Assembly: GCA_958295785.1 (NCBI GenBank)
Contig: OY282377.1
Location: 2,432,394-2,496,393, forward strand
Origin: an uncultured Latescibacterota bacterium
GTDB lineage: Bacteria > Latescibacterota > UBA2968
DNA: 64,000 nt
Direction of reading: 5' to 3'
Shown here: positions 1-64,000 of the stretch, one piece after another
How positions within the stretch are numbered: the stretch's first letter is position 1
Layout: each line of letters starts with the position of its first letter
Program-made: the position numbers and the translations under genes
Notes under the pieces: generated by a model
The model's database searches: none
What the model saw: only the letters and a program-made list of their open reading frames with translations
What the model was told of the DNA's origin: nothing

Positions 1-413
1 GCTACGGCAATCCCTTTATCCACCATCTCACCTGGGGCATTGTGCCGCCCGAGCGAAAGAGCGGGGATGATTTCGGCTATGCCTGCGAGGTGATTTCTCA
101 CATGGTCAATGTGTGGCAACGCATTGGCGATCATCTCAAGGCAGAACCGGGTACGTTGATCATGGCCTTGCCGCCCGAGGTCACGCAACACCCGCAATTT
201 GAAGCCACCTTGCCCGAATTGTTCGACGGGCTGGATTCGGCATCGCATCAGGTTGAAACCATGCAAGGCGGGGGATTTTTGATTCAGTTTTTCGTTCTGA
301 CGGGCGGGCGCATTGAAGTCGCGCTTCGCATTGACACACAGCAGACCTTCAACCCGAAAAGCGTACACAAAATCTCGGAAGACGAAATCAGCACGCAACA
401 GACGGATTCATGA
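1..413 (+). CDS. Unrecognised protein, 3' part only (5' end outside window)
   Basis: An open frame (codons in phase with position 3) runs in from the left edge and stops at 411-413. About 136 residues are visible. A GTG at 42 could be an internal start, but the frame is open upstream with protein-like sequence, so this is most likely the C-terminal part of a longer protein. It is soluble-looking, with no membrane segment and no motif I recognise. The last 20 residues are polar and probably disordered. It lies 187 bp before gajA, separated by a dispersed GC-rich repeat, so it is probably not part of the Gabija locus. Confidence 0.55.
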   Translation, partial: YGNPFIHHLTWGIVPPERKSGDDFGYACEVISHMVNVWQRIGDHLKAEPGTLIMALPPEVTQHPQFEATLPELFDGLDSASHQVETMQGGGFLIQFFVLTGGRIEVALRIDTQQTFNPKSVHKISEDEISTQQTDS

Positions 414-540
414 AAGTGGAGCGTGGTCAGCCCCCGCTCTGCCCCGCAACCCAAAGGTGAGAGGTAAGACGTAAGAAGTGAGAAAGCCACCCAACCCACC
501 CCCAAAGGCGAATCGGGATTTACAGGAATAAAGATGAGCA

Positions 541-571
541 GGATGTAGGGACGGGTCCCGTGCCCGCCCGT
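541..571. repeat. GC-rich dispersed intergenic repeat, copy 1 (partial)
   Basis: It contains the core GTAGGGACGGGTCCCGTGCC followed by CGCCCG. Ten related copies are scattered between genes in this window. The GGGAC/GTCCC arms can form a hairpin, as in REP-like elements. Only the core is present here, without the GCGAGGATAGAAACG prefix. Confidence 0.6.
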
Positions 572-600
572 CAGGATTGAGATACAAAGAGGGGAATGAA

Positions 601-2295
601 TTGAAACTGAGACTGACCACTGTCACCGTGCGCCACTTTCGTTGCATTAGAGAACTTAGGGTGGACCTCGATGACACGACTGTTCTAATCGGCGAGAACA
701 ACACCGGCAAGACCGCGTTTCTCGAGGCGATCCGCATCTGTTTGGACCGGTTGCGAGGGCGGAGCCGCAACGTGTTTCATGAGTACGATTACCATTTGCA
801 GGGAGAAAAATCGACTCCAGCAGAAGCGGCCCCCATCGAGATAGAACTGTCTTTCGTAGAGCCGGATCTCGACGCATGGACGGAAGAGATTATCCAAGAA
901 CTCGACAGTATTGCTGTATTGGGAGATGACGATCGCTACCAAGTGCTTTTTCGCCTCAGGTCGTTTTTCAACCGAGAGACAGACCATTTTGAGACGGATT
1001 GGCATTTTTTGGATGCCCGTGGAAATCCTACGAGAAATACAAGCCAACTTATGACACTCCAGCGATTGGTGCCAGTGTTCTACCTTTCCGCACTGAGAGA
1101 CGCATCAACGCACTTTGGATCACGCGGGCGCTATTGGCGTACCTTTCTTTCGGAAGCCAGTATTCCAGAAGAGGAGAGAAAAAAACTTGAGGAGGAATTT
1201 GCGAATCTGAACCGCCAACTCGTCAATGCACATCAGCCTTTGGCAGATGTGCGTTCAAGACTCGAAGATGCCAAGAAAGTAATCGATTTCGGATCGGAAG
1301 ATGTGGTCGCTGTCGATGCGTTGCCATCCAAACTGTTCTCGTTGCTGTCCCGGACGCAAGTCAGTCTAGCTTCTCGTGCTGGCGCAAAGATTCCAGTGGA
1401 ACACCAGGGCGAGGGAACGCAAAGTCTCGCAGTTCTGTTGCTATTTGGGGCGTTCTTGCGTAGCCAACTGTCGGATCTCGACCCTATCGCAGAGCCGATC
1501 ACCGCGCTCGAAGAGCCTGAGGCGCACCTACACCCTTCCGCCATTCGGTCACTGATGACCATTGTGAACGACCTGCCAGGCCAGAAGTTGTTATCGAGCC
1601 ATAGTGGCGACTTGCTCGCGAGTGTGGATCCCTGCGCGGTGAGGCGGTTTGTTCGCCGGGATGGTGGCATCCAAGTGTACCGCATCCAACCCGGGAGCCT
1701 GACCAAGGAAGATATGAGAAAGTTCGACTTCCACGTTCGTCGAAGTCGCGGCGAGTTGCTCTTCGCCAGATGCTGGTTGCTCGTCGAGGGCGAGACGGAA
1801 ACGACCTTGCTGACAGGGGCGGCGGAAGTGCTTGAACTGGAACTGGAACGTGCGGGCGTCCGATGTGTTGAGTTCAGCCAGACGGATGTTGGTATGCTTG
1901 CAAAGATCGCCAATCAGTTGGGTATCGAATGGTACTGTGTGCTTGACGACGACAGTGGACGCAAAAAATACAAGCCCAGGGTGCAAGCACAACTCGGTGT
2001 TGCATCAAAGGCCGACCGACTGCTGGTACTTCCGTATCAAAACATTGAACGCTTGCTCTGCGAAAATGGATTTGGCGATCGGTACGAGGCTCGTATGTCA
2101 CCGCAAAAACAACAGCCTACTTCTATGCACGGAACTCCAGCCTATTGGGACGGAGTGTTGAAAGCATTGCCCAAGGGATACAGTAAGCCCGCTGTGGCAT
2201 TGGAGGCGGTTTTCAAGATGAAGGCAGGGGGCGTCGAGGTCCCACCCACCTTGACCTCAATCCTCGAAAAAGCGATTGCATTGGCCGGGAGGTGA
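601..2295 (+). CDS. gajA: GajA, OLD-family ATP-dependent endonuclease of a Gabija-type defence system
   Basis: About 564 residues. The N-terminal ABC-type ATPase half has Walker A GENNTGKT near residue 31 and an EEPEAHLHP signature/Walker B region near residue 303. The C-terminal half is a TOPRIM domain with LLVEGETE near residue 392 and an acidic DDD cluster (VLDDDSG) about 50 residues later. This is the class 2 OLD nuclease architecture. Known Gabija GajA is about 578 residues and forms a complex with a UvrD-like helicase, cutting invading DNA when nucleotide pools fall. The next gene is that helicase, directly abutting. I place the start at TTG 601 because GAGGGG lies about 7 bases upstream; an in-frame TTG at 577 is the alternative. 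All key motifs look intact. Confidence 0.88.
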   Translation: MKLRLTTVTVRHFRCIRELRVDLDDTTVLIGENNTGKTAFLEAIRICLDRLRGRSRNVFHEYDYHLQGEKSTPAEAAPIEIELSFVEPDLDAWTEEIIQELDSIAVLGDDDRYQVLFRLRSFFNRETDHFETDWHFLDARGNPTRNTSQLMTLQRLVPVFYLSALRDASTHFGSRGRYWRTFLSEASIPEEERKKLEEEFANLNRQLVNAHQPLADVRSRLEDAKKVIDFGSEDVVAVDALPSKLFSLLSRTQVSLASRAGAKIPVEHQGEGTQSLAVLLLFGAFLRSQLSDLDPIAEPITALEEPEAHLHPSAIRSLMTIVNDLPGQKLLSSHSGDLLASVDPCAVRRFVRRDGGIQVYRIQPGSLTKEDMRKFDFHVRRSRGELLFARCWLLVEGETETTLLTGAAEVLELELERAGVRCVEFSQTDVGMLAKIANQLGIEWYCVLDDDSGRKKYKPRVQAQLGVASKADRLLVLPYQNIERLLCENGFGDRYEARMSPQKQQPTSMHGTPAYWDGVLKALPKGYSKPAVALEAVFKMKAGGVEVPPTLTSILEKAIALAGR

Positions 2296-2297
2296 CC

Positions 2298-4193
2298 ATG
2301 TTAGAGAAAAAAAAACTGAACGAAAACCAACGGCTGGCGGTACAGTGGGACAAAGGGCCTTTGCTCGTCCTTGCCGGGCCTGGGTCTGGAAAGACATTTG
2401 TGCTGACGAGGCGCATTGCTCATTTGATCGAACGAGATCCTGCTGCCCGTTTTCGGGTTCTCGGACTTACCTTCACCGCAAAAGCGGCAGACGAGATGCA
2501 TGCACGAGTGAAGCACTTCCTCGGCGCGAACCTATACCGTGCTCGCCTCACGACGTTTCATTCGTTTTGCACCGAGGTGTTGCGCCAACATGGAAGCCAC
2601 TTGGGGCTAAAACCGGATTTTGAAATCCTCTCTCAAGATACCGATCGGCTCCCCGTGCTCGATGAGGCCATTTGCAAGGCCGGTGTCCCAAATATGCCTT
2701 CGGTGGATAGCCGAGGTATGGTAAAGATGATCGATCACCTCTTGCGAGAAGGCCACGACAGCAATGCGAATACGCCGTTGCTTGCTAAGGAGTGGGTTCG
2801 TCCAATTTACCATTCCTATCTAAACCTTTTGCTCCGACATAACCACCTCGACTTCGGTTCTCTGCTCATTTGCTGTTTGCGACTTTTTCGGGAGCGTCCC
2901 AGAATCGCAAAACACTACCAAATCGTTTACCCGTACATCTGCGTTGACGAGTACCAAGACACAAATAAATGTCAAGACATGCTCCTGCGTTCGCTTTGTC
3001 CGGGGACTGACGCCAACCTTTTCGTGGTTGCCGATGACGACCAGATCATCTATCAGTGGAATGGTGCGAGTCCCGAACGTCTCGAGAAACTGCGGTGTGA
3101 ATACAATATGCAAGTTATCCAGTTGCCGGAGAGTTTTCGTTGCCCCGCAGAAGTCATTGGACTGGCGAACACCTTAATCCGTTTCAATCAGCAACGGACA
3201 CCGGACAAGAAGCCGCTCACCTCAACAGTAATGGAATGCGATTCGTCTGTAGTTTGCGTTCGTCGCTTCCACAATGAATCCGCCGAAATGGACTGGGTTG
3301 CCCGCAACATCCGCGAGCGGGGAATCCCCCCTGGCGAATGCGCCATTCTCTCCCGAAATATCAAGCTTTTGAAAGTCGCCGAAAAGTCAGTGCACAAAGC
3401 GGGTCTTGTCCCCTATCGCAGAGAACGAAAAAGCGAGTTTGAGTACCCGCTGTTGCGCTTCGTGCATTCGGCGTTGCGTTTGGCAAACGCTCCTCAGAAC
3501 CACGAGCAGATAGGTCAACTGTGCAAGGCATTCTACGACTTGACGGCCGTGAATGTGAGCGTAGATGATGCGGAAGCGGAGAGTGGTGTCAATGGAGGGT
3601 CTTTGCTGCGGGGCTTTCTCGACGCCGCGCAAAACAGCTCTGTGCTGTCGCCAGATTCGCTCCCCCTACTGGACGCACTTGGCGACCAACTCGTGGAGCG
3701 GCTCAAGTACCATGAATTTGTCAAGGCGGTCTTCGCTTGGTTCAAGAAACGTAATCAGCCAGAGGGAATGGACAGGAGGCACGACGAAGAAGAGCAAGAA
3801 GTGAACATCTGGCAGCAACTAAGCCGTGCGGTCCGGCAACATGTTGCGGATCCCACGTTGAGCCAATTTCTTCAGGAGCTAGACCTACACCCAAAGGTCC
3901 GTCCTCCAAAGCCGAGTGAAGTCCAGTGTCTGACCATTCATCAAGCCAAAGGTAAGGAGTTCCGGCATGTTTATCTGGTCGGTCTCGCCGAGGATCAATT
4001 GCCCTCTTATTATGCACGGCAGAAGGGCGACGCAAGCCGAGAGATTGAGGAAGAACGCCGAAATTGTTTTGTGGCAATTACTCGCGCACAGTCCAGCCTT
4101 ACTCTGACCTTTGCTGACCGCTACTTTGGTTGGCAAAAACAGCCATCGCGATTTCTGTGCGAGATGGGCCTGCAACTGCCATCTTCGGCTTAA
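2298..4193 (+). CDS. gajB: GajB, UvrD/PcrA-like superfamily 1 helicase of the Gabija system
   Basis: About 631 residues with all SF1A helicase motifs in order: motif I GPGSGKT (near residue 27), motif Ia TFTAKAADEM, motif II VDEYQDT, motif III ADDDQIIYQWNGAS, motif IV ESFRCP, motif V TIHQAKGKEF and motif VI RNCFVAITRAQ. ATG 2298 is chosen because GGAGGTGA overlaps the gajA stop and sits 5 bases upstream; GTG 2292 is within that site. The two genes are therefore translationally coupled. In known Gabija, GajB is recruited to GajA and senses DNA ends and nucleotides. This protein is longer than the roughly 494-residue GajB of Bacillus. Without gajA beside it, it would be called a generic UvrD helicase. 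Confidence 0.87.
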   Translation: MLEKKKLNENQRLAVQWDKGPLLVLAGPGSGKTFVLTRRIAHLIERDPAARFRVLGLTFTAKAADEMHARVKHFLGANLYRARLTTFHSFCTEVLRQHGSHLGLKPDFEILSQDTDRLPVLDEAICKAGVPNMPSVDSRGMVKMIDHLLREGHDSNANTPLLAKEWVRPIYHSYLNLLLRHNHLDFGSLLICCLRLFRERPRIAKHYQIVYPYICVDEYQDTNKCQDMLLRSLCPGTDANLFVVADDDQIIYQWNGASPERLEKLRCEYNMQVIQLPESFRCPAEVIGLANTLIRFNQQRTPDKKPLTSTVMECDSSVVCVRRFHNESAEMDWVARNIRERGIPPGECAILSRNIKLLKVAEKSVHKAGLVPYRRERKSEFEYPLLRFVHSALRLANAPQNHEQIGQLCKAFYDLTAVNVSVDDAEAESGVNGGSLLRGFLDAAQNSSVLSPDSLPLLDALGDQLVERLKYHEFVKAVFAWFKKRNQPEGMDRRHDEEEQEVNIWQQLSRAVRQHVADPTLSQFLQELDLHPKVRPPKPSEVQCLTIHQAKGKEFRHVYLVGLAEDQLPSYYARQKGDASREIEEERRNCFVAITRAQSSLTLTFADRYFGWQKQPSRFLCEMGLQLPSSA

Positions 4194-4344
4194 GAGTCGA
4201 TAATTTCTATAAAAATTCCGCAGATCAGTTGCCGTCGTCAATGCGGATTGCAGAAGTTGCAATTCGAGTCTTTACTGAATCGAGTTCAGCACCTGCTTTG
4301 CCGACCCCTGCCAATCACTAATTCCAAAGTCACATATCGCGTTA

Positions 4345-5520
4345 ATGACTAATCTCCATCACAATATCTATAAGCTCTATGTCCACAAATCCCTGCGATG
4401 GATGTTGCTCATTATGCCCGTGCTCATTCCGTTTTTTCAGGAAAACGGGCTCGACCTGCAAGACATTTTGATCTTGCAAGCGGCGTTTTCGGTAGCGCTG
4501 ATTGCGCTTGAAGTGCCATCGGGATATGTCGCCGATGTGATCGGTCGCAAATTTACGCTCATCATCGGCAGCGCGATAGGGGCGGTTGCATTTGTACTGT
4601 ATGCAACTGCGTACGCGTTTTACGAATTTTTGCTCGTTGAAATATTGCTCGGCGTGGGTGGCAGTTTGATTTCTGGCGCGGACAATGCGTTGCTTTACGA
4701 CACCTTGCTCGAACTCGAAAGAGAAGAGGACTATCAAAAGTACGCTGGCAGACTGGGGGCGGTCGGCAATTTTTCCGAAAGCATAGCCGCGATCATTGGC
4801 GGGGAATTGGCATTGATCAGCTTGCGTACGCCGCTCTATGTGCAAGCCGCGCTCACAATACTCACCGTGCCGATAGCTTTGACGCTGGTCGAGCCAAAGC
4901 GCCACAGAATCGCCAATCGAGAGAGCAGTTGGAGAAGTATCCTCAAAATCGTGCGCTACGCGCTGCACGGGCACGCCGAGATCAAATGGCTGATCGTCTA
5001 TTCGTCGCTCGTGGGGCTATCGACCTTTGTCATGGTCTGGTTCATACAGCCCTACTTTCAAGGGGTCGATCTGCCCCTGCGGTATTTTGGCATTGCCTGG
5101 GCGGTTTTGAATTTTTCAGTCGGGCTCTTTTCGATGATGGCGTATCGCATCGAGGGCGTGCTCGGTCGGCGGTGGTCGTTGGTTTCGCTCATTTTTTTGT
5201 CGTCGGCAGCCTATTTGCTTTTGAGCCACTTTCAGGTGCTGTGGGCTCTGTCGATTTTGTTTGTCTTTAACTTGGTGCGCGGCATTAACGGGCCTGTGCT
5301 CACGGATTATATCAATCGTTTGGTGCATTCGGAAATTCGCGCGACCGTGCTCTCGGTCAAAAACCTCGTTGGTCGCTTGATGTTCGTGCTCATCGGCCCT
5401 GTGATCGGCTGGATCAATGACACGTATTCGCTGGGCGCGGCCCTGTTTGTGTCGGGTGTTGCTTTTTTGTTTGCCGGCGTGCTGTCGCTCTTGTGCTTGT
5501 ATCGGAATGAGGTGTTGTGA
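4345..5520 (+). CDS. MFS transporter
   Basis: 391 residues, hydrophobic throughout with about 12 predicted membrane spans. The loop between spans 2 and 3 reads GYVADVIGRKF, a good match to MFS motif A (GxxaDrxGrr). It belongs to the MFS_1 superfamily; the substrate cannot be told from sequence. It lies 150 bp after gajB on the same strand and could be read through from that locus, but drug- or metabolite-type exporters are not known Gabija parts, so I take it as an unrelated neighbour. The ATG at 4345 has no strong ribosome binding site. A dispersed repeat starts 12 bases after the stop. Confidence 0.8.
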   Translation: MTNLHHNIYKLYVHKSLRWMLLIMPVLIPFFQENGLDLQDILILQAAFSVALIALEVPSGYVADVIGRKFTLIIGSAIGAVAFVLYATAYAFYEFLLVEILLGVGGSLISGADNALLYDTLLELEREEDYQKYAGRLGAVGNFSESIAAIIGGELALISLRTPLYVQAALTILTVPIALTLVEPKRHRIANRESSWRSILKIVRYALHGHAEIKWLIVYSSLVGLSTFVMVWFIQPYFQGVDLPLRYFGIAWAVLNFSVGLFSMMAYRIEGVLGRRWSLVSLIFLSSAAYLLLSHFQVLWALSILFVFNLVRGINGPVLTDYINRLVHSEIRATVLSVKNLVGRLMFVLIGPVIGWINDTYSLGAALFVSGVAFLFAGVLSLLCLYRNEVL

Positions 5521-5532
5521 TACCAATTTGCT

Positions 5533-6005
5533 TTTAAGTTGTCCGTATCCTGCCTCCCTTCAGGGAGGAATGAGGAATTGGGGACAGACGTTTCGTAGAG
5601 ATCGGGCGTTGCTTGTCTCAAGCATTTGGCCCTACAGCATCGTTTGTTGCCTTCGATGCGTTGGCTACGCCTGTGCCTACGGCGTGCGGCGACTTCCTTT
5701 TTTTTATCAGGAAAAAAAGTAGGCGAGCGGGGTACAACTGCCCCAGCAGTTCAAAAATGCCGCTCTCATGCGCCGAGAGGCTGGCACAGCGCAAATCGCT
5801 TTTGTAACAGAACGGCATGCGTTGGCCTGCGAAGAGAGTTGCAAGAGGGAGGTGGGTTGCGAGACGGCCTTGCGCGCTGTGCGTGATGGTTTTGTCTGAT
5901 GGTCTTTTGGGATGGCCTTGTTGCAATGGCTTCTTTGAATGATTGCGTAACGTCAAGGGAATCATTTGCGGGTCGCATATCGCATTAGGGCAACAGAAAA
6001 TCAAT
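5533..6005 (+). repeat. Dispersed repeat family A, copy 1
   Basis: A roughly 470-bp noncoding repeat. It shares long near-identical stretches with 15349-15615, 22559-22972 and (inverted) 45139-45525, for example CGCTGTGCCAGCC and GGCCTTGCGCGCTGTGCG-type blocks. It begins near GTCCGTATCCTGCCTCCC and ends GCATATCGCATTAGGGCAAC just before a MITE. Short ORFs inside it change frame between copies, so I see no conserved coding. Confidence 0.75.
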
Positions 6006-6008
6006 TTA

Positions 6009-6120
6009 GAGTCCCTAACAGAAAGCGTTGCCATGGCTTTGTGAGAGGCCGCCTTTGAGGCGTCCCTGCGGGTGTTCACTCCTCTGTTTCAGACGCTTGA
6101 TTTCTTTCTGTTAGGGCTTC
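6009..6120 (+). mobile_element. 112-bp MITE, copy 1
   Basis: It starts GAGTCCCTAACA and ends TGTTAGGGCTTC (with one base variant), i.e. the two ends of the IS5-type elements at 6377 and 16451 joined after internal deletion. Flanks are TTA on the left and TAA on the right. Internal sequence carries GTGAGAGGCCGCC and CAGACGCTTGATTTC. No coding capacity; it would depend on transposase supplied by a full element. Confidence 0.88.
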
Positions 6121-6172
6121 TAAGAGGAGGACGCCATGACCCATTGCTCGTATTCCATGCGCTAGGACAAAA

Positions 6173-6376
6173 GACGATAGACTATCGCTTTCAACAAAAT
6201 TTTTGGAGCAGACAGAGCGATTGTCGGGATGGCTTCCTTCTACCCTATAGGAAAAAAACGACCGAAAAATCGAAAATATACAGACTTTACTGCTTTTTTT
6301 TTCTGACAGGCCCCTCCCGATCCTGCCCGTCAGAAAATCCAAATCTCAATGAATATAACATCTACCATGCTATTTA
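6173..6376 (+). repeat. Dispersed repeat family B, copy 1
   Basis: About 200 bp starting with the palindromic CGATAGACTATCG and containing ATACAGACTTTACTGC and GCCCGTCAGAAAATCC. It recurs at 16245-16450 and 21567-21799. Here and at 16245 it is followed directly by an IS5-type element at the same base position, so element and repeat appear to travel together. Confidence 0.75.
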
Positions 6377-7298
6377 GAGTCCCTAACAAAAAGCGTTGCC
6401 ATGGATTTGTGAGAGGCCGCTTTTCTTCTCAGCCCAACCCTTACAACGTCCATGCCCGGCATCTGCAACCGGGCGAGGAGGGACAAATGACCAACCCCCT
6501 CGTGAGCGATGCACTCTGGGAAAAGGGGCCCCCCTTTTGCCGGTTCCCAAGCCTGGACGGTTCCGCTTTCCCGGCCGTAAGCGCATTGACGACCGCTAGG
6601 CATTGACCGGCATTCTATTCGTCCTGAAGAGCGGCATCCCATGGGATCAGTTGCCCCAAGAGATGGGGTGGGGTTCCGGGATGACCTGCTGGCGTCGTCT
6701 GAAGGCATGGCATGACGCCGGCGTGTGGGAGCGGCTTCATCATCTGCTGTTGTCCAAACTGCGAGCGGCCGACGGCCTGGCCGGGTCTCGTGCCTGCGTG
6801 GACAGCGCCTGCGTGCGGTAGGCACTGGGGGGAAAACCCGGCCCCAATCCCACAGACCGCCGCAAGCCCGGGCGTAAGCATCATGGGATCACCGATGCCA
6901 ACGGGCTGCCTCTGGCCGTGATTGTGCCCGGGGCGAACCGGCCAGATGTGACGCAATTGTTGCCCTTGGTGGACGCTGTGCCTGCGGTCAGGGGCAAACG
7001 CGGTCGTCCGCGTCGCAGACCCCAACGGCTGTATGCGGACCGTGCCTATGACTCGGAGGCGTGCCGGAAGGTGCTGCGTGCGCGCCACATCTGGCCGGTG
7101 ATCGCCCGGCGGGGTACAGCGCATGGCAGCGGGTTGGGCGTGTACCGGTGGGTCGTTGAGCGGACGCTGGCCTGGCTCCTGCAGTTCCGCAACCTGCGGG
7201 TGCGCGACGAACGCAGAGCGGACATCCATGAGGCGTTCCTCTCCATCGGCTGTTCACGCATCTGTTTCAGACGCTTGATTTCTTTATGTTAGGGCTTC
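6377..7298 (+). mobile_element. IS5-family insertion sequence, copy 1 (inactive)
   Basis: A 922-bp element. Left end GAGTCCCTAACAAAAAGCG, right end complement GAAGCCCTAACATAAAG, flanked by TTA (6374-6376 and 7299-7301). The interior encodes a DDE transposase closely matching the copies at 16451 and 35342. Short T-N-A target duplications fit IS427/IS1031-like groups of the IS5 family. Confidence 0.88.
6487..7292 (+). pseudogene. IS5-family transposase, frameshifted and carrying a nonsense codon
   Basis: The reading frame starts at ATG 6487 after GGCGAGGAGGG and encodes MTNPLVSDALWEK, the DUF4096-type N-terminus. A one-base deletion in a G/C run near 6519-6535 shifts the frame, a TAG follows at the DDR*ALTG position, and a further deletion near 6815 disturbs the DDE part. 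The C-terminal third (AYDSEACRK to WVVERTLAWLLQFRNLRVR) remains readable in pieces. It cannot make a functional transposase. Confidence 0.85.
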
Positions 7299-7347
7299 TT
7301 AGTGTCTAAACGGGCGGTGTTCAGCGCAATTGTCATGGCTACTTATC

Positions 7348-7376
7348 TTGACTTGACAGAGGGGTTTGCTTATGTT
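7348..7376 (+). promoter_or_regulatory. Candidate sigma-70 promoter for bamD
   Basis: TTGACT (7348-7353), a 17-base spacer, and TATGTT (7371-7376). It lies 150 bp before bamD and just after the IS copy. Seen by eye only. Confidence 0.45.
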
Positions 7377-7402
7377 TTGAGAGCCTTGCACTTTTGGGTT
7401 CG

Positions 7403-7428
7403 AGCGCGGAAAAACGCGCTGTTTTTTG
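7403..7428 (+). terminator. Terminator-like hairpin in the bamD leader
   Basis: AGCGCG (7403-7408), loop GAAAAA, CGCGCT (7415-7420), then GTTTTTTG. It sits downstream of the candidate promoter at 7348 and 100 bp upstream of bamD, so it could act as an attenuator or be a leftover terminator of an older gene. Confidence 0.5.
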
Positions 7429-7527
7429 TTTGAGAAACTGCGGAACATTCCAGAATTTGCATCGTTTATCAGGCAGGACAAATGGCAGGCTCAGGGTGGT
7501 CTTTCGGATGATGCAGATCGGTGGGTT

Positions 7528-8289
7528 ATGAGACGATTTTTACATATCAGTTGTGCATTGTTGCTCGCGTTGGGCGTGGGGTGCGCGCAAAAAAAATATC
7601 GGCGGTCGAGTTCAGAGGTCTATCACAAGGCCGCGCAACAGGCCCTCAAAGACGGAAAGTGCTACGATGCCGAGTTGTTGTTTAGAAACATGCTGTCGGA
7701 TTTTCCCGGGTCTCATTTGGCGGATGAGGCGCAATTTGGGTTGGGCAAAGCCTACCATTGCCAAAAGGACTACGTGACGGCCATTTTTGAATACGAGCGG
7801 CTGATCAACGAATATCCCGTAAGTCCATACGCGGCCGAAGCGCGCTTCAAAATTGGCGAGTGTTATTATCGAGATGCGCGAGATATTCACCACGACCAAG
7901 ATGAAACGCACAGGGCAATCCGCGAATTTGAGCGGTTTATCGAAGACTATCCGCAAAGCGATCTCGCACGCCAGGCAGAGGCGAAAATTGGCGAATTGCG
8001 GAATCAACTCGCCCGCAAAGACGTCATGATTGCACACAATTACGTCACATGGAAATACTACCTTGCGGCCCAACTCTACGCCGAAGGGGTCTTGAAAGAA
8101 TATCCCAAAACAGAGGCCGCACTAGAGGCGCGCTTCGTGCTTGCACAGGTCAAATTGAAGATAGGGAAACGCGACGACGCCCTCAATGATCTCACATTAT
8201 TGGCCGGGCAAGCCCTGCCCGAAAAGTTGAAAGCAAAAGTGATTAAAGCGATGGAAAAACTCGGAATACACGACAAAAAACGCGAATAG
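7528..8289 (+). CDS. bamD: BamD-like outer membrane assembly lipoprotein with TPR repeats
   Basis: 253 residues. ATG 7528 (MRRFLHIS) is chosen over upstream starts because it places a lipoprotein signal peptide at the N-terminus: a basic start, the hydrophobic run LLLALGV and a cysteine near residue 20. The -3 residue is Gly, so the lipobox is not textbook. Tetratricopeptide-like units follow, with the YfiO/BamD pattern of AFxxxL/FP spacing (NMLSDFPGSHLADEAQFGLG, RLINEYPVSPYAAEARFKIG). BamD is an essential partner of BamA in folding outer membrane beta-barrels, facing the periplasm. The gene is followed by nadD about 120 bp later. Its last codons (GACAAAAAACGCGAATAGAC) recur as a noncoding repeat at 9579-9600. 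Confidence 0.8.
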   Translation: MRRFLHISCALLLALGVGCAQKKYRRSSSEVYHKAAQQALKDGKCYDAELLFRNMLSDFPGSHLADEAQFGLGKAYHCQKDYVTAIFEYERLINEYPVSPYAAEARFKIGECYYRDARDIHHDQDETHRAIREFERFIEDYPQSDLARQAEAKIGELRNQLARKDVMIAHNYVTWKYYLAAQLYAEGVLKEYPKTEAALEARFVLAQVKLKIGKRDDALNDLTLLAGQALPEKLKAKVIKAMEKLGIHDKKRE

Positions 8290-8408
8290 ACAAACCCCGC
8301 CCAACCCCAAAACCACTACAAACTTCAATGATCCGCTTGTCTTAGGGTGTGTCTGTGCGTTTTGTCGCGTAAAAAATAAAAAGAGTGCCCCAATTGAAAA
8401 CCCGTAGC

Positions 8409-8990
8409 ATGCGCGTTGGCATTTTTGGCGGGACGTTTGATCCCATTCACCTCGGGCATTTGATTATCGCGCAGGAAATGATGCTGCACTGCGCGCTCAA
8501 TCGGGTCGTGTTTATGCCTTCGGGCGAACCGCCGCACAAACGCAATCCGGAAATGGCTTCGGCGAAAGATCGTGCGATGATGGTGGAATTGGCTGTGCGC
8601 GATTATCCGGGGTTCGCGCCAAGTCGATTTGAATTGTCGCGCCCGGGAAAGTCTTATACGATTGATACCCTGCGTCACTGGCGCCAAGATATGGGCGAAG
8701 ATACAAAACTCTTTTTGATTATTGGCGCGGATAATGCCGTTGACATGGGCGCGTGGTGCAATCCCAAAGGCGTGTTGGATTTGGCCCAAGTGCTCGTGGC
8801 GGACCGTCCGGGTTTTGATCGGGCGCGCATCGATCCGGCGTTCAAATCCCTGATGCGGTTTGTACAAACGCCCCTGATAGATATTTCGTCAACGGCGATC
8901 AGGGATCGCGTGCGAAACAAAAAACCCATTTCCCTTTGGGTACCTGAGGCCGTTGAAAACTATATCCAGACCCATGGGCTGTATGTTTAG
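8409..8990 (+). CDS. nadD: Nicotinate-nucleotide adenylyltransferase
   Basis: 193 residues from ATG 8409, where the protein opens MRVGIFGGTFDPIHLGH, the nucleotidyltransferase fingerprint (GGTFDPxHxGH) expected within the first 20 residues of NadD. ISSTAIRDR near the C-terminus is the second ATP-binding motif. The enzyme transfers AMP from ATP to nicotinate mononucleotide to make deamido-NAD in the cytoplasm. Length is normal. Upstream in-frame codons (GTG 8385) lack a ribosome binding site and would add eight unneeded residues. A short sequence just upstream (TGTCTGTGCGTTTTGTCGCG) also precedes zapA. Confidence 0.93.
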   Translation: MRVGIFGGTFDPIHLGHLIIAQEMMLHCALNRVVFMPSGEPPHKRNPEMASAKDRAMMVELAVRDYPGFAPSRFELSRPGKSYTIDTLRHWRQDMGEDTKLFLIIGADNAVDMGAWCNPKGVLDLAQVLVADRPGFDRARIDPAFKSLMRFVQTPLIDISSTAIRDRVRNKKPISLWVPEAVENYIQTHGLYV

Positions 8991-9027
8991 AAGCTGTCTT
9001 AAAATTATCGGGACCTACCCCCTAACC

Positions 9028-9106
9028 CCGTTATTCGCGCCGCTCCTTGTAGGGTATGGCTACGCCATGCCTGCGGCGTGCGCCTGTGCCTACAAGGAAT
9101 GGGGGA
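9028..9106. repeat. Dispersed repeat family C, copy 1
   Basis: CCGTTATTCGCGCCGCT followed by CCTTGTAGG, a short spacer, and CCTACAAGG, which can fold as a hairpin. A related copy lies at 32820-32880. In both places a CCCCTTGC/CCCCGTTGC-type tract follows. Confidence 0.5.
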
Positions 9107-9129
9107 ATCGAGATCTCCCTTGAAGAAAG

Positions 9130-9187
9130 ATGCGAGGATAGAAACGTAGGGGCGGTGCCCCTGTGCCCGCCCGAAAAGGCAAGATAC
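9130..9187 (+). repeat. GC-rich dispersed repeat, copy 2 (full length)
   Basis: Consensus form: GCGAGGATAGAAACGTAGGG, then GCGGTGCCCCTGTGCCCGCC, then CGAAAAGGCAAGAT. Internal GGGGC/GCCCC arms allow a hairpin. It lies in the nadD to 9283 gap. Confidence 0.8.
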
Positions 9188-9282
9188 AATACAAGGTGGT
9201 AGCACATCTCCCTCCCCGTTGCGGGGCGGGGCCGGGGGAGAGGTCATCATTCGTTTTAAGATAGATTCTTAGAGAGGGCGAA

Positions 9283-9537
9283 ATGATGCAGAAAAAAAAA
9301 CGCAAGGCAAAATATCCCACACTTGGCGGCGTGCCCGAAGCGCGGATTCAGCGTTATTTTTGCGTGGATGATGACGAGTGTCACGCGCTGGCGCGGGTAT
9401 CAAAAGATGCCCAAATCCTTTCCAAACAAGCCAAAAAAATTGTCGTGAAGGGCGAGGTTGTCAAAGGGTGGGTGGTGGAATTGGAAGTGCCCGCGACTGA
9501 TGGCGTGGTTCGCATGGACCTCGTGGCGAAGCCGTGA
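9283..9537 (+). CDS. Small protein of unknown function
   Basis: 84 residues, starting MMQKKKRKAKYP, very basic at the N-terminus, then a compact part with RYFCVDDDECHALARV and a beta-rich C-terminus (KGEVVKGWVVELEVPATDGVVRMDL is two strands; the longest run is described here only in part). The ATG at 9283 follows GAGAGGGCG. The cysteine pair is spaced like a weak metal site but lacks partners. I do not recognise a family. Protein-like codon use and a ribosome binding site support it being real. Confidence 0.55.
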   Translation: MMQKKKRKAKYPTLGGVPEARIQRYFCVDDDECHALARVSKDAQILSKQAKKIVVKGEVVKGWVVELEVPATDGVVRMDLVAKP

Positions 9538-9568
9538 GGATAGCGGAGCGTGCAAGGTTGGAAGAACT

Positions 9569-9620
9569 GATCAGAATACGCGACAAAAAGCGCGAATAGA
9601 CGAATAGACGAATAGACGCA
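9569..9620 (+). repeat. Copy of the bamD tail plus a GAATAGAC microsatellite
   Basis: CGCGACAAAAAGCGCGAATA repeats the last codons and stop of bamD, followed by three tandem units of GAATAGAC(G). The rest of the 9538-9845 gap holds no ORF I can support. Confidence 0.5.
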
Positions 9621-9845
9621 CAGGCGTAGCCTACAGCGCAGCGCAACAAGTAATCCCGCCCAACCGCCGATCCCAAGCGGTCAGAGGTCAGTCCTCGCCC
9701 AATCCCTCAGCCGTTGCAAACTTCGACGAACTGCTGACGCAGTTGTATCCCATTCTACTGATGGCCTGAAAAACGGCCCGTTGTACTCCGTTTCGCTTGT
9801 TGTAATCTGTGTCTGTGCGTTTTGTCGCGTACTGTGAGAATTGAT

Positions 9846-10148
9846 ATGAACCATTCTGATGAATTTCACAAGACCAAAGTGACGATCTTCGGCGCGGAAT
9901 ATGTGCTTCGCAGCGCGGAGTCGGCGCAATATACCGCTGAGGTTTCGCGTTTTGTCGATGAAAAAATGAACCAGATTGCCGAGGACACCGAGCGGTTTGA
10001 TACCACGCGGATCGCGCTGATAGCTGCCTTTGAAATTGCCCATCAAATTGTGCGTCAACGCTCTCAGCACCGAGAAGATCGCATTCGCACCGCCGCGGCG
10101 ATCAAGCGATTGGAGTTGCACATAGAGGAAGTGAGAAGCGAGAGGTAA
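9846..10148 (+). CDS. zapA: Cell division protein ZapA
   Basis: 100 residues from ATG 9846. The N-terminal KVTIFGAEYVLRS segment is the ZapA beta-hairpin (VxIxGxxYxl), followed by a long helix with the typical VSRFVDEKMNQIAE core and a basic C-terminal coiled coil. ZapA binds FtsZ and bundles its filaments at the division ring. Length matches the family. An in-frame upstream extension to 9822 has no ribosome binding site. The gene is isolated between dispersed repeats rather than in a division cluster. Confidence 0.82.
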   Translation: MNHSDEFHKTKVTIFGAEYVLRSAESAQYTAEVSRFVDEKMNQIAEDTERFDTTRIALIAAFEIAHQIVRQRSQHREDRIRTAAAIKRLELHIEEVRSER

Positions 10149-10206
10149 GATGCGAGGATAGAAACGTAGGGGCGGTGCCTCCGTGCCCGCTCGAAAAGGC
10201 AAGATA
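10149..10206 (+). repeat. GC-rich dispersed repeat, copy 3
   Basis: Starts inside the last bases of zapA context with GATGCGAGGATAGAAACG and ends GAAAAGGCAAGATAC. Two substitutions in the hairpin arms (GCCTCC, GCTCG). Confidence 0.78.
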
Positions 10207-10274
10207 CAAGATGCTATCAGCAATCAACTTTCAGCCCCCGCCGCTGACCGCCGACCACCGCCTTTCATCCGCGT

Positions 10275-11021
10275 TCATCTGTGGTTGCTTTTCGCCTTTT
10301 CCGTCTCCCGTCTCACCTCTTCCGTCTTCCGCCTTTCCAGCCGATATTTGAAAATTGTAAATAAAATTTTCCACCCCGCCTTGAGCGTGCCAGTTAGCGT
10401 GCCGGTAATTTTGGAAACCCCGATTCGTTTCCGATAACTTACCGGCACTTCTCGTATGTTTAACCCCTGCCGCGCTGCTTTGACCTGCATTTCCACTGTC
10501 CAACCAAACGTCATATCCCGCATATCCAAGTCCCTGAGTGCCCGATAGCGAATCGCCCGGAACGGCCCCAAGTCCGTATAGGACACGCCAAAGAGGTGTT
10601 TGATGAGGCGGGTTGCCAAGCGGTTGCCAAAACGCGCCTGAATCATCAGCGCGCCGGGTTCGCTGTTGCCCAAAATGCGCGAGCCAATTACGAGGTCCGC
10701 GCGATTTTCCGCGATGGGCGCGATCAGGTCTGGCATTTCGTTGGGATGGTCGCTGTAGTCGCCATCGAGGAAGACGACGATGTCGGGGCGATTGACGGCT
10801 GCGATGCCCGCGAGACAGGCCGAACCGTATCCCCTGCGGTTTTCCCGAATAATGCGCGCGCCCATTGCTGCGGCCAATTTTGCGGTTTGATCCGTCGACC
10901 CATTATCCACGACGATGATTTCATTGGGCAAATCCCTGGGAATATCGCCGATGACTTTTTTTATGGCGTCTTGTTCGTTAAAAACCGGGATGATCACGGA
11001 AATGCGGGGACGGTCGGGCAT
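10275..11021 (-). CDS. Family 2 glycosyltransferase (dolichyl-phosphate sugar synthase-like)
   Basis: 248 residues from the ATG at 11019-11021 (MPDRPRISVIIPVFNEQ), which follows AGGAG. GT-A fold motifs are clear: VIIPVFNEQ, VVDNGSTDQT, the metal-binding DGDYSDHP (DxD) near residue 88 and GSR. The C-terminal part has one amphipathic segment (LKAGWKILFTIFKYRL) that may contact the membrane. Such enzymes move a sugar from a nucleotide donor to a lipid carrier or polymer. The extreme C-terminus is charged and runs into repeat-like sequence. It is divergent from zapA, with no glycan gene beside it. Confidence 0.85.
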   Translation of the reverse strand: MPDRPRISVIIPVFNEQDAIKKVIGDIPRDLPNEIIVVDNGSTDQTAKLAAAMGARIIRENRRGYGSACLAGIAAVNRPDIVVFLDGDYSDHPNEMPDLIAPIAENRADLVIGSRILGNSEPGALMIQARFGNRLATRLIKHLFGVSYTDLGPFRAIRYRALRDLDMRDMTFGWTVEMQVKAARQGLNIREVPVSYRKRIGVSKITGTLTGTLKAGWKILFTIFKYRLERRKTEEVRRETEKAKSNHR

Positions 11022-11195
11022 GAGGGATGTTCTCCTGATGGAAATGTACAAAGGACTTTGGCATTGACATCAGTGACTTAAACGATGAAATTTTGCAAAA
11101 GTCGAAAAAAAATACCCAACTGTAAACCCCAAAAAGAAAGACGGATCGCGGATTAAACGGATTGCGCGGATTGCGCGGATGAAAGGCAAAGGCAA

Positions 11196-11252
11196 GATGC
11201 GAGGATAGAAACGCAGGGGCGCGGCCCCTGTGCCCGCCCGAAAAGGCAAGAT
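11196..11252 (+). repeat. GC-rich dispersed repeat, copy 4
   Basis: GATGCGAGGATAGAAACGCA followed by GGGGCGCGGCCCCTGTGCCC. The hairpin arms here are GGGGC/GCCCC with compensating changes relative to copy 2. Upstream at 11146-11180 is a degenerate GGATTGCGC tandem. Confidence 0.75.
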
Positions 11253-11425
11253 GAAAGGTTGAACATGGCTGAAAATGTGAAGACAGACGTGCCGCCAATA
11301 TGGAACGCACGGGAAAAAAGCCAAAATCGCGGTTAGAGTTTGAAAAAGAATTGGATGACCGGGATTGATAGTGGCTTATACTGTTGAAATCGCTACGACT
11401 GCACAACGCCAATATTTATTTATAG

Positions 11426-12517
11426 TAGGACTTACGCATGCTGAGTTAAAAAAGGGTGCAATTCCGTAAAATTTATCACTTTGAGGAGGTGTCAATGCGC
11501 CACCCGACGCGTTTGGATTACTGTCAGTATCTGCTTAGCAGTCCCCTCAACGATACCCTGACCCATTTCGCCGACCATAGCGAAGGGTTCAGTCATGATA
11601 GGATCAACCGCTATCTCGCCGGTGCGCGTATCCCACCCCGCTTGGTGTGGGAACACGTCAAGGACCACATCGCGCTGACGCCTGAAGGCGATGTGATCTT
11701 TGATGACACGGTTTTAGACAAGCGACACGCGCGCAAGATCGCGTGAGTGCGTCGTCAATAGAGCGGCAACGCCCAAGGCGTCATCAATGGCATCGGGGGG
11801 GTCACATGTGTCTATGTCCATCCGCAAGAGGATCGGTTCTGGCTGATTGACGATCGGATTTATGACCCGCAAGGCGATGGCAAAACCAAATGGGATCATC
11901 TCAAGGACATGCTCTCTGCGTGGGTCTATCAGAAGGGCCTCCCTTTTACCGGGGTCTTGATGGACAGTGGGTATGCGACCAAAACGGTCATGTTACACAG
12001 AGAGCAGATGCAAAAAACCTATTCTTGTCCCCTCAAGACGAACCGGCGCGTGGACGATTCGGCAGGCACAACCCCCTACCAGCGCGTAGATAGCTTAACT
12101 TGGACTCAAGCGCAACGCAAACAAGGCAAGCTAATTAAAATCAGAGGGTTCCCCAAAGACCACAAAGTGAAATGATTCCGGGTGGCGTCTGCTGCCAGAC
12201 GCACGGCGTATGTCGTGACCAACGACCATGCTCAAAACGATTCTTCAGGGGTACAACAGGTGTGTCACCAGCGATGGAAAATTGAGCCATTTCACCGTGA
12301 AGTCAAACAGGTGACCGGGCTTGAAAAGTGTCAATGTCGGTTGGCACGCATGGTACGAAATCATATTGGGTGTGCGATGTTCGTTTGGATTCGACTCGCG
12401 CAGGTGGCCTATCAAACAGGACAAACCATTTATCAAGTCAAATACCGGGGGGTGGCTGACTTCTTGAGACAACAACTCAAAGCACCTCATATTCCAATGG
12501 AGATTGCGTAAGTCCTA
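11426..12517 (+). mobile_element. Insertion sequence of an IS701/IS4-like DDE type (dead)
   Basis: A 1092-bp element bounded by the inverted repeat TAGGACTTACGCA (11426 onward, and its complement ending at 12517). The interior is filled by one transposase frame with three stops. A 5' fragment of a second copy lies inverted at 17376-17666. The family name is from general resemblance and is not certain. Confidence 0.8.
11495..12511 (+). pseudogene. Transposase with three in-frame stop codons
   Basis: ATG 11495 follows GAGGAGGTG and opens MRHPTRLDYCQYL. A single frame of 338 codons runs to 12511 but is broken by TGA (11744-11746), TAG (11759-11761) and TGA (12173-12175). Conserved DDE-like parts are visible on both sides: DDTVLDKRHARK, TGVLMDSGYATK, HQRWKIEPFHREVKQ with the catalytic E. 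As no indels occurred, decay is by point mutation only. Confidence 0.85.
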
Positions 12518-12614
12518 TTTTTTGTTTTTTTCGCAGGTTATATATTACCTCTCGTCAAGACCTCCATCTACTCGTGAGATGGACACCTCTACCCCCAACG
12601 CAAAGGAGATAGTT

Positions 12615-14693
12615 ATGTGTAGGCGGATTGTGGCAATGGGCTTGTTGATGACCGCACTGACCGTGCTGGTCTTTGTGGGCGATCAGGCCGCTGCTGAGCC
12701 CGATGCCAATGCGGGCGCGACCACTGGGGAATCTGCCCCGAGTTCTGACCTGCGTGCGAAAATCGCCGAGGCGCGCGATGCGCGGTTGCACGCCCTGCTC
12801 GCCGAGGACGAGAAAAAAGCGCGGCAGATGCTTGAACGGATCGCCGAGGACGAGGCAGAAGCAGAGCGTTTGGATGACATGACACAGCGCGCAAAAGTTG
12901 CCGCTGGCCCCAATGCCAATGCGACGCTGTCGCTGGATCTGATTCCCAATGGCGGGTCGGGCAATCAACGAAATGATGCCGTGACCTCGGGCACCGTGTC
13001 TGGACGGGGCACGACCATTGCCATTGAAGTTTTCGCAACCGGCGTGACCACCGCTTTGGTCGGCATGCAAATCCGCTTTGACTTTGATGCGTCTCTGCTG
13101 ACCTATGTCAAAGCCGAGAACAGCGCATTTGCCTTGCCACTTCTAGCTTCAACGGGCACAGACTTCGCGGCGACTTCGCCGGTTACATTGCCGTCTTCTG
13201 GTTTTCTAACACGGGCAGAGTTCACCACAGCGACCGATGTCACGGGCAGGGAATTTTCCATTGGCATTGCGTCGGTGACGCTTTCTGAAAGTTCGTCATC
13301 GAGCGATACGCTCACCACGACAAACCGAATCGAGTTTAATGCGACGACTGCCCCGACGCCGGATTTTGATGGCGATGGCACAGTTGGCTTTTCCGACTTT
13401 TTGGCGTTTGCAGGGCAGTATGGGTCAAGCCGCGGGGATAGCAGATACCAAGTTAGGTATGATTTAAATGGCGATGGCGCGATAGACTTTTCTGATTTTC
13501 TCAGTTTTGCCGGCAGTTATGGTGGCCCAGTATCGCCTCCTGGCGGGGGCAGTAGTCGTTCCGACCTGATCGTTGAATCGCCTTCGGTCAGCAACAACAC
13601 GCTGACGCCTGGGCAATCCTTCACCCTGCGTGCGATGGTTCGCAACTCGGGCACGGGACAGTCGGCCTCGACGACCTTGCGCTATTATCGCTCGTCCAAT
13701 TCGACGATCTCCACGAGTGATACAGAAGTCGGCACGGATTCGGTCAGCGGGCTTTCGGCTTCGGGCACGAGTGCTGAGTCGATCAGTCTGAGAGCACCTT
13801 CGAGTGCGGGGACGTATTACTACGGCGCGTGCGTGGCGAGCGTCAGCGAGGAAAGCAATACCGATAACAACTGCTCGGATGGCGTGCGCGTCACGGTGAG
13901 CAGTGGTAGCGGGGCCGGTACGCCCAAGATGTACTGGACGGACAAGAGCACGGGTAAGATTCAGCGTACCAACCTCAATGGGTCTAATGTCGAAGACCTC
14001 ATCACCACAGAATTGTCGGAGCCAAGGGGCATCGCGCTGGATGTGGGGCGCGGAAAGATGTACTGGACGGACTGGGGCACGGATAAGATTCAGCGTGCCA
14101 ACCTCGATGGCTCCAATGTCGAAGACCTCATCACCACAGGATTGAGGGATCCGGAAGGCATCGCGCTGGATGTGGGGCGCGGAAAGATGTACTGGACGGA
14201 CTGGGCGGGTAAGATTCAGCGTGCCAACCTCGATGGCTCCAATGTCGAAGACCTCATCACCACAGGATTGACGGCGCCAACTGGCATCGCGCTGGATATG
14301 GGGCGCGGAAAGATGTACTGGACGGACTGGGGCACGGATAAGATTCAGCGTGCCAACCTCGATGGCTCCAATGTCGAAGACCTCATCACCACAGGATTGG
14401 ATTGGCCATTTGGCATCGCGCTGGATGTGGGGCGCGGAAAGATGTACTGGACGGACCTGGGCACGGATAAGATTCAGCGTGCTAACCTCGATGGCTCCAA
14501 TGTCGAAGACCTCATCACCACAGGATTGTGGTGGCCAGAAGGCATCGCGCTGGATGTGGGGCGCGGAAAGATGTACTGGACGGACTTTATCACGGAAAAG
14601 ATTCAGCGTGCCAACCTCGATGGGTCCAATGTCGAAGACCTCATCACCACAGGATTGACGGCGCCAACTGGCATCGCGCTGGATACGCGGTAG
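12615..14693 (+). CDS. Secreted multidomain protein: cohesin-like, dockerin-like, CARDB and YWTD repeats
   Basis: 692 residues. ATG 12615 is preceded by AAGGAGAT six bases upstream and gives a clean signal peptide (MCRRIVAMGLLMTALTVLV, cleavage near AAA-EP). After an acidic helical segment (to about residue 85) comes a beta-rich cohesin-like domain (about 95-245), two calcium-binding dockerin/EF-hand loops (DFDGDGTVGFSDF at 250, DLNGDGAIDFSDF about 30 residues on), a CARDB adhesion domain (about 316-430), then six YWTD/LDL-receptor class B repeats of 43 residues from about 438 to the end (KMYWTDWGTDKIQRANLDG). It is probably a cell-surface or secreted binding protein. The propeller seems unfinished: the frame stops at ALDTR and a CARDB remnant follows out of frame. 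Confidence 0.8.
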   Translation: MCRRIVAMGLLMTALTVLVFVGDQAAAEPDANAGATTGESAPSSDLRAKIAEARDARLHALLAEDEKKARQMLERIAEDEAEAERLDDMTQRAKVAAGPNANATLSLDLIPNGGSGNQRNDAVTSGTVSGRGTTIAIEVFATGVTTALVGMQIRFDFDASLLTYVKAENSAFALPLLASTGTDFAATSPVTLPSSGFLTRAEFTTATDVTGREFSIGIASVTLSESSSSSDTLTTTNRIEFNATTAPTPDFDGDGTVGFSDFLAFAGQYGSSRGDSRYQVRYDLNGDGAIDFSDFLSFAGSYGGPVSPPGGGSSRSDLIVESPSVSNNTLTPGQSFTLRAMVRNSGTGQSASTTLRYYRSSNSTISTSDTEVGTDSVSGLSASGTSAESISLRAPSSAGTYYYGACVASVSEESNTDNNCSDGVRVTVSSGSGAGTPKMYWTDKSTGKIQRTNLNGSNVEDLITTELSEPRGIALDVGRGKMYWTDWGTDKIQRANLDGSNVEDLITTGLRDPEGIALDVGRGKMYWTDWAGKIQRANLDGSNVEDLITTGLTAPTGIALDMGRGKMYWTDWGTDKIQRANLDGSNVEDLITTGLDWPFGIALDVGRGKMYWTDLGTDKIQRANLDGSNVEDLITTGLWWPEGIALDVGRGKMYWTDFITEKIQRANLDGSNVEDLITTGLTAPTGIALDTR
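13926..14693 (+). repeat. Six tandem 126-129-bp coding repeats (YWTD units)
   Basis: Units begin at 13926, 14055, 14184, 14310, 14439 and 14568, each starting AAGATGTACTGGACGGAC. Units 2 to 6 are almost identical even at third codon positions (GATGGCTCCAATGTCGAAGA is unchanged in most), differing mainly at the residues before GIALD. This indicates recent amplification or gene conversion. They are coding, not CRISPR. Confidence 0.9.
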
Positions 14694-14819
14694 TGGCAGT
14701 AGTCGTCTCGACCTGATCGTTGAATCGCCTTCGGTCAGCCTCGACGACCCTGCGCTATTATCGCTCGTCCAATTCCACGATCTCCACGAGCGATACGCAA
14801 GTGGGCACGGATTCGGTCA
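14690..14819 (+). pseudogene. Out-of-frame CARDB remnant
   Basis: GTAGTCGTCTCGACCTGATC and the following 30 bases repeat the start of the CARDB domain at 13553-13595. After a deletion, CGACCCTGCGCTATTATCGC to GATTCGGTCA repeats 13670-13745. It is shifted by one relative to the upstream gene, so a second CARDB module once followed the propeller and was lost. Confidence 0.75.
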
Positions 14820-14875
14820 TCGTATTGACGCGGTTCCCTAACCGGCTGGTCATGAGAAAGAGCCGATAACGACAC

Positions 14876-14936
14876 AAGCCCTCGCATACGGACCCTGAAG
14901 GGATTGATTAGGGGCCAAGCTATGCGAGGGCTTTTT
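14876..14936. terminator. Rho-independent terminator, usable from both sides
   Basis: AAGCCCTCGCATA (14876-14888) pairs with TATGCGAGGGCTTTTT (14921-14936) around a 32-base loop. It separates the YWTD gene from the convergent DUF167 gene. Confidence 0.75.
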
Positions 14937-14965
14937 GGGGTCGGTCAGGCGCGAATCGTCAAACG

Positions 14966-15223
14966 CTACTTCACCGACAGATGCGCGAAGACCCGTTCCG
15001 CAGTCAGGCCAGCGATGCACAGCCGCTTGTTTCGCGCCTTGTGCCCCCGCACTATCCGCACCCTGCCTTTGCCGATCTCGAGTCGCTTCGCCAATAATGC
15101 CACCACTGCGTCATTGGCCTTGCCGCCCTCGGGCGCAGCCGCAACGCGCACTGTGACGCGCGCGCCGTGAACCTCAATGCTGTTGCGCCGCGCTTTGGGA
15201 TATACTTTGATGTCCAACGTCAT
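14966..15223 (-). CDS. DUF167/UPF0235 family protein (YggU-like)
   Basis: 85 residues from the ATG at 15221-15223 (MTLDIKVYPKARRN). The family pattern is complete: KVYPKARRN with the basic patch, VRVAAAPEGGKANDAVVALLAK in the usual helix (quoted in part) and RIVRGHKARNKRL. YggU-like proteins are small alpha-beta proteins of unknown function, often near yggT or proC. Here the gene immediately upstream is only a truncated tail at 15233-15348. An upstream in-frame start at 15286 would overlap that tail and is rejected. Confidence 0.85.
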   Translation of the reverse strand: MTLDIKVYPKARRNSIEVHGARVTVRVAAAPEGGKANDAVVALLAKRLEIGKGRVRIVRGHKARNKRLCIAGLTAERVFAHLSVK

Positions 15224-15232
15224 ACCGCGTCC

Positions 15233-15348
15233 CTCATTCCCGCGCGACAAAACGGATATTGTTATTGACCGGAGGAGATGGAACATCGGGGCCCATCTGC
15301 CGCATGATCTGATCGGCGAGATCGCCGGTCAGGGTCGGGCTGAAGTAA
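15233..15348 (-). pseudogene. C-terminal tail of a gene cut by repeat A
   Basis: Read on the minus strand, codons ending with TGA (complement of 15233-15235) encode YFSPTLTGDLADQIM followed by RQMGPDVPSPPVNNNIRFVARE. It abuts DUF167 at 9 bases, as in an operon. The upstream part is replaced by repeat A starting at 15349. I do not recognise the family. Confidence 0.55.
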
Positions 15349-15615
15349 GGAAGCAAAAAATGCCGCTCTCAAACGCCGAGGGGGGCTCTGCACAGCGCAA
15401 ATCGCTTTTGTAACAGGACGCCATGCGTTGGCCTGCGAAGGGAATTGCAAGAGGGATGTGGGTTGCGAGACGGCCTTGCGCGCTGTGCGCGATGGCTTTA
15501 TCGGAGGGTTTTTTGGGATGGCCTGGTTGCCATGGCTTCTTTGAATGATTGGGTAACGTCAAGGGGAAAGGTTGCTGGCAACATATCGCATCACATGAGG
15601 CCAAGTGAAAATTAA
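15349..15615 (+). repeat. Dispersed repeat family A, copy 2 (5' truncated)
   Basis: Begins AGGAAGCAAAAAATGCCGCT as in copy 3 and continues through GGCCTTGCGCGCTGTGCG to CATATCGCATCACATGAGGC. It lacks the first 190 bases of copies 1 and 3. Confidence 0.75.
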
Positions 15616-15616
15616 G

Positions 15617-15664
15617 ATGCGAGTATAGAACCGTAGGGCGATGCCCCTGTGCTCGCCCGAAGGT
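15617..15664 (+). repeat. GC-rich dispersed repeat, copy 5 (degenerate)
   Basis: GATGCGAGTATAGAACCGTA then GGGCGATGCCCCTGTGCTCG. Several substitutions compared with copy 2. Confidence 0.65.
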
Positions 15665-16132
15665 GAGAGGATGACGAGATGAATCGGGCGTTGGTGCCTG
15701 ATGGGGGCGAACACTTTGCTGTGTATTTGGAAGCAAAAAACAAAGCAAAAACGGGCGGCGAGATTTTTTCACAGCCCGTTTTATTTTGCCCACTGGCGCC
15801 AGGTGTTTGAAGACCATAAAAAATACAATTACGACCTCTAAAGCCCGTCTTAGATGGCTTGACGCTTATACCCCATTTGGTTATTATCTCTGTAACGCTA
15901 TCAAAGCATGAGCGGCCGTTGTGGCAGTTGGGTGAAGAAGAAGTGAAAATTTGGAAAAAATCGGGTTATGAACACCCCCTTTGGTGTGTGGAGCGGTTTG
16001 TGAGTGGGTTGTGGGCGTGAGTTGGGAGTAGAAGGGGTCGCTTTGTTGTGGAAGAAGAGAAACAAGCGCGTGCATGGGCATGGCCTTCGCGCATGCCAGA
16101 TACGCCTGAGAATAGAGCAAGGGCTGTTCTTA
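15665..16132 (+). other. Degenerate region with short coding-like relics
   Basis: No full gene. A 43-codon ORF (15679-15810, MNRALVPDGGEHFAVYLEAK...) follows AGGTGAGAGG, and in another frame SPFYFAHWRQVFEDHKKYNY ends at a TAA near 15841. A terminator-like stem AACGGGC/GCCCGTTTTATTTT spans 15750-15787. Further on, LGEEEVKIWKKSGYEHPLWC is readable near 15930-15990. These are probably fragments of decayed genes; no family is recognised. Confidence 0.3.
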
Positions 16133-16244
16133 GAGTCCCTAACAGAAAGCGTTGCCATGGATTTGTGAGCGGCCGCCTTTGAGGCGTACCTGCGGGTGTT
16201 CACTCCTCTGTTTCAGACGCTTGATTTCTTTATGTTAGGGCTTC
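16133..16244 (+). mobile_element. 112-bp MITE, copy 2
   Basis: Same ends and interior as copy 1 (GAGTCCCTAACAGAAAGCG... GTTAGGGCTTC). The left flank is TTA but the right end is fused directly to repeat B (GGCGATAGACTATCG) with no target duplication, so a rearrangement followed insertion. Confidence 0.88.
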
Positions 16245-16450
16245 GGCGATAGACTATCGCTTTCACAAAATTTTCAAATTTTTCAGAACAGACACATTCC
16301 CCGCCGGTTTTCGCTTCCCTCTATTAACTAGTAAAAAAACAAGCAAATTTTCAAAAATATACAGACTTTACTGCTTTTTTTTCTGACAGGCCGATCATGC
16401 CCGTCAGAAAATCCAAATCTCAATGAATCTGACATCTACCATGATATTTA
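16245..16450 (+). repeat. Dispersed repeat family B, copy 2
   Basis: Palindromic GCGATAGACTATCGC start, ATACAGACTTTACTGC, GCCCGTCAGAAAATCC and ATCTACCATGATATTTA immediately before the IS. Matches 6173-6376. Confidence 0.75.
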
Positions 16451-17375
16451 GAGTCCCTAACAAAAAGCGTTGCCATGGATTTGTGAGAGGCCGATTTTCT
16501 TCTCAGCCCAACCCTTACAACGTCCATGCCCGGCATCTTTATCAAGCGAGGAGGGACAAATGTCCAACCCCCTCGTGAGCGATGCACTCTGGGAAAAGGT
16601 CCAACCCCTTTTGCCGGTTCCCAAGCCTGGACGGTTCCGCTTTCCCGGCCGTAAGCGCATTGACGACCGCTAGGCATTGACCGGCATGCTATTCGTCCTG
16701 AAGAGCGGCATCCCATGGGATCAGTTGCCCCAAGAGATGGGGTGGGGTTCCGGGATGACCTGCTGGCGTCGTCTGAAGGCATGGCATGAAGCAGGCGTGT
16801 GGGAGCGGCTTCATCATCTGCTGTTGTCCAAACTGCGCGAGGCCGACAGCCTGGACGGGTCTCGCGCCTGCGTGGACAGCGCCTGCCTGCGTGCGGTAGG
16901 CACTGGGGGAAAACCCGGCCCCAATCCCACAGACCGCCGCAAGCCCGGGCGTAAGCATCATGGGATCACCGATGCCAACGGGCTGCCTCTGGCCGCGATT
17001 GTGACCGGGGCGAACCGGCCAGATGTGACGCAATGGTTGCCATGGGTGGACGCCGTGCCTGCGGTCAGAGGCAAACGCGGTCATCCGCGTCGCAGACCCC
17101 AACGGCTGTATGCGGCGCGTGCCTATGACTCGAAGGCGTGCCGGAAGGCGCTGCGTGCGCGCCACATCTGGCCGGTGATCGCCCGACGGGGTACAGCGCA
17201 TGGCAGCGGGTTGGGCGTGTACCGGTGGGTCGTTGAGCGGACGCTGGCCTGGCTCCTGCAGTTCCGCAGCCTGCGGGTGCGCGACGAACGCAGAGCGGAC
17301 ATCCATGAGGCGTTCCTCTCTATCGGCTGTTCACTCATCTGTTTCAGACGCTTGATTTCTTTATGTTAGGGCTTC
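16451..17375 (+). mobile_element. IS5-family insertion sequence, copy 2
   Basis: A 925-bp element with the same ends as copy 1. Left flank TTA, right flank TAA. It interrupts an inverted fragment of the other IS type at 17376, at the bases that read GGTTTTAGAC in the intact copy at 11709. Confidence 0.9.
16560..17369 (+). pseudogene. IS5-family transposase with one amber codon
   Basis: ATG 16560 follows GCGAGGAGGG. The frame is intact for 270 codons except TAG at 16671-16673, where copy 3 has AAG (Lys) in RKRIDDRKALTG. The rest is complete: DUF4096-like N-terminus (LWEKVQPLLPVP), the first DDE Asp in CVDSACLRAVG, GITDANGLPLA, a second Asp in YAARAYDSKACRK and the Glu in YRWVVERTLAWL. Reversion or suppression of one codon would restore it. 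Copy 1 has the same TAG. Confidence 0.85.
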
Positions 17376-17666
17376 TAAAACCGTGTCATCAAAGATCACA
17401 TCGCCTTCGGGCGTCAGCGCGATGGGGTCTTTGACGTGTTCCCACACCAAGCGGGGTGGGATACGATCACCGGCGAGATAGCGGTTGATCATATCATGAC
17501 TGAACCCTTCGCTATGGTCGGCGAAATGGGTCAGGGTATCGTTGAGGGGACGGCTAAGCAGATACTGACAGTAAGCCAAACGCGTCGGGTGGCGCATTGA
17601 CACCTCCTCAAAGTGATAAATTTTACGGAATTGCACCCTTTTTTAACTCAGCATGCGTAAGTCCTA
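17376..17666 (-). mobile_element. 5' fragment of the IS701/IS4-like element, inverted
   Basis: Minus-strand sequence from TAGGACTTACGCATGCTGAG (end at 17666) through MRHPTRLAYCQYLLSRPLND to DDTVLEALT, where IS5 copy 2 interrupts it. The other two thirds are absent from the far side of the IS, so a deletion or rearrangement occurred. Confidence 0.85.
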
Positions 17667-17701
17667 TTATAGAACACTTTGCGCCATGTTCGGCTTTTTG
17701 C

Positions 17702-17730
17702 TTGACCTTGTTTTGGGTTTGTCGTAAGTT
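17702..17730 (+). promoter_or_regulatory. Possible promoter for the DUF512 gene
   Basis: TTGACC (17702-17707), 17-base spacer, TAAGTT (17725-17730), 70 bp before the ATG. Weak -10 match. Confidence 0.3.
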
Positions 17731-17800
17731 TTGGCGATTTAGAGATGTTGGTAAGTCATTGAAATACTGCTTTGTCTAACAGTCAATTACTGGAATTGAA

Positions 17801-19219
17801 ATGAATGTCATAAGCGGGGCACAAGTTGAAGGGCGGCGCGGGATTGAGCGCGTGGAGGCCGGTTTGCAAATCCGTTTCGTGCATCCCGATGGCATTGGGA
17901 AAGCGATGGGGTTGCGGCCCGGAGATGTGTTGGAAAGCATCAACGGACAACCCGTGCGCGATCCCATCGATTACCGGTTTTACATGGGTGACGAGGACGT
18001 GTTGACCGCAGTGCGCCGCGGTGACGAGCGGTTTTTATGTGAGATCGAAAAAGAGATTGAAGACGATCTCGGCGTGGATTTTGAGGACATGCCCATTCTC
18101 AAATGCGACAATAAGTGCGTTTTTTGCTTTTTGCACCAGATGCCCAAGGGCCTGCGGAAAACCCTGTATTATCAAGATGACGACTATCGCTTGTCCTTTT
18201 TGCACGGGGCTTATGTCACGCTCACAAATTTGTCGGAAGATGAATTTCAGCGCATTATCGATCAAAAATTGAGTCCCATGTACATCTCGGTTCACGCCAC
18301 GGATCCCCACTTGCGCGCCGAGTTGCTCGGGCGCAGGCGACCGACACCGGTTTTGGATCGGATCGACATCTTGGGCGCACATAGAATAAAGATGCACGCC
18401 CAAGTGGTTTTGTGCCCGGGGATCAACGATGGGCACGCGCTCAAACAGACGATTTTTGACCTCGCGGCGCGGCATCCCCATGTGGAATCCGTGGGCGTCG
18501 TGCCGCTGGGTTTGACCAAATTTCGCAAAAATCTTCCCAAATTGAACCGGATGACGCGCGCCGACGCAGACAGGGCCATCCGCCAGATAACCGCGTGGCA
18601 AGCGGTGTTGAAGCCGCGCTTGGGCACGCGCTTTGTGTATTTGGGCGATGAGATGTATTTGATGACGGGCCAACCCGTGCCGCCAAAAGCCGAGTACGAG
18701 GGGTTCCCGCTCGTGGAAAACGGCATCGGCATGGTGCGCCGGTTTGTCGATGGCTTTGAGCAACGGGTTGGAGAACTCGAGGGTTTGGCACTGCCGCCAC
18801 AGCGTTTTACACTCGTCACGGGCGTGTTGGGCGCGCGATTTTTGGACGCGATGGTTCAACGCCTGAATCGCATTCCGTGGATTTCTGCCCGCGTCGTGCC
18901 CGTGGTCAATCGCTTCTTGGGCGAGGGCATCACGGTTTCCGGGTTGCTTTCCGGGGGCGATATTGTCCGCGCACTGGCCGATGTCGAGCGCGATGAGACC
19001 GTTCTTTTGCCGCCCAACTGTTTGAATCACAATGGATTATTTTTGGATGATCTCACGCTGGACGACCTGGTGCAGCGCGTGCGTTGTCCGGTCGTCGTGG
19101 GGACTTACGATCTCGTGGAGACGATTCACAATGCGGTCAGAGGCGCGTCAACTCCTTTGCGTCCGCGCAACGCGGATGTGGCGCATCCATACATTTCGCC
19201 GCATCAGATAGCGGATTAG
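17801..19219 (+). CDS. DUF512 radical-SAM-like iron-sulfur protein with PDZ domain
   Basis: 472 residues. An N-terminal PDZ-like domain (GIGKAMGLRPGDVLESINGQ) precedes a radical SAM region with CDNKCVFCFLHQMPKGLRK at about residues 103-121, i.e. the CxxxCxxC cluster motif. The C-terminal DUF512 domain holds TLVTGVLGARFLD and LLPPNCLNHNGLFLDDLTL. Proteins of this architecture are widely found next to the GTPase Der, as here (120 bp upstream of der, same strand), and their biochemical role is not established. The ATG at 17801 has little ribosome binding site but precedes the PDZ domain by the usual distance. Length is typical. Confidence 0.85.
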   Translation: MNVISGAQVEGRRGIERVEAGLQIRFVHPDGIGKAMGLRPGDVLESINGQPVRDPIDYRFYMGDEDVLTAVRRGDERFLCEIEKEIEDDLGVDFEDMPILKCDNKCVFCFLHQMPKGLRKTLYYQDDDYRLSFLHGAYVTLTNLSEDEFQRIIDQKLSPMYISVHATDPHLRAELLGRRRPTPVLDRIDILGAHRIKMHAQVVLCPGINDGHALKQTIFDLAARHPHVESVGVVPLGLTKFRKNLPKLNRMTRADADRAIRQITAWQAVLKPRLGTRFVYLGDEMYLMTGQPVPPKAEYEGFPLVENGIGMVRRFVDGFEQRVGELEGLALPPQRFTLVTGVLGARFLDAMVQRLNRIPWISARVVPVVNRFLGEGITVSGLLSGGDIVRALADVERDETVLLPPNCLNHNGLFLDDLTLDDLVQRVRCPVVVGTYDLVETIHNAVRGASTPLRPRNADVAHPYISPHQIAD

Positions 19220-19338
19220 GCGAATAGACGAATCGGCAAAACGTGGAGAGAAACCGTGTTTCCCATCCTACAAATTCTGATTCAAACGGGCGGATGGGCG
19301 GGGACTGACCACTGACCACTGATTTTAGGAGACAGGCG

Positions 19339-20643
19339 ATGGGCATCGTCGCAATTGTGGGCAGGCCAAATGTCGGCAAATCCACGCTTTTCAATCGGTT
19401 GATCGGCGAGCGCAAGGCCGTGGTCGATGACTTTCCCGGGGTCACGCGCGACCGCAACTACGCGCAATGCACCTGGAATGGCCGAACCTTCACGCTGGTC
19501 GATACGGGCGGGTACGTGCCCAATTCGGATGCAACCATCTCCGAATCGGTGTCTCGGCAGGTCGAACTCGCGTTGGGCGAAGCGGATTTGTTGCTCTTGG
19601 TGGTCGATGCCCAAACCGGCCCCACGGATTACGACGCGATCATGGCGCGGATGATCCGAGACTTGGGCGCGCCGTATCGGCTGATTGTCAACAAAGTCGA
19701 TAGGGTTGAAAACGAAGCCGATGGCGCGGCTTTTTACGGGCTCGCGCTCGGCGATCCCCTGTTCGTCTCCGCGATCAACGGGCGCCTATCGGGCGATTTG
19801 CTCGACGAAATTCTCGCGTGTTTGCCAAAAGATGCCGACGATTCCACAGCAGAAAGGCCGCCGCGAATCGCGGTGTTGGGCCGCCCGAACATGGGCAAAT
19901 CCACTTTTGTGAACCGCTTGTTGGGCCATGAACGGATCGTGGTGAGCGAAATCCCCGGCACCACGCGAGACGCCATTGACCTGCCGATGCAGCGCGAGGG
20001 ACGGGCATTTGTCTTGATCGACACTGCGGGCTTGCGACGGCGGACGCGCGTCAGAGAGCAGGTTGAGTTTTACAGTTCTCTGCGTACGGTGGAAAACCTC
20101 GAGCGTTGCGACGTGGCAATTGTGATGGTCGATGCCGCGGAAGGCTGTACAGTGCAAGATGTAAAAATTGCAGAACGCGCCTTGGCCTTGGGCAAAGGGA
20201 TCATTGTGGGCATCAATAAATGGGACTTGGTCGAAAAAGACGACCGCACAGCGGACCGCACAGCGGACCAAATCCGCACGCGCTTTGTACATTTGGAAAA
20301 CTATCCCATCGTTTTTCTCTCGGCACTGACCGGGCAGCGCGCATGGCGCGTGATTGACTTGGCTTTGGACATTGCCCAAAAACGCCGCCAGCGCGTTTCC
20401 ACCGGCGACTTGAACGCCTTTTTGACGCATCTCAATGCCACGACTGCGCCGCCGAGCAAAAATGGCCGGGTTTTTCGCATGTCCTTTTGCGTGATGCCGC
20501 GCACTGCGCCGCCAACCCTCATCTTTTTTACGCGGCGACCCAAAGATGTGCCCACGCACTATCGCCGGTTTTTAGAGCGCAGGATCAGACAGGCGTTTGA
20601 CTTTTATGGCACCCCCATCCGCATTTTATTCAACCAGAAGTGA
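19339..20643 (+). CDS. der: Ribosome-associated GTPase Der (EngA)
   Basis: 434 residues with two GTPase domains in tandem. First: GRPNVGKS (G1), DTGG (G3), NKVD (G4). Second: GRPNMGKS, DTAG, NKWD. A C-terminal KH-like domain follows (VFRMSFCVMPRTAPPTLIFF). Der is essential for 50S subunit maturation and binds 23S rRNA. ATG 19339 lies after TAGGAGACAGG. The short extra insertion DDRTADRTADQ after the second G4 comes from a tandem 12-base repeat (CGCACAGCGGAC). Confidence 0.96.
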   Translation: MGIVAIVGRPNVGKSTLFNRLIGERKAVVDDFPGVTRDRNYAQCTWNGRTFTLVDTGGYVPNSDATISESVSRQVELALGEADLLLLVVDAQTGPTDYDAIMARMIRDLGAPYRLIVNKVDRVENEADGAAFYGLALGDPLFVSAINGRLSGDLLDEILACLPKDADDSTAERPPRIAVLGRPNMGKSTFVNRLLGHERIVVSEIPGTTRDAIDLPMQREGRAFVLIDTAGLRRRTRVREQVEFYSSLRTVENLERCDVAIVMVDAAEGCTVQDVKIAERALALGKGIIVGINKWDLVEKDDRTADRTADQIRTRFVHLENYPIVFLSALTGQRAWRVIDLALDIAQKRRQRVSTGDLNAFLTHLNATTAPPSKNGRVFRMSFCVMPRTAPPTLIFFTRRPKDVPTHYRRFLERRIRQAFDFYGTPIRILFNQK

Positions 20644-20647
20644 TGCT

Positions 20648-21052
20648 ATGCGTTCAAAAAAAATAAAAAAACGCTACTATTCGATCCGCGAGGTCTCAGA
20701 ACGCACCGGCGTAGAGCCGCATGTGTTGCGGTTTTGGGAAAAGGAATTTTCCCAACTGAGGCCCAGGCGCGGTCGGTCGGGCAACCGCGCGTACACCGAG
20801 CGAAATCTCAAGGTCATTCTGGCGATTAAAGATTTGCTCTACGTGCAGAAATACACGATTCAAGGGGCGGTTGAAAGGCTGAAAAAAGACCCCGGTTTGT
20901 GGGAAAATCAGAGCATCAAAGCACCCGAGAGGGAAAAACCACTCGCGGAATTGCGGGAGTTGTTGCTCGATCTCAAGCGGCTGATAGAAGGGGATGCGAA
21001 TAGACAAAAAGGTAAGACGAAAGACGGAAGAGGCAAAAGCAACCCCAGATGA
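20648..21052 (+). CDS. MerR-family transcriptional regulator
   Basis: 134 residues from ATG 20648, four bases after the der stop. The winged helix-turn-helix is complete: YYSIREVSERTGVEPHVLRF, WEKEFSQLRPRRGRSGNRAY, then a dimerisation helix. This HTH subtype (YSIxEVsexTGvephvLRyWE) is the kind found beside ihf or der genes, without a ligand-binding domain. The C-terminus after residue 118 (NRQKGKTKDGRGKSNPR) runs into repeat-like intergenic sequence and may be an extension acquired by loss of a stop. Target unknown. Confidence 0.85.
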   Translation: MRSKKIKKRYYSIREVSERTGVEPHVLRFWEKEFSQLRPRRGRSGNRAYTERNLKVILAIKDLLYVQKYTIQGAVERLKKDPGLWENQSIKAPEREKPLAELRELLLDLKRLIEGDANRQKGKTKDGRGKSNPR

Positions 21053-21072
21053 ACATGGATAAACGCAGGTGA

Positions 21073-21118
21073 AAGGCAGGTAGGAGCGCGGCCTCTGTGC
21101 CCGCCCGAAGAGACGAGA
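21073..21118 (+). repeat. GC-rich dispersed repeat, copy 6 (partial)
   Basis: AGGTAGGAGCGCGGCCTCTG followed by TGCCCGCCCGAAGAGACGAG. The 5' prefix is missing. Confidence 0.6.
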
Positions 21119-21133
21119 AACGGGGGTCAGTAA

Positions 21134-21245
21134 GAAGCCCTAACATAAAGAAATCAAGCGTCTGAAACAGATGAGTGAACAGCCGTAGGAACGCCTCAAA
21201 GTCGGCCTCTCACAAATCCATGTCAACGCTTTTTGTTAGGGACTC
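21134..21245 (-). mobile_element. 112-bp MITE, copy 3
   Basis: Inverted relative to copies 1 and 2: GAAGCCCTAACATAAAG at the left and TTAGGGACTC at the right, with a perfect TAA duplication on both sides (21131-21133, 21246-21248). Confidence 0.9.
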
Positions 21246-21566
21246 TAAATCCATCAATCCCTTGACCAAACGCTTCCGCCAATACAAACTTTCCCTCTTC
21301 TCTCCATTTTTCTTTGTTACAAATATCTGCTTTCCATCCCACACTGCAAGCACTTTTCTCTGCAAAAGCAACTCTTTAATACGCCCATCCTCATTTCCCT
21401 TTTTTCCTTTCACCACCCATTCTAAAACCCGTGACAACAACCCCCCCTTCATCATCCCCTGCATCCCTCCCAACATCCCCCGCTCATCCTTATCGCCTCC
21501 ATCTGACGCCTCAACAACACCCAATGTCCGTCTCACAATGCACCGCCATTTTCTCATACGACAAAA
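21246..21566 (-). other. Gap with a doubtful minus-strand ORF
   Basis: The plus strand is strongly pyrimidine-rich. A minus-strand ORF from about 21557 (MRKWRCIVRRTLGVV) reads through to the MITE, including GGLLSRVLEWVVKGKKG and KVLAVWDGKQIFVTKKNGEK, then ends inside the MITE. It may be a gene truncated at its 3' end by the insertion. No family recognised. Confidence 0.3.
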
Positions 21567-21799
21567 GGCAATAGACTATCGCCTTTTCACAAAATTTTCA
21601 AATTTTTATCACTAGCACATCTCCACCCCGGGTCGCTTCCTTCTATATACTAGTGAAAAAACGACCGAAAAATCGAAATTATACAGACTTTACTGCTTAT
21701 TTTTTTCTGACAGGCACCTCCCGATCATGCCCGTCAGAAAATCCAAATCATGCCCGTCAAAAAATCCAAATTTCAATGAATCTGACACCTGCCATGATA
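21567..21799 (+). repeat. Dispersed repeat family B, copy 3 (no IS)
   Basis: CAATAGACTATCGCC start, ATACAGACTTTACTGC, and a doubled CATGCCCGTCA-AAAATCCAAA segment. It ends CCATGATACCTAA where copies 1 and 2 carry the IS, so it may show the site before IS insertion. From 21800 to 22100 I see no gene. Confidence 0.7.
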
Positions 21800-22099
21800 C
21801 CTAAAAAAACAAATATATCGCCGTTCACTTTCAACAACAGACAGATAACATTTTTGCTTTTTGCATCTCTCGATGAGACAGGGCCTATCTTTGACGGGTT
21901 TGACCGGCGTCAATGGCCGAGGAAATGCACAAGAAAACAAGCTCGACATCATCACCAAAACGCCCAACCAACCCCATCTCGAACACAATCCTTTACCCCA
22001 ACAACCATTCTTTACCCTCAGTACGATTAGTCCCCACAAAACTTGACGCTCCTTGATCTACACGCTTTAACGGAGATTTCCCATACCGAGTATAACAGG

Positions 22100-22416
22100 C
22101 CACACAAAAATCGTTCCCAAGGGATGCGACTGCAACACGTCCGTCAGCGCACGGCGCGCCATGCCCTGAACGAGCACCTGCATCTGGCCGGCGGGCGGGC
22201 GCGATCATCGCTTTCTTTGAGTGCGCCAAAAATGGCGATCCCTTTATGCCCGGCGTCTATTGCCGTTTGTGCGGCTTTTACGGCACGCTCGGCTTCCACC
22301 AACAAGGGCGCGGTCATTAAGGGGTAGATTACCCCTTCAGAGGTTACCCGCGTGGGCAATTCAGGGGGCATGCGATCCGTTTCGATTGCGTTCACGCTCG
22401 TTAGGGGATTTGCCAT
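22100..22416 (-). pseudogene. lon: Fragment of Lon protease N-terminal domain
   Basis: A start codon at 22414-22416 with GAGAGGAG upstream opens MANPLTSVNAIETDRMPPEL, then GVIYPLMTAPLLVEAERAVK and GIAIFGALKESDD, which fits the start of the Lon substrate-binding domain (lPllPl...vvfPgm..PL.vgr.rs). A deletion and frameshift follow, after which GQMQVLVQGMARRALTDVLQ matches the Lon segment ending in LVqGxxRa. Nothing of the AAA or protease parts remains in the window. The fragment is bordered by repeat A upstream. Assignment rests on pattern memory. Confidence 0.6.
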
Positions 22417-22558
22417 GACATAGACTCCTCTCCGAATGCGAGCCGATCTCGCGCGCTGGCGTGAGGCAGAATGGCAGTTGGGTCGCGCTTTGTATGATAT
22501 TATTTCACGCTGGAAACGCATGGGGCGTTTCGCTATATGGATGGGGTCTTATACCCAT

Positions 22559-22972
22559 TTGATTTTTCTTTGTCCGTCTCCTGCCTCCCATCAGGGAGGA
22601 ATGAGGAATGGGGAACAGATGTTGCGTAGGGATCATGCGGTGCTTGTCTCAAGCGTTGGGTTCTGCCTCCTCGTTTGTTACTTCCGATGCGTTGGCTACG
22701 CCTGTGCCTACGGCGTGCGGCGACCTCCTTTTTTTCTACAGCAAAAAAAGGAAGCAAAAAATGCCGCTCTCATACGCCGAGGGGGGCTCTGCACAGCGCA
22801 AATCGCTTTGCGGGTCGCACACCATGCGCTGGCCTGCGAGGTGGGGTGCAAGAGGGAGGTGGGGTGCGAGATGGCCTTGCGCGCTGTGCGCGATGGTTTT
22901 ATCGGAGGGTCTTTTGGGATGGCCTTTTTGCCATGGCTTTTCTGAATGCCTAGGTAACGTCAAGGGAATCAT
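22559..22972 (+). repeat. Dispersed repeat family A, copy 3
   Basis: Nearly full length: GTCCGTCTCCTGCCTCCCAT, GGCTACGCCTGTGCCTACGG, AAAAAATGCCGCTCTCATAC, GATGGCCTTGCGCGCTGTGC and GGTAACGTCAAGGGAATCAT. A MITE follows three bases later, as at copies 1 and 4. Confidence 0.78.
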
Positions 22973-22975
22973 TAA

Positions 22976-23092
22976 GAAGCCCTCACATAAAGAAAGCAAG
23001 CGTCTGAAACAGAGGAGTGAACACCCGATGGAGAGGAACGCCTCAAAGTTGGCCTCTCACAAATCCATGACAACGCTTTTTGTTAGGGACTC
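22976..23092 (-). mobile_element. 117-bp MITE, copy 4
   Basis: Perfect TAA duplication (22973-22975 and 23093-23095). It keeps GATGGAGAGGAACGCC, as in the 3' end of the full IS, where the six 112-bp copies have GCAGGAACGCC or a variant. It is therefore closest to the parental deletion product. Confidence 0.9.
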
Positions 23093-23212
23093 TAAGTGAG
23101 ACGCAAGAGGGCTTCCCCTCCACTCAGCCAGCCACCGAGTACTTCGATTTGCCGATGAACTGCGACCATAGTTGTACCCCGTTCCGTCGATTCGCACTTG
23201 GGGAAATAAAAC

Positions 23213-23241
23213 TTGCGCCATATTCGCTCTTTTTCTATATT
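23213..23241 (+). promoter_or_regulatory. Candidate promoter of the rimP-nusA-infB operon
   Basis: TTGCGC (23213-23218), 17-base spacer, TATATT (23236-23241). Transcription would start near 23248, just ahead of a hairpin. Confidence 0.5.
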
Positions 23242-23255
23242 TAATGCCTCATTAC

Positions 23256-23280
23256 AGAGTGGGCTTCTGCCCACTCTTTT
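23256..23280 (+). terminator. Attenuator-like hairpin in the rimP leader
   Basis: AGAGTGGGC (23256-23264), loop TTCT, GCCCACTCT (23269-23277) and three more T. A nine-pair perfect stem about 40 bp before the rimP ATG. Terminator-like hairpins ahead of rimP are known in several bacteria, so this may control entry into the operon. Confidence 0.6.
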
Positions 23281-23320
23281 GAGTATATGGGACGCCACAA
23301 CCGCCGCGGAATATTATCCC

Positions 23321-23761
23321 ATGCTGATTAAAAACACCCTCATCGATCTCGTTGTTCCGCTTCTCGAGCAAAGGGGCGTGGCGTTGGTCGAGTTGGCTGT
23401 TTCGGGGGGTGGCAGGCGGCAACTCGTCCGCGTATTTGTAGATCGCGCAGACGGGATTACCATTGGCGAATGTGCCGCAATTAGTCGAGAGATTGCAGAT
23501 GTACTCGACACGCGCGATCCCATTGCAAGTGCTTATGTGCTCGAAGTTTCATCGCCGGGCTTGACGCGCCCCCTGAAGACGGACCGAGATTTTGAGCGGG
23601 TGGTCGGCAAAGCCCTTCGCTTGGTGGTGGATGGCTTGGGCGTTGCGGTTGGCACGCTCTTGCAGGTTGAGCCAGATTATCTCGATGTCGCATTGTCTGA
23701 CAAACGCACGCTGATCGAACGCGCCAAAATCCAGAAAGCCACGCTGCATTTTGAGTTGTAG
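23321..23761 (+). CDS. rimP: Ribosome maturation factor RimP
   Basis: 146 residues from ATG 23321 (MLIKNTLIDLVVPLLEQRGV). The two-domain RimP layout is clear: an N-terminal alpha-beta domain with LVELAVSGGGRRQLVRVFVD, the GITIGECAAISREIADVLD stretch, YVLEVSSPGLTRPLKTDRDF as the family signature, and a C-terminal SH3-like domain. RimP helps 30S subunit maturation. First gene of the operon, nine bases ahead of nusA. An upstream in-frame start at 23213 would lie inside the promoter and is rejected. Confidence 0.92.
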   Translation: MLIKNTLIDLVVPLLEQRGVALVELAVSGGGRRQLVRVFVDRADGITIGECAAISREIADVLDTRDPIASAYVLEVSSPGLTRPLKTDRDFERVVGKALRLVVDGLGVAVGTLLQVEPDYLDVALSDKRTLIERAKIQKATLHFEL

Positions 23762-23770
23762 GAGGCCCAC

Positions 23771-25108
23771 TTGAATTACGAAGTTCTCGAAGCGTTAAGA
23801 CAAATTGCCCAAGAAAAAAACGTCAACCGCGACCTGGTTATCGAAACCCTTGAGATGGGGTTGATCTCTGCGGCAAAAAGGCGGTTTGGAACCGGGGATA
23901 ATGTGGAGGTCAACATCGACCACACCTCGGGCGAGATCGCCGTTGAAGCGATCAAAGAAATCGTCGCGGATGACGAGGTCGAAAACGAGGGGTTGCAAGT
24001 TGGCCTAACGCATGCGTGCAAAACAGACGCCAATGCAAAAGTCGGCGGGGAACTGAGACTGCGCCTCAATTTTGCCGATTTTGGGCGCAATGCCATTCAA
24101 ACGACCAGGCAAGTGCTCGTGCAGCGGGTCAGAGAGGCCGAGCGCGAAAAAATCTACGACGATTATCAGGGGCGCGTTGGCGAAATCATTTCGGGAACCG
24201 TGCAGCAAATCAGCCGGGGAGATATCCTCGTCAACATCGGGCGTGCAGAAGCGGTCATTCCGCTTAAAGAGCAAATCAGAAAAGAACGCTATCGGCAAGG
24301 CGATCCCATTCGCGCGTACTTGCTCGACGTGTTGCGCTCGGCCCGAGGCCCGCAGGTGGTGTTGAGCCGCACGCATCCGGCGTTTCTCGAAAGGCTTTTT
24401 CAACTCGAAGTCCCGGAAATTTACGAGGGCGTCATCGAAATCAAGGCCGTGTCGCGCGAACCGGGCGAGCGGGCGAAAATCGCCGTGCATTCCAATGATG
24501 CGCGCATCGATCCGGTGGGGGCGTGCGTGGGGATGAAAGGCTCGCGCGTGCAAGCTGTGGTGCGCGAATTGAGCAATGAACGCATCGACATTGTGCCCTG
24601 GAGCGAAGACGAAGCGATCTTTTTCTCGCGTGCCCTAAGCCCAGCTACTGTGCGCCGCGTGGTGATTGACCGGCGCGAAAAGCGCATGTCGGCCATTGTC
24701 GATGAGGATCAGCTTTCTCTGGCGATAGGCAAAACCGGACAAAACGCGCGTTTGGCAGCACAGTTGACCGGCTGGAATGTCGATACCCTGACAGAAGCCC
24801 GTTACGAGGAAATACAGGCCGAACGACAGGCGACAACCGTGCCCTTGTCCGACGTGCCCGGCACGGGGCAGGTGACGCGAGACCGCTTGGAGGCCGCGGG
24901 CATCTTGTCGGCAAACGACCTCGTGCGCGTTTCTTTAACGGCGTTGCTCGACGTGCCCGGCATTGGCGAGACCACGGCTGAAAAAATGCGAGAAACCGCA
25001 CGCGAACTGGTCGATGCAAAAGTGTCTGCGTACCGCGAAGAACAGGCGCGTTTGCAAGCAGAGGCAGAAGTTGAAAAAACCAAATCCACCGAAGACCCAT
25101 CTGAATGA
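23771..25108 (+). CDS. nusA: Transcription termination/antitermination factor NusA
   Basis: 445 residues. TTG 23771 is preceded by GTAGGAGG. The N-terminal RNA polymerase-binding domain (to about 125) is followed by an S1 domain (GEIISGTVQQISRGDILVNI), two KH domains (GACVGMKGSRVQAVVRELSN; LAIGKTGQNARLAAQLTGW) and a helix-hairpin-helix rich C-terminus (LLDVPGIGETTAEKMRE). NusA modulates pausing, termination and rRNA antitermination. The C-terminal HhH pair resembles one acidic repeat unit. Standard place between rimP and infB. Confidence 0.95.
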   Translation: MNYEVLEALRQIAQEKNVNRDLVIETLEMGLISAAKRRFGTGDNVEVNIDHTSGEIAVEAIKEIVADDEVENEGLQVGLTHACKTDANAKVGGELRLRLNFADFGRNAIQTTRQVLVQRVREAEREKIYDDYQGRVGEIISGTVQQISRGDILVNIGRAEAVIPLKEQIRKERYRQGDPIRAYLLDVLRSARGPQVVLSRTHPAFLERLFQLEVPEIYEGVIEIKAVSREPGERAKIAVHSNDARIDPVGACVGMKGSRVQAVVRELSNERIDIVPWSEDEAIFFSRALSPATVRRVVIDRREKRMSAIVDEDQLSLAIGKTGQNARLAAQLTGWNVDTLTEARYEEIQAERQATTVPLSDVPGTGQVTRDRLEAAGILSANDLVRVSLTALLDVPGIGETTAEKMRETARELVDAKVSAYREEQARLQAEAEVEKTKSTEDPSE

Positions 25109-25129
25109 CTCAGAGCGGAGGTGAGCCTA

Positions 25130-27550
25130 TTGGCAAAGACAAAAGTCAAAACAGCAACCAAAACAAAGCGGATTTACGAGGTTGCCCGCGAATTTAATTT
25201 GTCGAGCGCAGCAATGGTCGAGCAGATTGGAAGCCTCGGTTTTGACGTCAAAAACCACATGGCGGTCTGTACGGAGGCCATGATCGAGGCGGTGCAAAAG
25301 AAATTCGATTCGGAACGCCAAGCGACTCGGCGCAAGCTCAGACGCAGAGATGACGATCAAAAAGAACGCGAAACCCAGGCGCGAAAACCCCGCACGAGCC
25401 GGCGTCGGGCGGTTCGGCCTGTTGCCCAATCCACAAGCACGAGCAGCAGCGCGAACAGACAACGCCCAAGGCGACGGAGGCGGCGAACCGACTATCCGAA
25501 GGTTGTCGTTGAAGACATCAGTCAGGTCAGCGCAGTAAAACCGAAACAAGAAAAACCCGCTGTCGCGGACAAAGCCAAGCCCGAAGCAAAGCAGGACGAA
25601 GCGAAAACCCGCAAGCGGCCCCCGCGCAAACGCAGGCGGCGGCGCAAACGCCCGGTGGTGGATGAGCGCGAAGTTTCGGCAAATGTCCGCCGCACTCTGG
25701 CGCAGATGTCGAGTGGCACCACGCCATCGCGGACGCGCAGGCGACGGCGTCAGGACAGCGACACACCCGAAGACGCGCCCGATAGTGGCGATGGGCAAGT
25801 TCTCAAAGTCAACGAGTTCACAACCGTCGGCGAACTCGCGGCTCAAATGGACCTGCGGCCCACAGAAGTCATCACGCAGTGCCTCAAACTCGGCCTGATG
25901 GTGACGATCAATCAGCGCCTCGACATGGACACCCTCACGCTCGTTGCCGATGCATTTGGGTTTGGCGTTGAGCAACTCGAAGAATACGGCGAAGATATGT
26001 TGGAAGAAGCGGAGGCAGAAGGGGCTAAAGCCGACCTGAAACCCCGGCCCCCGGTCGTGACCATTATGGGGCATGTGGATCACGGCAAAACCTCGCTTTT
26101 GGATTATATTCGAGAGACCAATGTGATGGAAGGGGAAGCGGGCGGCATTACGCAGCATATTGGGGCCTATCACGTGGAACTCGGGGATGGGCGCGAAGTC
26201 TGCTTTCTCGACACGCCGGGTCACGAAGCCTTTACCGCGATGCGCGCGCGAGGGGCCAGCGTGACCGATGTGGTGGTTTTGGTCGTCGCCTCAGATGACA
26301 GCGTGATGCCGCAAACTGTAGAAGCCATCGACCACGCCAAAGCGGGCAATGTCCCGCTCGTTGTTGCCATTAACAAAATCGACTTGCCAACCGCAAACCC
26401 GGACAAAATCAAACGGGAACTGACCGAGCACAATGTCATTGTTGAGGATTACGGGGGCACGGTTCAGGTTTGCGAAATTTCCGCCAAGACCGGGCAAAAT
26501 ATCGACGCGTTGCTCGAATTGTTGGCCCTCGAAACGGAAATGCTCGAGATCAAAGCGGACCCGGACAGGCGCGCCAAAGGCACCATCGTAGAATCCAAAC
26601 TCGACCGCGGGCGCGGGAATGTCGCAACCGTGCTCGTGCAAGAAGGCAAGCTCAAAGTGGGCGACCCGTTTATTACGGGCATGTTCAACGGTCGCGTGCG
26701 CGCCATGCTCGACGAGCGCGGGGTGCCCGTCGATGTTGCCGGGCCTTCGCGCCCGGTTCAAGTGCTCGGCCTGGCCGGGCTGCCCCAAGCGGGCGATACC
26801 TTTCACGTTGTCGAAAATGAGCGCGAAGCCCGCGATATCAGCCAGAAACGGCAACAATTGCGGCGCGAGCAAGAATTTCACCGGGTGCGCCGCGTGTCAC
26901 TCGCCGATATTCACAAGCAGATCGAAACGGGCAATATCGAAGAACTGCGCCTCATTATCAAAGGCGATGTCGATGGTTCTGTCGAGGCCCTGCAAGACGC
27001 GCTCTTGCAAATCGAGCACGAGGAAGTGCGTCTCTCGGTCATTCACCGCGCTGTGGGCGCCATCTCTGAATCCGATATTTTGCTCGCATCGGCATCCGAG
27101 GCCATCATCATCGGGTTTAATGTGCGCCCCGACGCCAATGCCCGCGAGGTCGCCGCGCACGAGCGCGTGGATATTCGCTTGTACCGCGTGATTTACGAAG
27201 TCGTCGAAGATATCCGCGCCGCGCTTTCCGGGTTGCTGGCACCCAAAATCGAGGAAAACGTGCAAGGCGAGGCACAGGTGCGCGAACTCTTTCAGGTGCC
27301 CCGCATCGGCACAATTGCCGGCTGTTTGGTCTCGCAAGGTCTCATCCACCGCACGACCAGTGCGCGCGTGTTGCGCGATGGCGTTGTGATTTACGAAGGT
27401 CGAATTGGCTCTTTGCGGCGTTTTAAGGACGATGTCCGCGAAGTGCAAAACGGCTTTGAATGCGGCATTGGGATCGAAAATTTCAACGATGTCAAAGTCG
27501 GCGATGTCATTGAAACTTACGAACTCGTCGAAACCTCTCGCACGATCTAA
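25130..27550 (+). CDS. infB: Translation initiation factor IF-2
   Basis: 806 residues if read from TTG 25130; GTG 25121 is inside the GGAGGTGA ribosome binding site and is unlikely. N-terminal IF2_N ([20 protein letters not shown]), a long Arg/Lys-rich linker (about 70-210), a second IF2_N-like segment, then the GTPase: [10 protein letters not shown] (G1), DTPGHEAF (G3), NKID (G4). Domains II-IV follow. IF-2 brings initiator tRNA to the 30S subunit. The linker includes arginine runs ([15 protein letters not shown]) that bias composition but are normal for IF-2. Overlaps the next gene by one base (TAATG). Confidence 0.97.
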
Positions 27551-27831
27551 TGACCATTGGTTTTTGTCGCATCGACCTGTATTTGCCCGAATGCGCTTCC
27601 TTGAAGCAAAAGCGCGGCGTGCTCAAGGGCGTGATTGCGCGCACGCGCAACAAATTCAATGTGTCGGTTTCCGAACTGGCCGATCACGACCGCTGGCAAA
27701 AGGCGCAACTGGGCGTTGTCATCATTGCCGGCGAATCCCGCTATGCCAATCGGGTGTTGTCGCAGGTGGTCAACGCGATTGAGCGCGAGGATCGCCTAAT
27801 TTTGATAGACTATTCACTGGAACTTATCTGA
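27550..27831 (+). CDS. DUF503 family protein (YlxP-like)
   Basis: 93 residues. It matches DUF503: VGxCRIDLYLPEC-type start ([20 protein letters not shown]), KRGVLKGVIARTRNKFNVSV and ELADHDRWQKAQLGVVIIAG. YlxP-like proteins sit between infB and rbfA in many bacteria and are thought to act in ribosome assembly; the molecular role is unsettled. Its ATG shares a base with the infB stop. Confidence 0.9.
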   Translation: MTIGFCRIDLYLPECASLKQKRGVLKGVIARTRNKFNVSVSELADHDRWQKAQLGVVIIAGESRYANRVLSQVVNAIEREDRLILIDYSLELI

Positions 27832-27832
27832 C

Positions 27833-28168
27833 ATGCCGTCCTATCGCCCCGAAAGTGTGGGAAAAGCCATTCAGGTTGCCCTGAGCGAAATACTGCACGC
27901 GGAAACCCGCGACCCGGGCCTGGCCGATGTCACGATTACGTCCGTCAAAATGTCTCGAGATCTCCGCACCGCCAAAGTGTATGTCAGCGCGATGGATGGG
28001 GAAGAGGCACCCGTGCTCGACCGCCTGATGGGGGCGATGGCTTTTTTGCGCCGCGCGCTCGCCCAGCGCGTTCAATTGCGCCGCGTGCCCGAGTTGGTTT
28101 TTGCTCGGGATGAATCTATCGCGCACGGGACGCGCATCGATCAATTGCTCGACAGTCTCAACGCATAG
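27833..28168 (+). CDS. rbfA: Ribosome-binding factor A
   Basis: 111 residues. KH-like RbfA fold: VGKAIQVALSEILHAETRDP, LADVTITSVKMSRDLRTAKV, YVSAMDG and the RVQLRRVPELVFARDESIAH signature. RbfA binds the 30S neck during cold adaptation and 16S maturation. ATG 27833 lies one base after the previous stop. C-terminus short, as in minimal RbfA. Confidence 0.93.
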   Translation: MPSYRPESVGKAIQVALSEILHAETRDPGLADVTITSVKMSRDLRTAKVYVSAMDGEEAPVLDRLMGAMAFLRRALAQRVQLRRVPELVFARDESIAHGTRIDQLLDSLNA

Positions 28169-29047
28169 GTGGCTGCCATCAACGGCTTTTTGGGCATCGA
28201 CAAACCCGCTGGCTGGACGTCGCAAGATGTCGTCAGTTGGGTCCGCAAGCACTTTGGGATCAAAAAAGCCGGGCATACGGGCACGCTCGATCCCATGGCC
28301 ACGGGCGTTCTGATCCTCTGCCTAGGGGCCTATACGCGCCTCAGTTCGCATGTGATGGGACGCGACAAGCAGTATCGCGCGGTTGTTCGCTTGGGCATAA
28401 CGACCGATTCGCTCGACGCCGATGGTGTGGTGACTGGCAAATCGGGCGATATTCCAACCGATAGGGCGCGAATCGCACCCGCCGTCGCTGTATTCAGGGG
28501 AAAAATTGAACAAGTTCCGCCGATGTATTCGGCCATCCGCATGGGCGGGCGCAGGCTTTACGAACTCGCCCGCAAGGGTGTTGAGGTCGAGCGGCCACCG
28601 CGCCGCGTGTGCATCTACGAGCTCGATATCGCGGCGTATCGGCCCCCGCTCTTGCACTTGAATGTCCATTGCTCGAAAGGCACGTACATTCGGTCATTGG
28701 CAGATGACATTGGCAAACGCCTCGGTTGCGGCGCGCATCTATCCGCGCTTTGCCGAACCGCGATTGGCGATGTCGAACTGGAAAAATGCGTTGCGCTTTG
28801 CGATCTCGAGCGTGTAGAGCGGCTATCTGACGTGTTGCTCGATCCGCATGTCGTTTTATCCGATTTATCTTCGGTCTGTTTAAGCGCGTCACAGCAGGTG
28901 CGATTTTCACACGGCAACCCCGTGTTCGAGGTTGGAACAGATGTGCAGGCCGTTGTTAAAGTGCAAAATTCTCGCGGCGCCTTGCTCGGTCTCGGCCATC
29001 TCGCCGAGGGCGTCTTGAAGCCCATTCGCGTAATCCAAAACCGATGA
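28169..29047 (+). CDS. truB: tRNA pseudouridine-55 synthase
   Basis: 292 residues with a GTG start immediately after the rbfA stop. GFLGIDKPAGWTSQDVV opens the catalytic domain. The catalytic Asp is in GTLDPMATGVL (HTGTLDPMATG motif). Also YRAVVRLGITTDSLDADG, and the PUA-like C-terminus. TruB makes pseudouridine 55 in the T-loop of tRNAs. Overlaps ribF by four bases (ATGATG context). Confidence 0.95.
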   Translation: MAAINGFLGIDKPAGWTSQDVVSWVRKHFGIKKAGHTGTLDPMATGVLILCLGAYTRLSSHVMGRDKQYRAVVRLGITTDSLDADGVVTGKSGDIPTDRARIAPAVAVFRGKIEQVPPMYSAIRMGGRRLYELARKGVEVERPPRRVCIYELDIAAYRPPLLHLNVHCSKGTYIRSLADDIGKRLGCGAHLSALCRTAIGDVELEKCVALCDLERVERLSDVLLDPHVVLSDLSSVCLSASQQVRFSHGNPVFEVGTDVQAVVKVQNSRGALLGLGHLAEGVLKPIRVIQNR

Positions 29048-29985
29048 TGCACACCGTAATGCTTGAAGAACCGGTCGCGCTCGCCCATCCGGTGGTCACT
29101 GTTGGCACGTTTGACGGCATTCACATCGGGCATGTCTCGGTGATTAAAACCGCGATTCGCACGGCGCGAGCGCGCAAGGGCACATCGGTTGTCGTCACCT
29201 TTGATCCCCATCCCCGGCAGTTTATCGACGGCGCAGACGCGCCCGGGATATTGACAACGCTGACGGAAAAACAGCATCGCCTCGCAGCATTGGGGGTGGA
29301 TATTTTGGCTGTTGTGGGGTTTGACGACGCGCTTCGACTCTTGTCTCCCGAAGCATTTGTCAAACGTTTTCTCGTGGATAAACTCAGCGCGAGGGCCGTG
29401 ATCATCGGATACGATCACGGGTTTGGCAGGGATCGCCAAGGCGGGGTTGAAACGATGAAGCGGTTGGGCGAACAGTTTGGCTTCTCTGTGCTTTCGCCGC
29501 CGGCTGCGCGCATCGCGGAAAAACCCGTGAGCAGCACGCGGATTCGCAACGCGCTTTTAGACGGGGATCTGGACGCGGTTATTCGGCTGATGGGGCATCC
29601 CTACCCCTTGTGGGGGCGCGTGGTGGAAGGAGACAAGCGGGGGCGAGCACTGGGTTTTCCCACCGCCAATCTCAGGTTTGAAACCCCGGGCAAGCTCCTG
29701 CCGCCGCCGGGGGTTTACGCAGGTGTTGCAAAGTTGGATCGGCCCCATATCGCCGTTGTCAATTACGGCAAACGCCCGACATTTGGCGGGCACGAGGCAC
29801 AGTGTGAAGTCCATTTGCTCAATTTTTCGCGCGATCTTTACGGAAGTGTTTTGCCCCTCGATATTCACTATCGCATTCGCGGCGAGCGCGAATTTGACGG
29901 CAAAGAAGCGTTGATCGATCAGATCAATGCAGACATTCGGACCGCGGAACGCCTGCTTGCGCGGCACACCATATCACGGAGGTAA
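29044..29985 (+). CDS. ribF: Bifunctional riboflavin kinase/FAD synthetase
   Basis: 313 residues. The N-terminal FAD synthetase domain has TVGTFDGIHIGHVSVIK (nucleotidyltransferase HIGH motif), VTFDPHPRQF and the SSTRIRNAL motif. The C-terminal flavokinase domain has GRALGFPTANLRF and GVYAGVAKL, with the NYGKRPTFGG loop. It makes FMN and FAD from riboflavin. Placement between truB and rpsO is widespread in bacteria. Confidence 0.95.
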   Translation: MMHTVMLEEPVALAHPVVTVGTFDGIHIGHVSVIKTAIRTARARKGTSVVVTFDPHPRQFIDGADAPGILTTLTEKQHRLAALGVDILAVVGFDDALRLLSPEAFVKRFLVDKLSARAVIIGYDHGFGRDRQGGVETMKRLGEQFGFSVLSPPAARIAEKPVSSTRIRNALLDGDLDAVIRLMGHPYPLWGRVVEGDKRGRALGFPTANLRFETPGKLLPPPGVYAGVAKLDRPHIAVVNYGKRPTFGGHEAQCEVHLLNFSRDLYGSVLPLDIHYRIRGEREFDGKEALIDQINADIRTAERLLARHTISRR

Positions 29986-29988
29986 ATT

Positions 29989-30258
29989 TTGGCGTTGACG
30001 AAAGAAGAAAAGGCCGAGTTGATCGCCCAGTACGGGCGTGCAGAAGGCGATACCGGGTCGCCACAAGTGCAAATCGCACAGTTGACCACGCGCATCGCCC
30101 AACTGACCGAACACTTTCAAACCCACAAGAAAGACCATCACTCGCGACGCGGACTGCTCAAACTCGTTGGTCGCCGTCGTCGCTTGTTGCGGTATTTGCA
30201 ACGCGTCGACCTCGAAGGGTATCGCAATTTGATTGCGGCACTGGGCATTCGCGGTTGA
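29989..30258 (+). CDS. rpsO: 30S ribosomal protein S15
   Basis: 89 residues, TTG start at 29989 after ACGGAGG. Contains [40 protein letters not shown] and the usual C-terminal [10 protein letters not shown]15 binds 16S rRNA helices 20-22 early in 30S assembly, and in several bacteria controls its own mRNA. Followed by pnp, the classic pair. Confidence 0.97.
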
Positions 30259-30350
30259 GTTTTTTTCCGTTCCGGCGGTTGGTCGTATCTCTGGCCTGTT
30301 GCCAGAGCACTGGAACGGATGTGTTTTTAAGCAATCATTTAGGAGAGAGA

Positions 30351-32468
30351 ATGAGAAAAAAAGTTGAGATGGAATACGCCGGGCGTCCGCTGTCCATTGA
30401 AACGGGTCGGGTGGCAAAACAGTCGCACGGGGCCGTGTGGATGCAGTACGGTGAAACCATTGTGTTGGTGGCAACAGTTTCCGATACCAGACCTTCGGAT
30501 TTTGATTTTTTTCCGCTTCAAGTCGATTACCGAGAAAAAATGTATGCCGGCGGGCGCATCCCCGGCAATTTTTTTAAGCGAGAAGGCGCGCCTACAACAA
30601 CGGAAAAATTGCACGCGCGTTTGATCGATCACCAAATCAGGCCCCTGTTTCCCCAAGCGTACCAATTTGAGACGCAGGTGTATGTCACGGTGTTGTCCTT
30701 CGACGGTGAAAATGACCCTGCGGTGCTCTCGATGGCCGGGGCGTCGGCGGCACTGAGCATTTCCGATATTCCATTTGACGGCCCCATCGGCGCGGTGTGC
30801 GTGGGGCGGGTCAATGGCGAATACAAGATCAATCCCACGCTTTCCGAGCTCGAAGACAGCGATGTTCACCTGATGGTGTCGGGCAATCGCGAGTCGATCA
30901 TTTCTGTGGAAGGCGATTTTCACGAAGTCGCCGATGGCGATGTGATCGGAGCCTTGCGCGTGGCGCATGAAGGCATTGTGCAACTGATCGAATTGCAAGA
31001 CGCGCTCATTGCCAAAGTGGGCAAAGCCAAGCGGTCTTATGACGACCCCCCAAAAAATGAAGCCCTCGCCGCTGCGGTTGCCGAACGCGCTTCAAGCCGC
31101 GTTCAGGAAGCCAATCGCATGCCGGATAAAATGGCGCGTGCACAGACCCTGACCGCCATCCGCGATGACGTGCGCGAAGCCCTCGCAGAAAATTTTGAAG
31201 CGGGCGAAATTGGCGATGAAATTGACCGCTTGATCAAAGCGGATATGCGCGCGATGATCCTCTCGGAAAACCAGCGCATCGATGGGCGCGGCCTCGATAG
31301 GGTTCGGCCCATTGACATCGATTTGAGTGTGTTGCCCCGCACGCACGGGTCCGCCATTTTTACGCGCGGTCAAACGCAGGCTTTGTGCGTGACCACGTTG
31401 GGGAGCAAAATGGACACGCGCATGGTAGATGACCTCGAGGGCAAATCGTTTAAGAGCTTTATGCTCGATTACAATTTTCCCCATTACAGCGTGGGAGAAA
31501 CCGGGCGCATTGGCGCGCCCGGCAGGCGCGAAGTCGGTCACGGCGTGCTGGCTGAAAAAGCACTCGCGCCCGTTGTGCCCAACGAAGAGCATTTTCCCTA
31601 TACGATCCGCCTCGTTTCCGAGATTTTGGAATCCAACAGTTCGTCTTCGATGGCGACCGTGTGCGGCGGGTCTCTCGCGTTGATGGATGCGGGCGTGCCC
31701 ATCAAAAGCCATGTCGCGGGCGCGGGCGTGGGCTTGGTCATGGACGGGGAACAATGGGCCGTGCTCACGGATATTTTGGGCGAAGAAGACCATCTGGGCG
31801 ATATGGACCTCAAAATTGCGGGCACGCGGGAGGGGTTGACAGCCATTCAGATGGACATCAAGATCGGTGGCGTGAGTTTTGAAATTCTCGATGCGGCGTT
31901 TGCCCGCGCCCGCGCCGCGCTCGATCACATCCTCGGTCTGATGGAAGAAGCCATTCCCGCGACGAGGCCCCATTTGTCCCAATACGCGCCGCGCATTTTG
32001 TCCGTCCGCATCGATCCGTCAAAAATTGGCACCGTTATTGGCCCGGGCGGCAAAACCATTCGCAGCATCGAAGAGACCGGGGCAACGGTTTCGGTTGAAG
32101 ACGATGGCCTCGTCACCGTGACCTCGTTGGATGCCCAAGCCGCGGAGACCGCGATGGGCATGGTCGAAGCCCTCGTGGAAGATGCGGAAATTGGGCGGAT
32201 TTACGAAGGCACGGTGCAGCGGATTACGGATTTTGGCGCGTTTATCGAAATTTTGCCGGGCAAAGATGGCCTGTGCCACATTTCCGAGCTCGAACACCAT
32301 CGGGTGCGCCGCGTGAACGACGTGCTCGAGGAAGGCGAAAAGGTGCGGGTCAAGGTGATCGACATCGACTCGCAGGGCAAAATCCGCCTGAGCCGCAAAG
32401 TGCTCATCGACAATCCCAATGGCGGTTCAATGCCGCAAAACAGACAACGCCCCCCGCGAAGATCGTGA
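30351..32468 (+). CDS. pnp: Polyribonucleotide nucleotidyltransferase
   Basis: 705 residues from ATG 30351 (MRKKVEMEYAGRPLSIETG), preceded by TAGGAGAGAG; the frame upstream to 30255 overlaps rpsO and is rejected. Two RNase PH domains (first: QVDYREKMYAGGRIPGNFFK; second: RGQTQALCVTTLGSK, and phosphate-binding SSSMATVCGGSLALMDAGV), then KH (GTVIGPGGKTIRSIEE) and S1 (YEGTVQRITDFGAFIEILPG). The 3'-5' phosphorolytic exoribonuclease of the degradosome. Last gene of the operon. Confidence 0.97.
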   Translation: MRKKVEMEYAGRPLSIETGRVAKQSHGAVWMQYGETIVLVATVSDTRPSDFDFFPLQVDYREKMYAGGRIPGNFFKREGAPTTTEKLHARLIDHQIRPLFPQAYQFETQVYVTVLSFDGENDPAVLSMAGASAALSISDIPFDGPIGAVCVGRVNGEYKINPTLSELEDSDVHLMVSGNRESIISVEGDFHEVADGDVIGALRVAHEGIVQLIELQDALIAKVGKAKRSYDDPPKNEALAAAVAERASSRVQEANRMPDKMARAQTLTAIRDDVREALAENFEAGEIGDEIDRLIKADMRAMILSENQRIDGRGLDRVRPIDIDLSVLPRTHGSAIFTRGQTQALCVTTLGSKMDTRMVDDLEGKSFKSFMLDYNFPHYSVGETGRIGAPGRREVGHGVLAEKALAPVVPNEEHFPYTIRLVSEILESNSSSSMATVCGGSLALMDAGVPIKSHVAGAGVGLVMDGEQWAVLTDILGEEDHLGDMDLKIAGTREGLTAIQMDIKIGGVSFEILDAAFARARAALDHILGLMEEAIPATRPHLSQYAPRILSVRIDPSKIGTVIGPGGKTIRSIEETGATVSVEDDGLVTVTSLDAQAAETAMGMVEALVEDAEIGRIYEGTVQRITDFGAFIEILPGKDGLCHISELEHHRVRRVNDVLEEGEKVRVKVIDIDSQGKIRLSRKVLIDNPNGGSMPQNRQRPPRRS

Positions 32469-32569
32469 GATAACACCCGCGCAGGCAAAACAACAAGGCG
32501 ATCGGTCTGTCAGAGGTGATACCCGGTCGTCTTTCGTCTTTTGGCAATATGGTCAAAAAGGGAGACACC

Positions 32570-32794
32570 ATGACGAATCACAAACCCCCCATGATGATGC
32601 AAGGCGGGGCTATCGGACGCTACCAAATCGAGTGTTGTGCCAAATCCGGAGATACGTACATCCTCGACACCGCAACCGGCGACGTGTGGATATTGTTCGT
32701 CGGCACGCGAGAGAACATGGAAAACCACCCCGCGCTCAATTCGCTCAGCGGCGCGCTGATCCACTTGGGGCGATGCGAGGCAGACGAGGATTAG
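32570..32794 (+). CDS. Small protein of unknown function
   Basis: 74 residues from ATG 32570, five bases after GGGAGA. After MTNHKPPMMMQGGAIGRYQI the protein looks like a small all-beta domain (SGDTYILDTATGDVWILFVG), which resembles single beta-propeller or bacterial PQQ-like blades, but I cannot assign it. A dispersed repeat follows. Probably real because of the ribosome binding site and codon use. Confidence 0.6.
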   Translation: MTNHKPPMMMQGGAIGRYQIECCAKSGDTYILDTATGDVWILFVGTRENMENHPALNSLSGALIHLGRCEADED

Positions 32795-32819
32795 GGAATC
32801 GACGAGTAATCGTCTCCAT

Positions 32820-32935
32820 CTCCCCCGTTATTCGCGCCGCTCATTGTAGGCTAACGCCTGTGCCTACGAGGAAGGGGGAAATAACGTCTTCCCACCCCCT
32901 TGCGAGGAGGGCTAGGGGATGGGTCACAACAGGAG
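32820..32935. repeat. Dispersed repeat family C, copy 2
   Basis: CCGTTATTCGCGCCGCTCAT, then TGTAGGCTAACGCCTGTGCC and CTTGCGAGGAGGGCTAGGGG. Matches 9028 onward. Confidence 0.5.
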
Positions 32936-32943
32936 ATGAGGTC

Positions 32944-33834
32944 ATGCCTCCCCAAAAAGTGGTCGTGGAAAAACACAAAACCGAATCGAAGCGAGCAAAT
33001 GAACTCAATGGCAAGATGTGGTTGCGGTATTCAATTTCGATTTGGAATGACATCAAAAAAACTCAAAAAGAAAAGGACTTGAAACACCCGGCCATGTTTC
33101 CACAGGCGTTGGCCTTACGGCTTATCGAGAGCTTTACCAATCGAGATGCTCGCTTGATACTCGACCCTTTTGTGGGTGTTGGCTCTACGTTGATCGCGGC
33201 CAAAGCGTTGGGCAAAGACGCTGTGGGGATAGAAATTTCGCCAGAGTTTGCCCAAATTGCAGAGGAGAGCGTTCATCAGATGCTTCCCTTTGCAGGCCAG
33301 ACCGATATCCAAGTCCATGTCGCCGACAGCAGAAAACTCGGTAACTATGTGTCCCCCAATAGCGTGGATATGGTGATTACATCTCCGCCTTATTGGGATA
33401 TTCTGTTGCAAAAACGAACAGCGGATTACAAAGCGCGCCGCGATTATGGGGAATCAGAGGCGGATTTGGGAAAAATTCGCGACTATGACGAGTTCTTATT
33501 TTCACTTCGCAAAATTTTTGAGCAGGTCTATGTTGCGATGAAGCCCAAAAGCTACTGTTGCGTGGTTGTCATGGATTTGCGAAAAAAGAGCCAGTTCTAT
33601 GCGTATCACCGCGATGTCTCTCTGTTTATGGAGGATATCGGCTTTATTTTTGACGATTTGATTATCTGGGACAGAGGGCACGAGTATAATAACTTGCGCC
33701 CACTCGGTTATCCGACGGTATTTCGCATCAACAAAATTCACGAGTTTCTCTTAATTTTTCAGAAACCACTCAAAGACCCGCACAGCACGCCAAATTTTGA
33801 AGTACACAAAAGGGATTGGCCCCAAAACTCTTGA
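32944..33834 (+). CDS. Site-specific DNA methyltransferase without visible restriction partner
   Basis: 296 residues from ATG 32944 after AGGAGATGAGG. SAM-binding motif I (LDPFVGVGSTLIAAKALGKD, near residue 74) precedes catalytic motif IV (TSPPYW, near residue 140), and a GIEISPEF motif II follows motif I. TSPPY is used by N4-cytosine and some N6-adenine enzymes; the I-then-IV order differs from the permuted order of many N4 enzymes. No endonuclease gene is next to it, so it is either an orphan or a left-over. The natural end is probably near LLIFQKP; the last 20 residues overlap a helix-hairpin-helix relic in another frame. Confidence 0.8.
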   Translation: MPPQKVVVEKHKTESKRANELNGKMWLRYSISIWNDIKKTQKEKDLKHPAMFPQALALRLIESFTNRDARLILDPFVGVGSTLIAAKALGKDAVGIEISPEFAQIAEESVHQMLPFAGQTDIQVHVADSRKLGNYVSPNSVDMVITSPPYWDILLQKRTADYKARRDYGESEADLGKIRDYDEFLFSLRKIFEQVYVAMKPKSYCCVVVMDLRKKSQFYAYHRDVSLFMEDIGFIFDDLIIWDRGHEYNNLRPLGYPTVFRINKIHEFLLIFQKPLKDPHSTPNFEVHKRDWPQNS

Positions 33835-33898
33835 ACGCCTGCGCCCCCACCTCGCACTGGTCACACCAATAAGCACAGCGGAGGAGTCTATCCAATGA
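33785..33898 (+). pseudogene. C-terminal helix-hairpin-helix relic
   Basis: In a frame different from the methyltransferase, codons ending with TGA (33896-33898) read RQILKYTKGIGPKTLERLRP then HLALVTPISTAEESIQ. KGIGPKTLERL is a good HhH DNA-binding core. Its stop overlaps the ATG at 33895 (ATGA), a coupling typical of real operon genes. The N-terminal part is missing. Confidence 0.5.
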
Positions 33899-34135
33899 GT
33901 TTAATTGAAATCATAGATTATATCGACCCTGACGTTGCCCGTAATCTAAGAGCCCCTAACAAAAAGCGTTGACATGGATTTGTGAGAGGCCGCCTTTGAG
34001 GCGTTCCTGCGGGTGTTCACGCCTCTGTTTCAGATGCTTGATTTCTTTTTCTTAGGGCTTCTTAGCACTGGCTTACGGCGTTTTGGTACAGGCTCTGCAA
34101 CGCCACGGTCTGGATTGCGGATTGTCGCGGATTAG
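33895..34135 (+). pseudogene. Short ORF split by MITE copy 5
   Basis: GGAGGAG then ATG 33895: MSLIEIIDYIDPDVARNL, then the MITE. Joining across the insertion and one TWA target gives ...NLSTGLRRFGTGSATPRSG to a TAG at 34133-34135. Unknown function; only about 42 codons survive, so the original 3' part may be lost too. Confidence 0.45.
33950..34061 (+). mobile_element. 112-bp MITE, copy 5
   Basis: Ends GAGCCCCTAACA and TTAGGGCTTC (slightly diverged), flanks TAA and TTA. It splits the ORF at 33895. Confidence 0.88.
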
Positions 34136-34229
34136 GGGATTGCGCGGATTACCCCCCACCCTCCTGCCTCCGCTATGTCCTCTCTGTCTGCTCCATTGGC
34201 TGTCCTGCGCTTCCCAATATGTGTCCCTC

Positions 34230-34289
34230 TGTGGTTGCCTTTTCGGGCGGGCACGGAGGCACCGTCCCTACGTTTTTATGTTCGCATCT
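34230..34289 (-). repeat. GC-rich dispersed repeat, copy 7 (inverted)
   Basis: TTGCCTTTTCGGGCGGGCAC followed by GGAGGCACCGTCCCTACG, the complement of copy 2. Confidence 0.75.
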
Positions 34290-34376
34290 TTGTCCAACAA
34301 AGTCTTGTCAAAAATGGCGTGATTGTGTAATTTTTGTTCCCCATTTTTGTTCATCAATTTTTTCAAGGTGGCGTTT

Positions 34377-35342
34377 ATGGCCGAATACGATACGATATCC
34401 AAACACCTGATTCAAACCTACCCGGACGATTTCATCCGCTTCACACTCGGACGCGCTGACATCGAGGTGCTCGAGGTGCTCGAAACCGAGCAACCCACTG
34501 TGGAAGCCCGGCGCGCCGATAGCCTGATTCTCGTGCGTATTGAGGGTGAGGATGCGTTGATTCATTGCGAATTTCAAACCGCGGACAGCACGGACACTCC
34601 GATGTCGCATCGCATGGCCGGCTATATTGGTCGCGCCATAGAACGCTATGGTCTGCCGATCTTTTCCTTTGTGATCTACCTGCGTCCCGGTGCTGGACGA
34701 CGCGATAAGGGATACTACATCCAAGAACTGCCCGGCCATGAGGTGCTGGTGAAATACAAGGTGATTCGTCTGAGTGAGATCGATGGTCAAGCGATTATCG
34801 AGGGTGGTCATCCGGGCTTGCTTCCGTTTGCGCCATTGATGAAACCTCCGTCTGGGGTGTCTGCGGATGCGTGGTTGCGTCAATGTCTTCAAGCGACGGA
34901 AGCCTTGCCCTTGGACGCTTCAACCAAGGTTGACATGATGGCGGGTATGGCTATTTTAGGTGGGATATCTTATGAATTGTCCACCGTTAGGCGTATTATT
35001 TCTCAGGAGGGTTTTATGGATGCGATTATGCGTGAATCATCGTTTGCCCAATACCTTACCCAACAAGGTATTGACCGCGGGATCGAGCAGGGCATTGAGC
35101 AGGGCATTGAACAGGGCATTGAACAGGGGATGCGTCGCGGCAGGGAGGAAGGGATTAGAGAAAGCACCATTGAAGATATTCTCGATGTGTTGGAGGTTCG
35201 CTTTGATGCGGACGCGCCCGGTCAGTTCGCCGCCCGCATTCGGGCCATTGACGATTTGCAACAACTCAAGCAGTTGCTTCGTGCGGCGGTGCAAGTGGAC
35301 AATCTCGATGCTTTTCAGCATGCGTTGGACGCAGAGGCTTAG
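34377..35342 (+). CDS. Rpn/PDDEXK-type nuclease-like protein (transposase_31-like)
   Basis: 321 residues from ATG 34377 after AAGGTGG. The N-terminal PD-(D/E)XK-type core shows ARRADSLILV, then ALIHCEFQTADS (the ExQ motif) and HRMAGYIGRAIERYGLPIFS, as in Rpn recombination-promoting nucleases. The C-terminal third carries four to five tandem GIEQ units (DRGIEQGIEQGIEQGIEQGM), characteristic of this family, then a helical DUF4351-like end. Such proteins often occur as multicopy, phase-variable families. The stop TAG is made by the target site and the first base of IS copy 3, and the uninterrupted site would give TAA at the same place, so the protein is unchanged. Confidence 0.82.
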   Translation: MAEYDTISKHLIQTYPDDFIRFTLGRADIEVLEVLETEQPTVEARRADSLILVRIEGEDALIHCEFQTADSTDTPMSHRMAGYIGRAIERYGLPIFSFVIYLRPGAGRRDKGYYIQELPGHEVLVKYKVIRLSEIDGQAIIEGGHPGLLPFAPLMKPPSGVSADAWLRQCLQATEALPLDASTKVDMMAGMAILGGISYELSTVRRIISQEGFMDAIMRESSFAQYLTQQGIDRGIEQGIEQGIEQGIEQGMRRGREEGIRESTIEDILDVLEVRFDADAPGQFAARIRAIDDLQQLKQLLRAAVQVDNLDAFQHALDAEA

Positions 35343-35347
35343 AAGCC

Positions 35348-35938
35348 CTAACATAAAGAAATCAAGCGTCTGAAACAGAGGAGAGAACAGCCGATGGAGA
35401 GGAACGCCTCATGGATGTCCGCTCTGCGCTCGTCGCGCACCCGCAGGCTGCGGAACTGCAGGAGCCAGGCCAGCGTCCGCTCAACGACCCACCGGTACAC
35501 GCCCAACCCGCTGCCATGCTCTGTACCCCGCCGGGCGATCACCGGCCAGATGTGGCGCGCACGCAGGGCCTTCCGGCATGCCTTCGAGTCATAGGCACGG
35601 TCTGCATACAGCCGTTGGGGTCTGCGGCGCGGACGACCGTGTTTACCTCTGACCGCAGGCACAGCGTCCACCAAGGGCAACCCTTGCGTCACATCTGGCC
35701 GGTTCGCCCCGGTCACAATCGCGGCCAGAGGCAGCCCGTTGGCATCGGTGATCCCATGATGCTTACGCCCGGGCTTGCGGCGGTCTGTGGGATTGGGGCC
35801 GGTTTTTTTTTCCGCCCCCCACCGCACGCAGGGAGGCACTGTCCACACAGGCGCGAGACCCGTCCCCGTCCAGGCCATCGGCCGCTCGCAGTTTGGACAA
35901 CAGCAGATGATGAAGCCGCTCCCACACGCCGGCTTCAT
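35348..35938 (-). CDS. IS5-family transposase, ORF B (catalytic part)
   Basis: The usable part begins after the A9 run (near 35810) and reads TGPNPTDRRKPGRKHHGITD, YADRAYDSKACRKALRARHI and YRWVVERTLAWLLQFRSLRV to the end. With ORF A it makes a complete DDE transposase if the frame is restored by slippage at A9 or if A9 is a recent one-base expansion. Confidence 0.75.
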   Translation of the reverse strand: MKPACGSGFIICCCPNCERPMAWTGTGLAPVWTVPPCVRWGAEKKTGPNPTDRRKPGRKHHGITDANGLPLAAIVTGANRPDVTQGLPLVDAVPAVRGKHGRPRRRPQRLYADRAYDSKACRKALRARHIWPVIARRGTEHGSGLGVYRWVVERTLAWLLQFRSLRVRDERRADIHEAFLSIGCSLLCFRRLISLC

Positions 35939-36164
35939 GCCACTCCTTCAGACGGTGCCAGCAGGTCATCCCTGAACCCCACCCCATCTCTTGGGGCAAC
36001 TGCTCCCACGGGATGCCGCTCTTCAGGACGAATAGAATACCGGTCAACGCCTTGCGGTCATCAATGCGCTTACGTCCGGGAAAGCGGAATCGTCTCGGCT
36101 TGGGAACCGGCAAAAGGGGTTGGCCCTTTTCCCAGAGTTCATCGCTCACGAGTGGTTTGGTCAT
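35763..36164 (-). CDS. IS5-family transposase, ORF A (N-terminal part)
   Basis: 133 residues: MTKPLVSDELWEKGQPLLPV, RKRIDDRKALTGILFVLKSG (here AAG/Lys where copies 1 and 2 have TAG), and SRACVDSASLRAVGGG with the first catalytic Asp. After GGCGG a run of nine A pushes reading into a short tail (KKNRPQSHRPPQARA). ORF B continues in the frame reached by removal of one A. Confidence 0.8.
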   Translation of the reverse strand: MTKPLVSDELWEKGQPLLPVPKPRRFRFPGRKRIDDRKALTGILFVLKSGIPWEQLPQEMGWGSGMTCWHRLKEWHEAGVWERLHHLLLSKLRAADGLDGDGSRACVDSASLRAVGGGKKNRPQSHRPPQARA

Positions 36165-36283
36165 TTGTTCCTCTTCGCCCGGTTGCAAATGCCGGGCATG
36201 GACGTTGTAAGGGTTGGGCTGAAAAGAAAGTCGGGTGTTCACTCATCTGTTTCAGACGCTTGATTTCTTTTTGTTAGGGCTTC

Positions 36284-36485
36284 TAAATCGACACGCGATT
36301 ATCGGTGGTACAAGCGTATGAGATTTGGGAAAGAGCGAACTGGACGAGTAGTTGAAAGACTGCAAACGCCTATCATTGTTACCCTAGAGGAACTTTTGGA
36401 ATCTCTTGGAGTTGTTTCGCGAGGAAAATATAACACAGGTGCATTGGTTTCACATGTATCAACGCTTGAATCGCATGACCGATGA
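36284..36485 (+). pseudogene. C-terminal remnant of an unrecognised gene
   Basis: Directly after IS copy 3 an open frame with no start reads RDYRWYKRMRFGKERTGRVV, ERLQTPIIVTLEELLESLGV and SRGKYNTGALVSHVSTLESH to TGA at 36483-36485. It is not in frame with the gene left of the IS. Lower GC than its neighbours. No family recognised. Confidence 0.5.
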
Positions 36486-36548
36486 TCGCTTAGGTGGGGG
36501 GAGGGGTTCAAATTTATTTGAAAGGCGTTGAATGGACAGGAGCATGAC

Positions 36549-37040
36549 ATGGCTAAGACCGTGATCCTCGAGACGCATGTGCTCTACGACATCGGATTGA
36601 ATCGGGTCGATATTGAGGACATCCTGCTCCCCGGCGAGCGGCTCTGTTACTCGCCCATCTCGGTCCTTGAATTGGTATCCAAACTCAATGAAAGGTCGTT
36701 TGAAGACCGCAAGGCAGCGGCTAACGCTATCCTCGAGCACGGGATAGGGGAACTCCCGGATCCCGAATCGCATCTGACGATGGCATTTGGCTACAAATTG
36801 GCAGAGCCTGCCCCCTCTTTTGCCGATGCTGTTCGCGCCTTGGCGAAAGCCGAGAGCCTCGAGGAGGCACAGCGAGGCGTACCGGACGACGCACTTCGCG
36901 TTTGTCGGAACTTGAATGTATCGCGTGCAATGACATGGCGCGAAAAGGCCGAGCGAGCATGGAGATATGCTCTCATCTCGCTGATGAAGGAGAACATCCC
37001 GGGATTTCAAAAGTGGTATGCCAAGGATCCAAAAAAATGA
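36549..37040 (+). CDS. PIN-like domain protein, first part (frameshifted)
   Basis: 163 residues from ATG 36549 (MAKTVILETHVLYDIGL), after CAGGAG. The opening resembles a PIN fold (ILExxVLYD) and YSPISVLELVSKLNE supplies the usual conserved Glu. It ends at TGA 37038-37040 right after an A7 run. In the +1 frame the next ORF continues without a gap with the PIN C-terminal part (DIDFFLYSTGDDHVIATHKK). Deleting one A would fuse the two. It is either a broken ribonuclease toxin gene or one expressed through slippage at the A run. The canonical first Asp is Glu here, which is unusual. Confidence 0.6.
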   Translation: MAKTVILETHVLYDIGLNRVDIEDILLPGERLCYSPISVLELVSKLNERSFEDRKAAANAILEHGIGELPDPESHLTMAFGYKLAEPAPSFADAVRALAKAESLEEAQRGVPDDALRVCRNLNVSRAMTWREKAERAWRYALISLMKENIPGFQKWYAKDPKK

Positions 37041-37737
37041 ACTCGCCGCCGCGATTCCCAAGATAGCGTGCTACACCCAAGTGTACAAACACTACTTGAT
37101 CCGCCTCATGACAGAGGGGCTATTGCCAGACGAGAACGACAGGGCGGATATCGATTTCTTTCTTTATTCAACCGGTGATGACCACGTCATAGCCACCCAT
37201 AAAAAGAAGTGGATCGACCTTGCGGAGGCCGCGCGTTTTGCCCAGCGGATACGCATGTATGGACTCCGGGATACCACACGGATTGAAGACCAAAAGCATT
37301 CAGAGAGAAATTCGGATCTCCCTTTCGCGCCTTGTGCTGACGCAGTGCCCCGCTCCGCGTCTTTCGTCGTTAAAGACCGCAAGCGTTCAAAGGGGAAGGC
37401 CGCAAGGTATCGCAACAAAATACACTTTGAAGACTATCTTGAGCCTCGACCTGGCATTCGCGGCGGCAAGATCTGCTTCAAAGGCACCCGAATAACTGTC
37501 TATGATGTATTGGAATACTTAGACGGAGGGATGACGGAGGATGAGCTTTTGGTCGATTTCCCAACGCTGACGCCGCAACACATCCGCGCTGCACGGGACT
37601 TTGCCACGGTCTATAACGCTGGTACCGCCCAAGTTGCGGATTTGTTGCTAAAAAACAAAAATCGGATCGCCACTTTTCTCGCCCGCGATGAGGACGCCCT
37701 TCTCACTCTAAATTTGCAGATGGGAGACTCGACATGA
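37018..37737 (+). CDS. PIN C-terminal part fused to a DUF433 domain
   Basis: Residues up to about 85 complete the PIN-like protein (STGDDHVIATHKKKWIDLAE with the acidic DD pair). After a low-complexity join (about 92-125) comes DUF433: IHFEDYLEPRPGIRGGKICF, KGTRITVYDVLEYLDGGMTE, VDFPTLTPQHIRAARDFA. DUF433 proteins are small HTH antitoxin-like proteins, normally a separate gene. GTG 37345 could start a free DUF433 protein but lacks a clear ribosome binding site. The last codons (LTLNLQMG) come from a sequence repeated upstream of asnS. It overlaps the next gene (ATGA). Confidence 0.6.
   Translation: MPRIQKNELAAAIPKIACYTQVYKHYLIRLMTEGLLPDENDRADIDFFLYSTGDDHVIATHKKKWIDLAEAARFAQRIRMYGLRDTTRIEDQKHSERNSDLPFAPCADAVPRSASFVVKDRKRSKGKAARYRNKIHFEDYLEPRPGIRGGKICFKGTRITVYDVLEYLDGGMTEDELLVDFPTLTPQHIRAARDFATVYNAGTAQVADLLLKNKNRIATFLARDEDALLTLNLQMGDST
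37706..37727 (+). repeat. Direct repeat, left copy
   Basis: CTCTAAATTTGCAGATGGGA plus GA. Its partner at 38577-38598 differs by one base. The repeat ends in the ribosome binding site of the gene at 37734, and in that of asnS at the right copy. Confidence 0.8.
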
Positions 37738-38294
37738 TCACGCAACAGATGGCCGAATTGAGCGGGGAAACAGTTCGCAATGTCGCCGGGGCCTTTCGCT
37801 GGTGGGCACGACCTTTGGAACAGCCGGAAGTGTTGCGCCGGGACTGGTTCGCAAACCCGCCTGTGAATCCCACGAAACATGCCATAAGGGTATTGGTCGA
37901 CAGCTTTAGCAAACGGCATGACGCTATAGTCGCGGTGTTCAGTTCTCACTTTCAGGATCTCCAGAAAGAGGTCAAGAATTTTCAGCCGGGTCGAGAAATA
38001 GATCCGGACGACATCGCGGTGCCAGAGTTGGAGAAAAGCGAGGCATATTTCCGCGGGGAACGGGAAGAATTGCGTGCGATCCGGAACGCCTTGCAACGGA
38101 CCGGGGGCACCCAAGCACACGGGGCCGAGGTCTTTGCCGCTTTGAAACGCTTGGACGATCTGTTTGAAGAGCTCATCGCGTCGTTCCAAGAGTGGCGTTG
38201 GCTCATAATGGTCAACGACGGGCTACTCGCTCCGAACACTAGAGGCCGATGCGCCAGCGGAGCAGAATTTATGACTGCCCTGGAGAATCCATAA
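37734..38294 (+). CDS. Protein of unknown function in toxin-antitoxin-like island
   Basis: 186 residues, ATG 37734 behind GGGAGA, overlapping the DUF433 stop. Soluble and mostly helical (RHDAIVAVFSSHFQDLQKEV, FAALKRLDDLFEELIASFQE), without Cys-rich or membrane parts. I do not recognise the family. Position directly before a RelE-like toxin gene suggests it might be its antitoxin or partner, but at 186 residues it is larger than most antitoxins and no DNA-binding motif is visible. Confidence 0.6.
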   Translation: MITQQMAELSGETVRNVAGAFRWWARPLEQPEVLRRDWFANPPVNPTKHAIRVLVDSFSKRHDAIVAVFSSHFQDLQKEVKNFQPGREIDPDDIAVPELEKSEAYFRGEREELRAIRNALQRTGGTQAHGAEVFAALKRLDDLFEELIASFQEWRWLIMVNDGLLAPNTRGRCASGAEFMTALENP

Positions 38295-38297
38295 GCC

Positions 38298-38543
38298 ATG
38301 CCCCCACGACCGTTGCAACTTACCGCGTTCGCAACGCCGAGCCGCATTGACGAATTATGCACGGGTGGGTTGACTCCTGGGCGAAATCTGGAGCAATTGC
38401 GAAACGGCAACCGTCTATATTCAGTGCGCTTGAACCGCAAATTCCGCTATGTCTTCATGGTGATGGAGGACGGCACAGGTAGGGCCATAGCCGTTGGCCC
38501 CCACGACATGGCTTACGAAACAGCGAAACGAGTGCAGTCCTGA
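38298..38543 (+). CDS. RelE/ParE-superfamily toxin-like protein
   Basis: 81 residues. LYSVRLNRKFRYVFMVMEDG and AIAVGPHDMAYE match the RelE/HigB pattern (ySiRin..yRi.F......a..v...dyH). These are ribosome-dependent mRNA interferases or gyrase-type toxins. Starts four bases after the previous stop. The last basic residues expected for catalysis are uncertain. The two genes lie between direct repeats (37706 and 38577). Confidence 0.7.
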   Translation: MPPRPLQLTAFATPSRIDELCTGGLTPGRNLEQLRNGNRLYSVRLNRKFRYVFMVMEDGTGRAIAVGPHDMAYETAKRVQS

Positions 38544-38576
38544 GAGAGCAACAAATACATCTTTATACCCTTTTCG

Positions 38577-38598
38577 CTCTAAATTTGCAGATAGGAGA
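38577..38598 (+). repeat. Direct repeat, right copy
   Basis: CTCTAAATTTGCAGATAGGA plus GA, one mismatch from 37706-37727. It supplies the asnS ribosome binding site. Confidence 0.8.
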
Positions 38599-38603
38599 AA
38601 CAA

Positions 38604-39899
38604 ATGCCAGATACCATCAGAATAAACGATGTATGCGATTTTGAAGGGCGGGAAATTGCGATAGAGGGTTGGCTGTACAACAAACGCACCAGCGGCAAAT
38701 TGCACTTTCTGCAAGTCAGGGATGGGTCCGGCACCATTCAATGCGTGGTCTTTAAGGGCGATGTATCGCCCGAGGTCTTTGAACGGGCCGCGGACATCGG
38801 GCAGGAATCCGCATTGCGCGTGGTGGGCACAGTGCGGGCAGATGCGCGGTCGCCTATCGGGTTTGAAATTGGCGTTGGCGATCTCGAAGTCGTGCATCGG
38901 ACAGTGGATTATCCCATCACGCCCAAAGCGCACGGCACGGCATTTTTGATGGACCACCGGCATTTGTGGCTTCGCTCATCGCGCCAACACGCCATTTTGC
39001 GCGTGCGTTCAAAAATTGTCAAAGCCTGTCGGGCGTATTGCGACAACAATGGCTTTGTGCTCATCGACGCGCCCATTTTTACGCCGTCGTCCTGCGAAGG
39101 CAGCAGCACCTTGTTCGAGACCGATTATTTCGACGAGCAGGCGTATTTGACGCAGAGCGGGCAGTTGTACATGGAAGCCGCGGCCATGGCATTTGGCAAG
39201 GTGTACTGTTTTGGCCCAACGTTTCGGGCGGAAAAATCCAAGACCCGGCGGCATCTGACCGAATTTTGGATGATCGAACCGGAAGTGGCCTATATGGACT
39301 TGGCGGGCGATATGGATTTGGCCGAAGATTTCATCTGCTATGTGGTGCAGCAGGTGCTCGAGACGTGTCGCCCGACGCTCGAATATTTGCAACGCGACCT
39401 CACGGCCTTAGAGCGGGTGCAAAAGCCCTTTCCCCGAATCTCGTATTCGGATGCCCACGACCTGCTGAAAAAGGCGGGGTGCGACCACACATGGGGCGAT
39501 GATTTTGGCGCCGAGGATGAAACCGTGTTGGGCAATGCCCACGATCGGCCCGTGATTGTGCATCGCTATCCGGCAGCTTGCAAAGCGTTTTACATGAAGG
39601 GGGACCCCGAAAATTCACAACAGGCGTTGTGTATGGACGTGTTGGCCCCCGAAGGATATGGCGAAATCGTCGGCGGAGGGCAGCGCGAAGACGATTTGGA
39701 GGTCTTGCGGCGGAAGCTCGCCGAACACGGTCTCGACGAGGCGCCGTTCGCGTGGTATCTCGACTTGAGACGCTACGGATCGGTGCCGCACGCTGGCTTT
39801 GGATTGGGTATTGAGCGCACGGTCGCGTGGATTTGTGGGTTGCCACACGTCCGCGAGACCATTCCATTTCCCCGACTGTTGCAAAGACTATATCCTTGA
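38604..39899 (+). CDS. asnS: Asparaginyl-tRNA synthetase
   Basis: 431 residues. N-terminal OB-fold anticodon domain ([20 protein letters not shown]), then the class II core with motif 1 region, motif 2 ([20 protein letters not shown]) and motif 3 ([16 protein letters not shown]). The AsnRS-type HPEF-like and the [20 protein letters not shown] segments separate it from AspRS. Charges tRNA-Asn. ATG 38604 follows TAGGAGA. leuS starts 14 bases later. Confidence 0.95.
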
Positions 39900-39913
39900 G
39901 GAGTTGTTTTTCA

Positions 39914-42352
39914 ATGGCTTACGAGTTTGCTGAAATTGAAAAAAAATGGCGACAACGCTGGGAAGACTCCGCGTTGTACCGCTGCCGTGTCGATCCCAAA
40001 CGGCCCAAGCACTACGCGCTGACCATGCTGCCCTACACGTCGGGCGATCTGCACATGGGGCATTGGTATGCCCTTGTGCCTCCCGATGTGCGGGCGCGGT
40101 ATATGCGGATGAAGGGCTACAATGTTTTGTTCCCCATTGGGTTTGATGCGTTTGGCTTGCCCGCTGAAAACGCCGCCATCCAACGCGGGATTCACCCCGC
40201 CAAATGGACGCTGGACAATGTGGAACGCATGCGCGGCCAACTGAAAACCATGGGCGCGATGTTCGACTGGGAACGCGAGATCATCACTTGTGTGTCCGAA
40301 TACTACAAATGGACGCAGTGGTTGTTTCTCAAATTTTACGCCGAGGGGCTGGCGTATCGAGAGAAAGTCCGGGTTGACTGGTGCCCGAAGTGCAATACGA
40401 CCCTGGCCCGAGAGCAGGTTTGGGGAGATGATCGGCACTGCGAGCGGTGCAATACGCCCGTGATCAGAAAGAATCTCGAACAGTGGCTGTTTCGGATTAC
40501 CCAATACGCCGAGGAATTGCTCAATTTTTCAAAAATTTCGTGGCCCGACCGGGTGCAGGCCATGCAGAAAAATTGGATCGGCCGCAGCGAGGGCGTCGAG
40601 TTTGAAATGCGCGTCAAAAATTCAGATGCGTCATTTCGCGTGTTCACCACCCGGGCAGACACGATTTTCGGCGTGTCATTCGCGGTTTTGGCCCCCGAAC
40701 ACCGGTTGGTCGATGCGATCACGTCGCCCGAGCAACGAGAAGCGGTGAAAGCGTATTGTGCAAAAGCCGGCCGCCAGTCCGAAAAAGACCGGCTCTCTCT
40801 AGCCCGAGAACGGGACGGGGTTTTCACCGGGGCGTATGCAATCAATCCGATGAATGGCGCGGAAGTGCCCATTTACGTTGCGGACTACGTGTTGCCCCAA
40901 TACGGCACCGGCGCCATTATGGCCGTGCCCGCGCACGATGAGCGCGATTTTGCGTTTGCCCAAAAGTACGCGCTGCCCGTTCCGGTTGTGATTGCGCCAG
41001 ACGATTGGGATGGCGAGGCTTATGATCTGCCACACACGGCCGCGGGGCGCATGGTAAACTCCGGGCGTTTTACGGGATTGGCTTCGTCCGAGGGGTCGGC
41101 GCGCGTGGCCGACGACTTGGAAGCGCGGGAAATTGGCGAGCGAACCGTCAATTATCGCCTGTACGATTGGCTGATTTCCCGACAGCGTTATTGGGGCTGT
41201 CCCATCCCGATTATTTATTGCGATGCCTGCGGCGCTGTTCCCGTGCCCATGCGCGATTTGCCCGTGTTGCTGCCCGACGACGCGGAATTTTTGCCGACTG
41301 GCGAATCGCCCCTCAAGTACCACGAGGGTTTTTTGCACGCGACCTGCCCGAGATGTGGTTCACCAGCGCAACGCGAAACGGATACGATGGATACGTTTAT
41401 GTGTTCGTCATGGTATCAATATCGCTATTTGAGCCCGCATTACGACGCCGGGCCATTTGCCCCCCACGAGGCGGAATACTGGTTGCCTGTGGATCAATAT
41501 ACCGGGGGGATAGAACACGCGACCATGCACTTGCTCTACACGCGCTTTTTCACCAAAGCCCTGCGCGATATGGACCTCGTCAGCGACGATGAGCCAATGA
41601 CGCGCTTGTTCAATCAGGGCGTTGTGCTGAGTGATGATCACGAAAGAATGAGCAAGTCGCGCGGCAATGTCATCAATCCCGACGATTTGATCGAACAGTA
41701 TGGAACGGACTGCATCCGGGCGTATATGATGTTTTTGAGCCGGTGGGAACAGGGCGGGCCGTGGAGTTCGTCGGGCATAGAGGGCATGCCGCGGTTTTTG
41801 AACCGGGTGTGGCGCATCGTCGTTGAAGATGTCTCGCCGGCAAAAGGCAACCCCTCGCAAAAAGCCGAGGAGGATTTGCGCCGCTTGACGCATCAGACCA
41901 TTCGCAAGGTGTCCGAAGATATCGAGACCTTTGGGTTTAATACCGCATTGGCCGCGCTGATGACCTTTAGCAATGGGTTGTCCGCGGCCAAAAACACGCC
42001 CGTTGTGCATACGGATGCGTGGCGAGAAGCCATCGAGTCCCTGGTCTTGCTCTTGGCGCCTATCACGCCGCACCTGTCCGAAGAACTGTGGTCGCGCATC
42101 GGGGGCGACTACAGCGTTCACGAACAGGCTTGGCCGCAATGGGATGAAGCGACCACACGCCCGGCAACGATTGAGATGCCGATTCAGGTCAACGGCAAAG
42201 TGCGCGCCCGCATCGATGTCGAGGTCAATGCAACGCGGGAATATATCGAGCACCTGGCGTTGGATCAACCCAATGTTCGCGCTCATACAGGCGGGAATGC
42301 GCCGAGGAAGATCATCGTCGTTCCCAATCGGTTGATCAACATCGTGGTTTAG
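39914..42352 (+). CDS. leuS: Leucyl-tRNA synthetase
   Basis: 812 residues from ATG 39914 (MAYEFAEIEKKWRQRWED) after GAGGAG; the frame upstream overlaps asnS. Class I signatures HMGH (YTSGDLHMGHWYALVPPDV) and KMSKS (RMSKSRGN). A CP1 editing domain (FTTRADTIFG, VPAHDERDFAFAQKY) and a zinc-ribbon (CPKCNTTLAREQV; CERC) are present. The anticodon-binding and C-terminal domains follow, ending NRLINIVV. Complete. Confidence 0.97.
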   Translation: MAYEFAEIEKKWRQRWEDSALYRCRVDPKRPKHYALTMLPYTSGDLHMGHWYALVPPDVRARYMRMKGYNVLFPIGFDAFGLPAENAAIQRGIHPAKWTLDNVERMRGQLKTMGAMFDWEREIITCVSEYYKWTQWLFLKFYAEGLAYREKVRVDWCPKCNTTLAREQVWGDDRHCERCNTPVIRKNLEQWLFRITQYAEELLNFSKISWPDRVQAMQKNWIGRSEGVEFEMRVKNSDASFRVFTTRADTIFGVSFAVLAPEHRLVDAITSPEQREAVKAYCAKAGRQSEKDRLSLARERDGVFTGAYAINPMNGAEVPIYVADYVLPQYGTGAIMAVPAHDERDFAFAQKYALPVPVVIAPDDWDGEAYDLPHTAAGRMVNSGRFTGLASSEGSARVADDLEAREIGERTVNYRLYDWLISRQRYWGCPIPIIYCDACGAVPVPMRDLPVLLPDDAEFLPTGESPLKYHEGFLHATCPRCGSPAQRETDTMDTFMCSSWYQYRYLSPHYDAGPFAPHEAEYWLPVDQYTGGIEHATMHLLYTRFFTKALRDMDLVSDDEPMTRLFNQGVVLSDDHERMSKSRGNVINPDDLIEQYGTDCIRAYMMFLSRWEQGGPWSSSGIEGMPRFLNRVWRIVVEDVSPAKGNPSQKAEEDLRRLTHQTIRKVSEDIETFGFNTALAALMTFSNGLSAAKNTPVVHTDAWREAIESLVLLLAPITPHLSEELWSRIGGDYSVHEQAWPQWDEATTRPATIEMPIQVNGKVRARIDVEVNATREYIEHLALDQPNVRAHTGGNAPRKIIVVPNRLINIVV

Positions 42353-42394
42353 GAGGCGAAAGCAACCCCCGATGAACACCGATAACTACGGATG

Positions 42395-42454
42395 AAAGAT
42401 GCGAGGATAGAAACGTAGGGGCGGTGCCCCCGTGCCCGGACGAAACGGCAAGAC
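42395..42454 (+). repeat. GC-rich dispersed repeat, copy 8
   Basis: GATGCGAGGATAGAAACGTA then GGGGCGGTGCCCCCGTGCCC. It lies in the 350-bp leuS downstream gap, which otherwise holds a terminator and no gene. Confidence 0.8.
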
Positions 42455-42506
42455 GCAAGCGGGAATATCCGTTGCGGTCTTTGATGAACGGCTGAAAAAA
42501 GAGAAA

Positions 42507-42539
42507 GAGGTAGGTCTATTATGACCTGCCTCTTTTTTT
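42507..42539 (+). terminator. Terminator of the asnS-leuS unit
   Basis: GAGGTAGGTC (42507-42516), loop TATTAT, GACCTGCCTC (42523-42532), then seven T. Ten pairs with one G-U. Confidence 0.85.
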
Positions 42540-42701
42540 GTGCCTTTTGTGGCTGCTCTATCGCTTAAAAAATGGCTTGGGAATGACCCGCGCTTTGAGT
42601 GCATGGTTGCCTATTTCCGCATAATCGGAACGCAGCCCATGGCCACGTTTGCGGATGGGGGGCTGACCCCTAACCGCTGACCCCTGACTGCTGACTTTCA
42701 T

Positions 42702-43943
42702 TCAACTAAACAACAATTTCAAATAAAACAGCGGGTTCGTGAGTTGTTTTTTGGGCACGGCATTGGCCATCATGCCGCAGATCAAATCGCGCACCTTGTC
42801 GTTGTGTGCGGCTTTGTGAATCGTAAAATTGAGCAGGGGACGCCATTGGCCCAATTTCTGCATCCGCGTGCTCGTGCCCAACTCGTCGCCGATAGCATCC
42901 CACAAGCGGTCTTCATATTGCTTCAAAAAAGCCGCTGAAAAATCATCTGTTGCAAGTGCTTCTTTCACAGTCTCGACGGCAAAGCGCGCCGAATACAGCG
43001 CGTTGCCGATGCCCTCGCCCGTAAATGGATCAATCAATCCCGCGGCATCGCCCAAGAGCAATAGCCCATGGCCATAACTTTTGCGGCGCGTGCTGCCCAC
43101 TGGCAAGTTCCATCCCACCGGGTCTTCTAGTGGACGCGCATCTTTGAACCGATGGGCATAAGGCGGCCGGTTTATCACCGCGTTCAGTGCCGCCTTCAAA
43201 TCCACATTCCGTTTTTTTAGCACATCGTGGCGCATGCCAATGCCCACATTGGCCGACCCATTTTCCAGCGGAAAAATCCAGAAGTAACCGGGCAACACTT
43301 CATCCACAAAATGCAACTCGATCTGATCGCTTACCCCCGCCACATTTTCGTAATAACGCCGAATTGCCACCACCCAATGCGCGGATTCGTGCGCGTACAA
43401 GCCCGCCTTGCGCGCCACCATAGAATTAAAGCCGTCGCAGCCCAACACCACCTGCGCCCCTATCTCGCGTTCCACGCCATCCACCACCCCGCGCACCCCC
43501 ACCACCTGTTCGCGTTCGCGCATCAGGTCTTTGACGGCAAACCCCTCATAGCAGGCATCGACGACTTTTCGCGCTTGCACAAACAAAAAATGATCCAGCA
43601 CTGCGCGCCGAATCACAAACCCCTCCATCGGCAAAATTTTGCCCGTTGCCCGATCCCGGTGGTCATACCCGCGCAAATCCACCCGCGCATCCATGTGATC
43701 CGGGCTGCCAAACACCACCTCCCGAATCGCCGCGCCCGGCAATCGCGCCACTTGATCGAGCAAACCGAGTTCGTGCAAAATCGACACCACTTTGCCCGAT
43801 AGCGCGTCCCCACAAATTTTATCTCGCGGAAATCGCGCCTTATCCACCAAACAGACCCGCAATCCCGCGCGATGGGCATACAGCGCCGCTGTCGCGCCCG
43901 CAGGCCCTGCCCCGACAATGATCACATCGTATTTGTCAGCCAT
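42702..43943 (-). CDS. FAD-dependent oxidoreductase of the geranylgeranyl reductase family
   Basis: 413 residues from the ATG at 43941-43943 (MADKYDVIIVGAGPAGATAA), which has the N-terminal Rossmann FAD motif GxGPAG. GDALSGKV (usual GDGLSG-like), the FPRDKICGD substrate-binding motif of the ChlP/GGR family and LLLGDAAGLIDPFTGEGIGN (second FAD motif) confirm it. These enzymes saturate isoprenoid chains of quinones or lipids, or act as halogenase-like monooxygenases. No biosynthetic neighbours. It is divergent from the next gene with an 86-bp gap. Confidence 0.85.
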   Translation of the reverse strand: MADKYDVIIVGAGPAGATAALYAHRAGLRVCLVDKARFPRDKICGDALSGKVVSILHELGLLDQVARLPGAAIREVVFGSPDHMDARVDLRGYDHRDRATGKILPMEGFVIRRAVLDHFLFVQARKVVDACYEGFAVKDLMREREQVVGVRGVVDGVEREIGAQVVLGCDGFNSMVARKAGLYAHESAHWVVAIRRYYENVAGVSDQIELHFVDEVLPGYFWIFPLENGSANVGIGMRHDVLKKRNVDLKAALNAVINRPPYAHRFKDARPLEDPVGWNLPVGSTRRKSYGHGLLLLGDAAGLIDPFTGEGIGNALYSARFAVETVKEALATDDFSAAFLKQYEDRLWDAIGDELGTSTRMQKLGQWRPLLNFTIHKAAHNDKVRDLICGMMANAVPKKQLTNPLFYLKLLFS

Positions 43944-44029
43944 ATCGCATCCAAATTGCAATTGAAATCCCCATCAGTTATCGTTAAAATCCATCGGTCA
44001 ACCCTCATTCGTCAACAAGGAGGCAAGCC

Positions 44030-45055
44030 GTGAAATTGGTTGTTCTTTCTTACAGTCACCACGGGCGAAGTATGGCGCGCACCGCAACCGCGCTCGGTTG
44101 CGATATTGTCGGTGTTATGGACAAAGATGCGGCCCCCCGACAACAGTTGGCAGACGAATTTCTCTGCCCCGGATTCGAGGCCACTGGCGCGTGCTTGGAT
44201 GCGAGCCAGCCGGATGCGGCACTCGTCGCGGGAAAGCACATCGAGATGCCGGCTTATGTCCAAGCATGTGTGGATAGACGCATTCCGTATCTCTTGGACA
44301 AACCGTTTGCCGACTGTGCAGACCGGCTGCGCCCCGTTGCCGAGGCATCGGAAACGCACGGGGTGTTCAGCGCGCTCGTGCTTCCCAATCGCACGAGCCG
44401 AATTGTGAGTGTGGTCGAAGAAATGGTCGCAGATGGCAGTTTGGGCAACCTCGTGTTGTACAGCAGCCGGTTGAACAATGGCCCTCCGTCTCGTTACGAC
44501 CCGACGCCGTCTGCCTGGCACAATGACCCGCGCATCTCGGGCGGTGGTTGCTGGGCCGTTGAGGCCGCGCATGGCATTGATACATTTCTTCAATTTGTCG
44601 GGCATCGGCGCATTGCAGTCGTCGGCGCGGTTATGTCCAACGCCATGTACAGCCGAGGTGTGGAGGACAGCGGCATTGGGGTGCTGCGAACAGACGACGG
44701 CATCACCGGCATCATTGAGTGCGGTTATACGTACCCATCGGGCGCGCGCAGTGGCGATCATTTCTTTCGATTTGTCGGCACAAAAGCATCGGTATTCGAG
44801 CGGTACGGTCGCCGGGGCCAACCCGTGATCGAAGTTCACACATCCAAAGGCGTGCAGTTTAGCGAAGACATTTCGCACGGTGAACGGATGCGAAGCGCGA
44901 TGGGCAATGCACTCGACGCGATCCACAACGGCAATCCTTTCGCGCCATCGGTTGTTGACGCGGTGCGTATTCTCGAGATTCAAGATGCGGTTTACGCCCA
45001 CGCCCGACAAGGTGTAATACTAAGAAGCCCTAACATAAAGAAATCAAGCGTCTGA
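44030..45055 (+). CDS. Gfo/Idh/MocA-family oxidoreductase with MITE-altered C-terminus
   Basis: 341 residues from GTG 44030 after AAGGAGG. Unusual N-terminal Rossmann segment (MKLVVLSYSHHGRSMARTAT), LLDKPFAD (the EKPla motif position), then HNDPRISGGGCWAVEAAHGI (GGxxxDxGxH-like catalytic loop, with Glu-Ala-Ala-His). NAD(P)-dependent sugar or inositol dehydrogenase-like; substrate unknown. A MITE inserted at 45024 replaces the end: the last 11 residues (LRSPNIKKSSV) are MITE-encoded. Only a few native residues are likely lost. Confidence 0.82.
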   Translation: MKLVVLSYSHHGRSMARTATALGCDIVGVMDKDAAPRQQLADEFLCPGFEATGACLDASQPDAALVAGKHIEMPAYVQACVDRRIPYLLDKPFADCADRLRPVAEASETHGVFSALVLPNRTSRIVSVVEEMVADGSLGNLVLYSSRLNNGPPSRYDPTPSAWHNDPRISGGGCWAVEAAHGIDTFLQFVGHRRIAVVGAVMSNAMYSRGVEDSGIGVLRTDDGITGIIECGYTYPSGARSGDHFFRFVGTKASVFERYGRRGQPVIEVHTSKGVQFSEDISHGERMRSAMGNALDAIHNGNPFAPSVVDAVRILEIQDAVYAHARQGVILRSPNIKKSSV

Positions 45056-45135
45056 AACAGAGGAGTGAACACCCGCAGGAATGCCTCAAAGTCGGCCTTT
45101 CACAAATCCATGTCAACGCTTTTTGTTAGGGACTC
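45024..45135 (-). mobile_element. 112-bp MITE, copy 6
   Basis: GAAGCCCTAACATAAAG at the left, TTAGGGACTC at the right, perfect TAA duplication (45021-45023, 45136-45138). Inserted in the 3' end of the oxidoreductase gene. Confidence 0.92.
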
Positions 45136-45138
45136 TAA

Positions 45139-45525
45139 ATTGATTTTCAGTTGGCCTGATGTGATGCGATATGCGACCCGCAAGCGATCCCCTTGACCTT
45201 ACGCAGTCATTCAGAGAAGCCATGGCAACCAGGCCATCCCAAAAGACCATCAGATCATGCCATCGCGCACAGCGCGCAAGGCCGTCTCGCAACCCACCTC
45301 GCAGGCCGGCGCATGTCGTGCGACTATAAAAGCGATTTGCGCTGTGCCAGCCCCTCGGCGCATGAGAGCGGCATTTTTGAACTGCTAGGGCAGTTGTACC
45401 CCGCTCGCCTACTTTTTTTTGCTGTTGAAAAAAAGTCGGTCGCCGCACGCCGTAGGCACAGGCGTAGCCAACGCATCAAAGGCAACCCACAAGGAGGCAG
45501 AACCAAACGCTTGAGGCGAGCAACA
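45139..45525 (-). repeat. Dispersed repeat family A, copy 4 (inverted)
   Basis: Complement of copies 1 and 3, from GATGCGATATGCGACCCGCA through CGCACAGCGCGCAAGGCC to ACGCATCAAAGGCAACCCAC. It directly abuts MITE 6 and the purL stop. Confidence 0.75.
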
Positions 45526-45530
45526 ACCGC

Positions 45531-48500
45531 TCATTGCCCACACCACTCGCGGGCGTTTTGGAACATTTGCAACCAGGGAGATGCTTTGAGTTCGCGTTGC
45601 CAGTGGGGGGGCATATAGGGCCATTGCCATTTGAGAAAGGCGCGTTCCGGGTGGGGCATCATAGCGAGGTGGCGGCCATCGGGCGAACACAGGGCCGCAA
45701 TGCCGTGCGGCGACCCATTGGGGTTGAAGGGATAGGCTTCGGTGATCGCATTGTCGTCATCCACATAGCGCGCGGGCGCGAGGTTTTGATCTATGACGCG
45801 GGAAAGCACATCGGCGCGGGGAAAAAACGCGCGGCCCTCGCCGTGAGCGACCCAGATACCGAGGGACGCGCCGGCCATGTTTTTGAACATAACCGCCGGG
45901 CTGTCCTGTATTTGCACAGTGGAAAACCGGGATTCAAACCGCGCGGATTCATTTCGAATAAACCGGGGCTGATCCGCATCCGCAAGCCCGGGGAACGGCA
46001 CCCAGCCGAGCAGGGCCATGAGTTGGCAACCGTTGCACACGCCCAAGCTGAACGTATCGGCGCGGTGGTAAAACGCGTCGAACTGCGCGCGGAGGTCATC
46101 GTTGAAGCGGATCGCGCCGGCCCAGCCCTTGCCCGAATCGAGCACGTCGGCATAGCTGAATCCGCCGACAAACACAACCCCGCGAAACCCGTCGAGTGCA
46201 ATCGCGCCAGAGAGGAGATCCGTAGTGGTTATGTCCCATGGTTCAAACCCCGCGGCGAAAAATGCCGAGGTCATTTCGCGGTCACCATTGCTACCCTCTT
46301 CGCGCACAATGGCGACTTTGGGTTTGCAACGGGCGTTGAGCACCGCGGGCGGCGTGGGCATCGGCGCGAAAGGCGCGGCAAATTGGGGGCCTGTGCGCGT
46401 GGCGAGAGACGCTTCTTCTCGCGCGACGCACATGGGATTGGTTTGCAGGCGTTCGAGTTGAAAACTCGTGGCTTCCCACAAATCGCGCAACGCGGGCATG
46501 GATGCGGCGAGCACGCGCTGATCGTTGACGGAAATGCGAATCTCCGACCTCGCGGTCGTTTTGCCCAGGGTTTGGATGGGCACGTTGGCCTGTTGAAAAA
46601 TGTCGCGCACGGTTTGCAGGTGTTGCGACCGCACTTCAAAAACCAAGCCGAGTTCTTCGGAAAAGAGCGCGGCTATCGCATCGGCGCGGGTTTGTATGTC
46701 GATCTCAATGCCGCAGTTGCCGGCATAAGCCATTTCCAAAAGCGCGGTGATGAGGCCGCCATCGCTGCGGTCGTGCCCCGCGGCGATGGCATTTTCGGCG
46801 ATGCAGGACTGGAGTGCCTCAATGGCGCGTTTGAGCATGGCCGGATCATCCACATCGGGCGACTCGTCGCCTATTTGCCCATAGACGTGGGCGAGCGCAG
46901 AACCGCCCAAGCGGTGTTTGTCCGCGCCAAAATCCACGTAGAGAATGACGCCATCGTCGGGATATTTCAAATCCGGGGTGACGGTCTGCGTAATATCCGG
47001 ACAAGTGACATAGCCCGAGATGACGAGCGCGCCCGGGGCTTTGACGGTTTCGTCGCCCTCATCCCCCGGCGCAAGCGCGGCCATCGAAAGGCTGTCTTTG
47101 CCGCCATCTATGGCGATGCCCAATGCGAGCAACATATCCGCGAGCGCGCGGGCCGCGTCGTAGAGCGCGGCGCCTTCGCCGGGCAATTTGGCGGCCCACA
47201 TCCAGTTGCCCGAGCACTTGATGTCTTCTATCGCGCTGATGCGCGCCCACGCGATATTGGTGAGCATCTCGCCGATGCACAATCTCGCCATCGCGGCCGG
47301 ATTGATGAGGCCCTTGATCGGTTGTTCGCCGATAGCGGTCGCCGCGCCTGTTGTGCCAAAGTGACTTTGGGCGACAACGGCCACATCTGCGGCGGTCAAT
47401 TGCAGGGGCCCCACGCATTGTTGTTGCGCGACGAGGCCCGTCACGCTGCGATCCACTTTGTTGGTGAGAAACCGCTTGGACCCCACAGATACGAGGCGCG
47501 ACACGCGGTCGAGGGCGTCCGCAACGGTCAAATTTTTCGGCAGGGCGAGCGGCGCGGTGCGGATGGGAAAGCGGTCGAGTTTGAATGGCTTTTGCGGCAT
47601 CTCGCCCAAGACGTGCTTGAGGTCGAAGTCAACCGGCACACTGTCGTCGCGGCTGTCATAGACCACCACGCGCCCGTCGCCGGTGACTTTGCCGATGTAT
47701 GCATGGGGAACTTTTTCGCGCTCGCAAAGGACGTCAAAAAGCGGGGCGTGTTCGGGGCGGATGAGCAAGGCGTTGTTCTCCTGATATTCCGCGCCCCAAA
47801 TTTCGAGCACGGACAGGGTCTCGTCGCTTATGGGGATGGCGCGAATGTCGATGCGCGCGCCTGCCGGATCGACGAGTTCTTTGATCACATTGCAATTTCC
47901 CCCGGCGCCTTGGTCGTGGATGCTGACGATGGGGTTTTGATCCCCGAGTTCCACACAGGCGCGAATCACGCGGTTGAGCTTTTGTTCCATTTCCGCGTCC
48001 CCGCGCTGCACTGCGTTGAAATCGAGTTCGGCTTCGTTTTCGCCCTGTACCATGCTCGACGCGGCGCCCCCGCCCATGCCGATGCGATAGGCCGGGCCTC
48101 CGATTTTGGTGACGAGCATCTCGGGCGCAGGCGCGCCTTTTTGGGTGTGCCGCGCGTCCATCTGCCCAATGCCGCCGCTGAACATGATGGGCTTGATCCA
48201 CTCCCTGCGCTCGCCATTGGGCAAGCGCGCGGCGTAGGATCGCACGTAGCCTTGGATGAGGGGTTCGCCGAATTTGTTGCCGTAATCGGACGCGCCATTG
48301 CTGGCTTCGATGGCGATTTGCAGCGGGGACGCGAGATTGTCGGGGTACTGAAATTCGGGATTTTCCCACGGTAGGTCATAGCCCGGCACGTACAAATTGC
48401 CCACGCAATACGCGGCTGTGCCCGCGATGACGAGCGCGCCTCGGCCCGTGGCCTGCACGTCTCGGATGCGCCCGCCCGTGCCGGTTTCCGCGCCGGGAAA

Positions 48501-49466
48501 CGGGGCCACGCCCGAGGGAAAGTTGTGCGTTTCCGCGGTGAAGATGATGTCGTACGTGCGGTCGGAAAACGCAAATGCCGAGGGCTTGCCCACGCATGTG
48601 GGGATGAGGGTGCGAATCGGGTACCCGCGAATCGCGCTGGAATTGTCCCGAAAGGCGATGGTGCTGTTGTTGGGATTGGCTTTGAGGGGCGATTGTATCA
48701 GGGCGATGAGGTGCTCGGGCATTGAACTGCTGGTCGCAGTTGTACATCGCACCTCGTTGTCGATGATGAGGCGGCCTTTGAAAAACCAGTGCCGGCAGTG
48801 TTCGCTGTTGGATTGGGCGATGTCAAAACATTCGACTTGCGTGGGATTGCGTTTGATTTGGTCGAGGAAGAGGTCCGCGTAATAATCGAGGTCCCAATCG
48901 TCGAATGCCAAGCCCATCGTGCGGTTGATTTTCTCCAGCGCGCGGCGGCCTTCTTCAATGAGGGGAATCTCGAACACGGGTTCGATAGGCGCGTTGGATT
49001 CAAAGGACGCGAGGGGTTCGGGATATGGGCATTCGGTCATGCGGTCGTGAACCAATGCCAAAAATGCGCGCTGTTGTTGCGGGTCGAGCCCGGGCGAGAT
49101 GAGATACCGCCGCGACCGCTCCACGCGCACCACCTGCGCGAGGCCGCAGGCGTGGCAGATTGCCACGGCATTGGTTGACCAAGCCGTGGAAAAATTCAGG
49201 CGCGGCCCCACTTCGAGGAGCGTTCCGGGCCCTGTTAAGAATGACCGATCTGCAAACTGGTCGGGCTCAAAGGTTTCAGACAGCAAATACGCGAGGCGGG
49301 TTTGTTGCTTTGCAGAGAGCGGGTTGCGCGTTTGGACGTTGAAACAGAATTCGGTTTGGATGTCTCGAATGCGTGCGGAGACGCGGTGTTTTGCCAACTG
49401 TATTAGGCCGCGTTGCTGTGCGGGAGAAAGGCCGGGGGTGCGAAAAAAATGCTTCAGGATCATCAT
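45531..49466 (-). CDS. purL: Phosphoribosylformylglycinamidine synthase, single-chain
   Basis: About 1311 residues from the ATG at 49464-49466 (MMILKHFFRTPGLSPAQQRG); a further 89 codons upstream overlap rmlC and are rejected. The large one-polypeptide PurL type: N-terminal PurS-like part, AIRS-type ATP-binding halves (FDIAQSNSEHCRHWFFKGRL; AETHNFPSGVAPFPGAETGT; HDQGAGGNCNVIKELVDPAG; DRSDGGLITALLEMAYAG) and a C-terminal glutaminase with LGVCNGCQLMALLGW (nucleophile Cys) and MMPHPERAF (catalytic His). Fourth step of purine synthesis. It forms a minus-strand unit with rmlC. Confidence 0.96.
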   Translation of the reverse strand: MMILKHFFRTPGLSPAQQRGLIQLAKHRVSARIRDIQTEFCFNVQTRNPLSAKQQTRLAYLLSETFEPDQFADRSFLTGPGTLLEVGPRLNFSTAWSTNAVAICHACGLAQVVRVERSRRYLISPGLDPQQQRAFLALVHDRMTECPYPEPLASFESNAPIEPVFEIPLIEEGRRALEKINRTMGLAFDDWDLDYYADLFLDQIKRNPTQVECFDIAQSNSEHCRHWFFKGRLIIDNEVRCTTATSSSMPEHLIALIQSPLKANPNNSTIAFRDNSSAIRGYPIRTLIPTCVGKPSAFAFSDRTYDIIFTAETHNFPSGVAPFPGAETGTGGRIRDVQATGRGALVIAGTAAYCVGNLYVPGYDLPWENPEFQYPDNLASPLQIAIEASNGASDYGNKFGEPLIQGYVRSYAARLPNGERREWIKPIMFSGGIGQMDARHTQKGAPAPEMLVTKIGGPAYRIGMGGGAASSMVQGENEAELDFNAVQRGDAEMEQKLNRVIRACVELGDQNPIVSIHDQGAGGNCNVIKELVDPAGARIDIRAIPISDETLSVLEIWGAEYQENNALLIRPEHAPLFDVLCEREKVPHAYIGKVTGDGRVVVYDSRDDSVPVDFDLKHVLGEMPQKPFKLDRFPIRTAPLALPKNLTVADALDRVSRLVSVGSKRFLTNKVDRSVTGLVAQQQCVGPLQLTAADVAVVAQSHFGTTGAATAIGEQPIKGLINPAAMARLCIGEMLTNIAWARISAIEDIKCSGNWMWAAKLPGEGAALYDAARALADMLLALGIAIDGGKDSLSMAALAPGDEGDETVKAPGALVISGYVTCPDITQTVTPDLKYPDDGVILYVDFGADKHRLGGSALAHVYGQIGDESPDVDDPAMLKRAIEALQSCIAENAIAAGHDRSDGGLITALLEMAYAGNCGIEIDIQTRADAIAALFSEELGLVFEVRSQHLQTVRDIFQQANVPIQTLGKTTARSEIRISVNDQRVLAASMPALRDLWEATSFQLERLQTNPMCVAREEASLATRTGPQFAAPFAPMPTPPAVLNARCKPKVAIVREEGSNGDREMTSAFFAAGFEPWDITTTDLLSGAIALDGFRGVVFVGGFSYADVLDSGKGWAGAIRFNDDLRAQFDAFYHRADTFSLGVCNGCQLMALLGWVPFPGLADADQPRFIRNESARFESRFSTVQIQDSPAVMFKNMAGASLGIWVAHGEGRAFFPRADVLSRVIDQNLAPARYVDDDNAITEAYPFNPNGSPHGIAALCSPDGRHLAMMPHPERAFLKWQWPYMPPHWQRELKASPWLQMFQNAREWCGQ

Positions 49467-49471
49467 CGTCC

Positions 49472-50026
49472 TCAAAAAATGAAATTGTTGTCTGCGTCTT
49501 TGAGCCTGGGCAGGTTTTGGTCGCGTTGGGAAAGGATGGGATTTTTGACGGGCCAAGGAATGTCCAAGTCCGGATCGTCCCAAGCAATGCCGCGATAGGT
49601 TTCGGGCGCGTAAATAGCCGTGCATTTGTACGTGAAATCCGCGACATCGCTCAAAACGCAAAAGCCGTGTGCAAAGCCCGGCGGCACGTACAGAAGTTCG
49701 GACCGCGCATCGGAGAGACGCGCCCCGACCCACTGGCGGTATGTGGGCGATCCGAGGCGCAGATCCACGGCGACATCGTATATTTCGCCGTCGAGCACCT
49801 GAATGAGTTTGCCCTGCGCGTGCGGGTCTTTTTGATAGTGCAACCCGCGCAACACCCCGCGCGTGGACCGAGAGTAATTGTCTTGCACAAAGGACTCCGC
49901 AATGCCGTGCGCGGCAAAGTCATCGCGCCTGTACGTTTCCACAAAAAACCCGCGATCATCCAAAAACCGCGTCGCCCGCACGAGGATGACGTCGGGTATG
50001 TCGAGAGGGATAAATTCAAAGGGCAT
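49472..50026 (-). CDS. rmlC: dTDP-4-dehydrorhamnose 3,5-epimerase
   Basis: 184 residues from the ATG at 50024-50026 (MPFEFIPLDIPDVILVRATR). Cupin-type RmlC motifs: DDRGFFVETYR, SFVQDNYSRSTRGVLRGLHY (catalytic His), GEIYDVAVDLRLGSPTYRQW, and LYVPPGFAHGFCVLSD. Third step of dTDP-L-rhamnose synthesis. No other rml gene is in the window. A duplicated 5' piece lies at 51168-51377. Confidence 0.94.
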   Translation of the reverse strand: MPFEFIPLDIPDVILVRATRFLDDRGFFVETYRRDDFAAHGIAESFVQDNYSRSTRGVLRGLHYQKDPHAQGKLIQVLDGEIYDVAVDLRLGSPTYRQWVGARLSDARSELLYVPPGFAHGFCVLSDVADFTYKCTAIYAPETYRGIAWDDPDLDIPWPVKNPILSQRDQNLPRLKDADNNFIF

Positions 50027-50092
50027 GGTGAAAGTGAGAAGTATCAAAACCGAAATGGACGGCGATATTGTGCGTGGAAATGTTCGCGGTTT

Positions 50093-50719
50093 TTATTTTT
50101 TTCCAACGACTACCAACGCATTTTGAAAATGAGGAAAAATCCCATATAAAAAATTTTTCAGTAGCAAAATGAAAAAAAACCGTCGCCTCACCAAATAATT
50201 GCAATGGTGAAGTGTGATATTAGAAAATCCCTCGCGTTCCAATAACTGTGTTATGGCGGTCGGGGTAAAATAACAAACGTGTTCAGGCCAAGGTTCTTTC
50301 TTTTTCAAAACACCGTGAAGAAGCCAAAAGCGCAACCCCAAAACATTTGGGGTGGTCAATATCAACCTCCCCCTCCCCCGCAGTAATTGGCGAGCAGAAC
50401 GCAAAAACAACCCCGGATTCTCGAGGTGTTCAATCAACTCACCTGCCACAATCACGTCAAATTTTCCCATCGATGTTGGCAGATCTTGGGCATCTGCTAC
50501 AACGGCTTTCATTCCTTTGTCGTTCAATTCTCGGACTAACTTCTCGTTGATATCCATACCGATCAAATTGTCTCCGAGCAAGTCGTGCAGATATTTGTGG
50601 AGTGCGATCCCCGCCTTCCATTCATGCTCAAAGGCCTCATCGTCACCACAACATCCGACGTGAAGGACTTTGTAATTGGGTTGCAGGTAATTCAGGATGC
50701 AGTCAACGCGATACAACAT
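50093..50719 (-). CDS. Class I SAM-dependent methyltransferase
   Basis: 208 residues from the ATG at 50717-50719, five bases after GGAGG. Motif I is VLHVGCCGDDEAF (usual xDxGCGxG, here degenerate), acidic loop LIGMDINEKLV, FDVIVAGELIEHLENPGLFL (post-I motif of Methyltransf_11/23) and LLRGRGRLILTTPN. The C-terminus is hydrophobic and basic (RRRFFFILLLKNFLYGIFPH). Resembles methyltransferases of surface sugar clusters, which suits its place beside rmlC. Lower GC than purL and rmlC; its upstream border cuts into a duplicated toxin gene, so it appears to be a later arrival. Confidence 0.8.
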   Translation of the reverse strand: MLYRVDCILNYLQPNYKVLHVGCCGDDEAFEHEWKAGIALHKYLHDLLGDNLIGMDINEKLVRELNDKGMKAVVADAQDLPTSMGKFDVIVAGELIEHLENPGLFLRSARQLLRGRGRLILTTPNVLGLRFWLLHGVLKKKEPWPEHVCYFTPTAITQLLEREGFSNITLHHCNYLVRRRFFFILLLKNFLYGIFPHFQNALVVVGKK

Positions 50720-50730
50720 TATATTCCTCC

Positions 50731-50839
50731 AGATGCCATTGTCATAACGGAAGTTTTTCAAAAAAGGACTCGTCAAACGCCCCAAAGAATTATTGATATT
50801 TGCCAGAAACGCCTACAACACTGCGATTCAATTGGATGA
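50731..50839 (+). pseudogene. HigB-like toxin, C-terminal fragment
   Basis: PDAIVITEVFQKRTRQTPQR then IIDICQKRLQHCDSIG, almost identical to the end of the complete toxin at 51473-51808. The first two thirds are replaced by the methyltransferase upstream region; the junction is at TCCAGATGCC, shared by both sides. Confidence 0.85.
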
Positions 50840-50842
50840 CTT

Positions 50843-51157
50843 ATGGAAAAACAAAAGAAAAAACACCTCAAAGCTACCGGATGGCGTGTCGGTTCAGCGG
50901 AAGATTTTCTCGGACTGAGTGAAGGGGAAGCCCTGTACATCAACCTCAAGATCATGTTGAGCACGAAAGTGCGTCAATGCCGAAAGAGAAAAAAATTGAC
51001 CCAAACCCAACTGGCCCAACGCCTAAAATCCAGTCAGTCTCGCGTTGCCAAAATCGAAGCGGGCGACCCCTCTGTTTCTCTGGATTTATTGATCCGATCC
51101 TTGCTCAGCCTGGGCGTCACCAAATCCGACCTCTCTAAAATGCTTGTTGAAAACTAA
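50843..51157 (+). CDS. XRE-family antitoxin (HigA-like), copy 1
   Basis: 104 residues. A helix-turn-helix of the XRE type (TQTQLAQRLKSSQSRVAKIE) sits at about 50-85. It differs from copy 2 at 51812 by only a few residues (KATGW versus EAAGW, INLK versus IDLK). Its toxin partner is truncated, so this copy is an orphan antitoxin that could still neutralise the intact toxin. Confidence 0.85.
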   Translation: MEKQKKKHLKATGWRVGSAEDFLGLSEGEALYINLKIMLSTKVRQCRKRKKLTQTQLAQRLKSSQSRVAKIEAGDPSVSLDLLIRSLLSLGVTKSDLSKMLVEN

Positions 51158-51167
51158 CCTCTTCAGG

Positions 51168-51377
51168 CGCGTGCGGGTCTTTTTGATAGTGCAACCCGCG
51201 CAACACCCCGCACGTGGACCGAGAGTAATTGTCTTGCACAAAGGACTCCGCAATGCCGTGCGCGGCAAAGTCATCGCGCCTGTACGTTTCCACAAAAAAC
51301 CCGCGATCATCCAAAAACCGCGTCGCCCGCACGAGGATGACGTCGGGTATGTCGAGAGGGATAAATTCAAAGGGCAT
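51168..51377 (-). pseudogene. Duplicated 5' fragment of rmlC
   Basis: Minus-strand start at 51375-51377 reads MPFEFIPLDIPDVILVRATR through SRSTCGVLRGLHYQKDPHA, then runs into the antitoxin region. One amino-acid change from the intact rmlC. The break is inside GCGCGTGCGGG, also found at the end of the antitoxin copies. Confidence 0.9.
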
Positions 51378-51472
51378 ATCAGATCGGATTGGAAGGATGA
51401 GAGAGATGAACGCAGATGAAAGACCAATCAAGTCCTTGTTTGACATATATCGCATTTGACATATATTTTGTT

Positions 51473-51808
51473 ATGAGTCCTCATGACAAACCTCTAGTAT
51501 GGCTTCACGGACAAATCAAGACGCCTCCATTTTCTTTATTGGCGAGACTCGAAGCAGGTTTTCTCCTGCGAAGACTTCAAGCTGGCGAAATGATCTCCAT
51601 GCCTCACTCTAGACCCATGCCCTCCATTGGAACGCATTGTTACGAATTGAGGATTCGAGATCGGAATAAGACCTGGCGAATCATCTATCGCATCGATCCA
51701 GATGCCATTGTCATAACGGAAGTTTTTCAAAAAAGGACTCGTCAAACGCCCCAAAGAATTATTGATATTTGCCAGAAACGCCTACAACACTACGATTCAA
51801 TTGGATGA
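51473..51808 (+). CDS. HigB/Gp49-like toxin (RelE superfamily)
   Basis: 111 residues from ATG 51473 (MSPHDKPLVWLHGQIKTPPF). It matches the phage-derived Gp49-like HigB family: DKPLxWLHGxIKTPPFS, EAGFLLRRLQAGEMISMPHS, RPMPSIGTHCYELRIRDRN, WRIIYRIDPDAIVITEVFQK. Such toxins cleave mRNA on the ribosome. Toxin first, antitoxin second, four bases apart, the usual HigBA order. Confidence 0.9.
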   Translation: MSPHDKPLVWLHGQIKTPPFSLLARLEAGFLLRRLQAGEMISMPHSRPMPSIGTHCYELRIRDRNKTWRIIYRIDPDAIVITEVFQKRTRQTPQRIIDICQKRLQHYDSIG

Positions 51809-51811
51809 CTT

Positions 51812-52126
51812 ATGGAAAAACAAAAGAAAAAACACCTCGAAGCTGCCGGATGGCGTGTCGGTTCAGCGGAAGATTTTCTCGGACTGAGTGAAGGGGAAGC
51901 CCTGTACATTGACCTCAAGATCATGTTGAGCACGAAAGTGCGTCAATGCCGAAAGAGAAAAAAATTGACCCAAACCCAACTGGCCCAACGCCTAAAATCC
52001 AGTCAGTCTCGCGTTGCCAAAATCGAAGCGGGCGACCCCTCTGTTTCTCTGGATTTATTGATCCGATCCTTGCTCAGCCTGGGCGTCACCAAATCCGACC
52101 TCTCTAAAATGCTTGTTGAAAACTAA
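51812..52126 (+). CDS. XRE-family antitoxin (HigA-like), copy 2
   Basis: 104 residues: MEKQKKKHLEAAGWRVGSAE, DFLGLSEGEALYIDLKIMLS, then the XRE helix-turn-helix LTQTQLAQRLKSSQSRVAKI. It is expected to bind the toxin at 51473 and repress its own promoter. Sequence downstream (CTTCAGGCGCGTGCGGG) marks the end of the duplicated unit. Confidence 0.9.
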   Translation: MEKQKKKHLEAAGWRVGSAEDFLGLSEGEALYIDLKIMLSTKVRQCRKRKKLTQTQLAQRLKSSQSRVAKIEAGDPSVSLDLLIRSLLSLGVTKSDLSKMLVEN

Positions 52127-52194
52127 CCTCTTCAGGCGCGTGCGGGGGCCATGCACTCTGCACTTTCATCCGCGTTCTCATGTGTTTATCGGTC

Positions 52195-52255
52195 GTTGCC
52201 TTTCGCCTTTTCGCGTCTTCGGGCGGGCACAGGGCACCGCCCCTATATCTCACCT
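52195..52255 (-). repeat. GC-rich dispersed repeat, copy 9 (inverted)
   Basis: GCCTTTCGCCTTTTCGCGTC then TTCGGGCGGGCACAGGGCAC and CGCCCCTATATCTCAC. Prefix diverged. Confidence 0.65.
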
Positions 52256-52282
52256 TTGGATGGGTGGTCTCTGCATTTCTCC

Positions 52283-53644
52283 CTACAAAATATCATCTAC
52301 GAGTTGCGGGGCAAGCCCGATGTAGGATTGGGGCGTTAGGTTTTTGAGGCGAGTGCGGTCTTCGGGCGGGAGATCTTCGAGGGTATCGAGGAAGGCGCGG
52401 AGGTCGTCTCGGGTCAGGTCCGTTCCCCTGCTGAGGGCTTTCATCCGTTCGTAGGGATTTTCGTACCCGGCTTTTCGCATGACGGTCTGAACGGCTTCGC
52501 CCAAGACCGCCCATTCTGCATTGAGGGCGCGGGCAATGGCCCGTTTGTCAATGGCGACTTTGCCCATGCCTCTTGCGAGCGATTTCAGGGCGAGACACGC
52601 ATGCCCGATAGCCGGCCCGATGTTGCGGCTGGCCGACGAATCGGACAAATCGCGTTGCAGGCGCGACACGGGCAGTTTGGTCGATAGGTGTTCGAGCAGG
52701 GCCGTGCTGACGCCCAAATTGGCTTCGGCGTTTTCAAAATCAATGGGATTGACTTTGTGGGGCATGGTCGATGACCCAACTTCTGAGGCGATGGTTTTCT
52801 GCCGAAAATAGGATCGGGAAATGTAGGCCCACATGTCGCGGGCAAAGTCGAGCGCGATGGTGTTGAAGCGGATGATCAGGTGAAAGACTTCGGCCATGTA
52901 ATCGTGCGATTCGATTTGCGTGGTGACCGGGTTGAACGCGAGGCCCAAGCGTTGGACGAAATCCCGCGCCATGTCCTGCCAGGGCACGTCTGGATAGGCC
53001 GCGATGTGCGCGTTGTAATTGCCGGTGGCGCCGTTGAATTTGCCCAGGTATTCGAGGCGGGCCGCCTGTTTGAGTTGCCGCTGCCAGCGATAGACAAATA
53101 CCGCGAGTTCTTTGCCCATTGTGGTGGGCGTGGCCGGTTGCCCGTGCGTGTGCGCGAGGATGGGCACGGCTCGCGTGTGTTGCGCGTGTTGCGCGACTGT
53201 GTGGATGAGTTCTCGTGCGAGGGGCAAAAAGACCTTTGTAACCGCGGATTTGAGCATCAAGGCGTGGGCGAGATTGTTGATGTCTTCCGACGTACAGCAA
53301 AAATGCACGGCCTCTTGCACGTCTGCAAGCGAGGTTTCCGCGAGGCGTTCCCGGAGGTAGTATTCGACTGATTTGACATCGTGATTGGTCACGCTTTCAA
53401 TGGCGACAACGCGCTGGGCTTGTCGTTCGTCAAATTCATCGATCCACGATTGCAGCATCTGGTGTTCCGCGCCGGTGAATGCGCGCACATGCGACAGTTC
53501 GGGACGCGATGACTGAAAGCGCAACCATTCGATTTCGATTTGCACGCGATAGGCGATCAGCGCGAAATGCGACAGGCACGGCGCGAGGGCTTGCAAGCGA
53601 CTCGCATAGCGATTGTCGAGCGGGGATAGCGCGGTGAGGGTCAT
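52283..53644 (-). CDS. purB: Adenylosuccinate lyase
   Basis: 453 residues from the ATG at 53642-53644 (MTLTALSPLDNRYASRLQAL). A 55-codon upstream extension overlaps the small gene at 53667 and is rejected. Fumarase/aspartase superfamily signature GSSTMPHKVNPIDFENAEAN near residue 288, the HTHGQPATPTTMGKE motif and TSEDINNLAHALML. E. coli-type PurB (starts LTALSPLDGRY). It works in purine synthesis at SAICAR and adenylosuccinate. purL lies nearby on the same strand but is separated by the toxin-antitoxin region. Confidence 0.95.
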   Translation of the reverse strand: MTLTALSPLDNRYASRLQALAPCLSHFALIAYRVQIEIEWLRFQSSRPELSHVRAFTGAEHQMLQSWIDEFDERQAQRVVAIESVTNHDVKSVEYYLRERLAETSLADVQEAVHFCCTSEDINNLAHALMLKSAVTKVFLPLARELIHTVAQHAQHTRAVPILAHTHGQPATPTTMGKELAVFVYRWQRQLKQAARLEYLGKFNGATGNYNAHIAAYPDVPWQDMARDFVQRLGLAFNPVTTQIESHDYMAEVFHLIIRFNTIALDFARDMWAYISRSYFRQKTIASEVGSSTMPHKVNPIDFENAEANLGVSTALLEHLSTKLPVSRLQRDLSDSSASRNIGPAIGHACLALKSLARGMGKVAIDKRAIARALNAEWAVLGEAVQTVMRKAGYENPYERMKALSRGTDLTRDDLRAFLDTLEDLPPEDRTRLKNLTPQSYIGLAPQLVDDIL

Positions 53645-53666
53645 GGGATTCCTGAAAAGATAAGCA

Positions 53667-53855
53667 CTAATCCGGGTCGCCGTATTCGAGGGGGGCGTCA
53701 TCTTCGGGAAATTCAAAAACATAGCCACATGGGCAGATCGGATGATCGGATTCGCGCGGGGTGTGACATTCGGGACAGCGTTCAACGGGTTTGTGGAGGT
53801 ATTTGACAAGAGCGACGACGATCAGGACAGTGGCGAAAAGGATGGTGTAGAACAT
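53667..53855 (-). CDS. Small membrane-anchored zinc-ribbon-like protein
   Basis: 62 residues: one N-terminal membrane span (FYTILFATVLIVVALVKYL) then CPECHTPRESDHPICPCGYV, a CxxC...CxC knuckle, and an acidic tail. It lies 22 bp upstream of purB on the same strand, so probably co-transcribed. No family assigned; the layout suggests a metal-binding membrane peptide. Confidence 0.6.
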   Translation of the reverse strand: MFYTILFATVLIVVALVKYLHKPVERCPECHTPRESDHPICPCGYVFEFPEDDAPLEYGDPD

Positions 53856-53872
53856 GGATTTGATGTCGAGCT

Positions 53873-53907
53873 AAAAAAGCAACAGGCGGGAAAAATCCCC
53901 GCCTGTT
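53873..53907 (-). terminator. Terminator for the minus-strand gene at 53919
   Basis: On the minus strand AACAGGCGGGG, loop ATTTTT, CCCGCCTGTT, then GCTTTTTT. Ten pairs. It separates the 53919 gene from the 53667-purB unit. Confidence 0.85.
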
Positions 53908-53918
53908 TGTGTGGTTGA

Positions 53919-54101
53919 TCAGGTCGCGCCCATATCGCCTCCGCGCGCAACGGTTTTGACGCCCGCTGGTTTGTGTCGCGCGTTGGTGATGAGTTGGTCT
54001 ATGCGCTCCTGAAGGGTTTGAATATCTCGCTCGAAATCGTCGAGCTCTTTGACGAGATCATCAAAATTGAGCCGGATCGCGTTCGCTTTCCTCAAACTCA
54101 T
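53919..54101 (-). CDS. Small coiled-coil protein
   Basis: 60 residues from the ATG at 54099-54101 (MSLRKANAIRLNFDDLVKEL), after AAAGGAA. A heptad-like helix covers residues 14-42 (DDFERDIQTLQERIDQLITN). Followed by its own terminator. Function unknown. Confidence 0.6.
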   Translation of the reverse strand: MSLRKANAIRLNFDDLVKELDDFERDIQTLQERIDQLITNARHKPAGVKTVARGGDMGAT

Positions 54102-54193
54102 TGCGGTTCCTTTCTGATACGGGATGGCATCAGGGGAGAGAAGGGGAAGTTTGGGAAAGGGGAGTAGGAATATAGGACAAGGCACGGGCGGCG

Positions 54194-55108
54194 TCAAGAA
54201 GGATTAACCAACAGCGCGTCAATTTGTCCCCGGGTGGGAATGGCCGGTTGCGCGCCGACTTTGCCAACCGCGAGCGCGCCTGCGGCACAGGCAAAGCGCG
54301 TGGCAGCATCAAGGGATAGGTTTTCGCTCAAGGCGCGAGCCAAGGCGCCGTTAAACGCGTCGCCCGCGCCTGTGGTGTCAATGGGGTCGGCCTCAAACCC
54401 GGGGATGTGCAGGGTTTGATTGGGAGTCGCCAAAAACGCGCCCTGCGATCCCAAGGTGATGATGGCGTTTTGGGCACCTTTTTCCAAGAGTTTACCGGCT
54501 GCGGCTGCGATATTTTGCGCGTTGGTAGGGGCGATGCCCGTGAGGAATGTTGCTTCGGTTTGGTTGGGCGTGATGAGAAAGAGGTGTTGCCAGATTTCTG
54601 CGGGCAGGTCCGCGGCCGGCGCGGGATTGAGTACGACGCGGGTCTCGTGTTTCGTTGCCAAAGACGCAGCGTGAACGACGGTTTCGACCGGGGTTTCGAG
54701 TTGGAGCAAGCAGACTTCGGCATTTTGATATGCCTGCGCTGGAATGTGTTCGGGTAGCAGGGCCGCATTCGCGCCAGACGCAACCACAATGCTGTTCTCC
54801 CCGCGGTCATCAACGAGGATGAACGCCGTGCCAGACGCCAGATGCGGATCGGAAACAATCCACTGCGTGTCGATCCCTTCGCGCTGAAAGCCCAACAAGG
54901 CTTGTTCGCCAAAATCATCTCGACCAATGCATGCGATAAATGCGACCTCCGCGCCTGCTCGGGCCGCTGCAACGGCTTGGTTGGCGCCTTTGCCGCCCGC
55001 AGCCGTAAAAAACGCGCCGCCGAGTACAGTCTCACCCGGCACTGGCAATTTGCTGGCGCGAATAACCAAATCGGTGTTGGAACTTCCAATGACGAGAACG
55101 CGGGGCAT
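54194..55108 (-). CDS. rbsK: Ribokinase
   Basis: 304 residues from the ATG at 55106-55108 (MPRVLVIGSSNTDLVIRASK). PfkB-type sugar kinase: GGKGANQAVAAARAGAEVAF (ribose-binding GGKGANQA), and the catalytic DTTGAGDAFNGALARAL near residue 250. LNPAPA is the other ribokinase signature. Phosphorylates ribose or a related sugar. No transporter beside it. Confidence 0.93.
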   Translation of the reverse strand: MPRVLVIGSSNTDLVIRASKLPVPGETVLGGAFFTAAGGKGANQAVAAARAGAEVAFIACIGRDDFGEQALLGFQREGIDTQWIVSDPHLASGTAFILVDDRGENSIVVASGANAALLPEHIPAQAYQNAEVCLLQLETPVETVVHAASLATKHETRVVLNPAPAADLPAEIWQHLFLITPNQTEATFLTGIAPTNAQNIAAAAGKLLEKGAQNAIITLGSQGAFLATPNQTLHIPGFEADPIDTTGAGDAFNGALARALSENLSLDAATRFACAAGALAVGKVGAQPAIPTRGQIDALLVNPS

Positions 55109-55257
55109 GGCAAATCTCAAAATCGAAGTGCAAGTGCAGGGTATAAAACCGCCCGTTGAGTCGGTCGCGTCGCGATGGACTTTGTACGCGAAATTTACCC
55201 ATGACTTGGAGACCGGTCAAGGTCGCAATCAACTCTCCCTATATATTTCCCCCCTCC

Positions 55258-55335
55258 AATCCCGAATCCGCCTTGTTGGGCGAGCACGGGGGCATCGCCC
55301 CTACGTTTCTATCTTCGCATCTTGTCTTTGCCTTT
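55258..55335 (-). repeat. GC-rich dispersed repeat, copy 10 (inverted)
   Basis: GCCTTGTTGGGCGAGCACGG then GGGCATCGCCCCTACGTTTC and TATCTTCGCATCTTG. The complement of copy 2. Confidence 0.75.
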
Positions 55336-55369
55336 CATCCGCGTCATCCGCGCAATCTGCGATCAAAGG

Positions 55370-55398
55370 TTGACTTTCCCTTTCGCACGCGCTATATT
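55370..55398 (+). promoter_or_regulatory. Strong sigma-70-like promoter
   Basis: TTGACT (55370-55375), exactly 17 bases, TATATT (55393-55398). Predicted start near 55405, at the beginning of the candidate RNA. Confidence 0.65.
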
Positions 55399-55426
55399 GG
55401 AGTCACACAAGAAAGGAGGTGGTCGA

Positions 55427-55462
55427 ATGAGTGACATGACCAGTGGAGGTGACTGTCGTTAG
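55427..55462 (+). CDS. Eleven-residue ORF with a strong ribosome binding site
   Basis: AAAGGAGGTGGTCGA then ATG; encodes MSDMTSGGDCR and ends at TAG 55460-55462. The Shine-Dalgarno is the strongest in the window, out of proportion for so short a peptide, which suggests a leader peptide or a ribosome-binding regulatory site. Confidence 0.45.
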   Translation: MSDMTSGGDCR

Positions 55463-55597
55463 GTGCGCCCGCCAGGAGCGGAAACAACATCTCAAATGGT
55501 AGCGCGCCTGGCAATCCAACACAGTCATCGAACGGTTTGTTATCTGCCACACCGGCGATTTTTGATGATCGCGAGGCAGAAACGCCGTCAGACGAAG

Positions 55598-55650
55598 CGC
55601 CGCACGGAGATGGGCCGATTTTTCGACATCCGCCGCGCGGCGTTTTTTTT
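55598..55650 (+). terminator. Terminator at the end of the candidate RNA
   Basis: CGCCGC (55598-55603) can pair with GCGGCG (55637-55642) and GATG (55609-55612) with CATC nearby; the self-complementary CGCCGCGCGGCG (55631-55642) offers an alternative fold. Eight T follow (55643-55650). Confidence 0.6.
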
Positions 55651-55664
55651 GCGGGCTTTCTAAC

Positions 55665-55692
55665 TTGACAAAATCGGATTATCCTGTACCTT
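55665..55692 (+). promoter_or_regulatory. Promoter of the rplM-rpsI-rpsB-tsf-frr operon
   Basis: Perfect -35 TTGACA (55665-55670), 16-base spacer, TACCTT (55687-55692), 50 bp before the rplM ATG. Confidence 0.6.
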
Positions 55693-55742
55693 CAAAAACT
55701 CAAATGACTTGCGATTTCAAAATTTGGAGAGGAATTGAAACA

Positions 55743-56174
55743 ATGATGACACCCAGTGCAAAAAAAGGTGAGGTTGAACAAGTCTGGTATGTCGCCGATG
55801 CAGAAGGCAAGGTGCTTGGGCGATTTGCCAGTGGCGTGGCTCGAATTTTGCGCGGCAAACACAAGCCCTTTTACACCCCCCACATCGACACGGGGGATCA
55901 GGTGGTGATTGTCAATGCCGAAAAAATTCAGGTCAAGGGCAATAACAAAGCCCGGCAAAAAATTTATACGAGTTACAGTGGGTATCCCGGCGGGCTCAAG
56001 AAGCAAACGCTGGAAGACGCGCTCGAAAAGCGACCCGCGTTTGTTCTCGAGCACGCAATTCGGGGCATGTTGCCCCACAACAAATTGGGGCGGCAGATGA
56101 TAAAAAAAGTCCGGATTTACGCCGGGCCAGAACACCCACACCAGGCTCAGTCTCCTGAGCCGATTGATTTGTAG
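55743..56174 (+). CDS. rplM: 50S ribosomal protein L13
   Basis: 143 residues from ATG 55743; the frame to 55665 overlaps the promoter. WYVADAEGKVLGRFASGVAR, ILRGKHKPFYTPHIDTGDQV, and the signature AIRGMLPHNKLGRQMIKKVR then IYAGPEHPHQAQ. Binds 23S rRNA early in 50S assembly. rpsI follows, the universal pair. Confidence 0.97.
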   Translation: MMTPSAKKGEVEQVWYVADAEGKVLGRFASGVARILRGKHKPFYTPHIDTGDQVVIVNAEKIQVKGNNKARQKIYTSYSGYPGGLKKQTLEDALEKRPAFVLEHAIRGMLPHNKLGRQMIKKVRIYAGPEHPHQAQSPEPIDL

Positions 56175-56187
56175 AGGAGGTGATTTT

Positions 56188-56583
56188 TTGGCAATTGAAC
56201 CACTGAGTTCTGCTACGGGGCGTCGCAAGACATCAACCGCACATGTGAAACTCTTTCCCGGAACGGGCGCAATTACCATCAACGGGCGTTCCGCGGCGGA
56301 GTATCTCAAGCGAGAGACTTTGGTGATGATTATCGAACAGCCCTTAGACGTGACAGAGACCAAAGGGGCGTATGACATTGTCGCCAAAGCAAGGGGCGGC
56401 GGTTTGACCGGTCAGGCCGGTGCCGTGCGATTGGGCATTGCGCGCAGTTTGCAGCGCGTGAACGAAGCCAATCACACATCCCTTCGCAATGCGGGGTTGC
56501 TCACGCGAGACCCGCGCAAAGTGGAGCGCAAAAAACCCGGGCAACCCGGCGCGCGCAAAAAATTCCAATTTTCCAAACGTTAA
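56188..56583 (+). CDS. rpsI: 30S ribosomal protein S9
   Basis: 131 residues from TTG 56188, seven bases after AGGAGGTGA. ATGRRKTSTAHVKLFPGTGA, VVGGGxxGQAGAxRxGIARxL-type core (ARGGGLTGQAGAVRLGIARS) and the C-terminal GARKKFQFSKR whose end reaches the P-site tRNA. Confidence 0.97.
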   Translation: MAIEPLSSATGRRKTSTAHVKLFPGTGAITINGRSAAEYLKRETLVMIIEQPLDVTETKGAYDIVAKARGGGLTGQAGAVRLGIARSLQRVNEANHTSLRNAGLLTRDPRKVERKKPGQPGARKKFQFSKR

Positions 56584-56688
56584 ACTCGAGACGCATCTCA
56601 ATACCACATGCATCCCGATTGCTTCACGGGTGCCAACAGGCAATGCGGCGAGATGACGGATGCAGCGGACAAACCCAATGGAGGTCAC

Positions 56689-57447
56689 ATGGCGGTTGTT
56701 TCAATGAGGCAATTGCTCGAATCGGGCGTTCACTTCGGGCATCAGACCCGGCGGTGGAACCCCAAGATGAGGAAGTACATTTTTACAGAGCGCAATGGCA
56801 TTTACATTGTCGATCTGCAAAAAACACAGGCGCGAGTTGAAACGGCCTATACTGTTGTACGCAAAATGGCTGAAACGGGTCAACCGATTCTTTTTGTCGG
56901 CACCAAAAAACAGGCCAAAGACATCATCGCAGATGCCGCAGAACGCTGCGATATGTTTTATGTCAACAACCGCTGGCTGGGCGGCATGCTGACGAATTTT
57001 CAAACCATTCGCCAGAGCATTCGCCGCTTGGACGCGCTGGACAAAATGGCCGGCGATGGCACGTACCAGCAATTGACCAAAAAGGAAGTGCTGCGCCTCG
57101 ATCGCGAGCGCGATAAGTTGCAAAAATCCCTGGGCGGCATCCGCAACATGGGGCGTTTGCCGGCACTCGTCTTTGTCGTGGACACCAAAAAGGAACGCAT
57201 CGCAGTGGCCGAGGCGCGTCGCTTGGAAATTCCCCTCGTGGCGGTTGTGGATACCAACTGCGATCCCGATGAAGTTGACCATCCCATTCCGGGCAATGAC
57301 GATGCAATGCGGTCTATCGCGCTGATTACAAACTTGATGGCCGAGGCCGTGGTTGAAGGGACAACGGCCCGACAGGACGAACGGGAAAAAGACTCTGTGC
57401 CAAGTGCAGGCCCCGAGATTACGGAAATCGATCCCATCAACAATTGA
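56689..57447 (+). CDS. rpsB: 30S ribosomal protein S2
   Basis: 252 residues from ATG 56689 after [64 protein letters not shown], and the [20 protein letters not shown] signature. A 105-bp gap separates it from rpsI with no clear promoter. Confidence 0.97.
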
Positions 57448-57466
57448 AACGAAGATGGAGGCTGAA

Positions 57467-58066
57467 ATGGCAGTTTCTGCAAAAATGGTTCGGGAGTTGC
57501 GCGTCAGAACCAATGTGGGCATGATGGATTGCAAGCGGGCACTCGAAGAGGCCGATGGCAACTTGGATAAGGCCGTTGAGTTGTTGCGTAAGCGGGGCAT
57601 TGCCAAAGCCGAGAGCCGGGCCGGGCGTCAGGCAAAAGAAGGGGTCATCGCGTCTTATATCCACGCGGGAAACCAGTTGGGCGTTTTGCTCGAGATCAAC
57701 AGCGAGACCGACTTCGTGGCGCGCACGGACGAGTTTCAGGCGTTTTCAAAAGACGTCGCCATGCACATCGCCGCCGCGGCCCCACTCGTTGTGAACCGCG
57801 AGGATGTCGATGCCGAGACCCTGGAAAAGGAACGCAATATTTACCGCGAGCAGACCTTGGGCGAGGGCAAACCCGAGCATATTGTCGATAGAATTGTCGA
57901 TGGCCGAATGGAAAAGTACTATCGAGACGTGGTCTTGATGGAGCAGGCGTTTGTCAAAGATCCGGACAAGACCATTCGGGATTTGCACTCGGAACTCGTG
58001 GCGAAGTGCGGGGAAAACATCACCATCCGCCGATTCGCGCGTTTTGTCTTGGGTGAAGAGAGTTGA
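57467..58066 (+). CDS. tsf: Elongation factor Ts (short form)
   Basis: 199 residues from ATG 57467 after GGAGG. VRELRVRTNVGMMDCKRALE is the UBA-like N-terminal domain and Tsf signature 1; LEINSETDFVARTDEFQAFS is signature 2. It is the Thermus-like short form with a single core subdomain and no coiled coil. It regenerates EF-Tu-GTP. Overlapping upstream codons belong to rpsB's frame region and are rejected. Confidence 0.96.
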   Translation: MAVSAKMVRELRVRTNVGMMDCKRALEEADGNLDKAVELLRKRGIAKAESRAGRQAKEGVIASYIHAGNQLGVLLEINSETDFVARTDEFQAFSKDVAMHIAAAAPLVVNREDVDAETLEKERNIYREQTLGEGKPEHIVDRIVDGRMEKYYRDVVLMEQAFVKDPDKTIRDLHSELVAKCGENITIRRFARFVLGEES

Positions 58067-58095
58067 GCGTCTAAAACGCGCAGAGGAGGTGGGCC

Positions 58096-58653
58096 GTGAT
58101 CGACGATATTATGGCGGAAACGCGAGTCGCCATGCAAAAGTCCGTTACCGCCTTGCAAAACGAGATGGCGACCGTGCGTACCGGGCGGGCCAACGCACAT
58201 CTGCTCGATCAAATTCGGGTCGAGTACTACGGTTCGCAAATGCCGATCAATCAAGTCGCCACTGTGGGCGTGCCAGAACCGCGTTTGATCGCGATTCAAC
58301 CTTGGGACAAGTCGGCGATTTCGCTGATCGAAAAAGCGATTCAGGAATCGAATTTGGGCTTGACGCCGTCCAACGATGGCACAATTATTCGCCTGCCCAT
58401 CCCGCAGTTGACCGAAGAGCGCAGGCGAGAACTCGTGCGGTTGGTGAAGCAATACGCCGAAGAGAGCCGGGTTTCCGTTCGCAATGCCCGCCGCGATGCC
58501 AATGAATTTATCCGCGATGCCCAAAGAGAGGGCGAGATCCCCGAAGACGATGCCAGGCGCGCAACCGACCGCGTTCAGGCTTTGACCGACGAGTATGTCG
58601 CAAAAATTGACGATGTGCTGATAAAAAAAGAAGAAGAAATTATGGAAGTTTGA
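58096..58653 (+). CDS. frr: Ribosome recycling factor
   Basis: 185 residues, GTG start at 58096 after GAGGAGGTGGG. MATVRTGRANAHLLDQIRVE, QPWDKSAISLIEKAIQESNL, RLPIPQLTEERRRELVRLVK and the long three-helix bundle. Releases ribosomes after termination. pyrH, commonly between tsf and frr, is absent; the gap is only 29 bp. Confidence 0.97.
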   Translation: MIDDIMAETRVAMQKSVTALQNEMATVRTGRANAHLLDQIRVEYYGSQMPINQVATVGVPEPRLIAIQPWDKSAISLIEKAIQESNLGLTPSNDGTIIRLPIPQLTEERRRELVRLVKQYAEESRVSVRNARRDANEFIRDAQREGEIPEDDARRATDRVQALTDEYVAKIDDVLIKKEEEIMEV

Positions 58654-58680
58654 CGCGAAACAACATCCGCTACATCGAAA

Positions 58681-58713
58681 AGGCCATCTCTCGCGGGAGA
58701 TGGCCTTTTTTTT
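58681..58713 (+). terminator. Terminator of the ribosomal operon
   Basis: AGGCCATCTC (58681-58690), loop TCGCGG, GAGATGGCCT (58697-58706), then seven further T. Ten perfect pairs. Confidence 0.92.
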
Positions 58714-58814
58714 GTCACGAAACGCCGGGGCGAATCGGCGTAACGGAGTACAACTGCGATAGCAGTTCGCGCATTGCGTAAGGATTTGGGGCTGTTGGGC
58801 GGGGTGGCTTTAAT

Positions 58815-59321
58815 TTAATTTTTCGCCGCATAGATTTCGACAAATTCGCCGTAGTGCCAGACGTAATACGCCGTGCGATAATGCGATTTGGATTTGCCGG
58901 TTCGGGCCGCGCGTTCAACGGCTTCGGGTGGGTTGACGATCAAGAGTTTGCTGTCGAGGCGAAAGCGAAAGCCCAAGTGCGTGACAAAGGGCGCGAAGAT
59001 CACACTGCCCGTTTTCGCGTCAACAACGGCGAGTTGCTGGCATTCCTCGCCGCAAAACCACCGCACAACAGTTTGATCGCCGGCAAAATTGGGGCCGATT
59101 TGAGTGCCTTGAATTAAGCGGTCCTTAAATCGAATCGCCCGCGGATGGCTCACGAGATTGACAGGCCGCGGTTTGTCTTTGTAAATTCGATACTCGGGCA
59201 CCGCAAACTGTTCAAACGCCGGGCTTTCCGTCACGCGGTCAGGCGGAGGGGGCAACCTGGGTTCGGGCACGCAGGCGAAAAAAAAAACGAGGATGGGACA
59301 GATCAACTTGTATTTTGTCAT
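58815..59321 (-). CDS. Putative lipoprotein of unknown function
   Basis: 168 residues. MTKYKLICPILVFFFACVPE gives a lipoprotein signal peptide with Cys at position 17. The mature part starts with a proline-rich linker (PEPRLPPPPDRV) and then a globular domain with IQGTQIGPNFAGDQTVVRWF and the CGEEC motif. It may be attached to the outer membrane. Convergent with frr. No family recognised. Confidence 0.65.
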   Translation of the reverse strand: MTKYKLICPILVFFFACVPEPRLPPPPDRVTESPAFEQFAVPEYRIYKDKPRPVNLVSHPRAIRFKDRLIQGTQIGPNFAGDQTVVRWFCGEECQQLAVVDAKTGSVIFAPFVTHLGFRFRLDSKLLIVNPPEAVERAARTGKSKSHYRTAYYVWHYGEFVEIYAAKN

Positions 59322-59541
59322 GGCATCATCAACCTCGAAACAAATCGCTTTCCCGTCAAGTTGTGATCAATACGGATAGCGTCCTCAAAACTTGCGCTAC
59401 ATCTCCCTTGCCCCCGCTATCATTACTGGATATATTTTTGTATCTGCCCCGCGGTAGATAGGGCTAAAAACAGAAGTATGGGCGGTCGAGAAACACTATG
59501 AGAGCCGCAATTTATTTCTCAACTGATGGAGAGAGCGAACG

Positions 59542-60135
59542 ATGTTACCCGAGAGACAAACTATCTCACCTATCCCGCCAATGGCATCCCTTGTCGATGA
59601 ATCTGGCCTCGCACGCAAAAACGCTGGCAAGTTGAGAGCATTTGCATCCCAAGAGCAGGCACCCGTTGTCTTCGCATCACACCAGATTTCCGAAACGATA
59701 CCATCGCCAACGCCGAACTCCTCTCAATCGCTTGCCGTAGCTGTGGATACATTAGTCGGTGTCGTTGAGGCGAATGGCGGTCAGCCCTTAGCCTCCGGCG
59801 ATTATCAGCGGCTTGTCGCGGCCAAGGACAAGTTAAACGAGATAATTGTTGGTGAGGAGGAAAATCACCGCGTAAAAATTGATTGGAATTATGTGCGTGA
59901 CGTTGTTGAGAAAGCCGCTTCTGAGTTAAATTGGGATGTTGAAATATCGGTTGATACCGCCGAAAACCACATTATAGTAGGTATGCCAAAAGACGAAGAC
60001 CAAGAGGACATGATAATAGAGACGACCTTTGATTTTTATTCATTGATTGCCAGACAATTGGATAAAGAGATATTCAAGGCGATTAACTTTTTCTTTTTTT
60101 CAGATTTTGACGAACAGGATTTTAGATTATTATGA
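59542..60135 (+). CDS. Unknown protein, first gene of a three-gene operon
   Basis: 197 residues from ATG 59542 (after GGAGAGAGCG). The first 65 residues are low-complexity and probably disordered; the rest is an alpha-beta domain (KIDWNYVRDVVEKAASELNW, DVEISVDTAENHIIVGMP) with an acidic end. Its last codon overlaps the ATG of the HEPN-like gene (ATGA), implying translational coupling and joint function. No family recognised. Lower GC than flanking housekeeping genes, consistent with acquired DNA. Confidence 0.65.
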   Translation: MLPERQTISPIPPMASLVDESGLARKNAGKLRAFASQEQAPVVFASHQISETIPSPTPNSSQSLAVAVDTLVGVVEANGGQPLASGDYQRLVAAKDKLNEIIVGEEENHRVKIDWNYVRDVVEKAASELNWDVEISVDTAENHIIVGMPKDEDQEDMIIETTFDFYSLIARQLDKEIFKAINFFFFSDFDEQDFRLL

Positions 60136-60672
60136 GTTTTGATCCCGCACTATTCGCCAGCGTTGGGCACTCACTAACACGACAAGGTCGTCTTGACAAA
60201 GAAGCCCGCACGAGGACTGCCATTGGGCGAGCGTATTACGCGCTTTTCTTGGCGATAAGAACTGCCATACGGACGCAAGAAGGCAGAGCGATCCATGGGC
60301 GAAATGATCGAATCGACCACGGAAAACTAAGGGATGTCTTGGCTTCAGCAAATGATCCTGACTTAGAGTCCCTAACAAAAAGGGTTGACCTGGATTTGTG
60401 AGAGGCCGACTTTGAGGCGTTCCTGCGGGTGTTCACTCATCTGTTTCAGACGCTCAATTTCTTTATGTTAGGGCTTCTTAAACAGTTTGGCAAAAACTCT
60501 CAGCGATCTCTATGAAGCACGTCGCCAAGCAGATTACGTGCTTCAACCCATTGGGGGTTGGGCAAAATATTGTGAAAGCCCCAGAAGAGCCGATAGGCTC
60601 TTAAAAATTGTTGAGGCAGCGATCAGAAAATTGCCGACTATAGATTTCACTGAAGTGATGGGAAAAATTTGA
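60132..60672 (+). pseudogene. HEPN-like protein gene split by MITE copy 7
   Basis: Codons 60132-60365 encode MSFDPALFASVGHSLTRQGR... RAYYALFLAIRTAIRTQEG... VLASANDPDL, and 60481-60672 encode NSLAKTLSDLYEARRQADYV... MGKI. Removing the MITE and one TTA repeat gives one uninterrupted 141-residue frame. The family is likely HEPN/UPF0332-like: GRAYYALFLAIRTAI then LYEARRQADY, the RxxxxxxADY helix typical of HEPN. HEPN proteins are often RNases in toxin-antitoxin or defence loci. As it stands the product ends inside the MITE (TKRVDLDL). Confidence 0.75.
60366..60477 (+). mobile_element. 112-bp MITE, copy 7
   Basis: GAGTCCCTAACAAAAAGGG at the left, GTTAGGGCTTC at the right, perfect TTA duplication (60363-60365, 60478-60480). 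Inserted in the HEPN-like gene. Confidence 0.93.
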
Positions 60673-61449
60673 ATGACTACTGATAAAGCTGAAAAAATTG
60701 AAGAAATGGTCGAGAAGTGGCGTTCCATCGCGAATATCGCGGAAGGAATGGATAACGCACTCGCTGCCCATGCTTGGTTTTTCGTTGGCAATCTCCTTGC
60801 AAAAAGTGATCGGCAAGAAGAAGCACATTCCGCTTATGACCAAGCACTTTGTCTCAAGCCAGATCAGGCGGTTATGTACAACAACCGAGGATCTGCAAAA
60901 TCCCTGATGGGACAACTCGAATCTGCAATGTCTGACTATGATGAGGCTATTCGTCTCGAGCCAGATTATGCAGACGCCTATTACAACCGGGGATGGATAA
61001 AGAGCGAACTGAATCAATGCGAATCTGCCATTGCCGACTATGACGAGGCTATCCGTCTCGAGCCAGATTATGCAGATGCCTATTACAACCGCGGAATTGC
61101 AAAGGGCAAATTGAATCAATGCGAATCTGCCATTGCCGACTATGACAAAGCAATACAGCTAAATCCCGATTATACAGATGCATACTACAATCGCGGCGGC
61201 GCAAAGAACGAATTGGGTCGATACGAGGCGGCCATCGCCGATTATGACGAAGCACTCCTCCTAAAACCCAATTTCGCCGAAGCCTACACCAACCGAGGCA
61301 TTGCAAAACAACTGTTGGGTCGATACGAGGCAGCCATCGCCGATTATGACGAGGCGATACGACTGAAGCCAAAAGATGCCCGTTCCTGTGCCAACCGAAA
61401 AATTGCGAAGGAGCAATTGGGCCAATGCGAGGCTGAGATAGCCGATTAG
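60673..61449 (+). CDS. Tetratricopeptide repeat protein
   Basis: 258 residues; ATG 60673 directly follows the TGA of the HEPN-like gene. From about residue 35 to the end there are six to seven 34-residue TPR units of the type [20 protein letters not shown], with near-identical DNA in units 3 and 4. TPR arrays bind partner proteins. The last unit is cut: after AEIAD a TAG appears, and in the next frame [16 protein letters not shown] (61451-61498) continues the TPR pattern, so a small deletion shortened the array. Confidence 0.82.
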
Positions 61450-61556
61450 CCACACGCCTAAATCCAAATTATGCAAACTCGCACCTGCGCGGCGGGCAAT
61501 CCTCCGCGCACTTTATTCTTTCGCCACGATCATCAATCAGGCAAAAGGAGCCTGTT

Positions 61557-62636
61557 ATGAGCAGCACTTATGGTCGCGCATTTCGCATCACCACATGGGG
61601 AGAGTCTCACGGCGGCGGCGTTGGCGTGGTGTTGGATGGGTGCCCGCCCGGGCTGGAAATTGGCGAAGAAGACATTCAAATTGAACTCAACCGCCGCAGA
61701 CCGGGCCAGAGCAAAATCACCACGCAGCGCAAAGAAGAAGACCGCGTGGAAATTCACTCGGGTATCTTTGAAGGCCAAACCCTGGGCACGCCCATCTCGA
61801 TGATGGTGTGGAACAAAGACGCGCGCGCCAAAGACTACGCTGAAATGCAGACCAAATACCGCCCCTCGCACGCGGATTACACCTATCAGCAAAAATACGG
61901 CATTCGCAACTGGCAGGGCGGCGGCAGAGCCAGCGCACGCGAAACCATTGGCCGCGTTGCAGCAGGGGCTGTTGCGCGCAAATTGCTCAAACGCGATTGC
62001 GACATCGACATCATCGCCTATGTCCGCCGAGTTCACACCCTCATCGCGGATGTCGATCCCATCGCCATTACCCGCGAGCAGGTGGAGGCCAACATCGCCC
62101 GCGTGCCCGCCCCGGATATTGCCGAGCAAATCATTCGGCGCATCGACGCGGCCCGCAAAGACGGCGATTCCCTCGGCGGCGTGGTCGAGGCCGTTGCCCA
62201 TCGCGTTCCCCCCGGCTGGGGCGAACCGGTCTTTGACAAACTCGAAGCCGACTTGGCCAAAGCCATGCTCTCGCTGCCGGCCTGCAAGGGCTTTGAGTCC
62301 GGTTCTGGCTTTGGCGGCATTGCCATGACCGGCTCTGCACACAACGATCCCTTTTACAGCGATGGCAGCGGCATTCACACGCGCACCAACCATTCGGGCG
62401 GCATTCAGGGCGGCATCTCCAACGGCGAGCCCATCATCATTCGCGCGGCCTTCAAACCCACGGCCACGATTTTGGTCGAGCAAGAGACCGTCGATATACG
62501 CGGCAACCCCACCACCCTCAAAGGACGCGGTCGCCACGACCCATGCGTCTTGCCCCGCGCCGTTCCCATTGTCGAAGCCATGATGGCCCTCGTGCTCGCG
62601 GATCACTATTTGCGCCAACGCGGACAAAGAGGATGA
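61557..62636 (+). CDS. aroC: Chorismate synthase
   Basis: 359 residues from ATG 61557 after [50 protein letters not shown], the [20 protein letters not shown] signature and [20 protein letters not shown] (FMN-binding). It converts EPSP to chorismate with reduced FMN. Overlaps the next gene by four bases (ATGA). Confidence 0.97.
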
Positions 62637-64000
62637 AAATGGTTGACGCCAAAATATTCACCTGCATCAAAAACGCGAGGCCGCGTGTGTATCGGTTTGC
62701 GTGGCGGAATTTCGCGCATCTCTTGAAGGATCGCGCAGAACAGCAACCGCACAGCCCCGCATTGATATTTTGCGATAGCACTGCGGATACCCGCAGCGTC
62801 ATCACCTATTCTGAATTTGAACGGCGCACCGCCGCGCTCGCAGGCCGGATGCACCGGGAATTTGGCATCCAACGCGGCGACTGCGTTGGGCTTGCCCTGC
62901 CCAACTGCGCGGAAATCCCCTTGCTGACCCTCGCCCTGTTTCGCTTGGGCGCGACCGCTGTGCCCCTCGACCTCGCCAAAGACGTTTCCGCGCGCAAACG
63001 CTACAAACTCAAAAACGCCGGGGCCGAGCTGCTCGTCGTTTTGCCCGAACACGCGGACGCCCAACGCCGGGAAATGCCCGATATCCAGATTGCGACAACC
63101 GACCAATTGCTCGCCGCCGCGCCTGACGCAGATCTCGAACCCGAATGGACTGGCGATCCAAAATGCGAACAACACCCCAATATCGTACTTTATACATCCG
63201 GCACAACTGGTCGGCCCAAAGGCGCGTGCATCACCCGACAAAGCCTCGCGTCCAATGCCGATGGCATCATTCGCTGGCTCGGGTTTGACGCACGCGAACG
63301 CCTCAACCTGGTTTTGCCCCTTCACCACATCAACTCCACCACGTTCTCCATTGCCAGCCTGATGGCGGGCGGCACGCTCATCCTCAACGCGCGGTACAGC
63401 GTCTCGGCATTTTGGCGCGTCATAGCGCGGGAACGGGCGACCTCTGCGAGTATTGTGCCCACGATCATGGCCGACCTGCTCGCCCGTGCCGATGAGTTTG
63501 AGCGCGAAGGCCACGATATTTCTTCGCTGAAAAAAATCATGATCGGCTCGGCACCCGTGCCGCCCAATATCGCGTGTCAATTTGTGGATCGCTTTGGCGT
63601 GCGCTTGATTCAGGGCTACGGCTCAACCGAAGTCAGTTTGCGCGTGACCGGTGTGCCACCCGATTTGCCCGATGACCAATACCGCGATGTGCTCGAACAA
63701 AACGCCATCGGCGTCGAGCTCGCCAACAACAACTTGTGTATTGACGGCGGGGCGGGCGAAGGCGAGATCGGCGAGATCCTCGTGCGCGGCCCGGTGATTG
63801 CCAATGGTTACCTCAACCAGCCCAAAGCCACCGCCGAAGTTTTTTGCAATGGCTGGTTCCACACCGGCGACATGGGATATTACCGAGACCTCCACGCTCG
63901 GCGTTTCTACTTTATCCACGGGCGAAAAAAAGAAATCATCATCAAAGGCGGCGTCAACATCTCGCCCATCGCCGTTGAAAACGCCCTGCGAGACGCCTGT
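62633..64000 (+). CDS. AMP-dependent acyl-CoA synthetase/ligase, 5' part (runs off window)
   Basis: 456 codons to the right edge, no stop. ATG 62633 overlaps aroC; ATG 62639 is in frame. ANL superfamily motifs in order: [20 protein letters not shown] (P-loop, near residue 180), [23 protein letters not shown] (YGxTE), [13 protein letters not shown] and [18 protein letters not shown] (hinge with the A8 Lys region). It activates a carboxylic acid with ATP. Substrate unknown; long-chain or medium-chain acyl is a guess from overall form. Confidence 0.9.

Follow-up and report, generated by a model that had tools for sequence, protein, structure and literature searches.

A small RNA gene related to Ms_IGR-5 in Latescibacterota, with an extended complement to the 16S rRNA tail and a conserved stop codon

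Among described RNAs, Ms_IGR-5 (RF02471) is listed in Rfam as "Actinobacteria sRNA". According to the available parts of the respective papers, it constitutes a separate sRNA transcription unit in S. avermitilis (PMC8780764), is detected by RNA-seq in S. lividans (PMC8079986), overlaps an M. smegmatis sRNA identified by RNA-seq (PMC10454040) and yields ribosome footprints in M. abscessus and M. smegmatis, and non-coding RNAs too can yield footprints (PMC4974804). No paper on its function was found in the open-licence literature. A second RNA, the Caulobacter sRNA CC2171 (RF01867), on which a literature search by title found nothing, resembles the RNA described here in its 5'-terminal GAAAGGAGGUGAUCC, which is fully complementary to the 16S tail, and in the start codon and terminator-like hairpin that follow, whereas its remaining sequence and structure differ and the alphaproteobacterial loci carry a 21-22-codon ORF. 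The CC2171 model gave no match at E<=10 in positions 55200-55800, and CC2171 is perhaps a separately named branch of the same RNA class. The case of 6S RNA offers an analogy, as it poses as the ideal substrate of RNA polymerase, one of the core machines; the logic of the RNA described here would be alike, with the ribosome as the target. In mRNAs of S. aureus, extension of the duplex between the Shine-Dalgarno (SD) sequence and 16S rRNA towards the start codon has been observed by cryo-EM; within the available part of that source these are ordinary mRNA starts, whereas in the present element the extended SD stands at the 5' end of a structured RNA that is a unit by itself (PMC13009471).

The window, that is the whole analysed stretch of 64,000 nucleotides from an uncultured Latescibacterota bacterium (contig OY282377.1), carries at positions 55370-55650 what is, as read from sequence comparison, a real, conserved and self-contained small-RNA gene and a divergent Latescibacterota relative of Ms_IGR-5, although the window copy falls under the Rfam cut-off. 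Its predicted RNA has in common with Ms_IGR-5 the 5' ACAC with the extended SD, the segment GAGGUGGCUG, the stem holding the stop codon, the 3' box and the terminator, and differs from it by an added hairpin P3, by a different frame of the conserved segment and by the phylum (Table 1). RF02471 matches the window copy with 38.3 bits (E 3.3e-7 in a search of 601 bases), below its gathering score of 45 bits. The same model matches 21 of 41 relatives, all of them in the order of the organism itself (21/21 there), with the gathering score reached by one of the 41 genomes (G013, same family, 46.6 bits) and the other 20 matching genomes lying below, and in the Zixibacteriota phylum it has matches in 31 of 98 genomes, above the cut-off in 17. 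Conversely, the covariance model R1, built from Latescibacterota alone, finds at 33.9 bits a Nocardia copy that had been reached via the Rfam consensus and scores 142.7 bits to RF02471, and at E<0.05 it recovers 27 of the 35 loci given to it, namely all 26 Zixibacteriota loci among them and locus L023. Because RF02471 and R1 match reciprocally, the RNAs of Latescibacterota, Zixibacteriota and Nocardia are homologous. The earlier note had called the element undescribed; this does not hold for the kind of RNA, since a relative exists in Rfam, and stands in so far as that family is of unknown function.

Within the order, a DNA search located the element in all 20 other genomes (10 of the same genus, 4 of the same family and 6 of the same order), and R1 matched all 21 genomes at E<1e-21, so that the covariance search in relatives proposed at the outset finds both sequence and pairing conserved. 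R1 matched one more genome of the phylum weakly (G021, E 1e-3) and gave 0 matches in the remaining 42 of the 64 Latescibacterota genomes. Zixibacteriota, Acidobacteriota and Actinomycetota likewise have homologues of this anatomy. The exact pattern running from SD1 to SD2 was found in 7 of 247 Acidobacteriota genomes (control 0), whose SD1 and SD2 cores are conserved by selection as the pattern fixed them, while stop, ORF, P2 and 3' box were free. One of 251 Chloroflexota genomes matched, at a site within a coding frame (L137) that is read as coincidence, and viral contigs gave 0 matches to the actinobacterial 5' pattern. Anatomy was compared in 57 copies: 21 from Latescibacterota, 27 from Zixibacteriota, 7 from Acidobacteriota and 2 from Actinomycetota, one of which sits in a phage-labelled record. 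The Zixibacteriota copies were read from 26 of the 31 matches in that phylum, five not having been fetched, and from L079, a genome outside that sample; the 3'-box alignment and the R1 test used 26 of these 27 (without L078), and the strand-permutation tests took 56 of the 57 copies (without L134). Left out were a 37-nt fragment (L002), L137, the compact variant L023/L057, L043, which is cut by a contig end, and the same-genome duplicates L040, L044, L045, L065, L070 and L073. A copy of Ms_IGR-5 with 76.9 bits (L139, 2501-2676 of MT835602.1), likewise reached via the Rfam consensus, comes from the human gut, in a record whose label, Bacteriophage sp., is unverified; the contig may be bacterial and mislabelled, or the copy may be a carried one or lie in the flank of a provirus.

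Table 1. Features of the predicted small-RNA locus and of the neighbouring promoter, in window coordinates
Feature	Position	Strand	Basis
sigma-70 promoter: -35 TTGACT, 17-nt spacer, -10 TATATT	55370..55398	+	promoter scan; hexamers same in 20/21 order copies
predicted small RNA, ~246 nt, 5' end ACACAAG	55405..55650	+	promoter position; RF02471 match begins on same base
SD1: 15 contiguous nt complementary to mature 16S 3' tail, one G.U	55410..55424	+	own 16S tail GGATCACCTCCTTTCT
weak SD1 hairpin UGGUC/GACCA, AUG in loop	55420..55442	+	100% of cells paired in 15 Latescibacterota rows
mini-ORF MSDMTSGGDCR, ATG at 55427, TAG stop	55427..55462	+	ORF list; 21 order copies compared
SD2, internal Shine-Dalgarno-like GGAGGTGACTG	55445..55455	+	second minimum of 16S-tail duplex energy, -15.6
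P1 5' strand GGUGACUGU	55448..55456	+	fold, alignment
P2 5' strand GUUAGGUGCGC, contains stop codon	55458..55468	+	fold; covariation in other phyla
P2 3' strand GCGCGCCUGGC	55502..55512	+	fold, alignment
3' box AATCCAACACAGTCATCG, with P1 3' strand 55521-55529 inside	55513..55530	+	alignment
P3 hairpin, Latescibacterota only, arms ~55539-55548 and 55575-55580	55533..55588	+	columns 138-206, most double changes of the RNA
intrinsic terminator, long stem-loop and eight T	55597..55650	+	sequence, fold, stem columns 222-230/262-270 with double changes, hairpin check
-35 (TTGACA) of separate rplM promoter; neighbour outside the RNA	55665..55670	+	sequence

The earlier note had proposed a self-contained unit with promoter, SD, ORF, paired segments and terminator, a description that sequence, fold and relatives bear out. 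Its promoter, called well formed, indeed matches 10 of 12 positions, with hexamers identical in all 20 Latescibacterota copies that have sufficient upstream sequence, the 21st (L013) being cut there by a contig end; promoter-like sites numbered 4 against 0.9 expected in the 2.2-kb stretch scanned. The predicted 5' end lies 7 nt past the -10 box. Folding of the unit gives z = -3.3, equalled by 1 of 200 shuffles. The terminator with eight T was likewise confirmed, its stem starting at 55597 and its T run occupying 55643-55650, and only the distance to the rplM promoter, given as 15 bp, needs correction, as the gap from the terminator end to the -35 box at 55665 measures 14 nt. A simple scan did not detect this terminator because it permits loops of up to 8 only. 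A hairpin-based check limited to 45 nt gave matches in 3 of 21 Latescibacterota, 25 of 27 Zixibacteriota and 3 of 7 Acidobacteriota copies, where one of the three Latescibacterota matches (L022) is the P3 region and some short ones in the other phyla are not the true terminator; the longer stem of Latescibacterota is visible in the alignment. ARAGORN found 0 tmRNA or tRNA genes in the window, and such an identity was rejected; weak matches of the element to microRNA, CRISPR-repeat and other Rfam families were dismissed as chance.

SD1 (AGAAAGGAGGTGGTC) has its sole exact match in the window at this site, and 2 matches with up to 2 mismatches compare with 0.06 expected. Its duplex with the 16S tail of the organism itself reaches -26.4 kcal/mol against -11.9 kcal/mol for the best of 44 long ORFs, in agreement with the statement that this is the strongest SD of the window, and among 1153 window mini-ORFs of 6-15 codons it alone lies at or below -22 kcal/mol. 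Taking the 16S tail from the 16S gene of one genome each of Latescibacterota, Zixibacteriota and Acidobacteriota, SD1 pairs with 15-16 contiguous nt of it in 56 of the 57 copies and with 13 in the remaining one; the three bases past GGAGGUG appear as GUC, AUC, GUU or AUU and pair with the tail in 57/57. The hairpin around SD1 showed no covariation across the 15 Latescibacterota rows. Further downstream, an SD2 segment GAGGUGRCU[GC] is followed by a stop codon after 4-5 nt in 57/57 copies, with TAG in 51, TAA in 3 and TGA in 3, and the ORF is therefore not a chance one. An in-frame ATG, GTG or TTG start is found in 54 of the 57, and in the other three, all among the 27 Zixibacteriota copies, an in-frame ATT is visible. 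The simplest reading of a stop codon that is kept everywhere is that arrival of the ribosome at it matters, and the spacing of SD2 could fit the holding of a ribosome with the stop codon in its A site.

The claim of paired segments also found support, in different phyla for the two core stems. For P2, own strands outpair swapped ones in 48/48 distinct rows across all phyla with 0 of 2000 permutations as good, a test confounded by phylogeny; within Zixibacteriota own strands are better in 25 of 27 (0/2000 permutations) and within Acidobacteriota in 6 of 6 (17/2000), and single pairs in Zixibacteriota have changed on both sides, e.g. A-U to G-C and C-G to G-C. P2 within Latescibacterota exhibits no covariation (1403/2000 permutations as good), which is uninformative because the core is nearly invariant there. 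P1 joins SD2 to the 3' box. Its own strands are matched by 0 of 2000 permutations in Latescibacterota, by 63 in Zixibacteriota, where the signal is weak, and by 1327 in Acidobacteriota, where covariation is absent; its sole double change in the Latescibacterota rows, G-C to A-U, is in the window copy itself. Double changes affect 20 of 62 pairs, mostly in P3 and the terminator, outside the core. The Rfam model of Ms_IGR-5 differs from P1 as drawn here: it pairs SD1 with GCUGCC and keeps the 3' box single-stranded. Pairs of this SD1/GCUGCC helix are flagged as non-standard in the NC line for L139, whose fold forms a 9-pair P1 with altered sequence. The 3' box follows the pattern AAUC..A.CAG...A.CG and is succeeded soon after by the terminator in Zixibacteriota and Acidobacteriota, and in Latescibacterota only past the additional P3 hairpin. 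In Zixibacteriota, GUUGGG in P2 can pair with either an upstream strand or CCCAAC of the 3' box, giving mutually exclusive folds; the latter pairing forms 6/6 pairs in 25 of 26 rows and suggests a switch, and it was left out of the evidence because its strands are almost invariant and Latescibacterota do not have the pairing.

The best explanation, to which we assign a probability of roughly 0.55, is that the element is a stand-alone sRNA, a relative of Ms_IGR-5, acting as a ribosome-gated regulatory RNA in the following manner. Its own strong promoter would drive synthesis of the RNA and its own terminator would end it, as predicted from sequence and in keeping with the transcripts reported for actinobacterial homologues. 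The 5' end, antisense to nearly all of the 16S 3' tail, would capture 30S subunits, which would then translate the 11-codon ORF, in line with the ribosome footprints reported for mycobacterial Ms_IGR-5. Once the stop codon is reached, the distance from SD2 to the last sense codon, then in the P site, is 7-8 nt, the SD spacing used by start sites, and by this geometry the tail may re-anneal and hold the ribosome. A ribosome so held would unwind P1 and P2, the stems by which the region of SD2 and the stop codon is otherwise paired with downstream sequence, and would thus free the 3' box. Speculatively, the RNA might thereby signal ribosome availability to some target or protein; the terminator is present in either state, and no read-out is visible on the RNA itself. 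Such a ribosome-sensing role is plausible, the more so because the extended 16S complement occurs together with a stop codon in a covarying stem.

Other explanations account for parts of these observations. In 19 of the 21 order copies the element stands directly upstream of rplM, and the earlier note had accordingly considered a leader of that gene; a leader or attenuator of rplM-rpsI that senses ribosomes or L13 is nevertheless highly improbable, since the RNA has its own terminator and rplM a separate promoter, another gene lies downstream in 2 of the 21, and the other phyla have diverse neighbours. Among 25 Zixibacteriota loci with a called ORF, the downstream one is on the opposite strand in 9, and the neighbours, taken as raw calls of at least 100 codons and not curated, look unrelated. 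No Rfam family matches at gathering score in the window, which dismisses a known r-protein leader such as the L13 leader of rplM. Transcription attenuation in general is likewise disfavoured, as there is no constant co-oriented downstream gene and neighbours and strands vary. No antiterminator pairing was seen in the folds inspected. The two further options of the earlier note, a stand-alone small RNA and a dual-function RNA, are both favoured by conserved sequence and pairing, own promoter and terminator, and changing neighbours. A structured mRNA whose 11-residue peptide acts by itself would explain why the frame up to the stop is open in all copies and why peptide ends are constant, as xEV[AT]xx before the stop in 36/36 Zixibacteriota, Acidobacteriota and Actinomycetota copies and TSGG[GD]C[RS] before the stop in 21/21 from Latescibacterota, where the reported 11-residue ORF is retained throughout as M[STIN][DEIK]xTSGG[GD]C[RS]. 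However, the three former phyla read the shared segment as GAG GUG RCU, giving EV[AT], whereas Latescibacterota have one extra base before it and one fewer after it, so that the frame is shifted and an unrelated peptide, SGG[GD]C, results; moreover, GAG GUG is without a synonymous change in 27/27 Zixibacteriota copies. Because Latescibacterota read the same nucleotides in another frame, the comparison of peptide and RNA conservation that had been suggested points to the RNA as the conserved entity, the peptide sequence is unlikely to be the product, and a peptide gene is an improbable account.

We consider it similarly improbable that the element is a classic sRNA acting in trans by base pairing, with ribosome loading serving only to protect the RNA. 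The box AAUCCCAACAG, almost invariant in Zixibacteriota and Acidobacteriota, could serve as a seed, but it differs in Latescibacterota and Actinomycetota and is partly paired in P1. The main rival, in our judgement unlikely, is a decoy that binds and parks small subunits through its antisense to the 16S tail, with ORF and stems only tuning residence, much as 6S RNA parks RNA polymerase. The 16S complement extending well beyond a usual SD in four phyla, its wobble-compatible changes with pairing kept at the three extension positions, a duplex with the 16S tail of about -24 kcal/mol and the presence of a second 16S-pairing site would all suit a decoy; a search by title or abstract found no 30S-sequestering sRNA in the literature. 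Against it, a plain decoy needs neither a conserved stop codon, here of three types, nor a covarying stem around it, and in S. aureus normal initiation can proceed with a start-proximal SD extension, according to the part of the source that concerns it (PMC13009471).

Should the ribosome-gated reading apply beyond Latescibacterota, the RNA might belong to a cross-phylum class of ribosome-reading sRNAs, defined by 16S-tail antisense, an 11-codon ORF, an SD2 hold at the stop codon and a stem flip, which would be a counterpart of 6S RNA and include Ms_IGR-5 and perhaps CC2171; we advance this tentatively and regard it as doubtful. The comparison in any case gives an unexplained actinobacterial "non-coding" sRNA a defined anatomy common to at least four phyla and a candidate role in binding and reading ribosomes. 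If this role is right, a dedicated RNA for reporting or buffering the free capacity of ribosomes would exist in several phyla.

Several further loci were noted. Three alphaproteobacterial contigs (L042, L050 and L063) have pattern matches that score 34.9-39.5 bits with CC2171 (cut-off 75), and they begin with the same 16S-tail complement followed by a 21-22-codon ORF, MSSITNEGIS.... In G021, from another Latescibacterota family, L023/L057 carries ACACAAGAAAGGAGGTGGTTGGATG and an ORF MIATTRRWVV; a second SD and the UGA stop codon are buried in the 17-bp hairpin that comes next, and further downstream the same strand holds an ORF of 266 codons. From its sequence the locus may be either a compact variant or a convergent form. 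The genome of the organism itself holds a 37-nt, 97% copy of the 5' part of the RNA (L002 1501-1537, C1:4613936-4613972), which starts 3 nt ahead of the predicted 5' end, runs to codon 4 and sits between two repeat copies; by its sequence it looks like a truncated recent duplicate. Elsewhere in the window, two near-identical 104-codon ORFs (MEKQKKKHL..., 50843-51157 and 51812-52126), which on inspection look helix-turn-helix-like, occur within 1 kb and next to an ORF at 51416-51808 that we take to be RelE/HigB-like.

What the first reader, a model, noticed from the sequence alone, without database searches (positions are those of the whole stretch)
60132..60672. MITE insertion in a HEPN-like gene; removal restores a 141-codon frame
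The MITE (60366-60477) plus one TTA is 115 bp, which breaks the frame; deleting it joins VLASANDPDL to NSLAKTLSDLYEARRQADYV in frame with no stop. Insertion must be recent because both halves are undecayed. A disrupted RNase-type toxin beside intact partners could be tolerated or selected.
Basis: partly seen in the sequence, partly recalled or inferred. Interest (0 to 1): 0.75.

Follow-up and report, generated by a model that had tools for sequence, protein, structure and literature searches.

The report
Jumping element breaks a HEPN gene
A 112-base parasitic DNA element, one of dozens in this genome, has recently landed inside a small accessory gene of a suspected RNA-cutting defence protein and cut it in two; a related species carries the same gene unbroken, so this is a real but ordinary gene knock-out.

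Summary
A 112-bp MITE (60366-60477) flanked by TTA target duplications interrupts a small gene starting at 60132. A same-genus genome (Latescibacterota MAG, L033/G006) carries the uninterrupted 141-codon gene; the two window flanks align to it back to back and overlap only at the target TTA, so it is a natural empty site. Eleven further relatives span the junction in one frame. The MITE is an internally deleted IS5-family element, abundant in this genome and not found in ten congeners. This copy has no private mutation, so the insertion is recent.

"HEPN-like" holds: the congener protein passes Pfam PF05168, and the nearest solved structures are HEPN proteins. The canonical Rx4-6H motif is absent at its usual place. 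The family's invariant Y35Y36, H63 and R92 align with required residues (Y41Y42, H64, R122) of the type IX retron-Kva2 HEPN RNase, and the MITE separates H63 from R92. RNase activity here is inferred, not shown.

"Beside intact partners" is half right: the upstream partner is intact, but the downstream TPR gene appears frameshifted near its 3' end. Nothing suggests selection. Overall: a well-documented but ordinary MITE knock-out of an accessory, probably defence-linked gene.

The parts
59542..60135 (+). Upstream partner gene, 197 aa, overlapping the HEPN start by 4 bp (ATGA). Its C-terminal ~85 aa are conserved upstream of the HEPN gene in the congener; its N-terminal part differs
   Evidence: no confident family
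60132..60401 (+). Truncated HEPN reading frame: 78 native codons plus 11 MITE-encoded codons, then TGA. Holds RAYYALF and the invariant H63
60363..60365 (.). Left target-site duplication, TTA
60366..60477 (+). MITE, 112 bp, with imperfect 12-bp terminal inverted repeats; internally deleted derivative of an IS5-family insertion sequence
60478..60480 (.). Right target-site duplication, TTA
60481..60672 (+). Severed C-terminal half of the HEPN gene (63 codons + TGA), no internal stop; holds R92 and D96-Y97
60673..61449 (+). Downstream TPR-repeat gene, directly abutting; TPR-like sequence (ATRLNPNYA) continues in another frame after the stop, so the 3' end looks frameshifted
16451..17375 (+). Related full-length IS5-family element (925 bp) whose ends match the MITE ends; 230-aa DDE transposase ORF behind a 67-aa ORF
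6377..7298 (+). Second full-length copy of the same IS (922 bp), transposase ORF more broken up

Best explanation
A 112-bp MITE, mobilised in trans by the IS5-family transposase of its ~925-bp parent element, recently inserted at a TTA site inside a small horizontally variable HEPN gene and inactivated it. Shown: element, TSD, parent IS, natural empty site in a congener, family membership. The truncated product keeps only 78 of 141 native residues and is separated from the half holding R92 and D96-Y97. Inferred: mobilisation in trans; and that the intact protein is a dimeric metal-independent RNase effector of a defence or toxin-antitoxin type module, using a non-canonical active site (H63 with R92, YY for substrate) like the type IX retron HEPN. 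Because the element separates the two putative catalytic residues into different reading frames, the locus is most likely a null allele of an accessory gene, tolerated rather than adaptive.
For: MITE, TSD and copy number. Parent IS5-family transposase. Neither MITE nor IS found in 10 congeners, including a complete one. This copy equals the shared state of its three-member subfamily, with no private change. Natural uninterrupted 141-codon gene in congener G006. Family spanning the junction. PF05168 24.4 bits against cut-off 22; 7 of 10 family members match it. PDB relatives 9xbd, 9xbc, retron-Kva2 HEPN and AF0298. Predicted helical fold, top fold matches HEPN. Invariant H63, R92 and YY align with Kva2 H64, R122 and Y41-42, whose mutation abolishes defence (PMC13405049). 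Both halves still show excess synonymous change, dN/dS about 0.22 and 0.38.
Against: No experiment shows that this HEPN cleaves RNA or is toxic. The AlphaFold model is moderate (mean pLDDT 76) and Foldseek E-values are weak (best 0.09). Only one close homologue (79% and ~63% identity of the halves) gives the empty site. Read-level data were not available, so a mixed population (empty site in some cells) cannot be excluded. The congener MAGs are mostly fragmented, which can hide repeats, though G008 is a single contig.
Confidence: 0.88

Rival explanations
1. The insertion is adaptive: it disarmed a costly HEPN toxin after acquisition, possibly as a reversible switch through precise excision.
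For: The gene is probably an effector, the coding halves are undecayed, and the upstream partner is intact.
Against: Dozens of copies of the same young element litter the genome, so chance suffices. No evidence of excision. The downstream TPR gene also looks damaged, as expected for a dispensable island.
Confidence: 0.1
2. The truncated 89-residue protein (N-terminal half plus 11 MITE-encoded residues) is a new functional short protein, for example a dominant-negative partner.
For: The frame is open with its own start overlapping the partner gene.
Against: It lacks R92, D96-Y97 and the last helices of the domain; the insertion is too young to show conservation; no such short form was seen in relatives.
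Confidence: 0.04
3. There was never one gene: the two halves are separate reading frames and the MITE lies between genes.
For: Both halves are open frames in the window.
Against: The congener and 11 other relatives encode both halves in one frame.
Confidence: 0.01
4. The HEPN gene was already non-functional as an RNase (HEPN lacking Rx4-6H), so the insertion destroyed a binding or regulatory protein, not a toxin.
For: No canonical motif at the usual place; some HEPN families are non-catalytic (PMC3710099).
Against: H63, R92 and YY are invariant in the family and equal the required residues of an active non-canonical HEPN.
Confidence: 0.25

Closest known systems
HEPN-T clade (PF05168; AF0298, PDB 2hsb)
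   Same: Helical domain, RAYYA-like motif, D in place of the canonical H, conserved H elsewhere N-terminal to the motif; best fold match
   Different: The window copy is broken by a MITE; partner gene is not an MNT nucleotidyltransferase
Type IX retron HEPN effector (retron-Kva2, PDB 36ht; PADLOC HEPN_IX)
   Same: YY, H and R active-site residues align one to one with the invariant residues of this family
   Different: No reverse transcriptase, winged-helix protein or msDNA gene seen beside it in the window island
IS5-family elements with MITE derivatives (NCBIfam NF033580)
   Same: DDE transposase with two ORFs, ~925 bp, short target duplication, MITE sharing the IS ends
   Different: No match found in ten congeners; lineage-specific expansion
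HEPN-MNT (HepT-MntA) toxin-antitoxin
   Same: Small HEPN gene coupled to an adjacent small gene
   Different: No MNT domain found; no canonical Rx4-6H

Membership tests
MITE of an IS5-family element | Short, no transposase, terminal inverted repeats, target duplication, many copies | tested here: met
   112 bp, TIR 10/12, TTA duplication, >=41 copies; 18 of 30 copies show an exact 3-bp TTA/TAA duplication
MITE of an IS5-family element | Ends shared with a transposase-bearing relative in the same genome | tested here: met
   Left 48 bp and right 78 bp align to ~925-bp IS; transposase NF033580 187.7 bits against cut-off 110
HEPN superfamily (PF05168) | Profile match above the curated cut-off | tested here: met
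   Intact congener protein 24.4 bits against 22; the window halves alone give no Pfam match
HEPN superfamily (PF05168) | Helical-bundle fold | tested here: met
   Five predicted helices, top fold matches HEPN (2hsb, prob 1.00, but E 0.09)
Canonical catalytic HEPN RNase | Rx4-6H in the C-terminal helix region | tested here: not met
   R92..ADY without H; a formal R57-x5-H63 occurs, but R57 is not conserved in the family
Non-canonical HEPN RNase (retron-Kva2 type) | Distant H and R plus YY at the active site | tested here: met
   H63, R92, Y35-36 invariant and aligned with H64, R122, Y41-42 (PMC13405049); the R122 stretch of the alignment is weak on its own
Non-canonical HEPN RNase (retron-Kva2 type) | RNase activity | not testable with these tools
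   needs a bench assay
Type IX retron | Reverse transcriptase, winged-helix gene and ncRNA in the operon | tested here: not met
   The island has three genes: partner, HEPN and TPR; its neighbours are a lipoprotein gene and aroC. No dedicated RT or ncRNA search was run
HEPN-MNT toxin-antitoxin | MNT nucleotidyltransferase partner | tested here: not met
   Partner P0003 has no MNT match

The most novel reading that the evidence does not exclude
The pair (a partner with an exchangeable N-terminal part and a conserved ~85-aa C-terminal domain, overlapping a small HEPN with a non-canonical H...R site) is an undescribed defence or toxin-antitoxin module of Latescibacterota that travels in defence islands, and this genome caught it freshly disarmed by a MITE.
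Probability: 0.3. Interest if true: 0.45.

Novelty: new member of a known kind. Interest (0 to 1): 0.27.

Why it matters
It is a clean example of a miniature transposon recently knocking out an accessory gene in a little-studied phylum, with a natural empty site for comparison. It also shows that a HEPN without Rx4-6H should not be dismissed as inactive: this family keeps the distant H...R pair used by the type IX retron effector. The intact congener pair, beside AbiC/AbiP-like and Olokun-like genes, is the better target for functional work.

Tried and rejected
Searching each half against Pfam and NCBIfam gave nothing; the intact congener protein was needed. A single-sequence PDB search gave nothing useful; the family profile did. 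No plasmid homologue at E<=1e-5. No paper holds both the MITE term and 'Latescibacter'. The promoter scan gave no forward promoter-like site inside the MITE; one weak reverse-strand match overlaps its right end. DNA folding of the MITE is not unusually stable (z -1.5). The PADLOC Csn2 match of the partner (16.8 bits) and its NHL match (below cut-off) were rejected as chance. Two congener searches with other MITE-abutting genes were used only as a baseline.

Full report
Observation. The window shows a 112-bp element at 60366-60477 with imperfect terminal inverted repeats and a TTA on each side. Its first 24 bases recur nine times in the window with none expected by chance, and at least 41 copies of 95% or more identity are found in the 5.66-Mb single-contig genome (only 40 of 239 first-look candidates were scored). 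A scan for the terminal sequence found 180 ends, counting both MITE and IS ends, against none for the reversed control pattern. Of 30 copies read, 18 carry an exact 3-bp TTA or TAA duplication.

Origin of the element. Full-length relatives lie in the window at 6377-7298 and 16451-17375: the MITE's left ~48 bp and right ~78 bp align to their ends. The second carries a 67-aa ORF followed by a 230-aa ORF with a DDE transposase domain (PF01609) that passes the NCBIfam IS5-family cut-off. So the MITE is an internally deleted IS5-family derivative that depends on such a transposase (inference). About 40 IS copies or more exist in this genome. Neither the IS nor the MITE was found in ten same-genus genomes. 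Most of those are fragmented MAGs, in which repeats can be lost, but G008 is one contig.

The interrupted gene. A congener (G006, JAJEHL010000047.1, 'Candidatus Latescibacterota') has an uninterrupted 141-codon gene at L033:1274-1699. The window's flanks align to it at 77% (together with the upstream gene) and 75% DNA identity, ending and restarting at the same TTA: a natural empty site. The halves are 79% and about 63% identical in protein. Eleven further relatives (L034-L040, L047, L048, L049, L051) encode the region on both sides of the junction in one frame.

Age. Neither half has a stop. dN/dS against the congener is about 0.22 (N-half) and 0.38 (C-half), which mostly reflects time before the insertion. 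The MITE copy shares four diagnostic changes with two other copies and has no private one, while each of those two has one. Together with absence from congeners this supports a recent insertion.

What the protein is. The congener protein passes Pfam HEPN PF05168 (24.4 bits, cut-off 22), and seven of the ten aligned family members match that family at E<=0.1. A family profile finds HEPN proteins 9xbd and 9xbc, retron-Kva2 HEPN and AF0298 in the PDB. A moderate-confidence model (pLDDT 76) has five helices, and its best fold match is AF0298 (2hsb), followed mostly by other HEPN domains (E-values are weak). The canonical Rx4-6H is missing at its place. An R57-x5-H63 string exists, but R57 is not conserved. 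Anantharaman et al. (PMC3710099) describe HEPN-T proteins with D for H and a conserved H further N-terminal. In retron-Kva2 (PMC13405049) distant H64 and R122 form the active site with Y40-42, and their mutation abolishes defence. The HMMER alignment puts family H63 on H64 and R92 on R122 (the R122 stretch is individually weak, 1.8 bits), and both are invariant in the ten family members. The MITE, between codons 78 and 79, separates H63 from R92.

Surroundings. The gene overlaps the 197-aa upstream gene by 4 bp and abuts a TPR gene. The upstream gene's C-terminal ~85 aa are conserved upstream of the congener HEPN, but its N-terminal part is not; two other congeners have the same C-terminal domain on yet another N-terminal part. 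The island lies between a lipoprotein gene and aroC. In the eight congeners where the slot could be read, it holds a ~320-aa gene that looks like a beta-lactamase-type serine hydrolase (named from its sequence features, not by a family search). In G006 the pair sits elsewhere, between an AbiC/AbiP-like gene and OloA/OloB-like genes. This fits mobile defence cargo (inference). The TPR gene's repeat pattern continues in another frame after its stop, so 'intact partners' is only partly right; a sequencing error is possible.

Verdict. The mechanism (MITE knock-out) is ordinary. The RNase-effector role is plausible through a non-canonical site, not demonstrated. There is no evidence for selection.

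Noticed in passing
L010, L015, L019 (G000), MITE boundaries: Several MITE copies sit exactly on a stop codon. In three paralogues ending ...ALDAEA the element begins at the TAG/TAA; congener homologues of the L010 gene match it to its last residues, so a TTA/TAA target can spare genes by landing on stops.
   Followed up: partly
window 61432-61520: TPR-like sequence (ATRLNPNYA) continues in another frame just after the stop of the TPR gene, suggesting a small frameshifting change or a sequencing error.
   Followed up: partly
window 59361-61546: The slot between a lipoprotein gene and aroC holds the HEPN island here but a ~320-aa serine-hydrolase-like gene in eight congeners.
   Followed up: partly
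L033:157-5488: In the congener the HEPN pair is flanked by an AbiC/AbiP-like gene (PF16872) and OloA/OloB-like genes: a probable defence island.
   Followed up: partly
L042:1519-1968 and L044:1501-1950 (minus strand): The partner's conserved C-terminal domain occurs on a different, antitoxin-like N-terminal part in two congeners, without the HEPN gene in the stretch read.
   Followed up: no
window 6009-7298 and 16133-17375: A MITE lies 200-260 bp before a full-length IS in the same orientation here and at several other genome places, suggesting compound duplications.
   Followed up: no
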